Assembly (NCBI RefSeq): GCF_016756775.1
Contig: NZ_JAERMU010000002.1
Span: 62,001 to 126,000, forward strand
Direction of reading: 5' to 3'
DNA: 64,000 nucleotides
From: Dryocola clanedunensis subsp. sulfonylureivorans
GTDB lineage: Bacteria > Pseudomonadota > Gammaproteobacteria > Enterobacterales > Enterobacteriaceae
Shown: positions 1 to 64,000 of the stretch, in pieces
How the letters are laid out: every line of letters starts with the position of its first letter
How positions within the stretch are numbered: the stretch's first letter is position 1
Program-made: the position numbers and the translations under genes
Notes under the pieces: model-generated
What the model was told of the DNA's origin: nothing
The model's input: the letters and a program-made list of their open reading frames with translations, nothing else
Database searches by the model: none

Positions 1-631
1 GGACTGGCTACGCGACCAACATCTCAGCTATTACTGTACCTGCCCGCGCAGCCGCATCCAGCAAATCGGCGGGTTTTACGACGGCCACTGCCGGACGCTT
101 AACCATGGCTCCGAAAATGCTGCCATGCGCCTGGTGCAGCAGCATCCCGTATTAAGCTTCGAGGACAAACTTCGCGGCAGATTAGTCGCGGATGAACAGC
201 TTGCGCGGGAAGACTTTATTATTCACCGCCGCGATGGGCTGTTTGCCTATAATCTTGCGGTCGTGGTGGATGATAACTTCCAGGGCGTGACGGAGATTGT
301 GCGCGGCGCGGATTTAATCGAGCCTACCGTGCGGCAAATTTCTTTGTACCAGCAATTTGGCTGGCGAGTGCCGCAGTACGTCCATCTACCGCTGGCCGTC
401 AACGAGCAGGGTAATAAATTATCCAAGCAAAACCATGCGCCAGCGCTGCCGCAGGGCGATCCACGTCCGGTACTTATCCATGCTTTAGCATTCTTAAACC
501 AACCGCTTATCGCACACTGGCAGGACTTGTCTCCCGAAAGCCTGTTAAACGAAGCGGTAAAAAATTGGGCGCTGTCCGATGTTCCGGATACCGCAGCTAT
601 GAATACATCATTCTCAAATGCCCCACACTGA
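1..631 (+). CDS. gluQ: Glutamyl-Q tRNA(Asp) synthetase, 3' part
   Basis: Glutamyl-queuosine tRNA(Asp) synthetase, which activates glutamate and attaches it to the queuosine base at the wobble position of tRNA(Asp). The gene runs in from the left edge; codons are read from base 2 and 209 residues are visible, so roughly the first third including the HIGH-type motif is missing. The visible part starts in the zinc site, with CTC followed by a Tyr and Cys in FYDGHC, the Cys-x-Cys...Tyr-x3-Cys pattern of this paralogue. A KMSKS-like [10 protein letters not shown] follows about two thirds of the way through. The anticodon-binding domain of true GluRS is absent, as expected. It lies upstream of pcnB as in E. 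coli. Confidence 0.95.
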
Positions 632-688
632 GCTATGATTAGCCGCTGTTTTTTTTGTCCCTAATGATTGACACTGCCGAGGTGGACC

Positions 689-2086
689 ATTTTTACCCGA
701 GTCGCTAATTTTTGCCGCAAGGTGCTTAACCGCGATGATATCGTGGCTGAGGAGAACGAAGATCTCCCGCAAATCACGGTCATTCCGCGTGACCAGCATG
801 CCATCTCCCGCAAAGATATCAGTGAAAACGCCCTTAAGGTGCTCTACCGTTTGAATAAAGCGGGCTATGAGGCTTACCTTGTCGGCGGCGGCGTGCGCGA
901 CCTTCTGCTGGACAAAAAACCGAAAGATTTTGATGTCACCACCAGCGCCACGCCGGATCAGGTTCGTAAACTGTTCCGCAACTGTCGTCTGGTCGGTCGC
1001 CGCTTCCGCCTCGCCCACGTCATGTTCGGGCCTGAAATCATTGAGGTCGCAACCTTCCGCGGTCATCACGAAGAACAAAAATCGGATCGCCAGACCTCGC
1101 AAACGGGTCAGAACGGCATGCTGCTGCGCGATAACATTTTTGGTTCGATTGAAGAAGATGCCCAGCGCCGCGACTTTACGATCAACAGTCTCTATTACAG
1201 CGTGGCCGATTTTGCCATCCGCGATTACGTCGGCGGCCTGCGAGATTTACGTAACGGGGTGATTCGCCTGATTGGCGATCCTGAAACGCGCTACCGCGAA
1301 GACCCGGTGCGTATGCTCCGCGCTGTGCGCTTTGCCGCGAAGCTGAACATGACCATCAGCCCGGAAACCGGCGAACCTATTCCGCGCCTGGCGACGTTAA
1401 TCAATGACGTTCCGCCTGCCCGTCTGTTTGAGGAGTCCCTCAAACTGTTGCAGGCCGGCCACGGCTATCCTACCTATCAGCTGCTGCGCGAATACCAGCT
1501 GTTCCAGCCGCTGTTCCCGAGCATCACCCGCTGCTTTACCGAGCAGGGCGATAGCCCAATGGAGCTGATGATTACACAGGTGCTGAAGAACACCGATAAC
1601 CGCATCCAGAACGACATGCGCGTCAACCCGGCGTTCCTCTTCTCCGCGATGTTCTGGTACCCGCAGCTGGAAATGGCGCAGAAGCTTACCCAGGAAAGCG
1701 GTCTTGCCTATATGGACGCTTTCGCCCTGGCAATGAACGAAGTGCTGGATGAAGCCTGCCGCGCGCTGGCTATTCCTAAACGGATTACGACGCTGGTACG
1801 AGATATCTGGACGCTACAGCTTCGCCTGTCGCGCCGCCAGGGCAAACGTGCCTGGAAGCTGATGGAGCATCCTAAGTTCCGCGCCGCGTACGATCTGCTG
1901 GCTCTGCGTGCCGAAGTTGAAAACAATCAGGAACTGCTGCGTCTGACCAAATGGTGGGGCGAGTTCCAGGTTGCCGCACCGCCAATGCAGAAAGACATGC
2001 TTGACGGCCTTGGCGATGAGCCTGCAGCTCGCCGCCGCCATCGTCGTCCGCGCAAACGTGCGCCACGCAGTGGTGGTACCGCGTGA
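689..2086 (+). CDS. pcnB: Poly(A) polymerase I, AUU start
   Basis: Poly(A) polymerase I adds 3' poly(A) tails to RNAs, promoting decay and controlling plasmid copy number through antisense RNA turnover. The nucleotidyltransferase core is near the N-terminus: the GGGVRDLL motif, then KPKDFDVTT with the catalytic Asp pair, then RRDFTINSL. The C-terminus is very basic ([13 protein letters not shown]), typical of PcnB. The homologous protein begins FTRVANFC, and an in-frame ATT at 689 directly precedes that sequence, 6 nt after GAGG (679-682). This gives 465 residues, the usual length. An in-frame TTG at 668 lacks a ribosome binding site. E. coli pcnB is known to start at AUU, so I chose it. The stop overlaps folK by 4 bp. 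Confidence 0.95.
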
Positions 2087-2562
2087 CCCTGGCGTTTATC
2101 GCCCTCGGTAGTAACCAGGCGTCACCGCTTGAGCAGGTCGCTCAGGCACTTGACGCCATTGCAACCATTCCGCACAGCCGGGTGGTTGCCACTTCCTCTT
2201 ATTATCGTACCCCGCCGCTCGGCCCACAGGACCAGCCCGACTACCTGAATGCCGCAGTGGCACTGGAAACAGAGCTTTCAGCCGAAGCACTTCTTGATCA
2301 TACCCAGCGCATTGAGCTGGAACAGGGCCGCGTTCGCAAAGCTGAACGCTGGGGGCCGCGCACCTTAGATCTCGATATCATGCTGTTCGGCACTGAAACA
2401 ATCACCACGCCACGTCTGACCGTGCCTCATTACGATATGCATAACCGAGCCTTTATGCTGGTCCCGCTGCTGGAGATCGCCCCTGACTGCGCTTTCCCGA
2501 ACGGCGAAAGTGCCGCCGACGTGCTGACCACGCTGTCCCGCGCAGGCATTTCATACTGGTAA
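2083..2562 (+). CDS. folK: 6-hydroxymethyl-7,8-dihydropterin pyrophosphokinase
   Basis: HPPK transfers pyrophosphate from ATP to 6-hydroxymethyl-7,8-dihydropterin, the step before dihydropteroate synthase in folate synthesis; it is cytoplasmic. The 159 residues match the E. coli length. The signature [19 protein letters not shown] is present, with the DLD aspartates that bind two Mg ions, and the pterin/ATP loop [11 protein letters not shown] lies near residue 47. It starts with GTG inside the pcnB stop (GTGA, 2083-2086), so it is translationally coupled to pcnB in a two-gene operon. Confidence 0.97.
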
Positions 2563-2619
2563 CGCCCAATTTTTTGATAAAGTAGCAATCGATTCCCCCT
2601 TCCTTATTCAGGGACCGCC

Positions 2620-3414
2620 ATGAAACCAATCACGATGTCTCAGCTGCGCCAGTGGAAACAGGCCCAGCGTAAATTCGCCACCATCACCGCCTATGACTTC
2701 AGCTTCGCCAAACTGTTTGCCGAAGAAGGCATCGGCGTGATGCTGGTCGGCGATTCATTAGGGATGACCGTTCAGGGGCACGACTCCACGCTGCCGGTAA
2801 CCGTAGAAGATATTGCCTACCACACGCGTGCGGTACGTCGCGGTGCACCGCACTGCCTGCTGCTGGCCGACCTGCCCTTTATGGCTTACGCCACGCCGGA
2901 GCAGGCGTTCGTGAACGCTGCGGAAGTGATGCGCGCCGGAGCCAACATGGTGAAAATCGAAGGTGGCAAATGGCTGGTTGAAACCGTCAGAATGCTTACC
3001 GAACGTGCCGTACCGGTTTGCGGTCATCTGGGACTGACGCCGCAGTCGGTGAATATTTTCGGTGGCTACAAGGTTCAGGGTCGCGATGAGCAGGCCGCTC
3101 AAACGCTGTTTGACGATGCTGTGGCTCTTGAGGCCGCAGGCGCACAGCTGCTGGTGCTGGAGTGCGTACCGGTAGCGCTGGCGAAGCGCATTACTGAAGC
3201 ACTGACGATTCCGGTCATCGGCATCGGAGCGGGGAACGTGACGGACGGACAAATTCTGGTGATGCATGATGCTTTCGGTATTACCGGCGGCCATATCCCG
3301 AAATTTGCCAAAAACTTCCTTATCGAAGCGGGTGACATGCGCGCCGCGGTGCGCCAGTACGCCGCTGAAGTTGAATCCGGCAGCTATCCGGCCGAAGAAC
3401 ACAGTTTCCACTGA
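2620..3414 (+). CDS. panB: 3-methyl-2-oxobutanoate hydroxymethyltransferase
   Basis: Ketopantoate hydroxymethyltransferase, first committed step of pantothenate (vitamin B5/CoA) synthesis. It transfers the one-carbon unit of 5,10-methylene-tetrahydrofolate to 2-oxoisovalerate. The 264-residue TIM-barrel protein has full family length. Visible motifs are VGDSLGMTV with the Mg-binding Asp, the LLADLPFM loop with the second Asp, MVKIEGG and LVLECVP, the last containing the catalytic Glu. panC follows after 13 bp, so panBC is one operon. The folate-linked folK lies just upstream on the same strand, separated by 57 bp. Confidence 0.98.
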
Positions 3415-3427
3415 CAGGAGAAAGGTT

Positions 3428-4282
3428 GTGCTGATAATCGAAACGTTACCGCTGCTCCGCCAGCAAATCCGCCGCTGGCGTCAGGAAGGCAAGCGCATCG
3501 CGCTGGTGCCAACCATGGGCAACCTGCACGACGGTCACATGAAGCTGGTTGAAGAAGCAAAGGCCGTCGCAGATGTGGTTGTGGTCAGCATCTTTGTGAA
3601 CCCGATGCAGTTTGACCGTCCGGACGATCTGTCACGCTACCCTCGCACGCTGCAGGAAGATTGCGAAAAGCTGAATCGCCGTAAAGTGGATATGGTCTTC
3701 GCCCCTGCCCCTGCCGATGTCTATCCACAAGGTCTGGATGACCAGACCTTTGTTGAGGTGCCGGGCCTCTCCACCATGCTGGAAGGCGCAAGCCGCCCCG
3801 GTCATTTCCGTGGCGTATCCACTATCGTCAGCAAATTGTTCAACCTGGTTCAGCCTGATGTCGCCTGTTTTGGGCAGAAGGATTACCAGCAGCTGGCACT
3901 TATCCGCAAGATGACAGCGGATATGGGTTATGACATTGAGATTGTCGGCGTGCCGACCGTGCGTGCGAAAGATGGTCTCGCCCTGAGCTCCCGCAACGGC
4001 TATTTGACCGCCGAGCAGCGTAAAATTGCACCAGGCCTCAGCAAAGTGATGAGCTCTGTTGCCGAAAAACTGCGCGCGGGTGAGCGAGAGACGGAAGAGC
4101 TTCTGGCGATTGCGGCAACTGAGCTGAATGAAAAAGGTCTGCGTGCAGACGACCTGCAAATCCGTGATGCGGACACGCTGCTGGCGCTGGATGAAAACAG
4201 CAAACGCGCCGTGGTGCTGATGGCGGCATGGCTTGGTCAGGCGCGTCTTATTGATAACATTCAGGTTGATTTAGCGGAGTAG
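3428..4282 (+). CDS. panC: Pantoate--beta-alanine ligase
   Basis: Pantothenate synthetase condenses D-pantoate with beta-alanine through a pantoyl-adenylate. The 284 residues compare with about 283 in E. coli. The class I adenylation fold shows [14 protein letters not shown] (HIGH-type), the pantoate/ATP segment FGQKDYQQL and the KMSKS-type loop [10 protein letters not shown]. The reading frame is open well upstream, but homologues begin [12 protein letters not shown]. That places the start at GTG 3428, preceded by GGAG at 3417-3420. It is the second gene of panBC. The yadD gene that separates panC from panD in E. coli is absent. Confidence 0.97.
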
Positions 4283-4376
4283 ACAGCCCTTTAAAAACGG
4301 GCAATACTGCGCCAATACATTCATGAGATCGATGAAAGTCGGTCTGGTTTATGCCAAGAGACAAAGGTTTAATCTT

Positions 4377-4757
4377 ATGATTCGCACCATGCTGCAAGGC
4401 AAGTTACACCGCGTGAAAGTGACCCAGGCGGACTTGCACTATGAAGGCTCCTGCGCCATCGATCAGGACTTCCTCGAGGCGGCAGGCATTCTGGAATATG
4501 AAGCCATTGATATCTACAACGTGACCAATGGGAAGCGTTTCTCTACTTACGCAATTTCTGGCGAGCGCGGTTCAAAAATCGTCTCCGTTAACGGCGCGGC
4601 GGCACACTGTGCAAGCGTTGATGACATTCTGATTATCGCAAGCTATGTGACGATGCCGGACGAGCAGGCGCGCAGCTGGCAGCCAAAAGTTGCCTATTTT
4701 GACGGTGACAACGAGATGAAACGCCTGGCGAAAGCCGTACCGGTTCAGGTGGCGTAA
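4377..4757 (+). CDS. panD: Aspartate 1-decarboxylase proenzyme
   Basis: Pyruvoyl-dependent aspartate decarboxylase supplies the beta-alanine used by PanC. The 126-residue product equals the E. coli length. The self-cleavage site Gly24-Ser25 is seen in YEGSCAID; Ser25 becomes the pyruvoyl group of the alpha chain. Lys9, Tyr58-region and the NGAAAHCA segment are conserved. The frame is open upstream to an ATG at 4323, but ATG 4377 has AAAGG about 9 nt ahead and matches the family N-terminus [15 protein letters not shown]. It is separated from panC by 94 bp and probably has its own promoter. Confidence 0.97.
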
Positions 4758-4764
4758 GAAGTTT

Positions 4765-4845
4765 CCCCCTCGCTCTAACCCTCTCCCCAAAGGGGCGAGG
4801 GGAACGATCAGCTTGTCACCGTTGTCCCCCCTCTCCCTTTCGGGG
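4765..4845. repeat. REP-like palindromic repeat, left part (interrupted)
   Basis: G/C-rich palindromic repeat immediately after panD, with runs such as CCCTCTCCCCAAAGGGGCGA able to form hairpins. It closely matches the intact copy at 13129-13212. The element is split after 4845 by the insertion at 4846-5556 and resumes at 5557-5584 (CCCTTTCAGGGAGAG...GGTGAGGG). Such repeats often act as transcript ends or mRNA stabilisers in enterobacteria; that role here is inferred. Confidence 0.7.
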
Positions 4846-5556
4846 CTGTCTCTTATACAGATCTTTGAAACAGTTACTGGCGAGATCGAGAAGGTTCCGT
4901 TCACTTTACGTCAGGTGGCATATGTAGCTGCCGAACCGGTGAACGTCCAGAGGGTGTTCGCCGTCACACCCTCTGGGCTCCCGACTCCCGGCAATAAATC
5001 GCCACCTGCGGCGGTAAACCTCCATTTTTGGCTCCCTGTCCGGGTCGGTTGCGATTCGTTCCCGACGATCACAACCTCCAGCCGTTCCCGACGGCTGGAC
5101 CCGGCCATGAAGCCAAAAATGGAGGCGATTTAAGCCGGACCCAACACCCTCGCGTTAACTTCCATGAATGTCCCATCTCCGGTGTCGCTGTAGGTTTCAA
5201 AGCGATGCTATTTCTGATGTTATTTCTGGCTTAAAGCGACACCCTGTTCCCGGCTTAAATCGCTCCGGTTTTTGCCCTTCAGGCTGGGTCACGTGGTCGG
5301 GAACCACGTGAGAGAGCGATCGTCGGGAACGAATCGCGAACGACCCTGCATGTTGGGTAAAAACCGGAGTTTACCGCTTCAGCGGCGATTTATTTGCCGG
5401 GCGCCGGGGTCGTCAGGGGGATGGCGTAATCCCCATGACACGTTCACCGTTCGCAACGGTAGCAGAGATAGCCAGACGGTCGGGTGAACGGAATACCAGC
5501 AGGTTAACAGATCCCACCCTGACGCATGACCGGTGAGAGTTGTGACTAAGAGACAT
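4846..5556. mobile_element. Non-autonomous Tn5/IS50-like palindromic element
   Basis: A 711-bp non-coding segment. Its left end CTGTCTCTTATACAGATCT (4846-4864) differs from the Tn5 mosaic end at one position. Its right end, read inward on the minus strand, begins ATGTCTCTTAGTCACAACT; it matches the left end at 14 of 19 positions and the Tn5 outside end at 14 of 19. It sits between near-identical 11-bp direct repeats, CCCTTTCGGGG (4835-4845) and CCCTTTCAGGG (5557-5567). The interior has nested inverted repeats: 4895-4904/5484-5493, 4938-4946/5440-5448, 4988-5003/5384-5400, 5012-5019/5369-5376, 5051-5070/5318-5337 (20 bp perfect), 5125-5138/5250-5263 and 5181-5189/5235-5243. A local 15-bp pair is at 5019-5033/5111-5125. 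I see no transposase or credible gene in it. Probably a MITE mobilised in trans. Confidence 0.7.
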
Positions 5557-5584
5557 CCCTTTCAGGGAGAGTGTCGGGTGAGGG
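5557..5584. repeat. REP-like palindromic repeat, right part
   Basis: Continuation of the repeat begun at 4765, starting with the duplicated target CCCTTTCAGGG and ending GGTGAGGG. Joined to 4765-4845 it restores the CTCTCCC...GGGAGAG hairpin seen in the intact copy after gcd. Confidence 0.65.
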
Positions 5585-5591
5585 TATAAAC

Positions 5592-6842
5592 TCAGGACTC
5601 AGGCTGATTCGTTATCAACCGCGACATTGTCTCCAGCGAATCCGTCCGTAAAATATAAAGCCGTTTCAGCAGGAACGGGTTATCCCCCGGTTTTACCTTC
5701 CCTCTCACCGTAGTGACCGCCATGTGGAAACCTGCGTCATTCGCAGCTTTTACAGCTTTATCATCGTAGCCACCAAACGGGTACGACACATAAAGCACGT
5801 GCGGATCGAACTGCGCCAGCGCGCGACGAGAATGTTCAAAATCGAACAGGATGTTGTGGTAGCTACGACTCAGCAGTATCGGGCGGCGGTAGCCGTCCAC
5901 CCGATGCAGGAAGTGGGTATGCGATTGCACATCAAAGACGTCCTGACTGGCCCGCAACTCAGAAATACTCATGAACTGCAAAGACTTAGGATTCCACTTC
6001 TGTGGATGGCGTTTGATGCGTGACGAGATAATAAATGACGTAGCTTTAAAGCCATATTCTTTCAGAATGGGATAGGCGTAGCGGTAAACGGACTTCAGTC
6101 CGTCATCGAAGGTAATCACCACGGAACGGGCGGGCAGATTCATACGGTTCCGAACATAGCCTTCAAGCTCGTACATCGTCAACGTGCTGTAGCCCCTGTC
6201 GCGCAGCCAGGTCATCTGGTTGCTGAAAGCCACCACTGAGGTAGTCGTTGAGGTATGGCGGAATCGTGTGTTCTCTTCATCCCGCAGGATATGGTGATAG
6301 GTCAGCACGGGAATGCCGTTATCCTGCTGCGCGTCCAGGCTGCTCACGTAGCCGAGGCGGTTTCCGATGCGGATCTGGTACCAGGTCTGGTTCAGACGGT
6401 CTTTCAGCTTAGCGCTGATGGGGTAACGGATATTGTCTGCCAGCGTGCCGAAAGGTGCGCTGCCGTTATTCGGCGCGTTATAAATCTGCACATCCCGGAA
6501 GGTCAGCAGATTCTGGTTGCTTAGCGGCTTGTTTAAATCCCCTAACCTGTCCTCAACCCTTTGCTTTCCTGCCACCGGCCCCAGGTGGCTTTTATCAATA
6601 AACCCGGTGCCGAAGCCGAAGCGAAACTCGTAATAGTCCGCAGCAATGGGGACGACCGCTAAAATCTGTCCTTCCTCAACGGTGCCAACGGAGATGACTT
6701 TATCTCCGACCTGCGCCCAGATATCCGCATCCTCAGTGGTTTGCATATATTGTGCGGGAGTTGCGTGACTGCTGAGCAGGCTGGCGCTGGCCTGAGCCGT
6801 ACAAAAGAGGGCCAGCAGTCCGAAGAAGAGACGAATTAACAT
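5592..6842 (-). CDS. yadE: Polysaccharide deacetylase family protein YadE
   Basis: Predicted exported NodB-type polysaccharide deacetylase; the substrate is unknown. The 416 residues compare with about 409 in E. coli. A signal peptide covers about residues 1-20 ([19 protein letters not shown]). An SH3-like region occupies about 50-180, followed by the deacetylase domain from about residue 185. Catalytic motifs are [12 protein letters not shown] (metal-binding Asp pair), VQSHTHFLH (metal-binding His residues) and [10 protein letters not shown]. It is oriented away from panD, and its 3' end abuts the interrupted repeat. It is probably a single-gene unit. Confidence 0.9.
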
Positions 6843-6925
6843 AACGAATTTGATAGCACTTTTTGCACATCCAGAGAGGGGGGCGGCTATTTTATCATTT
6901 ACCCCGTCAATACCAACCTTTCAGA

Positions 6926-7357
6926 TCAATATTGATGCAGTAACACAAACGGCGGGTTTTTACCCTGCTGGTGCCAGAGGCTGGTGACCTCTTCCCCGCC
7001 CTGCTCAACGATAAGCTCGCGAAATGCTTCGCTGGTCAGCATCTGACGCTGTTCGAAGAGAGGAATGAGCAAAGGGAGCGTAACGCCGGAGATAACTTCG
7101 CAGTGGGAGTGTGTATGGCTCAGCTGCGCAGCCGTGCGATACGGTGCCGCACCAGTTCTGTCGGTCAGAAAAATGACGCCGTCGCCTGAATCACAATTAT
7201 AAAGCGCATCGCATAACATGCGGCTGAGCATATTCGTGCTTAACCCGTGCCAGAAATTCACGGCAACGCACTGAGATACCGGACCAAAACGCTTTTCCAG
7301 GGCGTCCAGTATATCCTGTGCATAGTAGTCATGACCTGTGATCACCCATCCCAACAT
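6926..7357 (-). CDS. yadI: PTS EIIA component, mannose family, YadI
   Basis: Small cytoplasmic EIIA domain of the mannose/fructose/sorbose PTS family. The 143 residues match E. coli YadI in length. The phosphorylation site is His9 in the N-terminal segment GWVITGHDYYA. The GDGVIFLTDRTGAAPYR stretch is the usual second conserved block of these EIIA domains. No EIIB, EIIC or EIID genes are adjacent, so its partner and sugar are not visible here, as in E. coli. It lies between yadE and yadH on the same strand but with gaps of 83 and 119 bp. Confidence 0.88.
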   Translation of the reverse strand: MLGWVITGHDYYAQDILDALEKRFGPVSQCVAVNFWHGLSTNMLSRMLCDALYNCDSGDGVIFLTDRTGAAPYRTAAQLSHTHSHCEVISGVTLPLLIPLFEQRQMLTSEAFRELIVEQGGEEVTSLWHQQGKNPPFVLLHQY

Positions 7358-7448
7358 CGCGCATCTCCCGTAAACGAGAGGCCAGTCTGCCAGAATAAAA
7401 GTTGAGCAAGCTGATACCAGTCAATCCTGTGTGGAAAAATTCTTAAAT

Positions 7449-7468
7449 GCTTCCCCCGTAGGGGAAGC
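7449..7468 (-). terminator. Hairpin downstream of yadH
   Basis: Perfect 8-bp stem GCTTCCCC/GGGGAAGC with a 4-nt loop just past the yadGH stop. The sequence after it on the minus strand is A/T-rich but not a clean T-run, so termination efficiency is uncertain. Confidence 0.5.
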
Positions 7469-7476
7469 AATGAGGC

Positions 7477-8247
7477 TCAGGTGCGCAGACCGCGGCCACG
7501 CTGGATGAGATACCAGCACAGCAGGTAAAACGCAGCAATAAATGCGAGCAGCACCACGACGGTAAACAGCAGCGGAACGTCGCTGATACCGAGGAAGCCG
7601 TAGCGGAAGCCGCTGATCATGTAGACGATCGGGTTTAAGTGCGACAGCGCCTGCCAGAACGGCGGCAGCAGGGTCAGTGAGTAGAATACCCCGCCCAGAT
7701 AGGTCAGCGGCGTCAGCACGAAGGTCGGGATCAGGCTGATATCGTCGAATGTTTTGGCAAACACGGCGTTAAGCAGACCTGCCAGCGAGAACAGAATCGC
7801 CGTCAGCACCAGGGTCAGCGCGACGAACAGCCAGGAGTGCACCTGGAACGGCACGAAGAACAGGGAAATAGCCGTAACCAGCACGCCAACGCACAGGCCG
7901 CGCGCAACGCCGCCGCCCACGTAGCCGGCGATAATCACGTGCGTTGGTACGGGCGCAACCAGCAGCTCCTCAATGTTGCGCTGGAATTTGGCGCTGAAGA
8001 ACGACGATGCGACGTTGGCGTAGGCGTTGGTGATCACCGCCATCATAATCAGGCCTGGTACGATAAACTGCATGTAGGTGAAACCGTGCATTTCACCGAT
8101 GCGCGAACCGATCAGGTTGCCGAAAATGATGAAGTAAAGGGTCATGGTGATGACAGGCGGCACCAGCGTTTGGATCCAGATGCGGGTGAAACGGTGGATC
8201 TCTTTGGTCCAGATACTTTTAAGCGCCACCCAGTAGAGATGCATCAT
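7477..8247 (-). CDS. yadH: ABC-2 transporter permease YadH
   Basis: Inner-membrane permease of an ABC-2 type exporter. The 256 residues contain about six hydrophobic segments, for example VVVLLAFIAAFYLLCWYLI near the C-terminus. The ABC-2 signature region is around residues 110-180 (GGVARGLCVGVLV...FSLAGLLNAVFAKTFDD). The start overlaps the yadG stop by 4 bp, so ATPase and permease are coupled and form one exporter. The substrate is unknown. Confidence 0.93.
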   Translation of the reverse strand: MMHLYWVALKSIWTKEIHRFTRIWIQTLVPPVITMTLYFIIFGNLIGSRIGEMHGFTYMQFIVPGLIMMAVITNAYANVASSFFSAKFQRNIEELLVAPVPTHVIIAGYVGGGVARGLCVGVLVTAISLFFVPFQVHSWLFVALTLVLTAILFSLAGLLNAVFAKTFDDISLIPTFVLTPLTYLGGVFYSLTLLPPFWQALSHLNPIVYMISGFRYGFLGISDVPLLFTVVVLLAFIAAFYLLCWYLIQRGRGLRT

Positions 8248-9167
8248 GCCTGGTCTCCTTGTTTGTTTACCAGCGTGACGAACAGCTCTTCCAGACGGTT
8301 GGCCTTGTTACGCATACTTAATACCTGAACGCCCTGAGCGCTTAACTGGCTGAACACGCTGTTGATTCCCTGTTCACGCAGCACTTCAACTTCCAGCGTA
8401 GCGGTATCGACCAGACGGTACTGGTAGCCATCGAGCTTCGGCAGCGGGCTTTTCGGCGCCAGATCCAGGATGAACGTTTCTGACTTGAGCTTAGAGAGCA
8501 GCGATTTCATCGAGGTGTTTTCTACCAGCTCACCGCTCTGGATAATGCCGATATTGCGGCAGAGCATTTCTGCTTCTTCCAGATAGTGGGTGGTCAGAAT
8601 AATCGTGGTGCCTTTGTCGTTCAGGTCTTTTAAGAAGCCCCACATGGAACGACGAAGTTCGATATCTACCCCTGCTGTAGGTTCATCAAGAATCAACAGC
8701 TTAGGTTCGTGCATCAGCGCACGAGCGATCATCAGACGACGCTTCATGCCGCCGGATAACATCCGCGCTCTTTCGTTACGCTTTTCCCACAGGTCGAGCT
8801 GCTTGAGATACTTTTCGCTGCGCGCTATCGCTTCGTCGCGCTCGACGCCATAGTACCCGGCCTGATGGACAACAATCTGCTGCACCGTCTCAAACGGGTT
8901 GAAGTTAAATTCCTGCGGAACCAGACCGAGCTGGCGCTTGGCGTTCACGACATCGCTTTGCAGATCGTAACCGAAGACGCGTACCTTGCCGGAGGTTTTA
9001 TTGACCAGCGAGCTGATAATGCCGATGGTGGTGGACTTGCCTGCGCCATTCGGGCCAAGCAGGGCGTAGAAATCTCCCGCTTCGACACTAAGATCGATGC
9101 CGCGCAGCGCTTTAACGCCGCCCGCATAGGTCTTGGTGAGTTTTTCCAGTTCTAATGCAATGGTCAT
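8244..9167 (-). CDS. yadG: ABC transporter ATP-binding protein YadG
   Basis: Cytoplasmic ATPase partner of YadH. The 307 residues show Walker A GPNGAGKST, the Q-loop in LGLVPQEFNFNP, the ABC signature LSGGMKRRL, Walker B LLILDEPTAGVD and the H-loop in TTHYLEEAE. A C-terminal extension of about 80 residues is typical of this exporter subgroup. It is first of the two-gene yadGH operon and diverges from can across a 107-bp gap that must hold both promoters. Confidence 0.95.
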   Translation of the reverse strand: MTIALELEKLTKTYAGGVKALRGIDLSVEAGDFYALLGPNGAGKSTTIGIISSLVNKTSGKVRVFGYDLQSDVVNAKRQLGLVPQEFNFNPFETVQQIVVHQAGYYGVERDEAIARSEKYLKQLDLWEKRNERARMLSGGMKRRLMIARALMHEPKLLILDEPTAGVDIELRRSMWGFLKDLNDKGTTIILTTHYLEEAEMLCRNIGIIQSGELVENTSMKSLLSKLKSETFILDLAPKSPLPKLDGYQYRLVDTATLEVEVLREQGINSVFSQLSAQGVQVLSMRNKANRLEELFVTLVNKQGDQA

Positions 9168-9274
9168 TGTTTGGGGTTACCTTTCGCGATGCACATTTGT
9201 TATCTGTATAAATATTTTCCGAGTTGCCCTATATTACCTCAACGCACTTCTCCGGTTACAGGTTGTTAACCTCC

Positions 9275-9955
9275 ATGAATGATATAGATACCCTCATCAG
9301 CAATAACCAGGCATGGTCGACGCTGATGGAGGATGAAGATCCTGGTTTTTTTGAACGTTTATCCCAGGCACAAAAACCTCGTTTTCTCTGGATTGGCTGT
9401 TCTGATAGCCGTGTACCGGCAGAACGTCTCACTGGCCTTGAGCCCGGCGAACTGTTTGTTCACCGTAACGTGGCAAACCTCGTCATCCATACCGACTTAA
9501 ACTGCCTGTCAGTGGTGCAGTACGCGGTGGACGTGCTGGAAGTTGAACACATCATCATCTGTGGCCACTATGGCTGTGGTGGCGTGCAGGCGGCGGTAGA
9601 GAACCCGGATTTAGGGCTTATCAATAACTGGCTGCTGCACATCCGGGATATCTGGTACAAGCATAGTTCGCTGCTGGGGGAACTCCCGCCGGAACAACGT
9701 CTTGATACGCTGTGTGAGCTGAACGTGATGGAGCAGGTCTACAACCTGGGCCACTCCACAATTATGCAGTCCGCCTGGAAACGCGGCCAGAAAGTGACGA
9801 TACACGGCTGGGCCTACGGGATACACGACGGTCGCCTGCGCGATCTTGAAGTCACCGCCACCAGCCGCGAGTCGCTCGAACAGGGTTACCGCAGCGGGAT
9901 TTCAAATATGAAACAGGCCAATACCGGCTATAAGAATAGAACGCCTTCCCAGTAA
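9275..9955 (+). CDS. can: Beta-class carbonic anhydrase
   Basis: Zinc enzyme interconverting CO2 and bicarbonate; essential in E. coli in air. Zinc ligands and gate are visible as Cys42-Ser-Asp44-Ser-Arg46 (WIGCSDSR) and the His/Cys pair in CGHYGCGG. Length is 226 residues against 220 in E. coli, with a slightly extended tail. The frame opens at 9224, but the family start [14 protein letters not shown] corresponds to ATG 9275, which follows a weak upstream ribosome binding region. The shared hairpin at 9966-9990 ends both this gene and the convergent hpt. Confidence 0.97.
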
Positions 9956-9965
9956 ATCAGATAGC

Positions 9966-9990
9966 AAAAAGGGCCTTAAAGGCCCTTTTT
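9966..9990. terminator. Bidirectional terminator between can and hpt
   Basis: AAAAAGGGCCTT followed by AAAGGCCCTTTTT forms a strong G/C stem with A-run and T-run on either side, serving both convergent genes. Confidence 0.9.
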
Positions 9991-10008
9991 CACTGCCCTG
10001 CGCCCTTA

Positions 10009-10545
10009 TTACTCATCTAACAGGACGACTTTGCCGACGTACGGCAGATGGCGATAGCGCTGGGCGTAGTCGATGCCGTAGCCCACTACGAATTCGTCAG
10101 GGATGGAGAAACCAACCCATTCCACGTTGACGTCCACTTCGCGGCGCTCCGGCTTATCAAGCAGCGTACAGATAGCGAGGGATTTTGGCTGGCGCAGGCG
10201 GAGAATTTCACGCACTTTGCTCAGCGTATTACCTGAATCGATAATGTCTTCGACGATCAGCACGTCTTTACCGCGAATGTCTTCATCCAGGTCTTTGAGG
10301 ATTTTCACATCGCGAGTTGTGGACATGCCGCTACCGTAGCTGGAGGCGGTCATAAAATCGACTTCATGGGGCACATGAACTTCACGGCACAGGTCGGCCA
10401 TGAACATAAATGAGCCACGCAGTAAGCCCACCAGCACCATATCACTGCCGCTGTCGCGGTAATGTTCAGTTATTTCACTGCCCAACTGCGCGATACGGGC
10501 CTTGATCTCCTCTTCGGGGATCATCACTTCTACAGTATGTTTCAT
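10009..10545 (-). CDS. hpt: Hypoxanthine phosphoribosyltransferase
   Basis: Purine salvage enzyme converting hypoxanthine (and guanine) plus PRPP to IMP (or GMP). The PRPP-binding motif [14 protein letters not shown] is near residue 100, and the flexible-loop Ser-Tyr pair is in [11 protein letters not shown]. The 178 residues match E. coli when translation starts at [11 protein letters not shown] (10545). A further in-frame ATG lies four codons upstream (10557) but is not conserved in homologues. It is convergent with can and divergent from gcd. Confidence 0.97.
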
Positions 10546-10673
10546 ATCTATAACCACATGATTTTAAAACAAATCACTTCATGCCGGCTCAGCTTCGGCC
10601 AACGCGAAATATTCAGGCCAGCAGTATAACAGCAAAACACATTGCCATGCGCTATCGGTAAAAAAGCCATTTA

Positions 10674-10689
10674 TGTGATGCATATCACA
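10674..10689. promoter_or_regulatory. CRP (cAMP receptor protein) site upstream of gcd
   Basis: TGTGATGCATATCACA is a perfect match to both half-sites of the CRP consensus with 6-bp spacing. It lies 52 bp upstream of the gcd start and between the divergent hpt and gcd genes. Cyclic AMP control of gcd is established in E. coli; the match here suggests it is conserved. Confidence 0.8.
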
Positions 10690-10741
10690 CTTGTTAATAA
10701 CTATAATTAATTGCTATCAAACTTTTAAGAGCGTGATAATT

Positions 10742-13123
10742 GTGAAAACAAATAAATCAGGATCGCGGGTAATCGCGACCTTATCAGCCCTGTTTGCCGT
10801 GCTTACAGGGCTGTATTTACTTATTGGCGGGATATGGTTAGTGGCAATTGGTGGGTCATGGTACTACCCAATTGCAGGGGTGGTGATGCTCGTCACCGCA
10901 TGGTTACTCTGGCAACGTAAAGCGCTGGCGCTCTGGATTTACGCCGCGCTGCTGCTCTGCACCGTTATATGGAGCATCTGGGAAGTTGGTTTCGACTTCT
11001 GGGCGTTGACGCCGCGTTTAGATGTTCTGTTCTTCTTCGGCGTGTGGCTGGTGCTGCCGTTTGTCTATCGTCAGTTCATTCAGCCTTCCGCGGGTGCGGC
11101 TCCGGCGCTTGGCGTTGTGCTGGCCGCCACCGTGGTGGCGCTGGTCTGGGCGGTGTTCAACGATCCGCAGGAAATCAACGGTACACTCCGCGCCGATGCT
11201 TCCGCACCTGCTGCCGCATCGTCCAGCATTCCTGATGCCGACTGGCCAGCCTATGGTCGTAACCAGGAAGGCCAGCGCTGGTCCCCTCTCAAGCAGATCA
11301 ACGATAAAAACGTTGGCCAGCTGAAAGAGGCCTGGAGATTCCAGACCGGCGACCTGAAGCGTCCTACCGATCCGGGTGAAATCACCAACGAAGTCACCCC
11401 GATTAAAATTCGTGACACGCTTTACCTCTGCACCGCGCACCAGCAGCTGTTTGCGCTGGATGCAGCTACCGGTAAACAAAAGTGGAAATTCGACCCGCGT
11501 CTGGATACCAACCCTTCCTTCCAGCATGTGACCTGCCGTGGCGTTTCGTATCATGAAGCGACAGCAGATAACGCCAGCCCGGATGGGGTATCCGACTGTC
11601 CGCGACGTATTCTGCTGCCGGTAAACGATGGCCGCCTGTTTGCGCTGAATGCCGATAACGGCAAACTGTGCGAAAGCTTCGCCAACAAAGGCATTCTGAA
11701 CCTGCAAACCAACATGCCGGTGACGACGCCGGGCATGTACGAACCAACGTCTCCGCCGATCGTTACTGACAAAGTGATTATCATTGCGGGCGCGGTAACG
11801 GATAACTTCTCTACCCGCGAGCCGTCCGGCGTCATTCGTGGTTTTGATGTGAATACCGGCAAGCTGCTGTGGGCCTTCGATCCGGGTGCTAAAGACCCGA
11901 ATGCGATCCCGAGCGACGAGCATCACTTCACCATCAACTCACCGAACTCCTGGGCACCGGCTGCGTACGATGCCAAACTGGATATGGTTTATCTGCCGAT
12001 GGGCGTCACCACGCCGGACATCTGGGGCGGTAACCGTACCCCTGAACAGGAGCGTTTCGCCAGCAGCATCGTGGCGCTGAACGCAACCACCGGTAAGCTT
12101 GCGTGGTCCTATCAGACTGTCCACCACGATCTGTGGGATATGGATATGCCTTCCCAGCCGACGCTTGCGGATATCCAGGATAAAAACGGTAACGTTGTGC
12201 CTGTGATTTACGCTCCGGCGAAAACCGGCAACATCTTCGTGCTGGACCGTCGTGACGGCAAGCTGGTTGTCCCTGCCCCGGAAAAACCTGTTCCGCAGGG
12301 CGCGGCTAAAGGTGATTACGTCACGCCAACCCAGCCGTTCTCCGATCTGAGCTTCCGTCCGAAGAAAGATCTGAGCGGCGCAGATATGTGGGGCGCAACG
12401 CTGTACGACCAGATGGTCTGCCGTATTATCTTCCACAAGCTGCGTTATGAAGGCATCTTCACGCCGCCTTCCGAGCAGGGCACGCTGGTGTTCCCGGGTA
12501 ACCTGGGGATGTTCGAGTGGGGCGGTATTTCCGTCGACCCAAGCCGTCAGGTTGCTATTGCTAACCCAATGGCGCTGCCGTTTGTCTCTAAACTGATGCC
12601 GCGTGGTCCTGGCAATCCTATGGAACCGCCAAAAGATGCGAAAGGTTCAGGCTCCGAGAGTGGCATTCAGCCGCAGTACGGCGTGCCGTATGGCGTAACG
12701 CTTAACCCGTTCCTGTCGCCGTTCGGCTTACCTTGTAAGCAGCCGGCCTGGGGCTATATCTCCGCGTTGGATCTGAAAACCAACGAAGTGGTATGGAAAA
12801 AACGTATCGGTACCGTACGCGACAGCTCGCCGCTTCCGCTGCCGTTCAAAATGGGTATGCCGATGCTGGGCGGTCCGATTTCTACCGCGGGTAACGTGCT
12901 GTTTATTGGCGCAACCGCAGATAACTATCTGCGCGCGTACAACATGAGCAACGGTGACAAGCTGTGGGAAGCGCGTCTGCCGGCCGGTGGCCAGGCAACG
13001 CCGATGACCTATGAAGCGAACGGCAAGCAGTACGTCGTGATCTCCGCGGGTGGCCACGGCTCCTTCGGCACGAAGATGGGCGACTACATTGTTGCTTACG
13101 CTTTGCCGGACGACGCTAAGTAA
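10742..13123 (+). CDS. gcd: PQQ-dependent glucose dehydrogenase, membrane-bound
   Basis: Quinoprotein oxidising D-glucose to gluconate in the periplasm and passing electrons to ubiquinone. About five transmembrane segments occupy residues 1-140, followed by an eight-bladed PQQ propeller. PQQ-domain hallmarks include WPAYGRNQEGQRWSPL, DAATGKQKWKFDP, the HVTCRGVSYH block and GGHGSFGTKMGDYIVAYALP at the C-terminus. The GTG at 10742 gives 793 residues with the conserved N-terminal segment (E. coli 796). Upstream in-frame codons to 10691 run through promoter sequence. Host synthesis of the cofactor cannot be judged here. The gene is followed by a REP-like repeat. Confidence 0.97.
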   Translation: MKTNKSGSRVIATLSALFAVLTGLYLLIGGIWLVAIGGSWYYPIAGVVMLVTAWLLWQRKALALWIYAALLLCTVIWSIWEVGFDFWALTPRLDVLFFFGVWLVLPFVYRQFIQPSAGAAPALGVVLAATVVALVWAVFNDPQEINGTLRADASAPAAASSSIPDADWPAYGRNQEGQRWSPLKQINDKNVGQLKEAWRFQTGDLKRPTDPGEITNEVTPIKIRDTLYLCTAHQQLFALDAATGKQKWKFDPRLDTNPSFQHVTCRGVSYHEATADNASPDGVSDCPRRILLPVNDGRLFALNADNGKLCESFANKGILNLQTNMPVTTPGMYEPTSPPIVTDKVIIIAGAVTDNFSTREPSGVIRGFDVNTGKLLWAFDPGAKDPNAIPSDEHHFTINSPNSWAPAAYDAKLDMVYLPMGVTTPDIWGGNRTPEQERFASSIVALNATTGKLAWSYQTVHHDLWDMDMPSQPTLADIQDKNGNVVPVIYAPAKTGNIFVLDRRDGKLVVPAPEKPVPQGAAKGDYVTPTQPFSDLSFRPKKDLSGADMWGATLYDQMVCRIIFHKLRYEGIFTPPSEQGTLVFPGNLGMFEWGGISVDPSRQVAIANPMALPFVSKLMPRGPGNPMEPPKDAKGSGSESGIQPQYGVPYGVTLNPFLSPFGLPCKQPAWGYISALDLKTNEVVWKKRIGTVRDSSPLPLPFKMGMPMLGGPISTAGNVLFIGATADNYLRAYNMSNGDKLWEARLPAGGQATPMTYEANGKQYVVISAGGHGSFGTKMGDYIVAYALPDDAK

Positions 13124-13128
13124 TATTG

Positions 13129-13212
13129 CCCCCTCACCCTAACCCTCTCCCCAAAGGGGCGAGGGGATCTGGCTTTCTCCCTCCCCCATCGAGGGAGAGG
13201 GCCGGGGTGAGG
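13129..13212. repeat. REP-like palindromic repeat between gcd and cueO
   Basis: Intact copy of the repeat family also found after panD. It opens with CCCTCACCCTAACCCTCTCC and ends with GAGAGGGCCGGGGTGAGG, an inverted match, and contains the internal hairpins CCCC-AAA-GGGG and CTCCCTC...GAGGGAG. It lies between convergent genes, where it can act as a transcript end for both. Confidence 0.8.
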
Positions 13213-13217
13213 ATAAT

Positions 13218-14819
13218 TTATGCCACGGTAAAGCCAAGCATCATGCCGGTGTCTTCATGCTCCAGCAGATGACAGTGGGCCATATAGGCATGTTCTTTCG
13301 AGGCTTCGCTTTCGAAGCGTACTAACACCTCGCTACGCGCCCCTTCTACCCGAACCGTATCTTTCCAGCCCTGACGATGCGCCGCGACCGGCTGGCCGTT
13401 CTCGCTCAGAATGCGGAACTGCGTGCCGTGGATGTGGAACGGATGCAGCATCATGTCCCCTTCCCCGGAAATGGTCCATTTCTCGTATTTCCCCTTCTGC
13501 GCGGCGAACGCCGGGGTGGCCATATCAAAGGCCTTGCCGTTGATCTTGTTGGCATTGTGGAAGTCGAAACCGTGGCCCATATTGCCATGATTCATCTTGC
13601 CGTGATCCATACCGCCATGTTTCATGCCGCCATGCCCGCCCATGTTGCCATGCCCGCCCATGTTGCCATGCCCGCCCATGCTCATGCCCGCCATCGCTTT
13701 CTCGCCGTATTTCTCCATCAGCGCCTGCATGCCCATCATGTCGAGCATGGGGTCCATCATCAGCTGTAACCAGCGTTCGGTCACGCCCTCGATCGCTGGC
13801 AGAGCGGGAACCTCCACCAGCTTATCCGGCAGCTCGCCAGAACCAGCAATACGCACCGGCTGAATACGCGCGATGGGCTGCGGCTGGTCGAACGGCGCAA
13901 CGGTCATACCCATTTGCTTCACCGGCAGGGTCACGATATCAAACGGCTTACCGTCGCTGGTGTCCACCAGCACTTCAAAACGCTCGCCCATCAGCAGCGG
14001 CAGCTCCGTGACTTTCACCGGTTCGGCCAGCAGGCCGCCGTCGCTGGCGATGACATACAGAGGGCGATTGTCGCTTGCCGCAATATTCAATGAACGGGCG
14101 TTACAGCCATTAAGCAGACGTAAACGCAGCCAGCCGCGAGGATTGGAATGCTGCGGGTAGTTAACGCCGTTGCACAGCAGCGTGTCGCCAAACCAGCCAA
14201 CGGCGGCGCTCATCATGTCCAGCTTGTAATCAATCTCGCCATCGGCGCCAAAACGTTTGTCCTGAACGATCAGCGGGATATCGTCGATACCCCACTGCTT
14301 CGGCAGCATCAGCCTGCGGCTTTCGATGTCTTCGATCAGCACCAGCCCCGCGAGCCCCATTGCCACCTGATGTCCGGTTTTCCCGTGCTGATGGGGATGG
14401 AACCAGCAGGTTGCTGCACGCTGCTGAGGCGTGAATTTGACGGTGCGCTTGCCCCCGGCGGCAATCACACCCTGCGGTCCACCGTCGACGTCGCCCGGCA
14501 CTTCCAGACCATGCCAGTGCACCGTTGTTTCCTCAGCCAGGCTATTATGAATATCTACGGTAACGCTTTCACCCTGGGTCAGGCGCAGCGCTGGCCCTAA
14601 TAAGTTGCCGTTATAGCCCCAGGTTGTCGCTGATTTAGCCCCAAAAAGCGTTTTCCCGGCCTGGGCCGTAAGGCGAATGCTGTTTCTGGCATCGGGTGCC
14701 AGTAATTCAGGGACAGGCAAAATAGGGCGTTCCGCAGCCAATGCCGTACGGCTCCAGAGCGGCAGCGCGCTGAATGCGCCAAAAGCAGCAGAATATTTCA
14801 GAAAATCACGACGATGCAT
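13218..14819 (-). CDS. cueO: Multicopper oxidase CueO
   Basis: Periplasmic cuprous oxidase protecting against copper. A twin-arginine signal opens the protein ([15 protein letters not shown], cut near residue 28). Three cupredoxin domains follow; copper-binding clusters are [27 protein letters not shown] and [13 protein letters not shown] with the type 1 Cys. The 533 residues include a Met/His-rich insert at about 370-420 that is longer than in many homologues and made of tandem GGHGNM units. Expression should come from the CueR-type promoter at 14853-14883. It is convergent with gcd. Confidence 0.97.
13631..13684 (-). repeat. 18-bp tandem repeat within cueO Met-rich segment
   Basis: Three consecutive 18-bp units at 13631, 13649 and 13667. 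The first two are identical and the third diverges only in its last few bases. They encode Gly-Gly-His-Gly-Asn-Met type hexapeptides in the copper-binding loop. In-frame repeats of this kind can gain or lose units by slippage without breaking the frame. Confidence 0.85.
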
Positions 14820-14852
14820 GTTCAGTTCCTTTCATGAGCAGGCGTGTCGAAA

Positions 14853-14883
14853 AGCATAAACCTTTCCCCAACGGGAAGGTCAA
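14853..14883 (-). promoter_or_regulatory. CueR-type promoter of cueO
   Basis: On the minus strand, TTGACC (-35) and TATGCT (-10) are separated by 19 bp. That over-long spacer is typical of MerR-family promoters. The spacer contains the dyad ACCTTCCC...GGGAAAGGT expected for CueR. It lies upstream of the cueO start at 14819. CueR control of cueO is established in E. coli. Confidence 0.88.
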
Positions 14884-14963
14884 GTTTGCAGCAAAGAATA
14901 AATGTCGTCGTGCCGCATTTAACTGTGTTAACGTTTCGTATCTGATGAAAAGTGGTAGGTGTG

Positions 14964-15311
14964 ATGAAGACGGGAGTTAAGGCATTAATGTTGGGTGTTT
15001 TGCTGGCATTTTCTACCAGCAGTCAGGCACTTAGCGAATCCGAAGCAGAAGATATGGCCGATCTGACTGCGGTCTTTGTTTTTTTAAAAAATGATTGCGG
15101 CTACCAGAACCTCCCGAACGGCCAGATTCGTCGCGCGCTGGTTTTCTTTGCCCAGCAAAACCAGTGGGATTTAAGCAACTACAATAGCTTTAACATGAAA
15201 GCGCTCGGTGAGGACAGCTACCGCGATCTGAGCGGCATTGCGATCCCAACGGCAAAGAAATGTAAATCACTGGCCCGTGACTCGTTAAGCCTGCTCGCCT
15301 ACGTCAAGTAA
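14964..15311 (+). CDS. yacC: Exported YacC, PulS/OutS-like protein
   Basis: Small exported protein related to the PulS/OutS pilotin family; its function in E. coli is not established. The 115 residues equal the E. coli length. A signal peptide covers about residues 1-22 ([15 protein letters not shown]). The mature part is strongly conserved ([19 protein letters not shown]) with two cysteines likely to form a disulfide. It has no lipobox, unlike classical pilotins. The frame opens at 14952, but MKTGVKAL at 14964 is the likelier start. It is followed by speE after 107 bp. Confidence 0.9.
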
Positions 15312-15418
15312 CCCTCTCCCCCTGCCCTTTTGCTGAAATAATAGCCGTGCACCCACGGCTGTTGTTGGCTATGATGTTGCGCCTGTTTTGCAAGGGTGTT
15401 ACCAAAGAGGTGTCCTCC

Positions 15419-16285
15419 ATGACCGAGAAAAAAGTGTGGCAGGAAACGCTGCACGACAAGTTCGGGCAGTACTTTGCTATCGACAACGTGCTGTACCACG
15501 AAAAGACCGATCATCAGGATCTGGTTATTTTCGAAAACGCTGCTTTTGGCCGCGTTATGGCGCTGGATGGCGTGGTACAAACCACGGAGCGCGACGAGTT
15601 TATCTACCACGAAATGATGACTCATGTGCCGCTACTGGCCCACGGACAGGCAAAACACGTCCTGATCATCGGCGGTGGTGACGGTGCCATGCTGCGCGAA
15701 GTGACCCGTCATAAAGCCATTGAAACCATCACGATGGTGGAAATCGATGCGGGCGTGGTCTCTTTCTGCCGCCAGTATCTGCCCAATCACAACGCAGGCA
15801 GCTACGACGACCCTCGTTTCCGCCTGGTCATTGATGACGGCATCAACTTCGTCACCCAGACCGCACAAACCTTTGATGTGATTATCTCTGACTGCACGGA
15901 TCCCATCGGCCCCGGCGAAAGCCTGTTTACCTCGGCGTTTTATGAAGGCTGCAAACGCTGCCTGAATCCGGGTGGTATTTTCGTTGCGCAGAACGGCGTC
16001 TGTTTCCTGCAGCAGGACGAAGCGCTGGACAGCCATCGCAAGTTAAGCCACTACTTTGCGGATGTGAGCTTTTACCAGGCGGCCATTCCGACCTACTTTG
16101 GCGGCATCATGACCTTTGCCTGGGCGACGGATAACTCTGCCCTGCGTCACCTGCCGACAGAAACGCTCCAGGCGCGGTTTCATAAGGCCGGTATTCATTG
16201 CCGCTATTACAACCCGGCCATCCACACGGCAGCGTTCGCTTTGCCACAATATCTGATTGATGCGCTGGCTAACCAGTCATCCTGA
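15419..16285 (+). CDS. speE: Spermidine synthase
   Basis: Aminopropyltransferase joining decarboxylated S-adenosylmethionine to putrescine to give spermidine and methylthioadenosine. The Rossmann fold shows [15 protein letters not shown] (nucleotide loop), the acidic MVEIDAGVV and the catalytic [14 protein letters not shown]. The 288 residues match E. coli when translation begins at [11 protein letters not shown], with ATG at 15419 preceded by AGAGG. An upstream in-frame ATG at 15347 is not conserved. speD follows after 14 bp, forming the speED operon. Confidence 0.97.
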
Positions 16286-16299
16286 GGAGGTGATAAAAA

Positions 16300-17094
16300 T
16301 TGAAAAAACTGAAGCTGCACGGCTTTAACAACCTGACCAAAAGCCTGAGTTTTTGCATCTACGACATCTGCTACGTCAAGACCGCCGAGGAGCGGGACGG
16401 CTACATCGCTTACATCGACGAGCTGTATAACGCCAATCGCCTGACGGAGATCCTCAGCGAAACCTGCTCAATCATTGGCGCGAATATCCTTAATATCGCC
16501 CGCCAGGACTACGAGCCGCAGGGGGCAAGCGTGACTATTCTGGTCAGCGAAGAGCCTGTCGACCCGCAGAGCATTGACCAGTCCGAGCATCCCGGTCCGC
16601 TGCCGGATGCCATCGTTGCCCACCTGGATAAAAGCCATATTTGTGTTCACACCTATCCGGAAAGCCATCCGGAAGGCGGATTATGTACTTTCCGGGCAGA
16701 TATAGAAGTGTCGACCTGCGGGGTGATCTCGCCGCTGAATGCGCTGAACTACCTTATTCACCAGCTTGAATCCGATATCGTGACCGTGGATTACCGCGTG
16801 CGCGGCTTTACCCGCGACGTACACGGGAAAAAACACTTTATCGATCATGAGATTAATTCGATTCAGAACTTTATGTCTGCCGACATGAAGGCGCTGTACG
16901 ACATGATGGACGTCAACGTTTATCAGGAGAACATCTTCCATACCAAGATGCTGCTCAAAGAGTTCGACCTGAAGCATTACATGTTCCATACCCGCCCGGA
17001 AGATCTGAGCGAAGATGAGCGTAAAACCATTACAGATATGCTCTGGAAAGAGATGCGCGAAATTTATTACGGACGCAATATTCCGTCGCTGTAG
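16300..17094 (+). CDS. speD: S-adenosylmethionine decarboxylase proenzyme
   Basis: Makes decarboxylated S-adenosylmethionine, the aminopropyl donor for SpeE. It is a pyruvoyl enzyme formed by self-cleavage between Lys111 and Ser112, seen in [20 protein letters not shown]; Ser112 becomes the pyruvoyl group. The 264 residues equal the E. coli length. The start is TTG at 16300 with GGAGG close upstream (16286-16290), giving the family N-terminus [12 protein letters not shown]. It is the last gene of speED and is followed by a terminator. Confidence 0.97.
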
Positions 17095-17097
17095 TTG

Positions 17098-17128
17098 ATT
17101 AGCCCTGTTCCTGGCAGGGCTAATCTTA
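17098..17128 (+). terminator. Terminator of speED
   Basis: ATTAGCCCTG / CAGGGCTAAT stem (17098-17107 and 17115-17124) followed by CTTATT. It abuts the stop of the convergent LuxR-type gene at 17129 and marks the left edge of the accessory island. Confidence 0.8.
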
Positions 17129-17749
17129 TTAACTACAAACCTGGGACATTTTAAGTGCGGCTTCAGTGCGGTTTTTTACCCCCAACTGGCGAAATAACGC
17201 ATGCAGGTGATTTTTAACTGTTCCTTCAGCAATACCGAGTCGACGGCATATTTGTTTATTACTTTGCCCCTGTGCCAGAAGATCGAGTATCTCTCGCTGA
17301 CGATGGGATAACAAACGTAATACACCCGATACGTTACCCTCTCTAGGTAAATATTCATCAATAAAGCAGCTTCCGGGAAGATATATTCTATTGCTGCCGA
17401 CCCATCTTACCGCCTGTAAAATCTCCTCGCAGGTCATTTGTTTTAAAATAACTCCTGCAATCCCCTTTTCAAGAAAACTCACCAAATTTATATTATCTAT
17501 CCTCCTTAAATTAATAAGTACCGGAATAGCGCTATTAAGTAATTTCAATTTCAGCAGTAAATCCAGTTTTTTTTGCTGATCATATTCAACATCAAGGATG
17601 ATAACTTCAGGAATCTCTGTAGACATGGCCTGCCATATTTCATCTTCGCTGTGTGTCGGAATAACCTGAACTGATGGCGCTAAATCTGCCCAGCGGCAAA
17701 TCACGCCATGAATAAAAAGCGGCAGTTCATCATAAATAAGTATGTTCAT
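17129..17749 (-). CDS. Orphan LuxR/NarL-type response regulator
   Basis: A 206-residue transcription regulator with an N-terminal receiver-like domain (about 1-120) and a C-terminal GerE/LuxR helix-turn-helix (about 143-200: LSHRQREILDLLAQGQSNKQ, then GTVKNHLHALFRQLGV). In the receiver, acidic residues at Asp7/Glu8, the phospho-acceptor Asp53 (VIILDVEYD) and the Lys in VILKQ are present. The usual Ser/Thr switch position is Asn (PVLINLRR), so it may be atypical or phosphorylation-independent. No kinase gene is adjacent. The gene is visibly A/T-richer than its neighbours, suggesting transfer. It diverges from the DUF2589 operon across 312 bp and is its likely regulator (inference). Confidence 0.85.
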   Translation of the reverse strand: MNILIYDELPLFIHGVICRWADLAPSVQVIPTHSEDEIWQAMSTEIPEVIILDVEYDQQKKLDLLLKLKLLNSAIPVLINLRRIDNINLVSFLEKGIAGVILKQMTCEEILQAVRWVGSNRIYLPGSCFIDEYLPREGNVSGVLRLLSHRQREILDLLAQGQSNKQICRRLGIAEGTVKNHLHALFRQLGVKNRTEAALKMSQVCS

Positions 17750-18061
17750 TATCTTCCCACTTAATTAAAGGGTGGTCATTAAGTATGACTTAACTATCGC
17801 CTGAACATATCAGTCTTTCAAGGATGTCAGGAATACAAGCAATAACATTTAAATAAATTTCTTATCGAAAGAGTACAGCTTGGTTATTTATAAAGCACAG
17901 AAACTTACCCTCCGCCATATAACTTTCCTCATGTATCTTTCGTTCTATACCTTCTGATTTCAAAAAAATAACTTCCTGTTCATGGCATATATCCACAAGT
18001 AAATCCAGGCTGAACAGGCAGACATATTTCTGCACCTACATAACAACACGAGGATAATATT
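17750..18061. promoter_or_regulatory. Divergent A/T-rich control region of the DUF2589 island
   Basis: 312 bp between the divergent regulator and DUF2589 genes, clearly A/T-rich. It holds a perfect inverted repeat GTCAT-N5-ATGAC at 17775-17789, 26 bp before the regulator start; this could be an autoregulatory operator. The ribosome binding site GAGG lies at 18051-18054 before the DUF2589 gene. I could not pick a single convincing promoter. Confidence 0.4.
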
Positions 18062-18724
18062 ATGGCTGGTGACACTCCCGTTGACCCATCTTTTATTGGC
18101 TCGGTAATTAGTTCATTGCCGCTCGACAATATGATTTCCGCGCCTCTACAGGCGATGATTAAAGCGCAGACTCAGGCTGCAAAAAGCTATGCCGACTTTT
18201 TATTAAGCGTCTGTATTAAAGACGGGAAAGCGGTATCTGTTCAATTTGAATATGATGAAACCATTGTTGATGAAAGCGGTGCAAGTAAAGGTACGCAGAC
18301 CAAAATTATGCGTATTCCCCTGCTGGCCGCGGTCGTACACCCAATTATCTGCATAGAAGAAGGTAGCATTGATTTCGAACTCGAAATCAGCCAGAGCGCT
18401 ACCAGCACGGAAAATAGTGAGCAAGAAGGTAGCCTTGAAGGAAAAATTGGCTGGGGTCCTTTCTCTGTAAGCGTTAAGGGCCGTGTAAGCCACAAGTCAG
18501 AACAAACCCGCAAAACCGATACTCGCGCCAAGTACAGCATCCATACCTCTGTTAAACGCCAGCCAATGCCGGAAGCGCTTAGCCGTGTCGTGGATTTCTT
18601 GACCGACGCTTCAACCAAGCCGGCACATGCGGTTGGCTCAGATGGCAAGGTTGCGCCACCGGTCCCACTTCCTCCTACCGATAAGAGTGGACTTTACCCA
18701 CCTCCGGTAGCGGATAAAGCATAG
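18062..18724 (+). CDS. DUF2589-type protein, first gene of island operon
   Basis: A 220-residue protein whose N-terminal region (about 15-120) resembles the DUF2589 family, which has no known function: ISAPLQAMIKAQTQAAKSYA followed by DFLLSVCIKDGK and a beta-rich stretch with IPLLAAVVHPIICIEEG. The family call is from memory of its pattern. The central part is Ser/Glu-rich, then a basic strand region, then a proline-rich tail (APPVPLPPTDKSGLYPPP). There is no signal peptide or membrane span. It starts at ATG 18062 with GAGG upstream. It leads the four-gene operon, and a second related protein follows after 85 bp, suggesting a heteromeric complex (inference). Confidence 0.75.
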   Translation: MAGDTPVDPSFIGSVISSLPLDNMISAPLQAMIKAQTQAAKSYADFLLSVCIKDGKAVSVQFEYDETIVDESGASKGTQTKIMRIPLLAAVVHPIICIEEGSIDFELEISQSATSTENSEQEGSLEGKIGWGPFSVSVKGRVSHKSEQTRKTDTRAKYSIHTSVKRQPMPEALSRVVDFLTDASTKPAHAVGSDGKVAPPVPLPPTDKSGLYPPPVADKA

Positions 18725-18809
18725 CAAATCGGCTCAAATTAATAGCAAAAATAAGAAGATAATTCAGGCGCCGCTTCAGGGTGGTGCCTGCCTTACCTGA
18801 GGGTAAAAC

Positions 18810-19574
18810 ATGTCACCATTACGTTCGAACTGGTTTGGCCGTAAGCCAACTGAATCACCGCAGGAAGAAACTTTCGCAGGCAACATTAGCAACATCGACG
18901 ATCCAGAGGCAGCTGAACCTGTGGGATCGACACAACCGGAGCAGCAAGAAACCAAAACCAGTAGCGATGCCTCTCCCACATCGAATGGTGGTAGCGGCGG
19001 TGGCAACGAACCACCAACTCCACCTGATTCTGAAGCCGGGGATGGCGGCGATGGCACTCTTCCCCCCACGGGAAACGAAGGTAACCATGCCATGGGCCTC
19101 GATCTGCTGGTTCAGGGGCTACAACACGCGGCTTTCAGCGCCAACCAATATATGACTCACCAGTATATCGTCATGTTATCGCAGCTTTTTACGCAGAATT
19201 CGGATGGTAGCTATACCGCCGATTACGCCGAACTGCGGCTTGATGATAACCATCACATTAATGTCCCGCTTGTCACACTCGCACCACCACGCAACCTGGC
19301 CGTAGACAAAATGGTGATGCGCCTGACTGTGAGAGGCGACGCTACTGAAACCGTCGAGAATCTGACGGGCCAGGGGGAACGTGGGCATTTCAAAGTCACA
19401 ATGGCCCCCCACAGCGGAGCGGTCACAGACGGTCGCGACAGCCGCGACATCGATATTGAAGTCAATTTTATTGCCCAGGAGCCGCCGGAGGCTGTTATGC
19501 GGCTGCTTGATGAGTTCATCCACCGCATGACCCCGATCGCCAGACAGGAGAACAGAAATGAGCCGTCAGTATAA
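18810..19574 (+). CDS. DUF2589-related protein with low-complexity N-terminus
   Basis: A 254-residue protein. Residues 1-95 are low complexity, rich in Ser, Gly, Pro, Glu and Asp (for example SNGGSGGGNEPPTPPDSEAG), and probably disordered. Residues about 96-250 form a folded domain (GLDLLVQGLQHAAFSANQYM, then NVPLVTLAPPRNLAVDKMVM) with the same overall pattern as DUF2589 proteins: an N-terminal helix of small residues, then a PLxTL strand. The role is unknown. The last 17 nt overlap the lysozyme start, so the two are translationally coupled. It is separated from the first DUF2589 gene by 85 bp containing a small inverted repeat near 18767-18789. Confidence 0.7.
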   Translation: MSPLRSNWFGRKPTESPQEETFAGNISNIDDPEAAEPVGSTQPEQQETKTSSDASPTSNGGSGGGNEPPTPPDSEAGDGGDGTLPPTGNEGNHAMGLDLLVQGLQHAAFSANQYMTHQYIVMLSQLFTQNSDGSYTADYAELRLDDNHHINVPLVTLAPPRNLAVDKMVMRLTVRGDATETVENLTGQGERGHFKVTMAPHSGAVTDGRDSRDIDIEVNFIAQEPPEAVMRLLDEFIHRMTPIARQENRNEPSV

Positions 19575-20007
19575 AACTATCGCCACCCCTGGTCTCAATC
19601 TGATCAAGCACTTTGAGGGACTCAGGCTCACCACTTACAAAGACATCGTAGGTATCGCCACCATTGGCTATGGACACGTAGAGCATCCGCTGCCGCCAGG
19701 AGGGAAACGAACCATCAGCGAGCAGCAAGCAGATCAAATTCTCAAAGAGGATCTACAACGTTTTGAAAGAGCCGTAAACAGCATGCTGACGGTAGAAGTT
19801 ACGCAAAATCAGTTCGATGCTCTGATCAGCTTCTCTTTCAATTTAGGCAGCCAAAGCCTGAAAAATTCAACGTTATTAAGAAAGTTGAACGCGGGTAACG
19901 CAAAGGAAGCTGCCAATGAGTTTATGCGCTGGAACCAGGCAGGAGGCAAAGAGGTTTCAGGGTTAACACGCCGCCGTGAGGCAGAACGTCAACTGTTCAT
20001 TTCCTGA
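19558..20007 (+). CDS. T4-type (GH24) lysozyme / endolysin-like
   Basis: A 149-residue muramidase of the phage endolysin family cleaving between N-acetylmuramic acid and N-acetylglucosamine. The catalytic triad is complete with canonical spacing: Glu20 (LIKHFEGLRL), eight residues later Asp29 (YKD), five residues later Thr35 (ATIGYGHV). The C-terminal helices FDALISFSFNLG and GLTRRREAERQLF are also typical. It has no signal peptide, and no holin or spanin gene is adjacent, so export or release is unexplained. It starts within the end of the preceding gene with GGAG at about 19546. Surrounding genes are not phage structural genes. Confidence 0.92.
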   Translation: MSRQYKTIATPGLNLIKHFEGLRLTTYKDIVGIATIGYGHVEHPLPPGGKRTISEQQADQILKEDLQRFERAVNSMLTVEVTQNQFDALISFSFNLGSQSLKNSTLLRKLNAGNAKEAANEFMRWNQAGGKEVSGLTRRREAERQLFIS

Positions 20008-20025
20008 CATACTGGAGAAATCATC

Positions 20026-20994
20026 ATGTCTATTCGTATACTTTCTTTCTGTACTGATACCTGGAATCACGAGATCAGCGATACGCCCAAACAAGGCGTG
20101 ACGCTGGTGAATCATGTCGAATCTATTCTTGATGCACGACTAAACGATGTTGTCACACAGCTACAAGAATCACTGACCCGCGATCCGGCAACTTATCAGG
20201 CAACTTTTTTCACACTGCCTGAGTTCTTCTGGAATACACGGTGGGATAATTTAAAAGATGAGGCCAGCATCCAGGCGCTGTGCAGTTTTTATCTCGACAG
20301 GATGGCGATTTACGTTAATAAACTGGTCGATAGCTTCCCACCAGCAATCTATCCCAAAGCAGGAGAAATAATTTTCCTGGCAGGTACCTGCGCCGTCCTT
20401 TACTGCAATGAGCAGGAGAAGATACGTTTGAACGTTAAAGAAAATATTTATACCCCATTGAACTGGATGCTTGGTGCCAGTAACAAACGTACCGATAGAT
20501 CAATTACTCTGTGGCCGAAACGCCGTACGTCACGGATAGATTTCTTTCAGCAGATGATGCCAGCACCTGATGGCTCACCGTATTTTGTTGCCACACTGCC
20601 AGAAGGTAGCAGTATACGGATCTCCACATCTTCCGAGGCCGTAGCAACCTCTTTGAACGGCACGGCAATTTCTACCCGCTTCGCAAACTCATTGCCTGGC
20701 ATAATCGATTTTGGCGTGGATATTTGTCTGGACTACGGCAACCTACAGAATCAGAAGCCTGCAAACTGGCAACAACGTATCGATGAGCTGGAAAAAAGTG
20801 GATGTCAGCTTGATTTCCTGATTGCTTGCGGCATGCCTATGGACTATTCGGCTCCCCATCCATCCGGTTTGAAATATCTGGTGCGTAATGACGGCATGCC
20901 TACAGCTAGTCAGTGCCAGGTATGGGATTTAGGTAAGCATATACTGCTCACCCCGGTACAAGTGTCACAGAACATTATGCAGTTTGTTCTTTGA
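20026..20994 (+). CDS. Nitrilase-superfamily-like protein of unknown function
   Basis: A 322-residue protein I do not recognise as a named family. It carries a possible carbon-nitrogen hydrolase Glu-Lys-Cys triad: Glu66 in FFTLPEFFWN, Lys165 in SITLWPKRRTSR and Cys234 in FGVDICLDYGN. The last resembles the nitrilase elbow (I-C-x-D). Spacings are longer than in standard amidases, so the call is tentative. There is no signal peptide. It follows the lysozyme after 18 bp with GGAG at 20013-20016 and is last in the island operon, ending at the hairpin at 20998-21029. Confidence 0.6.
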   Translation: MSIRILSFCTDTWNHEISDTPKQGVTLVNHVESILDARLNDVVTQLQESLTRDPATYQATFFTLPEFFWNTRWDNLKDEASIQALCSFYLDRMAIYVNKLVDSFPPAIYPKAGEIIFLAGTCAVLYCNEQEKIRLNVKENIYTPLNWMLGASNKRTDRSITLWPKRRTSRIDFFQQMMPAPDGSPYFVATLPEGSSIRISTSSEAVATSLNGTAISTRFANSLPGIIDFGVDICLDYGNLQNQKPANWQQRIDELEKSGCQLDFLIACGMPMDYSAPHPSGLKYLVRNDGMPTASQCQVWDLGKHILLTPVQVSQNIMQFVL

Positions 20995-20997
20995 TGG

Positions 20998-21029
20998 CAT
21001 CCCCATCAGCACGCTGATGGGGATGTTTT
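20998..21029 (+). terminator. Terminator of the island operon
   Basis: Twelve-base-pair perfect stem CATCCCCATCAG / CTGATGGGGATG with a 4-nt loop followed by TTTT. It overlaps the end of convergent yacL and marks the right edge of the island. Confidence 0.88.
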
Positions 21030-21390
21030 AACGCTGCTGCAAAAATTCCCGGTAGGCGTTCATGACCTGCAGGAAATCCTCCACGCCGCAGAACGACAGG
21101 CTTTCTTCGTCGTAGTAGCTCATCCCCTCTTCCATTTCATCGCCGGAGATCTCCAGCTGGTTTGCGCGGATAATCACTTCTTCGCCGTCGAGCCACAGGG
21201 TGTATTCGTGTCCGATGCTTTGCCACTGGCGCTCGCTACCCTTCACCGACGCCATCGCCTGCTCCACTTCATCAAGCAGGCCCGGATTGTCTTTGACTTC
21301 CTCGTTGAACCAATGACCCACCACTTCGTGGCCCATCGACATACGCACCTTCACAAGACCTGTGACATCGCGCAAAAATTCATATTCCAT
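21028..21390 (-). CDS. yacL: Conserved UPF0231 protein YacL
   Basis: Small acidic cytoplasmic protein of unknown function, conserved in enterobacteria next to acnB. The 120 residues equal the E. coli length when translation starts at [15 protein letters not shown] (21390). The frame is open 14 codons further upstream but that part is not conserved. Conserved blocks are [16 protein letters not shown] and [15 protein letters not shown]. It lies downstream of acnB on the same strand, beyond a terminator, and is convergent with the island operon. Confidence 0.92.
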
Positions 21391-21494
21391 GGTGTTTTCC
21401 TCTGCCTGCTGAGGGAAAGCCAGCACCCTCATCGCGTATAGGGTAAGTATCGCAGTAAAGACGGCGAAAAACAGCGTGGAAACCTTCAGACAGA

Positions 21495-21522
21495 GAATAA
21501 AAAAGGGAGGCCTGAGCCTCCC
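21495..21522 (-). terminator. Terminator of acnB
   Basis: GGGAGGC / GCCTCCC stem (21505-21511 and 21516-21522) followed on the minus strand by TTTTTTATTC. A textbook intrinsic terminator just past the acnB stop. Confidence 0.92.
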
Positions 21523-21542
21523 ATACGCGTTTTGCTTATTTA

Positions 21543-24140
21543 TCAGACCGCGGTCTGGAAAATCACGCCGTCTGCTTTCTCGGTGTACTGGGAAAGCTGG
21601 TCGAAGTTCAGGTAGCGATAGGTGTCCACCGCCGTTTTATCGACCTGCGCCATAAAGGTCTGGTATTCCTCAGGCGTTGGCAGTTTGCCGAGCAGTGAGG
21701 CAACTGCGGCAAGCTCTGCGGAAGCCAGGAAGACGTTCGCCCCGGTCCCTAAACGGTTCGGGAAGTTACGGGTGGAAGTCGATACTACGGTTGCACCGTC
21801 TGCCACACGCGCCTGGTTACCCATGCACAGTGAACAGCCAGGGATTTCGATACGCGCCCCGCTCTTGCCGAAGACGCTGTAATAACCTTCCTCGGTGAGC
21901 TGTGCCGCATCCATACGCGTTGGCGGGGCAACCCACAGACGAGTTGGCAGCTGGCCTTTGTGGCTGTCCAGCAGCTTGCCCGCCGCGCGGAAGTGGCCGA
22001 TGTTGGTCATGCAGGAGCCGATAAACACTTCATCGATTTTCTCGCCCTGAACGTCAGACAGCAGACGCGCGTCGTCCGGGTCATTTGGTGCGCACAGGAT
22101 CGGCTCTTTGATATCGTTCAGATCGATTTCGATGATCTCTGCGTATTCCGCGTCTGCGTCAGCTTCCAGCAGCTGAGGATCCGCCAGCCATTTTTCCATG
22201 CCCTGGATACGACGCTCCAGCGTGCGGCGGTCGCCGTAGCCTTCGGCGATCATCCACTTCAGCAGCACGATGTTGGAGTTCAGGTACTCTTCGATCGGCT
22301 CGCGATCCAGCTTGATGGTGCAGCCCGCAGCGGAACGCTCTGCGGAAGCATCCGTCAGCTCAAACGCCTGCTCGACTTTCAGCGTTGGCAGACCTTCGAT
22401 TTCCAGAATACGGCCGGAGAAGATGTTCTTCTTACCTTTCTTCTCAACGGTCAGCAGGCCCTGCTTGATAGCGTACAGCGGGATAGCGTGTACCAGGTCA
22501 CGCAGGGTGATACCCGGCTGCATTTTACCTTTGAAGCGCACCAGCACCGACTCAGGCATATCCAGCGGCATAACCCCGGTCGCAGCAGCAAATGCCACCA
22601 GACCGGAACCAGCCGGGAAGGAGATGCCGATAGGGAAACGGGTGTGGGAGTCACCACCGGTACCTACGGTATCCGGCAGCAGCATGCGATTCAGCCAGGA
22701 GTGGATAACGCCATCGCCCGGACGCAGCGACACGCCGCCACGGTTCATAATGAAGTCAGGCAGAGTGTGGTGAGTGGTCACGTCTACAGGCTTAGGATAA
22801 GCAGCCGTGTGGCAGAAGGACTGCATCACCAGATCTGCGGAGAAGCCCAGACACGCAAGGTCCTTCAGTTCATCACGAGTCATTGGACCGGTGGTGTCCT
22901 GAGAGCCGACGGACGTCATTTTTGGTTCGCAGTACTGGTTAGGACGGATGCCGTCCACGCCGCAGGCACGGCCAACCATTTTCTGCGCCAGAGAGAAGCC
23001 ACGGGTGCTGGCCACCACGTCTTTCGCCTGCACGAAAACTTCGCTGTGCGGCAGGTTCAGCGCTTCACGAGCTTTAGTCGTCAGACCGCGACCGATGATC
23101 AGCGGAATGCGGCCACCGGCGCGCACTTCATCAAGCAGCACGTCAGTTTTCAGTTCGAAATTAGCGATAACTTCGTTGGTGTCGTGATTACGCACTTCGC
23201 CTTTATACGGATAGATGTCGATAACATCGCCCATGTTCAGGTCGTTAACGTCTACTTCAATCGGCAGCGCACCGGCATCTTCCATAGTGTTGAAGAAGAT
23301 TGGCGCAATTTTACCGCCCAGAACCACACCGCCGCCGCGCTTATTCGGCACGTTCGGGATATCATCCCCCATGAACCACAGCACGGAGTTAGTGGCGGAT
23401 TTACGGGATGAACCGGTACCGACAACATCACCAACATACGCCAGCGGGAAGCCTTTCTTATTCAGGGCTTCGATTTGCTTGATGGGACCGACGCTGCCCG
23501 GCTGATCCGGATCAATGCCTTCACGGGCGTTTTTCAGCATCGCCAGAGCGTGCAGTGGGATATCCGGACGGGACCAGGCATCTGGTGCCGGAGACAGGTC
23601 ATCGGTGTTGGTTTCGCCGGTGACTTTAAAGACGGTAACGGTGATTTTCTCGGCAAGCTTTGGACGAGCCAGGAACCACTCGGCATCAGCCCAGGACTTC
23701 AGTACCTGCTGTGCGTGGCTATTGCCCGCTTTTGCTTTCTCTTCGACGTCATAGAAGTTATCGAACATCAGCAGCGTATGGGACAGCGCTTTGGCAGCAA
23801 TAGCAGCCAGCTTTTCGTTGTCCAGCGCGTCAATCAGCGGGTGAATGTTGTATCCGCCCTGCATGGTGCCAAGCAGCTCAACTGCTTTTTCCGGGGAGAT
23901 TAATGGGGAGGTCGCATCGCCTTTAGCGAGGGCAGCCAGGAATCCGGCTTTAACGTAGGCGGCTTCATCGACGCCTGGCGGAACGCGGTTGGTGATCAAA
24001 TCTAACAGGAATGCTTCTTCGCCAGCAGGCGGATTCTTCAGCAGCTCAACCAGTGCGGCCATTTGGGTTGCATCTAATGGTTTTGCAACAATCCCCTCGG
24101 CGGCACGTTCAGCTACGTGCTTACGGTATTCTTCTAGCAC
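21543..24140 (-). CDS. acnB: Aconitate hydratase B
   Basis: Main TCA-cycle aconitase, converting citrate to isocitrate with a [4Fe-4S] cluster; also 2-methylisocitrate dehydratase. The 865 residues equal E. coli AcnB when translation starts at the GTG at 24140, which has GAGGAG just upstream; longer in-frame options back to 24194 are not conserved. The N-terminal HEAT-like domain is characteristic of the B type. The cluster cysteines are in [12 protein letters not shown] and the GCSLCMGNQ motif, and SYR-type active-site segments such as [14 protein letters not shown] follow. It is flanked on the upstream side by the tandem repeat locus. Confidence 0.97.
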
Positions 24141-24354
24141 GACGGTTCTCCTCGCTCTCATTGTCATATGGCGCCACCAGGCTAATCTCTTCACGCTCCT
24201 GTGAGACAGCAGTTTGTAGGGTAAATGCCCGATACCGCGTCGGGCAGCATAGCAGGATTTTCAGGGGGAGTTAATCTGTTTACAAAAAAGCAACATACTA
24301 TTTTTGCTGAATCGTTACGGACGGGGTTTACGCGTTCAGAAATGAATATCGTTC
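24141..24354. other. Upstream region of acnB
   Basis: 214 bp between the acnB start and the first tandem repeat unit. It must hold the acnB promoter and is A/T-rich near 24280-24320 (TTTACAAAAAAGCAACATAC on the plus strand). I see no specific operator that I would defend. The E. coli neighbour yacH is absent here. Confidence 0.4.
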
Positions 24355-24355
24355 A

Positions 24356-24442
24356 CAAAAAAACCGCCTTTCGGCGGTTCGTTTGTCTCTGCAAGGTGGT
24401 AGCACACGTTGCGGAGAAGTGTTTTGTGGCAAGCTCAGTACA
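24356..24442 (-). ncRNA. Putative antitoxin sRNA, unit 1
   Basis: Inferred RNA of about 85 nt on the minus strand. Promoter: -35 TTGCAC (24477-24472) and -10 CAAAAT (24454-24449), spaced 17 bp. The same hexamers and spacing occur in unit 2 although the spacer sequence has diverged. It ends at a perfect terminator AACCGCC-GAAA-GGCGGTT plus seven T (24379-24357). Its 5' end is complementary over 15 of 15 nt to the peptide mRNA leader at 24643-24657. The start point is predicted, not measured. Confidence 0.72.
24357..24379 (-). terminator. Minus-strand terminator of sRNA, unit 1
   Basis: Seven-base-pair stem AACCGCC/GGCGGTT with TTTC loop (plus strand 24362-24379). On the minus strand it is followed by a run of T. 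On the plus strand no T-run follows, so it acts on minus-strand transcripts. Confidence 0.9.
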
Positions 24443-24569
24443 TGAAGGATTTTGCATCCAAATTTTTAACCGTGCAAGACCAATTGTTTATTTTGCGTAC
24501 TGCCACCAGAAAACGTATGTAACTTGCTGCAAACCGAAAATGGCTGTTTATCAGCATCCTTTTCTGCTC

Positions 24570-24575
24570 TACATT
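24570..24575 (+). promoter_or_regulatory. Candidate -10 box of peptide mRNA, unit 1
   Basis: TACATT at 24570-24575 aligns exactly one period from TATATT at 25095-25100 in unit 2, inside otherwise diverged sequence. The -35 region is poor in both, suggesting a weak or regulated promoter. It would give an mRNA with a leader of about 140 nt. Confidence 0.35.
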
Positions 24576-24720
24576 CGACGGCGGTCTGCTTCGCTGGTGT
24601 AGCAGCCAGTCACCGGGCACGGAAGCAGTTCATCTGCTCTACGTGGCAAGCTCAGTAAACTTGCCTGGTTCTGCCTTTCCCGGTGAAGAAGGGATCGCCG
24701 TAGTTTTACGGAAACACGCA

Positions 24721-24840
24721 ATGGAAATGCGTCTGCTTTACGCGCTTATCCTTGTGTTGGGTTCAGTTATCGCGCTGAGTCAGGGTGGCTGGAACATTTC
24801 AGACATCACGGTTCTGCTGGTGCTGAACCTGGGCAATTAA
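24721..24840 (+). CDS. 39-residue hydrophobic peptide, putative type I toxin, unit 1
   Basis: Small peptide with a hydrophobic span LLYALILVLGSVIAL (about residues 5-19), a central Gly-Gly-Trp and a second hydrophobic stretch ITVLLVLNLG at the end. Size and membrane character match type I toxins such as TisB or ZorO, though I recognise no sequence similarity. It starts at ATG 24721 with GGAAA 6 nt upstream; a second in-frame ATG lies two codons later. A hairpin CCGTA-GTTT-TACGG (24698-24711) covers the edge of the ribosome binding site. The sRNA pairing site is 63 nt upstream of the start, in the loop of a GGCAAG/CTTGCC hairpin. Unit 2 encodes the identical peptide with three synonymous changes only. 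Confidence 0.75.
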   Translation: MEMRLLYALILVLGSVIALSQGGWNISDITVLLVLNLGN

Positions 24841-24846
24841 GCTACT

Positions 24847-24870
24847 GGCCGCCCGCAAGGGCGGCCTTTT
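24847..24870 (+). terminator. Terminator of peptide mRNA, unit 1
   Basis: GGCCGCCC-GCAA-GGGCGGCC-TTTT, a very stable stem with a GCAA tetraloop, 6 nt after the peptide stop codon. Confidence 0.93.
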
Positions 24871-24880
24871 CGTTTGGGTA

Positions 24881-24967
24881 CAAAAAAACCGCCTTTCGGC
24901 GGTTAGTTTGTCTCTGCAAGGTGGTAGCACACGATGCGGAGAAGTGTTTTGTGGCAAACCTAATACG
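24881..24967 (-). ncRNA. Putative antitoxin sRNA, unit 2
   Basis: Minus-strand RNA of about 85 nt from promoter TTGCAC (25002-24997), 17-bp spacer, CAAAAT (24979-24974), ending at the terminator 24904-24882. Its 5' end pairs with the unit 2 mRNA leader at 25168-25183 over 16 nt with a single G-U wobble. The pairing segment differs from unit 1 in the same way as its target does, pointing to cognate specificity. Confidence 0.72.
24882..24904 (-). terminator. Minus-strand terminator of sRNA, unit 2
   Basis: Stem AACCGCC-TTTC-GGCGGTT (24887-24904 on plus) preceded by seven A, giving a T-run on the minus strand. Identical to the unit 1 copy. Confidence 0.9.
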
Positions 24968-25246
24968 AAAACTATTTTGCCTCCTGAAATGACCAGGTGC
25001 AAGTTAAACTGTTCGTTTTGTGCACACCTACCGGAAAGTGGATGCAACTCTATGCAAACACTAAATTGCCATATTCAAGTACACCGCTTTTATCTATATT
25101 CACCAGCGGCCTGCTTCGCTGGTGTAGCAGCCAGTCACCGGGCCTGGAAGCAGTTCATCCATCCTACGTGGCAAATCTAATACACTTGCCTGGTTCTGCC
25201 TTTCCCGGTGAAGAAGGGATCGCCGTAGTTTTTACGGAAACACGCA

Positions 25247-25366
25247 ATGGAAATGCGTCTGCTCTACGCGCTTATCCTTGTGTTGGGTTCGGTTATCGCA
25301 CTGAGTCAGGGTGGCTGGAACATTTCAGACATCACGGTTCTGCTGGTGCTGAACCTGGGCAATTAA
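25247..25366 (+). CDS. 39-residue hydrophobic peptide, putative type I toxin, unit 2
   Basis: Encodes the same 39 residues as unit 1. Three nucleotide differences (third positions of a Leu, a Ser and an Ala codon) are all silent. The leader hairpin next to the ribosome binding site keeps its stem (CCGTA/TACGG) and gains one T in the loop. It starts at ATG 25247 with GGAAA upstream. The sRNA target 25168-25183 is 63 nt upstream of the start, as in unit 1. Toxicity is inferred from architecture only. Confidence 0.75.
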   Translation: MEMRLLYALILVLGSVIALSQGGWNISDITVLLVLNLGN

Positions 25367-25372
25367 GCTACT

Positions 25373-25396
25373 GGCCGCCCGCAAGGGCGGCCTTTT
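25373..25396 (+). terminator. Terminator of peptide mRNA, unit 2
   Basis: Same GGCCGCCC-GCAA-GGGCGGCC-TTTT element as unit 1, just ahead of the lpd terminator. Confidence 0.93.
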
Positions 25397-25400
25397 AGCC

Positions 25401-25427
25401 AAAAAAAACGGCCCCGCAGGGCCGTTT
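25401..25427 (-). terminator. Terminator of lpd
   Basis: ACGGCCC/GGGCCGT stem with a CGCA loop, preceded on the plus strand by eight A, i.e. a T-run on the minus strand after lpd. Confidence 0.9.
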
Positions 25428-25443
25428 CGTCAAACTCGAAAAG

Positions 25444-26868
25444 TTACTTTTTCTTCGCTTTCGGGTTTGGCAGGTCGGTGATGCTACCTTCGAAGATCTC
25501 GGCAGCCAGACCCACTGACTCGTGCAGAGTCGGGTGCGCATGGATGGTGAGCGCGATGTCTTCTGCGTCACAGCCCATTTCGATAGCCAGGCCAATCTCA
25601 CCTAACAGCTCGCCGCCGTTAGTCCCGACAATCGCACCACCGATAACACGGTGAGTCTCTTTGTCGAAGATTAGCTTGGTCATACCGTCTGCGCAGTCGG
25701 AAGCGATAGCACGGCCAGAAGCAGCCCACGGGAAGGTGGCGGTTTCGTAGCTGATGCCTTTCTCTTTCGCTTCTTTCTCGGTCAGGCCAACCCACGCAAC
25801 TTCTGGTTCAGTGTAAGCAATCGATGGGATTACTTTCGGGTCGAAGTAGTGCTTCATGCCGGCGATAACTTCCGCGGCAACGTGACCTTCGTGAACACCT
25901 TTGTGCGCCAGCATCGGCTGACCGACGATATCGCCGATTGCGTAGATGTGCGGCACGTTGGTGCGCATTTGTTTGTCGGTACGGATGAAGCCACGGTCGT
26001 CAACTTCAACGCCGGCAGCGCCCGCGTCCAGCAGCTTACCGTTAGGGACACGGCCGATAGCAACCAGCACCGCATCATAACGCTGCGCTTCTGCCGGGGC
26101 TTTTTTGCCTTCCATAGAGACGTAGATACCGTCTTCTTTGGCTTCAACGGCGGTCACTTTGGTTTCCAGCATCAGGTTGAACTGCTTGCTGATACGCTTG
26201 GTGAACACCTTAACCACGTCTTTATCGGCGGCAGGGATGACCTGGTCAAACATCTCGACCACGTCAATCTCTGAACCCAGCGCATGGTAAACGGTACCCA
26301 TCTCCAGACCGATGATTCCGCCGCCCATAACCAGCATGCGTTTTGGTACGGATTTCAGTTCCAGAGCGTCGGTGGAATCCCATACGCGCGGATCTTCATG
26401 CGGAATGAATGGCAGCTGAATCGGACGGGAACCCGCCGCGATAATCGCGTTATCAAAGTTGATGGTAGTCGGGCCGTTTTCACCTTCGACAACCAGAGTG
26501 TTAGCGCCGGTAAATTTACCCAGACCGTTAACGACCTTAACTTTACGACCTTTCGCCATACCGGACAGGCCACCAGTCAACTGGTTGATAACCTTCTCTT
26601 TCCAGGTACGGATTTTATCAATGTCGGTTTTCGGCTCGCCGAAAACGATGCCGTGCTCGGCCAAAGCTTTCGCTTCTTCGATAACTTTAGCAACGTGCAG
26701 CAGAGCTTTAGAAGGGATACAGCCAACGTTCAGACAAACACCACCAAGGGTGCTGTAACGTTCAACAATGACGGTCTCCAGACCTAAATCAGCGCAACGG
26801 AATGCAGCGGAGTAACCAGCAGGACCAGCCCCAAGTACCACGACCTGAGTTTTGATTTCAGTACTCAT
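25444..26868 (-). CDS. lpd: Dihydrolipoamide dehydrogenase (E3)
   Basis: FAD enzyme reoxidising dihydrolipoyl groups with NAD+, shared by the pyruvate and 2-oxoglutarate dehydrogenase complexes and glycine cleavage. It shows the FAD-binding VVLGAGPAGYSAA, the redox disulfide GGVCLNVGCIPSKAL, NAD-binding VMGGGIIGLEMG and the catalytic HAHPTLHES near the C-terminus. The 474 residues equal E. coli. Two ATG codons are adjacent; the second (26868) is better spaced from AAGAGG and matches homologues. It lies 218 bp downstream of aceF and probably also has its own promoter. Confidence 0.98.
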   Translation of the reverse strand: MSTEIKTQVVVLGAGPAGYSAAFRCADLGLETVIVERYSTLGGVCLNVGCIPSKALLHVAKVIEEAKALAEHGIVFGEPKTDIDKIRTWKEKVINQLTGGLSGMAKGRKVKVVNGLGKFTGANTLVVEGENGPTTINFDNAIIAAGSRPIQLPFIPHEDPRVWDSTDALELKSVPKRMLVMGGGIIGLEMGTVYHALGSEIDVVEMFDQVIPAADKDVVKVFTKRISKQFNLMLETKVTAVEAKEDGIYVSMEGKKAPAEAQRYDAVLVAIGRVPNGKLLDAGAAGVEVDDRGFIRTDKQMRTNVPHIYAIGDIVGQPMLAHKGVHEGHVAAEVIAGMKHYFDPKVIPSIAYTEPEVAWVGLTEKEAKEKGISYETATFPWAASGRAIASDCADGMTKLIFDKETHRVIGGAIVGTNGGELLGEIGLAIEMGCDAEDIALTIHAHPTLHESVGLAAEIFEGSITDLPNPKAKKK

Positions 26869-26962
26869 CATGACCTCTTAATTTATTTCCGGCGGGTCTG
26901 ACGTTATTTTTCTGATGTATCACAACGCCCATCATCCACCGGGACGTTCTATCCGCGTGCAG

Positions 26963-26979
26963 TTTACAAAATTGTTAAC
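26963..26979. promoter_or_regulatory. ArcA-like site upstream of lpd
   Basis: The plus-strand segment TTTACAAAATTGTTAAC reads on the minus strand as GTTAACAATTTTGTAAA, close to the ArcA direct-repeat consensus. It lies about 95-110 bp upstream of the lpd start. ArcA repression of lpd is known in E. coli; the site call is by eye only. Confidence 0.35.
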
Positions 26980-27054
26980 AATTTTGAAACAACAAACGGC
27001 AAACGTTTTGTCCTATGCAGCAGATAATCCCAGACAACATCATGAGATTATCAG

Positions 27055-27083
27055 AAAAAAGCCGACCAGCAGGCCGGCTTTTT
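27055..27083 (-). terminator. Terminator of the pdhR-aceEF operon
   Basis: GCCGGCC / GGTCGGC stem (one G-T pair) with a 4-nt loop. On the minus strand it is followed by TTTTTT, immediately after the aceF stop. Confidence 0.88.
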
Positions 27084-27086
27084 GGC

Positions 27087-28955
27087 TTACATCACCAGGC
27101 GACGAATATCTGCCAGGGTGTTGTTGATGATGGTAATAAAGCGCGCACCATCAGCACCGTCGATCACGCGGTGGTCGAAGGAGAGAGACATTGGCATCAT
27201 CAGACGCGGCACGAACTCTTTACCGTTCCACACAGGCTCCATCGCGGACTTGGAGACACCGAGGATAGCCACTTCCGGCGCGTTAACGATTGGCGCGAAG
27301 TGAGTTGTCCCGATACCGCCCAGGCTTGAGATAGTGAAGCAGCCGCCCTGCATTTCACCAGCGGTCAGCTTACCGTCACGGGCTTTCTTGGAGATAGCCA
27401 TCAGTTCACGGGACAGTTCAGTGATGCTCTTCTTGTTCACATCTTTGAACACCGGAACCACCAGGCCGTTTGGCGTATCAACCGCCACGCCGACGTTGAT
27501 GTATTTCTTCAGCGTCAGCTTCTGGCCGTCTTCGGACAGGGAGCTGTTAAAGCGAGGCATCTGCTCAAGTGCAGTTGCAACAGCCTTCATGATGAACACC
27601 ACAGGAGTGAACTTCACGTCCAGCTTACGCTTAGCCGCTTCTTCGTTCTGCTGTTTGCGGAACGCTTCCAGATCGGTGATATCGGTTTTGTCGAAGTGGG
27701 TAACGTGCGGGATCATCACCCAGTTACGGCTCAGGTTGGCACCAGAAATTTTCTGGATACGACCCATTTCCACTTCTTCGATTTCACCAAACTTGCTGAA
27801 GTCGACTTTCGGCCATGGCAGCATGCCAGGCAGACCGCCGCCCGTCGCTGCCGGAGCAGTTTCAGCGCGTTTAACAGCGTCTTTCACGTAAGCCTGAACG
27901 TCTTCGCGCAGGATACGGCCTTTACGACCAGTGCCCTTCACTTTCGCCAGGTTTACACCGAACTCGCGCGCCAGGCGGCGAATCAGCGGAGTCGCGTGGA
28001 CGTAAGCGTCGTTTTCAGCGAATTCAGTTTTGCCGGAAGCCGCAGCTGGTGCAGCCGCTGGTTTCTCAGCTTTTGCCGCAGGGGCCGGAGCCGCTGCTTC
28101 TTGCTTAGCCGCCGGAGCAGGCGCTGCGCCTTCAACTTCGAAGACCATGATCAGGGAGCCGGTAGACACTTTGTCGCCAGTGCTGATTTTGATCTCTTTA
28201 ACTACGCCCGCAAACGGAGCCGGCACTTCCATAGAAGCCTTGTCACCTTCAACGGTGATCAGTGACTGTTCAGCGGCAACTTTGTCGCCCACTTTCACCA
28301 TCACTTCGGTCACTTCTACTTCGTCACCGCCGATATCAGGCACGTTCACTTCTTTCGAGCCGGATGCCGCTGGCGCTGCTGCCGGAGCGGCTTCAGCTTT
28401 GGACTCTGTTGCAGCAGGTGCAGCACCCGCCACTTCGAAGACCATAATCAGGGAGCCGGTAGACACTTTGTCGCCGGTATTGATTTTGATCTCTTTCACA
28501 ACGCCTGCAAACGGCGCCGGGACTTCCATTGAAGCTTTGTCACCTTCAACGGTGATCAGAGACTGCTCTGCTTCAACTTTGTCGCCAACTTTAACCATGA
28601 TCTCGGTGACTTCTACTTCGTCACCGCCGATGTCCGGTACGTTCACTTCTTTTGCTGCCGCAGCCGCTGGTGCCGCTTCTTTCTTCTCTTCTGCCTGAGC
28701 AGGTGCAGCGGCTGCTGCACCTTCGGCGGAATCGAAAATCATGATCAGTTTGCCAGTCTCGGTTTTGTCGCCAACAGAGACTTTGATCTCTTTAACAACG
28801 CCAGCCTGAGGTGACGGAACTTCCATAGAGGCTTTGTCGCCTTCTACGGTGATCAGCGACTGTTCAGCTTCAACTTTGTCGCCCACTTTGACCAGGATCT
28901 CGGTGATTTCAACTTCATCAGCCCCGATGTCCGGTACGTTGATTTCGATAGCCAT
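27087..28955 (-). CDS. aceF: Dihydrolipoamide acetyltransferase (E2) of pyruvate dehydrogenase
   Basis: Core of the pyruvate dehydrogenase complex, moving acetyl groups from lipoyl lysines to CoA. Three N-terminal lipoyl domains (about 1-80, 103-180, 203-285) each carry [10 protein letters not shown]; the lipoylated residues include Lys41 and Lys140. Ala/Pro-rich hinges separate them. The peripheral subunit-binding domain follows ([17 protein letters not shown]), then the catalytic domain ending in [14 protein letters not shown] with the active-site His. The 622 residues are slightly shorter than the 630 of E. coli, by hinge differences. It lies 15 bp after aceE. Confidence 0.98.
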
Positions 28956-28970
28956 TATCTTCTTTACCTC

Positions 28971-31634
28971 TTACGCCAGACGCGGGTTAACTTTATCTGC
29001 ATCGATATTGAATTTAGTGATGGCTTCCGCTACCACTTTCTTATCGATTTCACCACGTTTAGCCAGCTCGCCCAGCGCGGCAACAACCACGTAGGATGAG
29101 TCAACTTCAAAGTGGTGACGCAGGTTTTCGCGGCTGTCTGAACGACCGAAGCCATCAGTGCCCAGTACGCGGTAGTCGCTTGCCGGGATGAAGTTACGGA
29201 TCTGCTCAGCGAACAGTTTCATATAGTCAGTAGATGCCACCGCTGGTGCATCGCTCAGAACCTGAGCAACGTACGGTACGCGTGGTTCTTCAGTTGGGTG
29301 CAGCATGTTCCAGCGCTCACAGTCCTGACCGTCACGGGCCAGTTCGGTGAAGGAGGTGACGCTGAATACGTCAGAGCCTACGCCGTAGTCTTTAGCCAGG
29401 ATCTGCGCTGCTTCACGTACGTGACGCAGGATAGAACCAGAGCCCATCAGCTGAACTTTACCTTTGCTACCTTCAACGGTTTCCAGTTTGTAGATACCTT
29501 TACGGATACCTTCTTCCGCACCCTGCGGCATCGCAGGCATGTGGTAGTTTTCGTTGAGGGTCGTGATGTAGTAGTAAATGTTCTCTTGTGCTTCACCGTA
29601 CATACGCTCCAGACCGTCATGCATGATGACAGCCACTTCGTAAGCGTAAGAAGGATCGTAAGAGATACAGTTCGGGATAGTCAGAGACTGAATATGGCTA
29701 TGGCCATCTTCGTGCTGCAGACCTTCACCGTTCAGGGTGGTACGACCGGAAGTCCCGCCTACCAGGAAGCCACGTGCCTGCTGGTCACCTGCTGCCCAGC
29801 ACAGGTCGCCGATACGCTGGAAACCGAACATGGAGTAGTAGATGTAGAACGGAATCATCGGCAGGTTGTTGGTGCTGTAAGAGGTCGCAGCAGCCAGCCA
29901 GGAAGAACCTGCGCCCAGCTCGTTGATACCTTCCTGCAGGATCTGACCTTTCTCGTCTTCTTTGTAGTAAGCAACCTGCTCACGGTCCTGCGGGGTGTAC
30001 TGCTGGCCGTTAGGGCTGTAAATACCAATCTGACGGAACAGGCCTTCCATACCGAAGGTACGCGCTTCATCGGCGATGATTGGAACCAGACGGTCTTTGA
30101 TAGACGGGTTCTTCAGCATCACGTTCAGGGCACGAACGAAAGCGATAGTGGTGGAGATCTCTTTGTTCTGCTCTTCCAGCAGCTGGCTGAAGTCTTCAAG
30201 CTTAGGCAGCTCAAGCTTCTCGGTGAACTTAGGCATACGAGAAGGCAGGTAGCCGTTCAGCTTTTCACGCTGGCCATGCAGGTAGTTGTACTCTTCGCTA
30301 CCTTCTTCAAACTTAACGTATGGCAGTTTTTCGAGATCGGCATCAGTCACAGGCACGTTGAAACGGTCACGCACGTAACGCACGCCTTCCATGTTCATTT
30401 TCTTAACCTGGTGAGCGATGTTTTTCCCTTCGGCGGTATCACCCATGCCATACCCTTTAATGGTATGAGCCAGGATCACAGTTGCTTTGCCTTTGGTTTC
30501 CTGCGCTTTTTTCAGTGCAGCGTAGACTTTCTTCGGATCGTGGCCACCACGGTTCAGGGCCCAGATCTGCTCGTCAGTCCAGTCAGCGACCAGTGCTGCA
30601 GTCTCCGGGTATTTACCGAAGAAGTGCTCACGCACATATGCGCCGTTTTTGGATTTGAAGGTCTGATAGTCGCCGTCAACGGTTTCGTTCATCAGCTGAA
30701 TCAGTTTACCGCTGGTATCTTTACGCAGCAGCTCGTCCCAACGGGCACCCCACATCACTTTGATCACGTTCCAGCCGGCGCCCGCGAAGATGCCTTCCAG
30801 TTCGTTAATGATTTTGCCGTTGCCGGTGACCGGGCCGTCAAGACGCTGCAGGTTACAGTTGATGACGAAGCACAGGTTGTCCAGTTTTTCACGAGTCGCG
30901 ATAGTGATGGCGCCTTTAGATTCAGGCTCATCCATCTCGCCGTCGCCCAGGAACGCGTAAACGCGCTGAGCGGAGGTGTCTTTCAGACCACGGTGCTCCA
31001 GGTATTTCTGGAATTTAGCCTGATAAATCGCACCGATTGGACCCAGACCCATAGAGACGGTCGGGAACTGCCAGAACTCAGGCATCAGTTTCGGGTGCGG
31101 ATAAGAAGACAGACCGTTGCCGTGAACTTCCTGACGGAAGTTGTTCATCTGCTCTTCAGTCAGACGACCTTCCAGGAAGGCACGTGCGTAAACGCCCGGA
31201 GAGATGTGGCCCTGGAAGTACACCAGATCGCCGCCATCTTTTTCTGTGCGAGCACGGAAGAAGTGGTTGAAGCACACATCATAGACAGTTGCGGAAGACT
31301 GGAAGGATGCCATGTGGCCACCCAGCTCGAGGTCTTTTTTAGACGCACGCAGCACGGTCATGATGGCGTTCCAGCGGATAGCAGAACGAATACGGCGTTC
31401 CAGCTCCAGATTGCCCGGATATTCCGGCTCATCTTCAACGGCAATAGTGTTTACGTAGTTGGCTGCACCTGTGCCAGCTGCCACTTTAACGCCGCCTTTG
31501 CGGGCTTCGGACAATAGCTGGTCGATGAGATACTGAGCACGCTCAACACCTTCTTCACGGATGACCGATTCGATCGCCTGTTGCCAGTCGCGAGTTTCGA
31601 TCGGATCCACGTCATTTGGGAAACGTTCTGACAT
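28971..31634 (-). CDS. aceE: Pyruvate dehydrogenase E1 component
   Basis: Homodimeric thiamine-diphosphate E1 that decarboxylates pyruvate and acetylates the lipoyl groups of AceF. The 887 residues equal the E. coli length. The ThDP motif starts FLGDGEMDEPESKGAI and ends with the conserved Asn region CFVINCNLQRLDGPV; HHFEVDSSYVVVAAL and VLGTDGFGRSDSRENL are near the C-terminus. It is the second gene of pdhR-aceE-aceF, read from the PdhR-controlled promoter, with a 143-bp gap after pdhR holding inverted repeats. Confidence 0.98.
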   Translation of the reverse strand: MSERFPNDVDPIETRDWQQAIESVIREEGVERAQYLIDQLLSEARKGGVKVAAGTGAANYVNTIAVEDEPEYPGNLELERRIRSAIRWNAIMTVLRASKKDLELGGHMASFQSSATVYDVCFNHFFRARTEKDGGDLVYFQGHISPGVYARAFLEGRLTEEQMNNFRQEVHGNGLSSYPHPKLMPEFWQFPTVSMGLGPIGAIYQAKFQKYLEHRGLKDTSAQRVYAFLGDGEMDEPESKGAITIATREKLDNLCFVINCNLQRLDGPVTGNGKIINELEGIFAGAGWNVIKVMWGARWDELLRKDTSGKLIQLMNETVDGDYQTFKSKNGAYVREHFFGKYPETAALVADWTDEQIWALNRGGHDPKKVYAALKKAQETKGKATVILAHTIKGYGMGDTAEGKNIAHQVKKMNMEGVRYVRDRFNVPVTDADLEKLPYVKFEEGSEEYNYLHGQREKLNGYLPSRMPKFTEKLELPKLEDFSQLLEEQNKEISTTIAFVRALNVMLKNPSIKDRLVPIIADEARTFGMEGLFRQIGIYSPNGQQYTPQDREQVAYYKEDEKGQILQEGINELGAGSSWLAAATSYSTNNLPMIPFYIYYSMFGFQRIGDLCWAAGDQQARGFLVGGTSGRTTLNGEGLQHEDGHSHIQSLTIPNCISYDPSYAYEVAVIMHDGLERMYGEAQENIYYYITTLNENYHMPAMPQGAEEGIRKGIYKLETVEGSKGKVQLMGSGSILRHVREAAQILAKDYGVGSDVFSVTSFTELARDGQDCERWNMLHPTEEPRVPYVAQVLSDAPAVASTDYMKLFAEQIRNFIPASDYRVLGTDGFGRSDSRENLRHHFEVDSSYVVVAALGELAKRGEIDKKVVAEAITKFNIDADKVNPRLA

Positions 31635-31777
31635 GGGTGGTATTCCTTATCTGTGTCTAATACGTTGATTATCTGGAACCTGTCCCATTGCGCTTTCCTT
31701 GAAAAAACACAATAAGACAGGTTCTGCGTTTAGTTGCCGCGCTCTAAGAATGGCGCTTAGAGCCAGAAATCTGGCCC

Positions 31778-32542
31778 TTATTCCTTACGTTGCTGAAGGC
31801 GGCGCAGAGAACGTTCACGACGGCTCTCTTCACGGCTGCGATCCAGCAATATTTCCTCAATAAACGCCAGGTGACGGTGCGACGCTTCACGCGCCTGCTC
31901 CGGCTGACGAGCCATAATCGCCGCAAAAATGCTGGCGCGATGGCTGCTCACTTGCGCCAGCATTTCGCGACGCGCGTAGAGCAATTCAAAATTCTGACGA
32001 ACATTTTGTTCGAGCATTGGCGACATACAGCGCAACAAGTGTAGTAGTACAACGTTGTGTGCGGCTTCCGTTACTGCAATTTGGTACTGCATAACGGCAT
32101 CGGATTCGACGTCTAAATCGCCGGACTCCTGGGCCTGCTGAATAGCAATATGGCAATCGCCGATGCGTTTGAGATCTTCATCCGTACCACGCAATGCAGC
32201 GTAATACGCAGCAATCCCTTCCAGGGCATGGCGGGTTTCAAGCAGGTCAAACTGGGATTCGGGATGGTCAGAAAGCAGCTCTACAAGCGGATCGCTTAAG
32301 CTCTGCCAGAGGCTGTTTTGGACAAAAGTACCACCGCCCTGCCGACGAAGCAGAAGTCCTTTGGCCTCGAGACGCTGGATAGCTTCACGGAGGGAAGGAC
32401 GAGAAACGTCAAACTGCTTTGCCAGTTCACGTTCGGGTGGGAGTTTTTCGCCGGGACGCAAGGTGCCCTCAAGGATGAGAAACTCCAACTGCTGCTCAAT
32501 CACATCGGATAATTTTGGTTGGCGGATTTTGCTGTAGGCCAT
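31778..32542 (-). CDS. pdhR: Pyruvate-responsive repressor PdhR
   Basis: GntR/FadR-family repressor of pdhR-aceEF-lpd, released by pyruvate. The N-terminal winged helix (about 8-75) shows [20 protein letters not shown] and [17 protein letters not shown], then GGGTFV. The C-terminal FCD ligand domain contains the metal-binding His residues in the [10 protein letters not shown] segment. The 254 residues equal E. coli. It is first gene of its operon, and its operator lies at 32575-32591, so it is autoregulated. It diverges from aroP. Confidence 0.97.
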
Positions 32543-32574
32543 TCTTCCCTATCTCTGCCATTTAGCCCAGAGTC

Positions 32575-32591
32575 AATTGGTATGACCAATT
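32575..32591. promoter_or_regulatory. PdhR operator
   Basis: AATTGGTATGACCAATT is a near-perfect 17-bp palindrome matching the PdhR consensus (ATTGGT-N3-ACCAAT). It lies 33 bp upstream of the pdhR start, where the E. coli operator sits just past the transcription start. Confidence 0.92.
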
Positions 32592-33096
32592 TCACATTCG
32601 TGACGCTAAAGTAACAAAGTATTCACCTTCTGTCCATCCTGGTTTTGATTGAAATCAGTAAAGCGGGCACATTTTAACAACATCACAGAAGTACCGTTTC
32701 ATACATGTAACTTTGCACAAATTTTACGTTTACCACCGCCGCCGGAAATTTAACCTTAAGGAAACGTAAGAATCTGCGTTAATTTGCAAGTCGAACCGAT
32801 TCAACAGCTTAAAAAATGAATATAAATTCAAAACCACCGCTTATTTTTGGCCAATCGTTGTTAACTGAGAGAGCCCGCTATATTTAACGCTGTTCTCTTT
32901 TTATCCAACTCGTCACAGCAATAAGAGAAAGCAGGTGCAAACACAGGCGCTTACCACTATTCTTGGCGCTGCGGTAGTCCATTAAGCAAAATACTGGAAT
33001 TAACAACCGTAAAATAAAGACTACACCTTACGGAATCACAAAATTACACACGCCGTTACGAGCGTATAAGAACAACCACAATCACGAGGTTTATCG
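32592..33096. promoter_or_regulatory. pdhR-aroP divergent intergenic region
   Basis: Together with the PdhR box this is a 554-bp A/T-rich gap holding the pdhR promoter and the leader and promoter of aroP. In E. coli aroP is TyrR-controlled. I found only weak TGTAAN6-like sequences near 32706 and do not call TyrR boxes. A 17-codon GTG frame at 32935-32985 has no convincing ribosome binding site. aroP has CACGAGG upstream of its start. Confidence 0.5.
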
Positions 33097-34470
33097 ATGG
33101 ATGCTCATCAGCAGGGCGGCGACACGCTAAAGCGCGGCCTCAAAAACCGCCATATTCAGCTCATCGCTTTAGGTGGAGCTATCGGGACGGGCCTGTTTCT
33201 CGGCAGCGCGTCCGTTATTCAGTCGGCGGGGCCGGGGATTATTCTCGGTTACGCAATCGCTGGATTTATTGCATTTTTGATTATGCGCCAGCTCGGCGAG
33301 ATGGTCGTTGAAGAGCCCGTAGCCGGTTCATTCAGCCATTTTGCCTACAAATACTGGGGCGGTTTCGCGGGCTTTGCTTCCGGCTGGAACTACTGGGTGC
33401 TTTACGTACTGGTAGCGATGGCAGAGCTGACCGCAGTGGGTAAGTACGTGCAGTTCTGGTGGCCTGAAATTCCAACCTGGGCTTCCGCTGCCGCCTTCTT
33501 CGTGCTGATCAACGCCATCAACCTCACCAACGTTAAAGTGTTTGGCGAAATGGAGTTTTGGTTTGCCATCATTAAAGTTGTCGCCGTTGTCGCCATGATT
33601 CTCTTCGGCGGCTGGCTGCTGTTCAGCGATACCGCAGGGCCACAGGCCACGGTGCGCAACCTCTGGGAACAGGGCGGGTTCTTGCCACACGGCATGACGG
33701 GGCTGGTCATGATGATGGCCATTATTATGTTCTCTTTCGGTGGCCTGGAGCTGGTTGGTATTACCGCCGCCGAAGCCGACAATCCTGAAGTTAGCATTCC
33801 AAAAGCCACTAACCAGGTTATCTACCGGATCCTGATTTTCTATGTGGGCTCGCTGGCCGTTCTGCTGTCCCTGATGCCGTGGACCCGCGTTACTGCCGAC
33901 ACCAGCCCGTTCGTGCTTATCTTCCACGAACTGGGAGATTCGTTTGTCGCCAACGCGCTGAACATCGTTATTCTGACGGCTGCGCTGTCGGTGTATAACA
34001 GCTGCGTTTACTGTAACAGCCGCATGCTGTTCGGCCTGGCGCAACAGGGCAACGCCCCGAAAGCACTGCTGAAAGTTGATAAGCGTGGCGTGCCGGTGAC
34101 CACTATCCTGGTTTCGGCTGTTGCTACCGCTCTGTGCGTACTGATCAACTATCTGATGCCGGGTGAAGCCTTTGGCCTGCTGATGGCGCTGGTTGTTTCT
34201 GCACTGGTTATCAACTGGGCGATGATAAGCCTCGCGCATATCAAGTTCCGCCGTAAGAAAGATCAGCAGGGTGTGAAGACCCGTTTCCCTGCCCTCTTCT
34301 ACCCGTTTGGGAACTGGGTCTGCCTGTTGTTCATGGCCGCGATTCTGGTGATTATGGCGATTACGCCGGGCATGGCAATCTCCGTATGGCTGATCCCTGT
34401 CTGGGTGCTGATCCTCGCCGTTGGTTACTGGGTTAAAACTCAGCAAAGCCGGAAATCTGTAAAAGCCTGA
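33097..34470 (+). CDS. aroP: Aromatic amino acid permease AroP
   Basis: Inner-membrane proton symporter for Phe, Tyr and Trp of the APC family. The 457 residues have twelve hydrophobic segments. The N-terminal family motif is seen as IQLIALGGAIGTGLFLGSAS, and EMVVEEPVAGSFSHFAYKYW and NSCVYCNSRMLFGLAQQGNA are also typical of the AroP/PheP group. ATG 33097 has GAGG about 10 nt upstream. It is divergent from pdhR and followed by a strong terminator. Confidence 0.95.
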   Translation: MDAHQQGGDTLKRGLKNRHIQLIALGGAIGTGLFLGSASVIQSAGPGIILGYAIAGFIAFLIMRQLGEMVVEEPVAGSFSHFAYKYWGGFAGFASGWNYWVLYVLVAMAELTAVGKYVQFWWPEIPTWASAAAFFVLINAINLTNVKVFGEMEFWFAIIKVVAVVAMILFGGWLLFSDTAGPQATVRNLWEQGGFLPHGMTGLVMMMAIIMFSFGGLELVGITAAEADNPEVSIPKATNQVIYRILIFYVGSLAVLLSLMPWTRVTADTSPFVLIFHELGDSFVANALNIVILTAALSVYNSCVYCNSRMLFGLAQQGNAPKALLKVDKRGVPVTTILVSAVATALCVLINYLMPGEAFGLLMALVVSALVINWAMISLAHIKFRRKKDQQGVKTRFPALFYPFGNWVCLLFMAAILVIMAITPGMAISVWLIPVWVLILAVGYWVKTQQSRKSVKA

Positions 34471-34484
34471 TGTTCTGTGTTTTA

Positions 34485-34514
34485 AAAGCGCCCGGCCAGC
34501 CCGGGCGCTTTGTT
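34485..34514 (+). terminator. Terminator of aroP
   Basis: AAAGCGCCCGG / CCGGGCGCTTT stem of 11 bp with a 5-nt loop, followed by GTT. It lies 14 bp after the aroP stop. Confidence 0.88.
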
Positions 34515-34634
34515 ATCTGCCTCACACTTTCCCTTTCATGACACGATTGTCCATCCCTTCGACGAATTACTGCTGCACGATTCCGACCTATCAAGCCAAT
34601 ACTCTTGTCCATATTCAGTTCAGGAGTGTTGTCG

Positions 34635-36041
34635 ATGGAAAACGGTAAATTATCTGTACGCGAAAAAATCGGCTACGGTATGGGCGATGCCGGGTGCAAC
34701 ATGATTGGCGGCGCCATCATGCTGTTTCTTAATTATTTTTATACTGATGTATTTGGATTGGCCCCGGCGCTGGTCGGCGTACTGCTGTTATCCGTGCGGG
34801 TGATTGATGCCGTAACCGACCCGATTATGGGGGCTATCGCCGATCGTACTACTTCACGCTGGGGAAGATTTCGTCCTTATCTGCTGTGGATTTCCCTGCC
34901 GTATGTTCTGTTTAGCGTGCTGATGTTCACTACCCCGGAGTGGAGCTACAATAGCAAGGTTGTCTATGCCTTCGTGACCTATTTCCTTATGTCACTCACC
35001 TATACCGCCATCAACATTCCTTACTGCTCGCTGGGCGGCGTAATAACGGCCGATCCGCATGAGCGCGTGGCCTGCCAGTCATACCGCTTCTTTATGGTGG
35101 GTATTGCGACCCTGATCCTCTCCTCCACCCTGCTGCCAATGGCGGACTGGTTTGGCGGCGCGGATAAGGCCAAAGGGTATCAAATGTCGATGGGCGTGAT
35201 GGCGATCATCGCGCTCTTCATGTTCCTGTTCTGCTTCGCCACGGTGAAAGAGCGTATTAAGCCGGCCATCCCGTCGAAACATGCTTTGAAGGCCGACCTG
35301 AAAGATGTGTGGAAAAACGACCAGTGGGTGCGGATCCTGCTGCTAACCTTCTGCAACGTGTGTCCCGGCTTTATTCGTATGGCCGCCACCATGTACTACG
35401 TAACATGGGTGATGGAAAAATCCACTTCGTTTGCGAGCATGTTTATCAGCCTTGGCGTGGTCGGCATGATGATTGGTAGCGCGCTGGCAAAACCGCTTAC
35501 CGATAAATACTGCAAGCTCAAAGTGTTCTTCTGGACAAATATCATTCTCACCCTTTTCTCCTGCGGCTTCTATTTCCTTGACCCGCATGCCACCACGCTG
35601 ATTCTGGTCGCCTATTTCGTACTGAACATCCTGCATCAGCTTCCTTCCCCGCTTCACTGGTCGCTGATGGCCGACGTTGACGATTACGGCGAATGGAAAA
35701 CCGGCAAACGCATCACCGGGATCAGCTTTTCCGGCAACCTGTTCTTCCTTAAATGCGGCCTGGCCGTGGCGGGCGCGATGGTTGGCTTCCTGCTCTCCTG
35801 GTATGGTTATGATGCGAGCTTAAAACAACAGGGGCCGGAAGCGCTTAACGGCATCGTGATGCTGTTTACTATTATCCCCGGCGTGGGCTATCTCATCACC
35901 GCGGGCGTGGTCCGCCTGCTGAAAGTCGATCGTGAATTGATGAAACAAATTCAGTTGGATCTGGAAAAACGCCGCATCAGCTACCGCGAGCTAAACGATC
36001 GCCCGGAGATCCACCCAACTGAAAACCTGAGGAACGTGTAA
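34635..36041 (+). CDS. GPH-family sugar (oligosaccharide) symporter
   Basis: A 468-residue major-facilitator protein of the glycoside-pentoside-hexuronide cation symporter family, similar in layout to YagG/YicJ/XynT-type transporters. It has twelve hydrophobic segments. Family hallmarks are REKIGYGMGDAGCN, the DAVTDPIMGAIADRT loop and RWGRFRPYLLW. The C-terminal tail is hydrophilic. ATG 34635 has CAGGAG 7-14 nt ahead; an in-frame ATG at 34605 is not supported by homologous N-termini. The stop overlaps the GH43 gene start by one base (TAATG). The pair is expected to import and cut an arabinose- or xylose-containing oligosaccharide (inference). It is absent from this place in E. coli. Confidence 0.9.
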   Translation: MENGKLSVREKIGYGMGDAGCNMIGGAIMLFLNYFYTDVFGLAPALVGVLLLSVRVIDAVTDPIMGAIADRTTSRWGRFRPYLLWISLPYVLFSVLMFTTPEWSYNSKVVYAFVTYFLMSLTYTAINIPYCSLGGVITADPHERVACQSYRFFMVGIATLILSSTLLPMADWFGGADKAKGYQMSMGVMAIIALFMFLFCFATVKERIKPAIPSKHALKADLKDVWKNDQWVRILLLTFCNVCPGFIRMAATMYYVTWVMEKSTSFASMFISLGVVGMMIGSALAKPLTDKYCKLKVFFWTNIILTLFSCGFYFLDPHATTLILVAYFVLNILHQLPSPLHWSLMADVDDYGEWKTGKRITGISFSGNLFFLKCGLAVAGAMVGFLLSWYGYDASLKQQGPEALNGIVMLFTIIPGVGYLITAGVVRLLKVDRELMKQIQLDLEKRRISYRELNDRPEIHPTENLRNV

Positions 36042-36991
36042 TGAGTAACTGGGCAAATCCTTTTATCGAACAGCGGGCCGATCCGTTTATTCTGCTCCAT
36101 GACGGCTGGTACTATTTTATTGCTTCGGTACCAGAATACGATCGGCTGGAGATCCGCCGAGCCTCGTCGCTGGAAGCCCTGCCGCAGTCAAACCCGGTTG
36201 TGGTGTGGCGTAAACACGAAAGCGGGCCGATGAGCGAGCTCATCTGGGCACCTGAGCTGCATGTTATTGAAGGCAAGTGGTACATCTATTTCGCGGCAGC
36301 CCACACCAAAGCGTTCGATTCGCTGGGGATGTTCCAGCATCGCATGTTTGCGCTGGAATGCGCCGATGCGGACCCGATGACCGGAAAATGGATTGAAAAA
36401 GGACAGGTAAAAACCCAGTTCGATACCTTCTGCCTGGACGCGACCACATTCAGCCATCAGGGTAAGCAGTGGTATCTGTGGGCGCAAAAATCCCCGCACA
36501 TTCCCGGCAATTCGAATATCTATCTCGCCGAAATGGATACGCCGTGGTCAATCAAGGGTGAGCCAGTCATGCTGAGTCAACCTGAGCTGGATTGGGAGTG
36601 TCGCGGATTTTCTGTGAATGAAGGGCCCGCCGTCATCACCCATGGCGAGAAACTTTTTGTCAGTTACTCTGCCAGTGCAACGGATGAGAATTACTGCCTT
36701 GGCCTGCTGTGGATTGACATGTCAGCAGACCCAACCAAAGCGGAGAACTGGCACAAATCCTCGCAGCCCGTGTTCACCACCAGCTATGAAAACAAGCAGT
36801 ATGGGCCTGGGCACAACAGCTTTGTCAGAACGAAGGTGGGTGAGGATGTTTTGGTGTATCACGCGCGGAATTACACGGAAATCGAGGGTGACCCGCTTTA
36901 CGATCCAAACCGCCATACGCGTCTGAAAACCCTTAGCTGGGACGCCGAAGGCATGCCAGTGTTTGGCATACCTCCAGCCGATCATTGCTAG
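36041..36991 (+). CDS. Glycoside hydrolase family 43 protein
   Basis: Predicted cytoplasmic arabinofuranosidase or xylosidase of the five-bladed propeller GH43 family, 316 residues with no signal peptide. The likely catalytic set is visible: Asp14 (QRADPFILLHDG, general base), Asp133 (FCLDATTF, pKa modulator) and Glu194 (SVNEGPAVI, general acid). Aromatic-rich blades such as WAPELHVIEGKWYIYFAA are typical. It is translationally coupled to the upstream symporter, consistent with hydrolysis of the imported sugar. Exact substrate cannot be read from sequence. Confidence 0.88.
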   Translation: MSNWANPFIEQRADPFILLHDGWYYFIASVPEYDRLEIRRASSLEALPQSNPVVVWRKHESGPMSELIWAPELHVIEGKWYIYFAAAHTKAFDSLGMFQHRMFALECADADPMTGKWIEKGQVKTQFDTFCLDATTFSHQGKQWYLWAQKSPHIPGNSNIYLAEMDTPWSIKGEPVMLSQPELDWECRGFSVNEGPAVITHGEKLFVSYSASATDENYCLGLLWIDMSADPTKAENWHKSSQPVFTTSYENKQYGPGHNSFVRTKVGEDVLVYHARNYTEIEGDPLYDPNRHTRLKTLSWDAEGMPVFGIPPADHC

Positions 36992-37006
36992 AAAATACGG
37001 CCTCTC

Positions 37007-37861
37007 TTAAACGAGAGTGCCGTAAATTGTCAGCAGTGCCACCACAACGACAACGACCAGCGACGCTTTCTTAGCCATAGAAACCGCCGCTTTTGGCGTT
37101 TTAACCTTATCAAGATGAGGTTCACGAGCCAGAGAATATTGCGCCAGCTGTGTCAGAACCTGGTACTGCGAGGTATGGCGATCGGCAAGTGATGCAAACC
37201 ACGCCGGGAGCGCCTTTTCACCGTGGCCAATAAGGGCGTAGACGACCCCAACCAGGCGCACGGGTACCCAGTCCAGCACATGTAATATCGCGTCAATCCC
37301 CGAGAGCAGGCGCTGATGCGGCGTATGATGCCGGGCAAGCCAGGTTTGCCAGGCCCGCAGAAACGCATAGCCAACAAGCGTGACTGGCCCCCAGACACCG
37401 CCGACGACAAACCAGAACAGCGGCGCCAGGTAATAGCGGAAGTTAATCCACAGCAGCCCGTTTTGCAGTTCTTTGAGATATTCGCGCTCGTCGCATTCAG
37501 GAGGAATACCGTGGATCAAGGTTAACTCGCCTGCCATTTTATCTCTGGCATGAAGATCGTCGTGGCTGGCCGCTTTCAGATATTCATGATAATGCAGCCG
37601 AACCTGACCGGCGCCAATGCACAACACGCCCAGCGCAATCCAGAACACCAGCAGCGGCACATTAAAGAACAGCCCCTGTAAGCCTTTGATACACAGAAAC
37701 ACAGCCAGCATACAAAGCGCAGCCATCAGCAACGTGCGGAACATAGAAAAGTGCTTCACGCGCCCAAACAGCACCTCAAGGCGATGATCCAGCTGCCAGT
37801 GCTGGCCCATCTTGAACAGCCGCTCCCAGATAATGACCAGCAAAAGGGTAAACAGCGTCAT
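37007..37861 (-). CDS. ampE: Inner membrane protein AmpE
   Basis: Polytopic inner-membrane protein of the beta-lactamase regulation locus; its precise function is unsettled. The 284 residues equal E. coli AmpE. Hydrophobic segments lie near 1-12, 40-65, 66-85, 140-165 and 265-284. Conserved stretches include [20 protein letters not shown] and [20 protein letters not shown]. The ATG overlaps the ampD stop (4 bp, 37858-37861), so the two are coupled. No ampR or ampC lies in the window. Confidence 0.95.
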
Positions 37862-38421
37862 GGCATCTCCTTATTCGACGTGACTTCCACCAACTGACGA
37901 AAACGCGGCCAGTCAAAAGAGGGACCCGGATCGGTCTTGCGTACGGGCGCGATATCACAATGGCCTGTCATGTTCTCTGCAACAGACGGATATTGCTTAA
38001 TTAACAAACGGGTAAGGGCAGCGAGCTGCTGATATTGCTCGTCAGTGTAGGGCACCGTATCCGTTCCTTCCAGCTCAATACCTATGGAGAAGTCATTACA
38101 TCGCTCGCGTCCCTGATATACCGAGACCCCGGCGTGCCAGGCCCGTTTATCAAAGGGAACGTATTGCACAATTTCGCCGTCGCGGCGAATCAGACAATGC
38201 GCGGAGACTCGCAAATGTGAGATGTCTGCAAAATAGGGATGAGCGTCAGGATCGAGCGTACCGGTAAACAATGCATCAATCCACGGACCACCAAATTCAC
38301 CCGGTGGCAGACTGATGTTATGCACCACCAGCAGCGAAGGGGAATCGTCTTCCGGTCGGCAATCAAAATGTGGGGAAGGTACATGCTTTACGCCCACCAG
38401 CCAGCCGTCTAAAAGCTGCAT
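37858..38421 (-). CDS. ampD: N-acetylmuramyl-L-alanine amidase AmpD
   Basis: Cytoplasmic zinc amidase cleaving 1,6-anhydro-MurNAc peptides during wall recycling; its loss derepresses ampC where AmpR is present. The 187-residue product starts at [13 protein letters not shown] (38421), with AAGGAGA in front; the longer open frame reaching 38664 runs through the nadC promoter. Zinc ligands and catalytic residues are visible in [28 protein letters not shown] and the [18 protein letters not shown] segment. It is divergent from nadC and coupled to ampE. Confidence 0.97.
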
Positions 38422-38481
38422 GCGTGGTTCTCCTTTGAGTGGTACTCGACGTCGCATCAGAGTAGCATGTTTCGACCTTAA

Positions 38482-39393
<912 letters not shown>

Positions 39394-39402
39394 CTCCCTC
39401 CA

Positions 39403-39432
39403 TGCAGATGGGTCAACAGGCCCGTCTGCATT
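39403..39432 (+). terminator. Possible terminator of nadC
   Basis: CAGATGGGTC / GGCCCGTCTG imperfect stem with an AACA loop, followed by a T-rich stretch (TTACCTTTTTG) a few bases away. Confidence 0.5.
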
Positions 39433-39580
39433 ACCTTTTTGCGTAGTGCTTCGCAAAGCTCCTGTCTGATTATGCAAATAATCGAAAACCCCTGGAAAGC
39501 GGCTTCCTGAAGCTCCTTTTGATCGTCGCCAGCGATTTTTTCTGTTGGCAAAGTGTCGTCTCTTTAACAAGGAGCGACAG

Positions 39581-40030
39581 ATGAACAAACAGCAAGGATT
39601 TACCCTTATTGAACTGATGGTGGTCATTGGCATTATTGCCATTCTTAGCGCCATCGGCATTCCGGCCTACCAGAGCTACCTTCGCAAAGCGGCACTCACC
39701 GATATGCTGCAAACCTTCACCCCCTATCGCACTGCGGTAGAGCTTTGTGCCATCGATCGAGGAGGTGTCACGCAATGTAATGCGGGTAGCAACAGCATTC
39801 CGGCAGTGAGAACTACCCGTTATGTCAGCAGTATGACGGTAAACCAGGGGGTGATTGCGCTCACCGGTCAGGAAACATTGAATGGCTTGTCTGTGCAACT
39901 GACGCCGAGCTGGTCAGATGCTGAAGGCGTGAAGGGATGGTCCAGAAGCTGCGCCGTCGCTGACAACGGCTCGCTGAAACAATCCTGCGAAGAAGTTTTC
40001 CGCTTTGATAACGAGTCCACGGGGGAATAA
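39581..40030 (+). CDS. ppdD: Type IV major prepilin PpdD
   Basis: Type IV pilin subunit. The class III signal is short, MNKQQG, cut after Gly6 before Phe7, with the conserved Glu at mature position 5 in FTLIELMVVIGIIAILSAIG. The globular head has two pairs of cysteines. The 149 residues are near the 146 of E. coli. ATG 39581 has GGAG 7 nt upstream; an in-frame ATG at 39545 would add a non-pilin leader. It is first of ppdD-hofB-hofC, with hofB starting 2 bp after its stop. Confidence 0.95.
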   Translation: MNKQQGFTLIELMVVIGIIAILSAIGIPAYQSYLRKAALTDMLQTFTPYRTAVELCAIDRGGVTQCNAGSNSIPAVRTTRYVSSMTVNQGVIALTGQETLNGLSVQLTPSWSDAEGVKGWSRSCAVADNGSLKQSCEEVFRFDNESTGE

Positions 40031-40032
40031 GT

Positions 40033-41418
40033 ATGTCAACCAGCCCGCAGGTGCTCGCGCTGTGCTCGCAATTTAATGCTGTATTACTAGGCGAAGAAGA
40101 TACTCGCATAAAAATTGCGGCCGCTCCTAATCCTCCAGCACAACTGTTTGAAGCACTCCGTTTTGTTTGCGATAAACACATTGAGCTGGAGATTTGGCCC
40201 GCGGAGCGTCTGGAAAAGGCCAGACATCTCCCGGATGAACCTCAACACGAGGAATTACCGGAAAGCAGCCTCTCCATTGTGACCTTACTGAACGAGACGC
40301 TACAGAAGGCTATGGATCTGCGGGCATCAGACATCCATTTTGAGCCAGCGGAACAGCATTACAGGATCCGATTGCGGATAGATGGTGTATTGCAGCTACA
40401 GCCTACCCTCCCCGCTCACCTCTCTGCTGCTATCACGGCCAGACTCAAGGTGCTCGGTAATCTTGATATAGCAGAACGCCGCCTGCCTCAGGACGGGCAG
40501 ATGGACATGGAACTGGGGGGCGGTAAGGCCTCCTTCCGAATTTCAACGCTTCCGGTTCGACATGGGGAAAAAGTTGTTCTGCGTCTGCTTCAGCAAACTG
40601 AACAGCCACTGAAACCTGGCGGGCTGGGAATGTCGATGCGTGACGCAAAACTCTTTCAGTCGGCGCTGGCGTTACCGCAAGGAATTATCCTGGTCACCGG
40701 CCCTACTGGCAGCGGCAAAACGGTGACCCTCTACAGCGCGCTCAATGCATTAAGTAAAACGGATACCAATGTTTGCAGCGTGGAAGATCCGGTAGAAATC
40801 CCGCTGCCGGGGCTCAATCAGACTCAGGTGAATATCAAGGCTGGCCTGAACTTTCAGAACGTGCTTCGCGCGCTGCTGCGTCAGGATCCCGATGTCATCA
40901 TGATTGGGGAAATTCGTGATGCCGAAACGGCTGAAATCGCCATTAAAGCCGCCCAGACCGGACACCTGGTTCTCTCAACCCTTCATACAAATTCAACGAT
41001 AGAGACGGTGATCCGTCTTGAACAGATGGGCATCGCCCGCTGGCTGCTGGGCTCCGCACTTCAGCTCGTCATTGCTCAGCGCCTGATTCGCAAACTGTGT
41101 CCCCACTGCAAACGTAGAGGAACACATGAACACATCCTGCCGCAAAGCACCTGGCCTGAACCTCTTCCTGACTGGCAGGCGGTTGGCTGTGAGCGTTGCT
41201 ATGGCGGATATTACGGCCGTACAGCGTTATTCGAAATCCTGCCTGTAAATAACGCCCTGCGCGTCGCTTTAACCAGGGGAGCCCAGATGCACGAGCTTGA
41301 AGAGATCGCCCGCCAGCATGGCATGGTCAGCTTGTTTGAGAATGGCTGTATGGCCGTGTCACAAGAGTTGACCACCCTTGAAGAGGTATATCGCGTATTG
41401 GGTGTACCCCATGGCTAA
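40033..41418 (+). CDS. hofB: Type IV pilus assembly ATPase HofB
   Basis: GspE/PilB-type hexameric ATPase powering pilus assembly. The 461 residues show Walker A GPTGSGKTVTLY, the Asp box around VCSVEDPVEIPLPG, Walker B region DPDVIMIGEIRDAETAEIA and the His box TGHLVLSTLHTN. A zinc tetracysteine (LCPHCKRRG...CERCYGGYYGR) follows. The N-terminal domain is shorter than in PilB, as in E. coli HofB. The sequence is noticeably diverged from E. coli. It overlaps hofC by 8 bp. Confidence 0.93.
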   Translation: MSTSPQVLALCSQFNAVLLGEEDTRIKIAAAPNPPAQLFEALRFVCDKHIELEIWPAERLEKARHLPDEPQHEELPESSLSIVTLLNETLQKAMDLRASDIHFEPAEQHYRIRLRIDGVLQLQPTLPAHLSAAITARLKVLGNLDIAERRLPQDGQMDMELGGGKASFRISTLPVRHGEKVVLRLLQQTEQPLKPGGLGMSMRDAKLFQSALALPQGIILVTGPTGSGKTVTLYSALNALSKTDTNVCSVEDPVEIPLPGLNQTQVNIKAGLNFQNVLRALLRQDPDVIMIGEIRDAETAEIAIKAAQTGHLVLSTLHTNSTIETVIRLEQMGIARWLLGSALQLVIAQRLIRKLCPHCKRRGTHEHILPQSTWPEPLPDWQAVGCERCYGGYYGRTALFEILPVNNALRVALTRGAQMHELEEIARQHGMVSLFENGCMAVSQELTTLEEVYRVLGVPHG

Positions 41419-42616
41419 AGTGACTATCTGGACCTGGACTGCAATCGATCGGTACGGACAGCTTCATAAAGGTGCCTCGCTCGCAGAAGAGAGAGGGGGA
41501 GTGATTGAGCAACTCCTGGATCGGCAGCTGCAGTTAATCAGCGTACGTAAGCGCTCCCAGGCACGGCGTGGATGCTGGCATATCCAGCAAAAAATCCAGC
41601 TGTTTCGTCAACTGGCGACGCTACTACAGGCTGGGATCTCTCTTGCAGACGGGCTGAATTTGATGGCAAATCAGCATCCATATGGCGAATGGCGCGCGCT
41701 GCTACAGAGGATTAGTCAGCAGGTCTCTCACGGGACACCTTTCTCCGACGCGCTTCGCCAGTGGCCAAAAATATTTCCGCCGCTTTTTATCGCGCTGGTG
41801 CATATAGGTGAGCTGACAGGCAAACTCGATGAATGTACGCGCCGCCTGGCAGAGCAACAGGAACAGCTTCACTTACTTCATAAAAAAGTAAAAAAAGCGC
41901 TGCGTTACCCTCTCTTTATCATGGTGGTCGCACTCGCGGTGATGGCTGGCATGATGGGTTTTGTACTCCCGGAGTTTGCCGCCATCTATCGTTCGTTTAA
42001 CGCACCACTGCCTACGATTACAGTCGGGGTGATGGCGATTTCCAGGTGGGTAGTTTCTCAAGGTCTCTGGTGGCTTTCTGGCTTCATATTGTTGGTAGCA
42101 ATCTGGCTACTGTTACGACGGCGAAAACCACAGTGGCAGGAACAAGAGCAAACGCTTTTGCTCAGGCTTCCCCTTGTTGCGCCTTTATGGCGCGGACAAA
42201 TGCTCAGCCAGATTTACACTACACTCTCCCTTTCTCAGCAGGCGGGTATTCCTTTGCTTCAGGGGCTGGCAGCCGTTGAGCAGACCATCCCAGCGATATT
42301 CTGGAAAAAAGTCATTCATCAGATTGGCCTTCATGTTGCTCAAGGCATGCCCTTCTGGCAGCTCGTCAGTTCGGCCGGATGCTTTTCGCCTCTGTGCGCG
42401 CAAATGATACGCATCGGTGAAGAGTCTGGGGCGCTGGATTTAATGCTGGAGAAGCTGGCTATCTGGCACCATGGACAAACGCAGGAGCTTGCCGATAACC
42501 TGGCTTCCGCTCTCGAACCCATGATGATGGTGATCATTGGCCTCATCATCGGCACGCTGGTCATCGCCATGTATTTGCCGATATTCCAGCTGGGGGATGC
42601 CATGAGCGGGGGATAA
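41411..42616 (+). CDS. hofC: Type IV pilus inner-membrane platform protein HofC
   Basis: GspF/PilC family platform protein. The 401 residues contain two GspF domains, each followed by hydrophobic segments: roughly 60-185 and 265-390. Conserved features are FRQLATLLQAGISLADGL, GELTGKLDECTRRLAEQQE, its repeat GEESGALDLMLEKLA, and the C-terminal TLVIAMYLPIFQLGDAM. ATG 41411 lies inside the hofB end. The frame is open to 41378 but without support. Well diverged from E. coli HofC. Confidence 0.92.
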   Translation: MAKVTIWTWTAIDRYGQLHKGASLAEERGGVIEQLLDRQLQLISVRKRSQARRGCWHIQQKIQLFRQLATLLQAGISLADGLNLMANQHPYGEWRALLQRISQQVSHGTPFSDALRQWPKIFPPLFIALVHIGELTGKLDECTRRLAEQQEQLHLLHKKVKKALRYPLFIMVVALAVMAGMMGFVLPEFAAIYRSFNAPLPTITVGVMAISRWVVSQGLWWLSGFILLVAIWLLLRRRKPQWQEQEQTLLLRLPLVAPLWRGQMLSQIYTTLSLSQQAGIPLLQGLAAVEQTIPAIFWKKVIHQIGLHVAQGMPFWQLVSSAGCFSPLCAQMIRIGEESGALDLMLEKLAIWHHGQTQELADNLASALEPMMMVIIGLIIGTLVIAMYLPIFQLGDAMSGG

Positions 42617-42646
42617 TGGCGCAGCGGACGCTGCGCCACGAACAGC

Positions 42647-43690
42647 TTACAGACTGTTAAATACGCGGTTCTCTTGCTCCGCAACGCGGATAAAGGTTGT
42701 ACGTTTAGTCAGCTCTTTCAGTCGGGATGCACCAACGTAAGTACAGGCTGAACGCAGGCCGCCCATGATATCGCGGGCAGTATTTTCAACGGGGCCACGC
42801 AGGGGCAGCTTAACGGTTTTGCCTTCTGCCGCACGGTACTGCGCAACGCCACCAACGTGACGAGTCATGGCGGACTCAGAGCTCATGCCGTAGAACAGCA
42901 TGAATTTTTCGCCGTTCTCTTCAACCACGGTGCCGCCGCTCTCTTCGTGACCGGCGAGCATGCCGCCCAGCATAACGAAGTCCGCACCGCCACCGAAGGC
43001 TTTTGCAACGTCACCCGGAACGGTACAGCCACCGTCACTGACAATCTGTCCACCAAGGCCGTGTGCCGCATCAGCACATTCAATGACCGCAGACAGTTGA
43101 GGGTAGCCAACGCCAGTTTTCACGCGAGTCGTGCAGACGGAACCAGGGCCGATGCCAACTTTAACGATATCAGCGCCAGAGAGGATCAGCTCTTCACACA
43201 TCTCACCAGTGACCACGTTACCGGCACAGATAGTTTTATCTGGCCATGCTTCACGCGCTTTGCTGACGAACTGGGTGAAATGCTCGGAGTAGCCGTTCGC
43301 CACATCGATACAGATAAAGGTCAGGCCCGGATGTAGCGCCAGAATCTGTTTTGTTTTATTGAAGTCTGCTTCAGACGTGCCGGTAGAAACCATCACGTGG
43401 CGCAGAACATTTTCAGGAACGGATTTAACGAAGGCACTCCACTGCTCAACGGAATAGTGCTTGTGCACGGCAGTGAGGATATCGAAGGAGGCCAGCGCTT
43501 GCGCCATGCCAAAGGTACCCACAGTATCCATGTTTGCGGCGATAATTGGCACACCAGACCATGCAATACCGGAATGTTTGAAAGTAAACTGGCGCTCAAG
43601 TTCTACATCAGAGCGGCTTTTCAGAGTGGAACGTTTCGGGCGGATCAGAACGTCTTTAAAACCTAACTTCAAATCTTCTTCAATACGCAT
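42647..43690 (-). CDS. guaC: GMP reductase
   Basis: NADPH-dependent reductive deamination of GMP to IMP in purine interconversion. The 347 residues equal E. coli GuaC. The catalytic Cys lies in [20 protein letters not shown], with the phosphate-binding region [20 protein letters not shown]. It has no CBS domains, unlike the related IMP dehydrogenase. Transcribed alone and convergent with hofC, with 30 bp between stops. It is divergent from coaE across 275 bp, in which I see no distinct operator. Confidence 0.97.
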
Positions 43691-43965
43691 GTTGCGAATT
43701 CCTGGTAAATGGCGATGGACGCGGGAACGTTATCGGCGGTACAACTGCCAACTCCAGTGACGCTATCATACGCACTAATAATGGCGCCGCAAGACTGCGA
43801 AAACAGTCTTTTTTACGCTACAATCGTTAAAATTTACCTGAGAAAGAGCAAAACGGTATCACGGGATTCTGAAATGTCTTCTTGCCGTTTTTTTTATGCT
43901 TTACATGCTCAGGCCAAAAAACACTCTATCTATTTGATTAAACATAGATTTAAGGTCCTGCTTTC

Positions 43966-44586
43966 ATGGTTTATACGGTTGCATTAACAGGTGGAATAGG
44001 GAGCGGAAAAAGTACTGTCGCCAACCATTTTTCCCGCCTGGGTATCGCCGTCATCGACGCTGACATCATCGCACGTCAGGTTGTAGAGCCAGGACAGCCA
44101 GCTTTGAGCGAAATTTCGGCACATTTTGGTAATGAAATTTTGCTGCCAGACGGCTCGCTTAATCGTCGGATGCTCCGCGAAAAAATTTTTGATCAGGCGG
44201 ATGAAAAACGGTGGCTCAATGCCCTTTTACATCCGCTTATCCATCAGCGAACCCAAACAGAAATCAGCAGCGCCCGTTCGCCCTATGCATTATGGGTGGT
44301 GCCTCTCTTAGTAGAAAATCATCTGCAGCACAAAGCAGACCGCGTGCTGGTTGTGGATGTTTCTCCAGAAATACAAATCGCACGGACCACTGGCCGCGAT
44401 AATGTCAGCCGCCAGCATGCCGAGCAGATCCTTGCCGCCCAGGTGACCCGCGAACAGCGCCTGGCCGTTGCCGATGATGTGATTAATAACGACGGCTCCC
44501 CCGACGAGGTGGCCGTTCATGTTGACCGTTTGCACCGCCAGTATCTGAAACTGGCGAGTCAGGCCGCACAACTGGATAAAAAATAA
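43966..44586 (+). CDS. coaE: Dephospho-CoA kinase
   Basis: Last step of CoA synthesis: phosphorylates the 3'-hydroxyl of dephospho-CoA. The 206 residues equal E. coli. P-loop [12 protein letters not shown] is at residues 8-19, followed by [13 protein letters not shown] and the lid region around [14 protein letters not shown]. The stop overlaps the zapD start by one base (TAATG), so coaE-zapD-yacG form an operon. PanB/C/D earlier in the window feed the same pathway. Confidence 0.97.
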
Positions 44587-45329
44587 TGACCACTCAGATC
44601 CTTTATGAGCACCCCCTGAATGAAAAAATGCGCACCTGGCTGCGTATAGAATTTCTGACCCAGCAGTTTGAATCCTCTCTTCCTGTTACCGATGCGGCCA
44701 GCGCCCTGCATTTTTTCCGCAATCTTGGCGATCTGCTGGATGTATTTGAACGAGGTGAAATACGAACTGACATTTTAAAAGAGCTGGAGCGTCAACAACG
44801 TAAGCTTCTGAACTGGTCAGAAGTGCCGGGTGTCGATATGCAGCGCATCGACTCTTTGCGTAGCCAGTTGAAAGATCGCGGCAGCGTGTTAATGTCCGCA
44901 CCACGTATAGGACAGTATTTGCGTGAAGATCGTCTTATTGCGCTGGTTCGACAGCGTCTGAGCATTCCTGGCGGTTGCTGTAGCTTTGACCTGCCAACCC
45001 TGCACCTTTGGCTGCACCTGCCACAAAAGCAGCGTGACGATCAGATTGAACTCTGGCTCAACAGCCTGCAACCGCTAAAGAGTTCGCTGGAATTACTGCT
45101 GGATATCATTCGTCACTCCGCACCGTTACGCAAACAGACCAGCATCAATGGCTTCTACCAGGACAACGGCGACGATGCCGATCTTCTGCGATTACGCATG
45201 GAGCTTGTAGATCAGGTTTACCCGCAGATCTCCGGCCATAAAAGCCGTTTTGCGATTCGTTTTTTGCCGCTGGATAGCGAGCATGGAATTATTCCTGAGC
45301 GTCTGGATTTCGATCTGGCGTGCTGTTAA
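44586..45329 (+). CDS. zapD: Cell division protein ZapD
   Basis: FtsZ-associated protein that bundles FtsZ protofilaments and stabilises the Z ring. The 247 residues equal E. coli ZapD (YacF). It has an alpha-helical N-terminal domain and a beta-rich C-terminal domain. Recognisable stretches are [25 protein letters not shown]-type [20 protein letters not shown] and the C-terminal [20 protein letters not shown]. It is coupled to coaE by a one-base overlap and followed by yacG after 9 bp with AAGGAG. Confidence 0.96.
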
Positions 45330-45338
45330 GGAGACAAA

Positions 45339-45536
45339 ATGTCTGAACCAACCGTAGTAAACTGCCCCGGCTGCGGCAGAGCCGTTATCTGGAATGAGAC
45401 AAGCCCCTACCGTCCATTTTGCAGTAAACGCTGCCAGCTAATTGATTTAGGCGAGTGGGCTGCAGAAGAAAAACGCATCCCCAGCAACAACGATCTTTCA
45501 GATAGCGACGGCTGGAGCGAAGAGCAGCAGCCTTAG
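45339..45536 (+). CDS. yacG: DNA gyrase inhibitor YacG
   Basis: Small zinc protein that inhibits DNA gyrase by binding GyrB in E. coli. The 65 residues contain four zinc ligands Cys9, Cys12, Cys28 and Cys32 (NCPGCGRAV...[14 protein letters not shown]). The acidic C-terminal tail ([13 protein letters not shown]) is typical. It is the last gene of coaE-zapD-yacG, and a terminator hairpin lies about 85 bp on. Confidence 0.95.
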
Positions 45537-45618
45537 GGCTCAGACTAATGCCTTAGCTAAAACGTTTGATAGACGACGAGATCTAACCTGAGAAATACTA
45601 TTGATTTTCGAATAACCA

Positions 45619-45651
45619 CAAGGAAGGAAAAACCACGTTTTTTCCTTCTTT
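45619..45651. terminator. Bidirectional terminator between yacG and mutT
   Basis: AAGGAAGGAAAAAAC / GTTTTTTCCTTCTT long stem of low G/C with A and T runs, between convergent genes. Confidence 0.75.
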
Positions 45652-45670
45652 GTCAGTTATCTCAGCATCC

Positions 45671-46060
45671 TTAAGGCTGCTGGAGTTTCTTAACGACGGG
45701 TTCGTTGGCGGGAGGGAATTCGCTGGCGACCAGTTTATTCACCGCAATCCACTGTCCCTGCTGTCCTTCCCTGCCCCACGGCTCGCCCTGCCATTCGTCC
45801 ACCATAAAGAACCACAGCGTAATATGCAGCGCATCCTTTTCCCATACGATGGTTTCGTAGCGCGAGTAGCGGGTGGCAGTAATGCCAAGCTCTTCCTCTA
45901 ATTCCCTGACCAGCGCCTGCTCGGGCGTTTCATCGGCTTCAATTTTGCCGCCTGGGAATTCCAGTTTATTCGCCATATGCACATCGGCAGGACGACGCGT
46001 GATAAAAACATCACCCTGAGGATTGCGAATAATCCCCGCTGCAATTTTCAACTGTTTCAT
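45671..46060 (-). CDS. mutT: 8-oxo-dGTP diphosphatase MutT
   Basis: Nudix hydrolase that removes 8-oxo-dGTP from the nucleotide pool, preventing A-T to C-G transversions. The 129 residues equal E. coli. The Nudix box is complete: GGKIEADETPEQALVREL followed by EEELGI. The N-terminal FITRRPADVHMANKLEFPGG is characteristic of MutT. Downstream of secA on the same strand with a terminator between, so likely a separate unit, though readthrough from secMA is known in E. coli. Confidence 0.96.
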   Translation of the reverse strand: MKQLKIAAGIIRNPQGDVFITRRPADVHMANKLEFPGGKIEADETPEQALVRELEEELGITATRYSRYETIVWEKDALHITLWFFMVDEWQGEPWGREGQQGQWIAVNKLVASEFPPANEPVVKKLQQP

Positions 46061-46083
46061 TATTGTTCAGATGATCCCTGTAA

Positions 46084-46111
46084 AAAAGGCGCAGCAAGCT
46101 GCGCCTTTATC
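46084..46111 (-). terminator. Terminator after secA
   Basis: AAAGGCGCAG / CTGCGCCTTT stem with a CAAG loop and T-run on the minus strand, 15 bp after the secA stop. Confidence 0.85.
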
Positions 46112-46124
46112 TTTCGGAAGGTGC

Positions 46125-48830
46125 TTAGCTCAAACGGCCGTGGCACTGCTTAAATTTCTTACCGGAACCGCATGGGCACGGATCGTTACGACCCACTTTG
46201 CGTTCACCAGTCTCCTCAGCCAGTTCCTGTGCTGCCTGTGTTTCTGAGTCAACGTGGCTCAGCTGCTGCATCTGGGCCAGACGCTCGGCCTCTTCACGAC
46301 GCTGCTGCTCCATCGCTTCCACTTCTTCCGGCATGCGAACCTGGACTTTACACAGCGTGCTGATCACTTCGTATTTCAGTGATTCAAGCATGGCCGCAAA
46401 CATCGAGAAGGATTCGCGCTTGTATTCCTGCTTAGGATCTTTTTGCGCGTAGCCACGCAGGTGGATGCCCTGGCGAAGGTAATCCATTGCCGCAAGATGC
46501 TCTTTCCACAGAGAATCCAGAGTCTGCAGCATGACGCCTTTCTCGAAGTAACGCATCATCTCGACGCCAACCACTTCCTCTTTACGCTGATAAACTTCAA
46601 TCGCGTTCTGCAGAATACGCTCACGCAGCGTCTCTTCATGCAGCTCTGGCTCTTTGTCCAGCCACTCCTTGATTGGCATATCAAGGTCGAAGTCATTTTT
46701 CAGGCGATCCGTAAGGCCCTGAACATCCCACATCTCTTCCAGAGACTGAGGTGGGATGTGCGCATCGATCGTGGTTTTAAAGACATCTTCACGGATGCTG
46801 CTGATGGTTTCGCTAACGTCGCTCACGTCCAGCAGTTCGTTACGCTGGGAGTAAATAGCGCGACGCTGGTCGTTCGCCACATCATCATATTCCAGCAGCT
46901 GCTTACGAATATCGAAGTTACGGCTTTCAACCTTACGCTGTGCGTTGGCAATGGCTTTGGTGACCCACGGGTGTTCAATCGCTTCACCCGGCTTCATACC
47001 CAGTTTACGCATCATGCTGGACACACGGTCTGAGGCGAAGATACGCATCAGAGCATCTTCCATAGACAGGTAGAAACGAGAAGAACCCGCATCACCCTGA
47101 CGACCAGCACGGCCGCGCAGCTGGTTATCGATACGGCGAGATTCGTGACGCTCGGTACCAATGATGTGCAGACCACCTGAGGCCAGAACGGCATCGTGGC
47201 GAATCTGCCAGTCTGCTTTGATCTGAGCAATTTGCTCAGGGGTTGGCTCTTCGAGTTGAGCCACTTCTTCCTGCCAGCTGCCGCCCAGCACAATATCTGT
47301 ACCACGACCAGCCATGTTGGTTGCAATAGTCACTGCCGCCGGGTAACCCGCCTGGGCAACGATGCCTGCTTCGTTAGCGTGGAACTTGGCGTTCAGAACG
47401 TTGTGCTTGATGCCTGCTTTGGTCAGCTCTGCAGAAACTACTTCGGATTTTTCGATGGAGATGGTCCCCACCAGCACCGGCTGCCCGTTCGTTGTACGCT
47501 CTTTGATGTCTTCAATAATCGCGCCGATTTTATCCAGCTCGGTCATGTAGACCAGATCCGGCATGTCTTTACGGATCATCGGACGGTTTGTTGGGACAAC
47601 GATGGTGTCGAGTTTGTAGATTGAGCTGAATTCGAACGCTTCGGTATCCGCAGTACCGGTCATACCGGCCAGTTTTTCATACAGACGGAAGTAGTTCTGG
47701 AAAGTAATTGAGGCCAGCGTCTGGTTTTCGTTCTGGATATCCACGCCTTCTTTGGCTTCTACAGCCTGGTGCAGACCATCAGACCAGCGACGTCCCTGCA
47801 TGGTACGGCCGGTGTGCTCATCAACGATGATGACTTCACCATCTTTAACGATGTAGTCAACGTCACGGGTAAACAGCGCGTGGGCACGCAGCGCAGCGGT
47901 TACGTGGTGCATCAGCATGATATTGGTTGGGGAGTACAGCGATTCCCCCTCTTCCATCATGCCTTCGTTCATCAGCAGTTCTTCAATCAGCACCAGACCG
48001 CGTTCGGTGAGGTGAACCTGGCGAGATTTTTCATCCACGGAGAAGTGACCTTCACCTTCAAAGGTGTCGGAGTCTTCTTTTTCCTGACGGATCAGGTGTG
48101 GAATGATTTTGTTGACTCTTTTGTACAGCTCGGAGCTGTCTTCAGCCGGGCCGGAGATAATCAGCGGCGTACGGGCTTCATCGATAAGAATTGAGTCAAC
48201 CTCATCCACCAGCGCGTAATGCAGTTTACGCTGTACGCGCTCTTCCGGGCTGAACGCCATGTTGTCACGCAGGTAGTCAAAGCCGTATTCGTTGTTAGTA
48301 CCGTAGGTAATATCCGCGGCATACGCTTCGCGCTTGGCTGGTGCAGGCATGTTTGGCAGGTTAATACCCACGCTCAGGCCCAGGAACTCGAACAACGGAC
48401 GGTTGTTTTCGGCATCTCGCTGGGCAAGATAGTCGTTCACGGTAATGACGTGGACGCCTTTGCCACTTAGCGCATTGAGGTAAGCTGGCAGGGTTGCAGT
48501 AAGGGTTTTACCTTCACCGGTACGCATTTCCGCGATGCAGCGGTCGTTAAGTACCATACCGCCAAGCAGCTGCACGTCGAAGTGACGCATGCCAAATACG
48601 CGCTTACTTGCTTCACGTACGACGGCAAACGCTTCAGGAATGAGATTTTCCAGCACCTCACCCTTTTCAAGGCGGGCGCGGAACTCAACGGTTTTAGCCT
48701 TCAGCTCATCATCGGTGAGCTTTTCCATTGTCGGTTCCAGACCGTTGATCATGGTCACAACTTTACGCATACGACGCAAGGTACGGTCGTTCCTACTACC
48801 AAAGACTTTAGTTAACAATTTGATTAGCAT
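46125..48830 (-). CDS. secA: Preprotein translocase ATPase SecA
   Basis: Motor ATPase driving proteins through SecYEG. The 901 residues equal the E. coli length. Walker A is in [17 protein letters not shown], the DEAD-type Walker B in [15 protein letters not shown], and the helicase domain 2 shows [14 protein letters not shown] and [13 protein letters not shown]. The C-terminal zinc/SecB-binding tail is [14 protein letters not shown]. It is 66 bp downstream of secM, whose translational arrest controls secA translation. Confidence 0.98.
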
Positions 48831-48896
48831 AATAAATTCTCAAACGCCTGCTAAAAGCAGATCGACAAATAGTGTTATAATTAAAGGATGTTTTGC

Positions 48897-49400
48897 TTAG
48901 CTGAGGCGTTCGGGCCCGGCACGGATACCCTGCACCTGGCTTATCCACAGCGCGGGGGTAAAGGTCGCGACTGCCGGGCGCTGCCAGAGTGAGATGTGAC
49001 GAATAATGACAGGTGGTTTGCTTTCCTGGGTGAGTAACGCATTGAGCGTATCCAGCAAAGCGAGATGCTGAGCCTGAAGCGGCAGGCTTTCTTCCACTGG
49101 CAGCACTTGCGGCGCCATAGCAAAAGAAAGATGGCGAATGACTGTGCGAATGGCATGCTGATGCCAGTAATCTACCGTAAACGTCTGTCGCCGGGTGCTC
49201 TCCTGTAACAACACCAGGCTGTTGAAACTGGCCTGGTTAAGATAGTCTTGAGAACTGGCGGTGGTTTCCGCTGGGGTAGAATGCTCGGTATTTCCGCTGA
49301 GCGCAGGCATGCCAAAACTCGCCGCGACCATCCCCAACAGGAGATGCGGCCAGAAATAACGTCTGCCAAATTGTCGCCAACGATTTAAAATACCAATCAC
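48897..49400 (-). CDS. secM: Secretion monitor SecM
   Basis: Export-sensing regulatory protein whose stalled translation exposes the secA ribosome binding site when secretion is blocked. It has a signal sequence at about 15-37 ([20 protein letters not shown]). The arrest motif F-x4-W-I-x4-GIRAGP is intact near the C-terminus as [17 protein letters not shown], with the stalling Pro followed by only four residues. The 167 residues compare with 170 in E. coli. Outside the signal and arrest motif the sequence is diverged. It diverges from the DUF721 gene. Confidence 0.96.
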
Positions 49401-49422
49401 TTTTTCCGCCGGAGCTTAATGT

Positions 49423-49938
49423 ATGCGCGATAGTCGCCCGCAATCTTTAGATAATCTGTTCGATGAGGCCGGAGCGCAAAGCGTATTGCAGAATGTGCAA
49501 CAACGCGCGACAGCCTTGATAAGGCTCAACCGGGCAGTGAGGGGCATATTACCGGCTCAACTGCATCCCTGGTGCCGGGTTGCAAACTTTCGGCAAGGGG
49601 TTCTCGTACTCGAAACGGCGAATGCCAGCTGGTTGATGCGATTACGCTATGAACAATCCACGCTGTTAAGTGCATTACGCGCACAAATATTACCATCATT
49701 GACGTCAATCGACATCAGGATTAATCCATCGTTGGCTGCAACTGGTAAGGATTCCGTACAAGAAAACAGCAGTCAGATGCCGAACGGGCAATTTGAGGTC
49801 AATCGGGAATTGAGCGAACAGAGTGCGGAAGCATTAAGAGAAGTGGCTAAACGTAGCCCGGAGAAATTAAGAGCTGCGATAGAACGACTGGCTTCATTGG
49901 CCGGAGAGAGTACCAATAAAAACCAGTCGTCATCGTGA
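49423..49938 (+). CDS. DUF721 (DciA-like) protein
   Basis: A 171-residue protein with a DUF721-type N-terminal domain (about 10-105): LDNLFDEAGAQSVLQNVQQR, then HPWCRVANFRQGVLVLETA and WLMRLRYEQSTLLSALR. DUF721 is the domain of DciA, the ancestral replicative-helicase loader. In many gammaproteobacteria it lies between lpxC and secA, as here. The C-terminal part is hydrophilic and helical. Whether it retains a DnaB-related role in an enterobacterium expected to use DnaC is unknown. GGAG lies 8 nt upstream of ATG 49423. It is convergent with lpxC. Confidence 0.8.
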   Translation: MRDSRPQSLDNLFDEAGAQSVLQNVQQRATALIRLNRAVRGILPAQLHPWCRVANFRQGVLVLETANASWLMRLRYEQSTLLSALRAQILPSLTSIDIRINPSLAATGKDSVQENSSQMPNGQFEVNRELSEQSAEALREVAKRSPEKLRAAIERLASLAGESTNKNQSSS

Positions 49939-49947
49939 GCGTTGGCG

Positions 49948-50868
<921 letters not shown>

Positions 50869-50965
50869 TTAATCTCGCCAAATTAACTATCCAACCGAAG
50901 TGTATATCACTAACGGTGGGCCAGTTTAGCACAAAGAGCGGAGATGCCCAACTTCCGGTTTATTC

Positions 50966-52120
50966 TTAATCAGCTTGCTTACGCAAAAATGCTGGAATAT
51001 CCAGGTAGTCAGGTTCTTTCGCAGTCTGTGGCGTATTGTCATTCACTACTTTCGCAGCTGGTTTTTGCTCCTGAGTCAGGGGCGCCATACCGTGCTGCTG
51101 GTAGCGGTCGAGAACAGGTTGCTGAGTCTGCTGCTTGTTAGTGACCAGAGTAATTTCAGGACGCTTGTCCATACCGATACCTGTCGCAACAACAGTCACG
51201 CGCAGTTCGTCGTTCATCTCTGGGTCCAGAGAAGTCCCGATCACTACGGTAGCGTTGTCAGAGGCAAACGCACGGATAGTGTTACCCACGGTTTCGAACT
51301 CATCCAGACGCAGGTCAAAGCCAGCGGTGATGTTAACCAGCACGCCGCGCGCACCAGACAGGTCGATATCTTCCAGCAGCGGGCTGGAGATAGCCATTTC
51401 GGCCGCTTCTTCTGCACGGTCTTCGCCGCTGGCAACACCGGAGCCCATCATGGCATAACCCATCTCGGACATCACGGTACGCACGTCAGCGAAGTCGACG
51501 TTCATCAGACCCGGACGAGTAATCAGTTCCGCGATACCCTGCACCGCCCCTTTCAGCACATCGTTTGCTGCGCCAAAAGCGTCCAGCAGAGAGATGCCAC
51601 GACCCAGCACTTTCAGCAGCTTGTCGTTTGGAATGGTGATCAGAGAATCCACGTGCTTGGACAGCTCGGCGATCCCCTGCTCAGCGAATGCCATGCGCTT
51701 CTTACCTTCAAAGTTAAAAGGCTTAGTCACAACGGCAACGGTCAGGATACCCAAATCTTTTGCGACTTCGGCAACAACAGGTGCTGCACCTGTACCGGTA
51801 CCCCCGCCCATACCTGCGGCGATAAATACCATATCAGCCCCTTCCAGCGCAGCACGCAACGCATCACGGTCTTCTTCCGCAGCGGTACGGCCCACTTCAG
51901 GGTTAGCGCCAGCGCCCAGACCTTTGGTAACAGCATTACCAATCTGGATTGTCTGGCCTACAGCAGTCTTGCGCAGCGCCTGCGCGTCGGTATTGACTGC
52001 GAAGAATTCAACGCCTTCGATGCGCTCGCGCACCATGTGTTCAACGGCATTACCGCCGCCGCCACCGACGCCGATGACTTTAATCACCGCGTCGTTGGTC
52101 AGTTCCATAGGTTCAAACAT
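50966..52120 (-). CDS. ftsZ: Cell division GTPase FtsZ
   Basis: Tubulin homologue forming the Z ring. The 384 residues compare with 383 in E. coli. The GTP-binding tubulin signature [17 protein letters not shown] is present, as are the N-terminal [12 protein letters not shown] and the T7 loop [11 protein letters not shown]. The conserved C-terminal peptide for FtsA and ZipA is [14 protein letters not shown]. It follows ftsA after 63 bp in the order ftsQ-ftsA-ftsZ-lpxC. Confidence 0.98.
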
Positions 52121-52183
52121 AGTTTCTCTCCGTTTTGTGCCTGTCGCCTGAGACCGCTAATTTTGTCCGGTCTCTTATAAAAA

Positions 52184-53440
52184 TTAAAACTCTTTTCTCA
52201 GCCAGCTGTTGAATCGCTTGACCCATGAGCCGACAGAGGTCCGTTTTTCCACTTCTGCTTCACCACTGAGATGAGACTCTTTCCCGTAGTGCAGCAAGCC
52301 AACGGCAGTCGAATAGTACGACTCCTGGGCATAATCAGTCAGGCCAGTAATATTTAGCGGTTGTCCGATACGCACCTGCGTATGGAACACGCGCTGAGCA
52401 CAGGCCGCGAGGCCTTCAATTTGTGCTGCACCGCCAGTTAACACAATCCCCGCCGCCAGATGATGCTTAACACCCTGTTGGCGAAGCTGCTCTTGTAACT
52501 GTAAAATCTCTTCATTGACCAGGTTTAGCAGCTCGGTGTAGCGCGGTTCAATGACTTCTGCAAGCGTCTGGCGCTGCAGGCTGCGAGGTGGACGCCCACC
52601 GACGCTGGGTACTTCAACGTTCTCATCTTTACCGACAATCGACCCCAGCGCACAGCCGTGGCGGACTTTAATGGCTTCGGCATCGCTTGGAGGCGTACCA
52701 AAGGCATAAGCGATATCACTGGTCACCACGTTTCCTGCATAAGGAATAACTTTGGTGTGGCGCAGCGCGCCGCCAGTGTAGACCGCGATATCCATTGTAC
52801 CACCACCGATATCAACTACGCAGACGCCGAGTTCACGTTCGTCTTCGGTTAATACGGCATAGCTCGCAGCCAGCCCGGCAAAAATCAGTTGGTCAACTTT
52901 CAGGCCACAGCGTTCCACGGCTTTAACGATGTTTTTCGCCATGTCGTTGTGGCAGGTGATCAAATGCACCTTGGCCTGCATTCGCACACCCGATAACCCT
53001 ACCGGATTTTTGATCCCTTCCTGATAATCAATGGCGTATTCCTGCGGGATTACATGCAGAACGCGATGTTCGTCACGAACACGCACCGATTTCGCGGTAT
53101 GGACGACGTTCTCAACGTCTTCCTGCGTAACCTCTTCTTCAGAGATAGGCACCATACCAATTTCGTTCTGGCAGCTAATATGCTTGCCTGACAGCGCCAG
53201 ATAAACTGATGAGATCTGGCAGTCCGCCATCAATTCAGCCTGATCTATTGCCCGCTGCACACATTTGACGACCGATTCGAGGTCGTTTACGCCACCTTTG
53301 TCCATACCACGGGATGGACAGCTACCCACGCCGATAATATTGACCATACCGTCGGGCAGAACTTCCCCTACTAAAGCGGCGACCTTCGCGGTCCCGATCT
53401 CCAGTCCTACTACCAGTTTTCTGTCCGTCGCCTTGATCAT
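52184..53440 (-). CDS. ftsA: Cell division actin-like protein FtsA
   Basis: Actin-fold ATPase tethering FtsZ to the membrane. The 418 residues compare with 420 in E. coli. Phosphate and adenosine motifs are VVGLEIGTAKVAALVG, CVVDIGGGTMDIAVYTGG and GIVLTGGAAQIEGL. The C-terminal amphipathic membrane-targeting helix is GSWVKRFNSWLRKEF. It begins 2 bp after ftsQ, with strong coupling expected. Confidence 0.97.
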   Translation of the reverse strand: MIKATDRKLVVGLEIGTAKVAALVGEVLPDGMVNIIGVGSCPSRGMDKGGVNDLESVVKCVQRAIDQAELMADCQISSVYLALSGKHISCQNEIGMVPISEEEVTQEDVENVVHTAKSVRVRDEHRVLHVIPQEYAIDYQEGIKNPVGLSGVRMQAKVHLITCHNDMAKNIVKAVERCGLKVDQLIFAGLAASYAVLTEDERELGVCVVDIGGGTMDIAVYTGGALRHTKVIPYAGNVVTSDIAYAFGTPPSDAEAIKVRHGCALGSIVGKDENVEVPSVGGRPPRSLQRQTLAEVIEPRYTELLNLVNEEILQLQEQLRQQGVKHHLAAGIVLTGGAAQIEGLAACAQRVFHTQVRIGQPLNITGLTDYAQESYYSTAVGLLHYGKESHLSGEAEVEKRTSVGSWVKRFNSWLRKEF

Positions 53441-53442
53441 TG

Positions 53443-54279
53443 TTATTCTGCCTGTGACTGATTCTGTTGCTGATTAGGATTAGCGTCCTGTACGGGAGCG
53501 GGCTGCCAGCCCACTGCCGCGCCAGAGTCATACCGCAAGTCGACGTAGCTTACCTGCTTGCCCTCGGCTTGCTCCTGCTGTTGCAGAATTGGGTACAATT
53601 CCACAAAACGACTCAGGCGTTTCATCGTATCGCCCCGGCCCAGATTGAGCTTGATGCCATTGTTGAGCGTCAACTGCCAGGAACGACGAGCGGTCATTGC
53701 CGCTTCTTTCAACGTGAATTTATCCTTTGCCAGCACTTCGCCCATTGCGCGATAGCCCTGCAACACTTCACCTTCACTGCCTTCCGGGCCAGATAACATA
53801 GGTAAAGTCTGCTTTCCTGTCCGTTCTGCCGGCACGCTGAAGGAATTACCCTCGGCGTCAATCATATGCTGATCATTCCAGCGCGCGATGGGAACAAATT
53901 CAACCAGATGAATCTTCAATTCGTCCGGCCACTGCTTTCTTACACTAGCCTGTTTAATCCATGGCAAACGTTCGATCTGCTGCTGGATGATATTCACATC
54001 CTGCGTCATAAAGGTGCCCGGAGGCCCCAGAGCCAGGATGGACTGGCGAATATCGTCGTTGCGCGTGTAATGCCGTTCACCCGTGACAACCAGCTTAGAG
54101 AGCGGCAGACGCTGGGCGTCTTCCATCCAGCCGACCACAATCCAGCCACCGATAAACACCGTAAGCAACACCGCGCTCAGGAAGATGATTCCCGCCAGCC
54201 GTCCACCGTTACTCCGGCGGCTATTGCTGTCAGCTTGTTCTTCCTCGCGGTTACGCGCATTCAGGGCTGCCTGGGACAT
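53443..54279 (-). CDS. ftsQ: Cell division protein FtsQ
   Basis: Bitopic divisome protein that recruits FtsB and FtsL. The 278 residues have a short cytoplasmic N-terminus, one membrane span (about 31-51, [20 protein letters not shown]), a POTRA domain (about 57-125, [20 protein letters not shown]) and a beta domain with [20 protein letters not shown]. The tail is Gln/Asn-rich. It sits directly between ddlB and ftsA, with one base between the ddlB stop and its start. Confidence 0.96.
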
Positions 54280-54280
54280 A

Positions 54281-55201
54281 TCAGTCTGCTAACTCCAGAA
54301 TACGCACTACCAGCTGTGAAAACGTCATCCCTGCCTCCCGCGCCGCCATGGGTACAAGACTATGGCTGGTCATGCCGGGTGAAGTGTTCACTTCCAGCAG
54401 ATAAAACTGCCCGTCACTATCGAGCATGACATCTACCCGGCCCCAACCGCTACAGCCTAAAACTTGCCATGCCTGCAGCACTAATGCCTGCAATTCTTGC
54501 TCTCGCAGCTCAATTAAACCACTCGGGCAGAAATACTGTGTCTCATCAGAGAGATACTTCGCCTCATAATCATAGAAGGTTCCAGCCGGTTGAATACGAA
54601 TTGACGGTAATATTTCCTCGCCGAGGATGGCTACCGTGTATTCAGGCCCGCTCAGCCACTTCTCGATCAGGATCTCTTCGTCATGCTCAAATGCCAGCTC
54701 CAGCGCGGCTGGTAATGCTGCCACATCATCAACCTTCGACATGCCAACGCTTGAACCTTCGCGGCTCGGCTTCACGATAACCGGCAGACCAAGCTGCGCG
54801 ATGCGCTCCACAGTGCCTGCTGTAATGCCTGCTTCTACATCGCGGCGAGTTAACGCAACCCACGGAGCAACCGGTAAATCCGCGCCCTGCCAGAGCAATT
54901 TGGTACGCAGTTTATCCATAGTGATGGCCGAAGCCATCACGCCGCTGCCGGTATACGGCAACGCCAGAAACTCTAATAGTCCCTGAAGCGTGCCGTCTTC
55001 GCCGCCACGTCCGTGCAAGGCTATGAATACTTTGTCAAATCCCTGAGCTTTAAGTTCAGTAACGGCGGTATCTTTTGGATCGACACCATGTGCATCAACA
55101 CCAGCTTCCTGTAGCCCAGCCAACACCGCGGCACCAGATTGCAAAGAGACATCACGCTCAGCGGAAGTACCACCCAACAAAACAGCTATTTTATCAGCCA
55201 T
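54281..55201 (-). CDS. ddlB: D-alanine--D-alanine ligase B
   Basis: ATP-grasp enzyme making D-Ala-D-Ala for MurF. The 306 residues equal E. coli DdlB. The N-terminal loop [31 protein letters not shown], the ATP-grasp [16 protein letters not shown] and Mg-binding [19 protein letters not shown] are all present. The frame is open 26 codons upstream, but the start MADKIAV at 55201 matches homologues and overlaps the murC end by 8 bp. Confidence 0.97.
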
Positions 55202-56669
55202 GATGGTCCTCCTCTTTAGTTTGGGGCTGCAATTTGATTTCAGCCAGGTTTCTGGCAACTTTCCCGACGTTACCGGCACCTTGCACGATGATCAGGTCAT
55301 TTCCCGTCAACACAGGGGCGAGTATTTCTGCCACCTGGGTCGCATCAGGAACCAGAATCGGGTCAACTTTACCGCGACCGCGAATGGTGCGGCACAGTGA
55401 GCGACTGTCAGCCCCTGGAATAGCAGCTTCTCCGGCAGCATAAACGTCCAGCATCAGCAGAGAATCTACCTGCGACAGGACGTTAGCAAAATCGTCATAC
55501 AGGTCGCGCGTACGCGTGTAGCGGTGCGGCTGGAAAATCATAACCAGATTTTTATCCGGCCAGCCTGCACGTGCTGCTTTAATCGTCGCATCCACTTCCG
55601 TTGGGTGGTGACCATAGTCGTCCACCAGCATTGCGCTTCCCTCTTTGCCATTAACGGGCGCCAAAGGATATTCACCGAGGAAATCAAAACGACGTCCCGT
55701 GCCCTGGAAGCTTTCCAGCGCGCGCTGAATGGCCTCGTCATCAATGCCTTCTTCTGTAGCAACGGCAACTGCTGCTGCTGCGTTCAGAGCGTTATGGCGT
55801 CCAGGTGCGTTCAGCGTCACATGCAGCGCAGGTAATTCCCGTCGCACGATAGTGAAATGACCCTGAGGCCCTTTCTGCTGATAAGACTCAATGCGCACGT
55901 CCGCATCTTCGCTGAAACCGTAGGTTGTTGTCTGACGACCTACGCGTGGTAACAGCTCACGAATAACCGGATCGTCCACGCACATCACTGCCCGACCATA
56001 AAACGGCAGATTGTGCAGAAAATTAATAAATGTCTGCTTTAAATTCTCGAAGTCGCCCTGGTAGGTATCCATGTGGTCAGCTTCGATGTTGGTCACGACA
56101 GAGACCATCGGCTGCAGATGGAGGAATGACGCATCGCTCTCATCCGCTTCCGCGATCAAATAACGGCTATGCCCCAGGCGAGCGTGCGTTCCCGCTGCTT
56201 TTACCAGACCGCCGTTAACGAACGTAGGATCCAGGCCTGCTTCTGCATAAATGCTTGAAACCATCGCGGTTGTGGTGGTCTTGCCGTGCGTCCCCGCAAT
56301 GGCAATGCCGTGGCGAAAACGCATCAGTTCCGCCAGCATCTCAGCGCGACGAATAACCGGGATACGAGCTTCATGAGCGGCAACAATTTCCGGGTTATCC
56401 TGTGAAATGGCGGTAGAAACCACCACAACGCTTGCATCACGCACGTTTTCCGGGCGGTGATTAAAATAAATAGTGGCACCCAGTGCCGACAACTGTTGCG
56501 TAACCGGGTTCGGCGCCAGGTCAGAACCGCTAATCTGATAACCTTCATTGGCCAGAACTTCGGCAATACCGCCCATACCGGCGCCGCCGATACCAATGAA
56601 GTGGATGTGCCGGACGCGACGCATCTCGGGCACGATAGAACGCAGTTTCGCCAGTTGTTGTGTATTCAT
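55194..56669 (-). CDS. murC: UDP-N-acetylmuramate--L-alanine ligase
   Basis: Adds L-Ala to UDP-MurNAc. The 491 residues equal E. coli. The N-terminal Rossmann loop [20 protein letters not shown], the Mur-ligase P-loop [22 protein letters not shown] and the [10 protein letters not shown] segment mark the enzyme. The C-terminal domain shows [20 protein letters not shown]. It is 74 bp after murG and overlaps ddlB by 8 bp. Confidence 0.98.
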
Positions 56670-56743
56670 TCTCTAACCTGCAGCGCATTGCGCTATTACA
56701 TCAAAAATTCACGGGTGAACGTCCACCCACAACCTTTAAATCT

Positions 56744-57811
56744 TTACGCCAGTGCTGCGGCGCTGACTTCTTTGGCTACCCGCTCAGTTGCATCAGGAAT
56801 GGAGGCAGCACGCGCACGTTCGGCCATCGCCAGCAACGTTGCTCTGTCCCATCCGGAGAGCGTTTCGGTAACGGCATCCACGGTAAACTGCGGTTGCTCC
56901 AGTATTTTTGCGGCGCCTGCCTTTTCCAGCGGCAGCGCGTTCCAGTACTGCTGCCGGTCTTTGTGCTGAAAGGGAACGAACAGCGCAGGCAATCCTGCGG
57001 CCGCGATTTCGCTGACGGTTAACGCACCGGAGCGACAAACCACAATGTCTGCCCATGCATAGGCAGCAGCCATATCATCAATAAACTCGGATACTTTATG
57101 CTGCGGCTGCGCTGCCTCGGCATACGCCTGCTGTACAACAGCCTGAGCGCCTTTACCACACTGGTGCCAGATAGTGACGCCTCCACCGAGTCGCCCTGCT
57201 ACCTGTGGCATAGTCTGGTTGAGCACGCGAGCGCCCTGCGAACCACCGACTATCAGCACGCGTACCGGCCCTTCACGGCCAGCAAAACGTTCTTGTGGCA
57301 GTGGAAGTGCCAACACATCGGTGCGTACCGGATTCCCAACGACATCCGCGTTCGGGAATGCGCCAGGGAATGCCTGCATGACTTTTTTAGCGATTTTTGC
57401 GAGCCATTTGTTAGTCAGGCCCGCAATCCCATTTTGCTCGTGGAGCACAACCGGAATGCCAAGGGACCACGCCGCCAGACCACCAGGACCTGAGACATAG
57501 CCGCCCATACCCAGCACGACCTGCGGACGATACGCCTTCATGATCGCTCTTGCCTGCCGCCAGGCGTTGAAGATACGCACCGGTGCCAGCAGCATTGCTT
57601 TCAGTCCTTTTCCGCGCAGGCCAGAAATCCGAATAAAGTCGATTTCAATGCCGTGCTTCGGAACAAGGTCCGCTTCCATTCGGTCGGCAGTGCCGAGCCA
57701 GCGAACCTGCCAGCCCTGGTCCATCAGATGATGGGCTACCGCAAGCCCCGGGAAAACGTGTCCCCCGGTGCCGCCTGCCATCACCATTAACCGCCGGGAT
57801 TGATTGCTCAT
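56744..57811 (-). CDS. murG: UDP-GlcNAc: lipid I N-acetylglucosaminyltransferase
   Basis: Peripheral inner-membrane GT-B enzyme making lipid II from lipid I. The 355 residues equal E. coli. The G-loops [17 protein letters not shown] and [13 protein letters not shown], and the donor-site [19 protein letters not shown] with [12 protein letters not shown] are visible. The start overlaps the ftsW end by 4 bp. Confidence 0.98.
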
Positions 57812-59052
57812 CGCACACCCCGCGTAAACGCCTGGGCTTTTGCCAGACGCGTTTCATAATCGATTCGTAGCAACATCACAATTGCCGTAGACATAATTAT
57901 CAGGCTGGAGCCACCGTAACTGATGAGCGGCAGCGTCAGACCTTTCGTCGGTAACATCCCCGCAGCAGCCCCTACGTTAACCAGCGCCTGGAAACTGAAC
58001 CAGATACCGATTGAACAGGCCAGGAAGCCCGAGAAACGCTGGTCCATATCGAGGGCGCGTCTGCCGATGGACATCGCGCGAAAAGCGACGAAGAATACCA
58101 TCATTAATGCCAGTGCCACACCGATATATCCCAGTTCTTCGCCGATAATAGAGAAGATAAAGTCAGTGTGCGCTTCCGGCAGATACTCCAGTTTTTGCAC
58201 CGAGTTTCCTAAGCCCTGGCCCCAGAGTTCACCGCGTCCGAATGCCATCAGGGACTGCGTCAGCTGGTAGCCGCTGCCAAACGGATCTTCCCACGGGTTC
58301 CAGAAGGAGGTCACACGGCGAATACGATACGGTTCGGCGAGGATCAGCAGGATAACCGCCGAGATCCCCATGCCGATGATGGCCAGGAACTGCCAGAGTT
58401 TTGCGCCGGCCAGGAATAGCATCGCAAGTGTCGTGACGAACAGGACAACAACGGTACCGAGGTCAGGCTGGGCAAGCAGCAGAACCGCCATCACCAGAAT
58501 CACGCCCATCGGTTTGAGGAAGCCACGCAGGTTGTTACGGACTTCATCCACCTTACGAACCAGGTAGTTTGCCAGGTAACAGAACAGCGACAGCTTGGTA
58601 AATTCAGCAGGCTGTATACGCAGCGGACCGAAGGCAATCCAGCGGGATGCCCCGTTAACCGAGCTCCCTACGACCAGAACTATCAGCAGCATGGCGATGG
58701 ACAATAGCAGCATCGCCGTACTGTGGCGCTGCCAGAACTCCATCGGCAGGCGCAGCGTTATCATGGAGAGCACAAAAGCCAGAATGATATAAAGCCCGTC
58801 ACGTTTGGCAAAAAGGAACGGATCGTTTGCCAGACGCTGACCGACAGGCATCGATGCCGAGGTCACCATGATGAAACCCACGGCCGCCAGACCAAACGTC
58901 AGCCACAGTAAGGTTCGATCGTAAAGCACCATGCTGTTGGAGTCGCCCTCGCGGGAACCCATCACCCAGCCTTTTAACGCCGAGGACACCCATGCCAGGA
59001 TGGCATATCCGGGAATACGTGGCATACGCAGGCGAGGGAGTGATAAACGCAT
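57808..59052 (-). CDS. ftsW: Peptidoglycan glycosyltransferase FtsW (SEDS)
   Basis: Septal SEDS polymerase acting with FtsI. The 414 residues compare with 414 in E. coli. About ten membrane spans follow a cytoplasmic N-terminus that begins [18 protein letters not shown]. The SEDS landmarks include [60 protein letters not shown] and [17 protein letters not shown]. It overlaps murD by one base and murG by 4 bp. Confidence 0.97.
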
Positions 59053-60368
59053 CAGCCAAGCTCCTTCGCTAATTGGGTAAAGACATCGCCGCGCTGCTCA
59101 AAGTTTTTGAACTGGTCGAGGCTCGCGCAGGCCGGGGACAGCAGCACCAGATCGCCAGGCTGTACACGCGGACCAATCAGCGCCATGGCCTGCGCCATAG
59201 TTTCGGTTTGCTCGGCAATGTCAGAACGCAGCTGCGCCAGTTCAGCACCGTCACGGCCAAAGCAGTAGATACGGACGTTAGAACCCTGCAGATACGGTGC
59301 AAGCGAGGAGAAATCAGCAGATTTGCCGTCGCCGCCCAGCAGCAGGTGCAGCGTGCCATCAACGTGCAGGCCGTTCAGCGCCGCTTCGGTGCTGCCAACG
59401 TTGGTGGCTTTGGAATCGTTAATCCAGCGCACACCGTTATGTTCATAGGCCAGCTGGAAGCGATGGGCCAGACCGGTGAAGGTGGTCAGCGCCTTCAGGC
59501 TGCTGGAACGCGGGAGCTTCACCGCATCAGCCAGCGCCAGCGCAGCCAGCGCATTGGTATAGTTATGCTGCCCCACCACTTTCATCTCTTTGGTGTTCAG
59601 CACCTTCTCACCCTTCACGCGCAGCCAGGTATCGCCCTGCTGGCGGTTGAGATGATAATCCCCCACGTCGACGCCAAAGCTGATGCAGCGCTCGTCCGCG
59701 CCGCGTACCGGCATGGTGAGTGCATCATCCGCGTTCACTACGCAAACGTCGGCGTTTTCATAAACGCGCAGCTTAGCCGCACGATACTGCTGCAGGCCGA
59801 ACGGATAGCGATCCATATGATCCTCGGTCACGTTAAGGATCGTGGCCGCCGCCGCTTTCAGGCTGTGGGTAGTTTCCAGCTGGAAGCTGGACAGTTCAAG
59901 CACGTACAGCTCGCAGTGTTGCTCGAGAAGCATCAGCGCCGGCAGGCCAATATTGCCCCCGACCCCAACGTTAACCCCTGCCGCTTTCGCCATTTCTCCG
60001 ACCAGCGTCGTCACGGTGCTTTTACCGTTAGAACCGGTGATGGCGACTATCGGCGCCTGCGCTTCGCGGCAGAACAGCTCGATGTCGCCAATAATTTCTA
60101 CGCCGTTCTCCGCCGCTTTGCTTAATGCCGGGAGTGCCAAAGCCATACCAGGGCTTGCGATGATTAAATCAGCGGCCAGCAGCCAGTCTTCGTTCAGGCT
60201 GCCGAGATGGCGTTCCACCGCCGCAGGCAGTTTATCCAGGCCTGCCGGAGCGATGCGGGTATCCATCACGCGCGGCGTCACGCCGCGGGCAAGGAAGAAG
60301 TCCACGCACGACAGTCCGGTCAATCCTAACCCGATAATGACGACTTTTTTACCCTGGTAATCTGCCAT
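59052..60368 (-). CDS. murD: UDP-N-acetylmuramoylalanine--D-glutamate ligase
   Basis: Adds D-Glu to UDP-MurNAc-L-Ala. The 438 residues equal E. coli. The N-terminal uracil-binding loop [18 protein letters not shown]-loop [39 protein letters not shown] and the substrate segment [16 protein letters not shown] are present. The start is 2 bp past the mraY stop. Confidence 0.98.
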
Positions 60369-60370
60369 GA

Positions 60371-61453
60371 TTAACGCACCTTCAGGGTAGCCAGGCCAAT
60401 AAGGACCAGCATCAGTGAGATAATCCAGAAGCGCACGATGACGCGCGGCTCCGGCCAGCCTTTCAGTTCATAGTGGTGGTGGATAGGCGCCATACGGAAG
60501 ATGCGCTGACCGCGCAGCTTGAAGGAGCCGACCTGCAGAATGACGGAAAGAGTTTCAACCACAAACACGCCGCCCATGATCACCAGCAGGAACTCCTGGC
60601 GCAGCAGCACGGCAATAGTGCCTAACGCGCCGCCCAGGGCCAGCGAACCGACATCGCCCATAAAGACCTGAGCCGGATAGGTGTTAAACCACAGGAAGCC
60701 CAGACCCGCACCGACAATCGCCGTACAGACGATAACCAGCTCACCCGCATGACGCAGATAAGGAATGTGCAGATACTCAGCGAACTTGATATTACCCGTT
60801 GCCCAGGCGACAAGCGCAAAGCCCCCGGCAACCAGCACGGTTGGCATGATGGCAAGCCCATCCAGCCCGTCGGTAAGATTCACGGCGTTACCGGTGCCGA
60901 CGATGACGAAGTAAGCCAGCAGGATATAGAACAGGCCAAGCTGCGGCATCACGTCCTTAAAGAACGGTACAACCAGCTCGGTGGCTGGCGTTCCTTTTCC
61001 GGCGATATACATGGTGAAGGCCACGGCAAGGGCAATGACCGACATCCAGAAGTACTTCCAGCGTGCGATCAATCCCTTAGTGTCTTTACGCACCACTTTG
61101 CGATAGTCATCCACAAAGCCAATCGCGCCATAGCCAACCAGCACAAACAGTACGCACCAGACATACGGGTTAGAAGGGTATGCCCACATCAGCACGGATA
61201 TCACAATTGACGTCAGGATCATGATCCCGCCCATCGTCGGTGTGCCGCGCTTGCTGAAGTGAGATTCCGGGCCGTCATTACGCACGACCTGGCCGAAAGA
61301 GAGTTCCTGTAAACGTGCGATCATGCGCGGGCCCATCCACAAAGAGATGAACAGCGCGGTCAGCAGGCTGACGATGGCGCGAAACGTCAAATAGGAAAAG
61401 ACGTTAAAGCCGGAATAGTATTTGACCAAATGTTCGGCCAGCCAAACTAACAT
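60371..61453 (-). CDS. mraY: Phospho-MurNAc-pentapeptide translocase MraY
   Basis: Integral membrane enzyme transferring phospho-MurNAc-pentapeptide to undecaprenyl phosphate (lipid I). The 360 residues equal E. coli, with ten spans. Active-site segments are [17 protein letters not shown] with the Asp pair, [16 protein letters not shown] and the His loop [15 protein letters not shown]. It overlaps murF by 7 bp. Confidence 0.98.
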
Positions 61454-62805
61454 GTACCTTTCTCCTGTAATGCGCGAACCACCTCTTCCATGGCCGCACT
61501 ACGTGAACCTTTCACTAAAATAGTCATCATTGAATGCTCCGCGAGCAGCGCTTTCAGGCGCACGATCGCAGTTTTTTTATCTGTAAAATGCTCGCCAACT
61601 TCAGACGCTTTACTGATAGTTTCACTCAGTTTGCCAACACTTATTACGCAATCAATTCCCGCAGCTTTCGCCGCTTCCCCCACCTCACGGTGGCACTGCT
61701 GTGCATCTTTGCCTAACTCGCCCATATCGCCGACCACCATCACGCGGAAGCCTGGCATTTCAGACAGCACCTGAGCGGCGGCAGTCATAGAGCCTACGTT
61801 CGCGTTGTAGCTGTCATCCAGCAACAGTTGCATTTCAGACAGTTGAATGGGATACAGACGTCCAGGAACAGCCTTCAGTTCAGCCAGCCCTGTTTTAATC
61901 GCCTCAAGCGGCGCGCCTACGGCCATTGCCAGCGCTGCGGCCGCCAGTGCATTAGCAATGTTATGGCGACCCGGCAGCGGCATGATCACATCCACTTCAC
62001 CCGTTGGGGTTTGCAAAGTGAACTCCGTGCCGTGCGTGGTGATGTGCAGGTTGGTCGCCGTGAAATCGCTGTCAGCCGCATTCGGTGAGAAGCGCCAGAC
62101 TTTGCGCTCGCCAATCACTTCCTGCCAGTTCAGCCAGTCGTTATTGTCGGCATTGAGAATGGCGATGCCGTTGGCGGGCAGGCCGGCGTAAATCTCGCCT
62201 TTTGCTTTTGCCACGCCGGCCAGGGAGCCAAATCCTTCCAGATGTGCTGCTGCAAGGTTGTTAACCAGGGCAGCTTCCGGGCGGGTCAGTCCTACCGTCC
62301 AGGCAATTTCACCCTGATGGTTGGCGCCGAGTTCAATGACCGCATAGTCATACTCTGGCGTCAGGCGCAGCAGCGTCATGGGCACGCCGATGTCGTTATT
62401 CAGATTCCCGGCGGTGTACAGCGTGTTACCGCACTGGCGCAGAATGGCAGCCGCCATCTCTTTAACAGAGGTTTTCCCGGATGAACCGGTAAGGGCAACA
62501 ATACGAGCGGGCACCTGCTGACGGACCCACGCGGCCAGCTGGCCAAACGCGAGGCGGGTGTCATCAACCACCAGCTGAGGAACATCAATTGGCAGTTTAC
62601 GGCTCACCAGCAGTGCGCCAGCCCCGCCGTTTACGGCATCCTGCGCAAAATCGTGCGCGTCGAAACGCTCACCTTTCAGCGCCACAAACAGGCAGCCCGG
62701 GGTTAATTTTCGCGTATCGGTGGTGACATCGATGATGTCGTTATCTGAGCCATACAGCTGACCAGGCAGGATTTCTGCCAGTTTGCTGAGCGCTACGCGG
62801 ATCAT
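61447..62805 (-). CDS. murF: UDP-MurNAc-tripeptide--D-alanyl-D-alanine ligase
   Basis: Adds D-Ala-D-Ala, made by DdlB, to complete the pentapeptide precursor. The 452 residues equal E. coli. P-loop [33 protein letters not shown] and [20 protein letters not shown] are visible. It starts 4 bp inside the murE end and overlaps mraY, as in other enterobacteria. Confidence 0.98.
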
Positions 62806-64000
62806 GCTACGACTCCCAGCAGGCGAGCAGCGGTTACGCGGTCGGAATAGTCCAGACGGCGAGTGCCGACAATCTGATAATCTTCATGGCCTTTACCCGC
62901 CACCAGCACCACATCATTCTCTTTGGCCTGCATGATGGCATTGGTTACAGCTTCGGCACGGCCAGCAACCACATAAGCGCGGCCTGCGTCGAGCATGCCG
63001 GCCAGAATATCGTTCACGATGGCTTTAGGCTCTTCTGTTCTTGGGTTGTCATCGGTGACCACAACCACATCAGCATACTGTTCAGCAATCGCGCCCATCA
63101 TTGGACGTTTACCTTTATCACGGTCGCCGCCGCAGCCAAACACGCACCATAATTTGCCCGTACAGTGCAGGCGAGCAGCCTGGAGCGCTTTTTCAAGCGC
63201 ATCCGGCGTGTGCGCGTAATCCACCACTACGGTAGTTTTACCCGGTGCGGTGAACACTTCCATACGCCCACAAACAGGCTGCAAACGTTGTGCGGTTTTC
63301 AGTAAATCCTGAAGCGGATAGCCCAGCGCCAGCAGCGTAGCCAGCGCCAGCAACAGATTGCTGACGTTAAACGCGCCCATCAGGCGGCTTTCTATTTCGC
63401 CATCGCCCCAGGAGGAGCTGAACTGGATAGTGGCACCACCATCGTGATAATGCACATTGGTTGCTTTCAACCAGCGTCCACGGCATCCCGACTGAAGATT
63501 GTCTTCCATGGTCACCGCCACGGCATCCGGCAAACGTGCAAGCCACTTGCGGCCGACTTCGTCATCAGCGTTGATGATGGCCTGCCCGGCTTCGTGCTCG
63601 GAGAACAGCAGCCATTTAGCCGCTTCGTAGCCAGCCATATCGCCATGGTAGTCCAGGTGATCGCGGCTCAGGTTGGTGAATACGGAGGCCTGGAATTTCA
63701 GCGCCGCAACGCGATGCTGCACCAGGCCGTGGGAAGAGACTTCCATCGCGGCAAAAGAGGCACCCTGCTCGTGCAGGTTAGAGAGGATTTGTTGGACGTC
63801 CACGGCGGAGCCGGTGGTGTTCTCGGTCGGTATGACCTGACCTAACAGCCCGTTGCCCACCGTGCCCATTACGGCACTGGTTTCGCCCAGCAGCGTGGCC
63901 CACTGCGCCAGCAGCTGCGTGGTAGTGGTTTTACCGTTAGTGCCGGTCACGCCAACCAGCCGCAGGGCGGAGGATGGCTCATGGTAAAAACGGCCTGCCA
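62802..64000 (-). CDS. murE: UDP-MurNAc-tripeptide synthetase MurE, 5' end missing
   Basis: Adds meso-diaminopimelate to UDP-MurNAc-L-Ala-D-Glu. The gene runs off the right edge: about 399 of roughly 495 residues are visible, lacking most of the N-terminal UDP-binding domain. P-loop [43 protein letters not shown] and the meso-DAP recognition motif DNPRTEEP are intact, so a Gram-negative type wall is predicted. Overlaps murF by 4 bp. Confidence 0.97.

Follow-up and report, generated by a model that had tools for sequence, protein, structure and literature searches.

The 64,000-bp window analysed here (positions 62,001–126,000 of contig NZ_JAERMU010000002.1) belongs to the genome of Dryocola clanedunensis subsp. 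sulfonylureivorans, hereafter the source genome. Between acnB and lpd, two minus-strand genes named by NCBIfam models, it carries two head-to-tail units of about 525 bp each (unit 1, 24355–24870; unit 2, 24880–25396). Repeat comparison found three direct repeats at a spacing of 525/526 bp, namely 24355–24459/24880–24984 (89% identity), 24568–24707/25093–25232 (88%) and 24704–24870/25230–25396 (98%), in agreement with the two 525-bp units of the preliminary description. Each unit comprises a plus-strand stretch of ~290 nt, in which a 39-codon ORF is followed by a terminator, and a short divergent sRNA-like unit on the minus strand that has its own terminator (Table 1); the hydrophobic 39-codon peptide gene and the strong plus-strand terminator previously described for each unit are both present. 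The two units are 91% identical in the timR-like part, 63–64% in the promoter spacer, 91% in the 5′UTR, 97.5% in the ORF and 100% in the last 30 bases. The earlier statement that E. coli has no such locus at this site was borne out: in none of 5,426 E. coli genomes does a single place span 80% of the 1,321-bp query, and the 20 matches listed reach only the first 175 bases of the query, beside acnB.

Table 1. Features of the two tandem units between acnB and lpd (coordinates of the window)
Feature	Coordinates	Strand	Remarks
timR-like antitoxin sRNA, unit 1	24355–24442	-	~88 nt; open 5′ tail, hairpin, terminator 24380–24361; 24426–24440 matches target 24643–24657
Candidate timR promoter, unit 1 (TTGCAC-N17-CAAAAT)	24449–24477	-	7/12 consensus, under scan threshold
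TTTTGCGTAC motif between divergent promoters, unit 1	24491–24500	+	Motif chosen by eye
timP-like mRNA, unit 1	24581–24870	+	RF00126 30.8 bits, E 2.2e-5, model 1–296; ends from covariance model
Pseudoknot strand in SL1, unit 1 (TCACCGGG)	24610–24617	+	Partner 24679–24686 (CCCGGTGA)
Predicted TimR1 target in 5′UTR (SL2), unit 1	24643–24657	+	15/15 identical to sense of TimR1 5′ region
Pseudoknot strand in SL3, unit 1 (CCCGGTGA)	24679–24686	+	Partner 24610–24617
TimP-like 39-aa ORF with stop, unit 1	24721–24840	+	ORF and translation
Terminator of timP-like mRNA, unit 1	24847–24870	+	Terminator scan
timR-like antitoxin sRNA, unit 2	24880–24967	-	~88 nt, start inferred
Candidate timR promoter, unit 2 (TTGCAC-N17-CAAAAT)	24974–25002	-	7/12 consensus, under scan threshold
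TTTTGCGTAC-like motif, unit 2	25016–25025		Fixed place between divergent promoters; 8/10 bases
timP-like mRNA, unit 2	25106–25396	+	RF00126 33.2 bits, E 4.5e-6, model 1–296; ends from covariance model
Pseudoknot strand in SL1, unit 2 (TCACCGGG)	25135–25142	+	Partner 25204–25211 (CCCGGTGA)
Predicted TimR2 target in 5′UTR (SL2), unit 2	25168–25183	+	15/16 identical to sense of TimR2 5′ region, remaining one a G-U pair
Pseudoknot strand in SL3, unit 2 (CCCGGTGA)	25204–25211	+	Partner 25135–25142
TimP-like 39-aa ORF with stop, unit 2	25247–25366	+	ORF and translation
Terminator of timP-like mRNA, unit 2	25373–25396	+	Four T after stem; absent from scan list

The plus-strand terminator, GGCCGCCC-GCAA-GGGCGGCC, is present at 24847 and 25373; the second copy does not appear in the terminator scan because it precedes four T only. 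On the minus strand, the scan placed terminators at 24380–24361 and 24904–24887, and in the interval 24000–25800 it recorded 11 terminator-like sites against 2.6 expected. A sigma-70 scan yielded no site at threshold, with 1.4 expected. Despite their diverged spacer, the two units have the minus-strand element TTGCAC-N17-CAAAAT in common, with a score of 7/12, and among 15 homologous units 10 have a site scoring 7/12 or better at the corresponding position; the start of timR was placed ~7 nt past the -10 element of this candidate promoter. The minus-strand unit had been described as complete from promoter to terminator, which holds for the terminators, whereas the promoter is weak and does not appear in the scan.

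The spacer between the divergent promoters contains a further element, TTTTGCGTAC, located some 90 bases upstream of the mRNA in MEMR-type units. At least nine of its ten bases are found in 11 of the 15 MEMR-type acnB-site spacers, as opposed to one of 29 other spacers (shuffles gave a mean of 0.07); in the source locus, unit 1 has all ten bases and unit 2 only eight. Given its selection by eye and the kinship of the units, we regard this motif as a lead towards a possible shared operator of the acnB-site units.

At E ≤ 1, the region matches a single Rfam family, RF00126 (ryfA), whose full model is spanned in both units, with scores far under the gathering score of 80 bits. The ryfA RNA is the timP mRNA of the Salmonella TimP/TimR system (PMC7667032, PMC11228461). 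The best RF00126 place in the source genome, at 194 bits, is a third and canonical timPR locus (L001, 1307–1797 in G000:C9), located between the kdpA side and a PRK10167-family gene. Across 295 genomes of the family, a search with strict filters and five candidates scored per genome matched 45 at E ≤ 1e-4, with 26 of these above the cut-off. MEMR-type acnB-site units of other genomes score 28–47 bits, under the cut-off as well. The acnB–lpd units that exceed it are those of G082 (91 bits), G021 (85 bits) and G166 (84 bits); a unit that adjoins acnB (L053) reaches 61 bits and one that adjoins lpd at a contig end (L052) reaches 70 bits. A separate match to RF00126 at 27054–27272 on the minus strand, inside aceF (L004; 26.8 bits, E 1.3e-4 in the search of the source genome itself), was judged to be due to chance because no known unit lies there, because it falls inside a coding gene and on that gene's strand, and because it is absent from the 295-genome search at E ≤ 1e-4.

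Both ORFs encode the same 39 amino acids, with three synonymous and no non-synonymous differences between them, and start at +141/+142 from the first base of the RF00126 model. TimP of the timPR system is a toxic inner-membrane peptide with a Sec-type signal; in the source peptide, the N-terminal half is hydrophobic, as judged from its sequence alone. Over 13 ORFs, pN/pS is 0.41, and pN is lower than pS in 77 of the 78 pairs. The peptide matched no Pfam or NCBIfam model at E ≤ 1 and nothing in plasmid or phage collections at E ≤ 0.01. A defence-system library matched none of 14 peptides, and Pfam run over the same 14 returned three families with one peptide each (best E 0.019). A profile built from 12 MEMR-type acnB-site peptides only (A2), applied in six frames to 14 genomes that had been chosen for their RF00126 hits, recovered at E ≤ 0.1 the two source units and 15 further places, all 15 of them on RF00126 hits. 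At this threshold it missed the canonical TimP of the source genome itself and found nothing in five of the 14 genomes (G237, G263, G187, G014 and G091); the ryfA copies of the first four adjoin sseB. When 27 RF00126-locus peptides (L051, L052 and L055 being left out) were compared with 10,800 shuffled decoys, 14 scored above every decoy, four of them from the acnB site (L048, L049, L050, L053) and ten from elsewhere. The canonical peptide of the source genome was among the 14 (13.9 bits, best decoy 11.0), and the 13 that failed to beat the decoys were sseA-sseB and other kdpA-ybfA-site copies. The profile and decoy results thus tie the acnB branch to many RF00126 loci through the peptide, while its link to the sseA-sseB type runs only via the RNA and via intermediate peptides. 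A profile that includes canonical members (A3) had hits in 38 of the 295 genomes, which for that reason are not counted as independent evidence. The initial view that the peptide has no similarity to known toxins is superseded, as the RNA matches RF00126, the mRNA of the TimP toxin, at scores under the cut-off, and the peptide is tied to those of RF00126 loci.

The 5′UTRs of 19 acnB-site units (15 MEMR-type and four others) were examined for a structure consisting of SL1, SL2 and an SL1–SL3 pseudoknot. Pairing is seen in 97.5% of 473 cells, against 26–55% in slid controls, a comparison in which the structure is favoured over its slid versions because it was written from these very sequences. 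Two-sided changes occur in eight of 25 pairs, in SL1 and SL2; shuffles gave 4.4, and three of 500 reached the observed number. Further pair types across the 19 5′UTRs were not above shuffles, 219 of 500 being at least as high. The pseudoknot helix, 98% paired, shows no two-sided change, so its pairing is conserved, not proven by covariation, and its strands are intact in both units. In the minimum-energy folds of both units, the two pseudoknot strands pair with each other in an ordinary nested helix, and single-sequence folding gave the 5′UTR a z of -2.13 in unit 1 and an ordinary -0.30 in unit 2. A CCGTA...TACGG hairpin ahead of the ORF, a candidate for SL4, the stem-loop that holds the Shine-Dalgarno sequence in timPR, was recognized by eye and by folding, in a part of the alignment too gappy for counting. 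The minus-strand RNAs fold with a largely unpaired 5′ end, followed by a hairpin and the terminator (z -3.3 and -3.6).

The predicted 5′ end of each minus-strand RNA is complementary to SL2 in the timP 5′UTR of the same unit. Units 1 and 2 differ in this region, yet each has preserved the match between seed and target. In a comparison of TimR 5′ ends with 5′UTRs in 16 units (15 MEMR-type and the canonical one, with damaged L007 and L016 included and the remnants L008, L023 and L024 left out), own pairing had a mean of 15.5 versus 10.1 for other units, and none of 100,000 permutations, which ignore kinship, reached the observed own-pairing sum. Own pairing ranked first in 14 of the 16 units, in 10 of them outright and in four as ties (G075/G195, G112/G290); these ties and the misses of G004 and G085 all involved a congener. 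For the three timPR loci of the source genome, the cofold gain of the cognate pairs was -12.1, -15.6 and -23.4 kcal/mol, as opposed to -3.6 to -6.9 kcal/mol for the six cross pairs. Isolated duplex energies separate the two classes less clearly (cognate -28.4 to -43.9, other -16.0 to -25.3), with TimR1, for example, at -25.3 with the canonical mRNA and -31.5 with its own. Cofolding thus predicts cognate-only interactions among the three loci.

We conclude that the acnB–lpd locus most likely consists of a tandem pair of diverged timPR loci of the type I toxin-antitoxin kind. Like timP-timR of Salmonella (ryfA/STnc2070, sseA-sseB), it has toxin and antitoxin genes that are divergent neighbours, a putative toxin mRNA of ~290–300 nt and a short hydrophobic ORF, and it shares the complementarity of the TimR 5′ end to a 5′UTR stem-loop, the SL1–SL3 pseudoknot pairing and the sRNA terminator; in Salmonella, the TimP ORF has 38 aa and lies near +145 from the start site (PMC7667032). 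It differs from the Salmonella locus in its place between acnB and lpd, its tandem layout, its 31–33 bits against the RF00126 cut-off of 80, its diverged peptide and its own TTTTGCGTAC motif between the promoters. The tandem ryfA1/ryfA2 pair of Shigella dysenteriae resembles it in that each copy has a divergent antisense RNA (ryfB1/ryfB2) and in the variable region at the pairing site, and RyfB1 is reported to lower RyfA1, not RyfA2 (PMC5333039). In contrast to the acnB–lpd pair, the Shigella copies occupy the usual ryfA place, are 95% identical and are treated as sRNAs in that report (PMC5333039). The canonical locus of the source genome has the same architecture and its own 18-nt seed-target match, but its peptide is only 21–26% identical to the acnB–lpd peptide, its pairing sequence is different and it occupies the kdpA/PRK10167 site.

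The search of enterobacterial genomes with the 525-bp unit that had been suggested at the outset found it in 15 of the 295 genomes of the family (E ≤ 1e-4), and two whole copies were found in the source genome alone. A pattern scan with one genome per species gave 11 records, from Cedecea colo, Cedecea neteri, Enterobacter pulveris, Enterobacter chuandaensis, Enterobacter sp., Franconibacter helveticus, Trabulsiella odontotermitis, Atlantibacter subterranea, Lelliottia sp. and two unnamed Enterobacteriaceae, and all 11 stretches also match acnB; the record of the source genome itself may be excluded by such a scan. In a tree of 45 units, which covers the listed loci and leaves out remnants and further hits without loci, the 20 acnB-site units together with L045, L054 and L055 share one side of a branch with support of 99/100, and the sseA-sseB (99/99) and kdpA-ybfA (100/97) groups are separate from the acnB side. 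The 20 acnB-site units are monophyletic in only 10% of the bootstrap trees, and L054, L055 and L051 have long branches whose joins may be false, according to a warning of the tree program. The neighbours kdpA, PRK10167, 3-mercaptopyruvate sulfurtransferase and SseB were named by NCBIfam, and the neighbour of the kdpA-side copies is presumably YbfA. The RF00126 search also revealed close ryfA pairs at other sites (604 bp apart in G119, 860 bp apart in G293), as well as genomes with three or four ryfA/timP copies (four in G032:C1, three in G119:C1, three in G293:C42 and C128).

Among six species of the genus, the source genome has two units, G004 has one and G002 has one without ORF start and stop, G003 and G005 have remnants and G001 retains the timR terminator only. 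Damage and loss of acnB-site units are common within the genus. Elsewhere, the copy of G103 is frameshifted and those of G269 and G126 are reduced to pieces. The damaged or eroded timPR copies at the acnB–lpd site of relatives are L007, L008, L016, L023, L024, L071 and L072. The spacers of units 1 and 2 are 63–64% identical, versus 91% for those of unit 2 and G004, and the ORFs of units 1 and 2 are 97.5% identical, versus 95.8% for unit 2 and G004. The counts are small, but such mosaic divergence would be consistent with conversion in the toxin part or with an exchanged spacer.

This erosion, both within the genus and in G103, G269 and G126, is what would be expected if timPR copies were passively kept at acnB–lpd and decaying in the lineage with no present role. 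We consider such a relic unlikely, although it deserves some weight, since both source ORFs are intact and differ only synonymously, the seed/target match persists in both units despite their differences, and the pseudoknot strands are preserved in each. Less probable still is that the main role of the plus-strand RNA is that of a regulatory sRNA, the original sense of RyfA, with a peptide of little import. That reading draws on published effects of RyfA1 in Shigella dysenteriae (PMC5333039), of RyfA in stress resistance of uropathogenic E. coli (PMC8205139) and of RyfA in avian pathogenic E. coli (PMC10664665, PMC13188913), but in Salmonella mutation of the timP start codon abolished toxicity and left the RNA in place (PMC7667032). 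The coding constraint on the 39-aa ORF argues against it as well. The preliminary description was correct as to the type I toxin-antitoxin kind, the tandem copies and the divergent antisense sRNA, but its analogy to zor/orz and ldr/rdl fails at the family level, where RF00126 alone was found. The E. coli loci zorO/orzO and ldrD/rdlD share with the acnB–lpd locus the type I logic and the repeated copies, and Rfam, Pfam and NCBIfam contain zor/orz and ldr/rdl models, none of which matched at E ≤ 1. Tandem layout and unit size might point to an actual zor/orz or ldr/rdl locus, but this can be practically dismissed because RF00126 is the sole Rfam match, the peptide has no Pfam or NCBIfam match and its profile leads to RF00126 loci.

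If the tandem timPR loci work as does timPR of Salmonella, the timP RNA would be translatable only once the SL1–SL3 pseudoknot has formed, and TimR would bind the pseudoknotted RNA at SL2, upset the pseudoknot and block translation. Shortage of TimR would then allow TimP to be made and inserted into the inner membrane, with damage when in excess. Loss of timR left growth unaffected in Salmonella (PMC7667032), so even a genuine timPR may lack toxicity at its native level. According to the predicted pairing, each TimR would silence its own copy only, and the two units and the canonical timPR would therefore be mutually insulated. A broader reading, which we put forward tentatively and at somewhat less than even chances, is that the timPR toxins form a birth-and-death family occupying several chromosomal sites. 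Within a tandem, the toxin would stay identical between copies, and the promoter spacer and the antitoxin-target pairs would drift into mutually insulated specificities. The acnB–lpd units would then represent an unrecognised subfamily with a shared operator of its own, and the source genome would contain three insulated circuits, two of which make the same toxin.

The timPR kind, the tandem arrangement and the antisense specificity are already in print, tandem ryfA with a specific antisense RNA having been published for Shigella dysenteriae (PMC5333039). No description of timPR at acnB–lpd was found in the open-access literature searched, and the available excerpts of papers on ryfA and acnB place the E. 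coli ryfA at sseA and bring up acnB in other contexts. The apparently new elements are the acnB–lpd branch, its divergence to below the Rfam cut-off and the presence in one genome of three timPR loci with predicted mutual insulation. The finding would extend a recently characterized type I system, whose pseudoknot switch was elucidated in Salmonella, to a branch that lies under that cut-off, and it may offer natural pairs for probing how specificity is set by the seed, stem-loop 2 and the pseudoknot. It also raises the question of why a bacterium would keep the same toxin twice, each copy under its own control.
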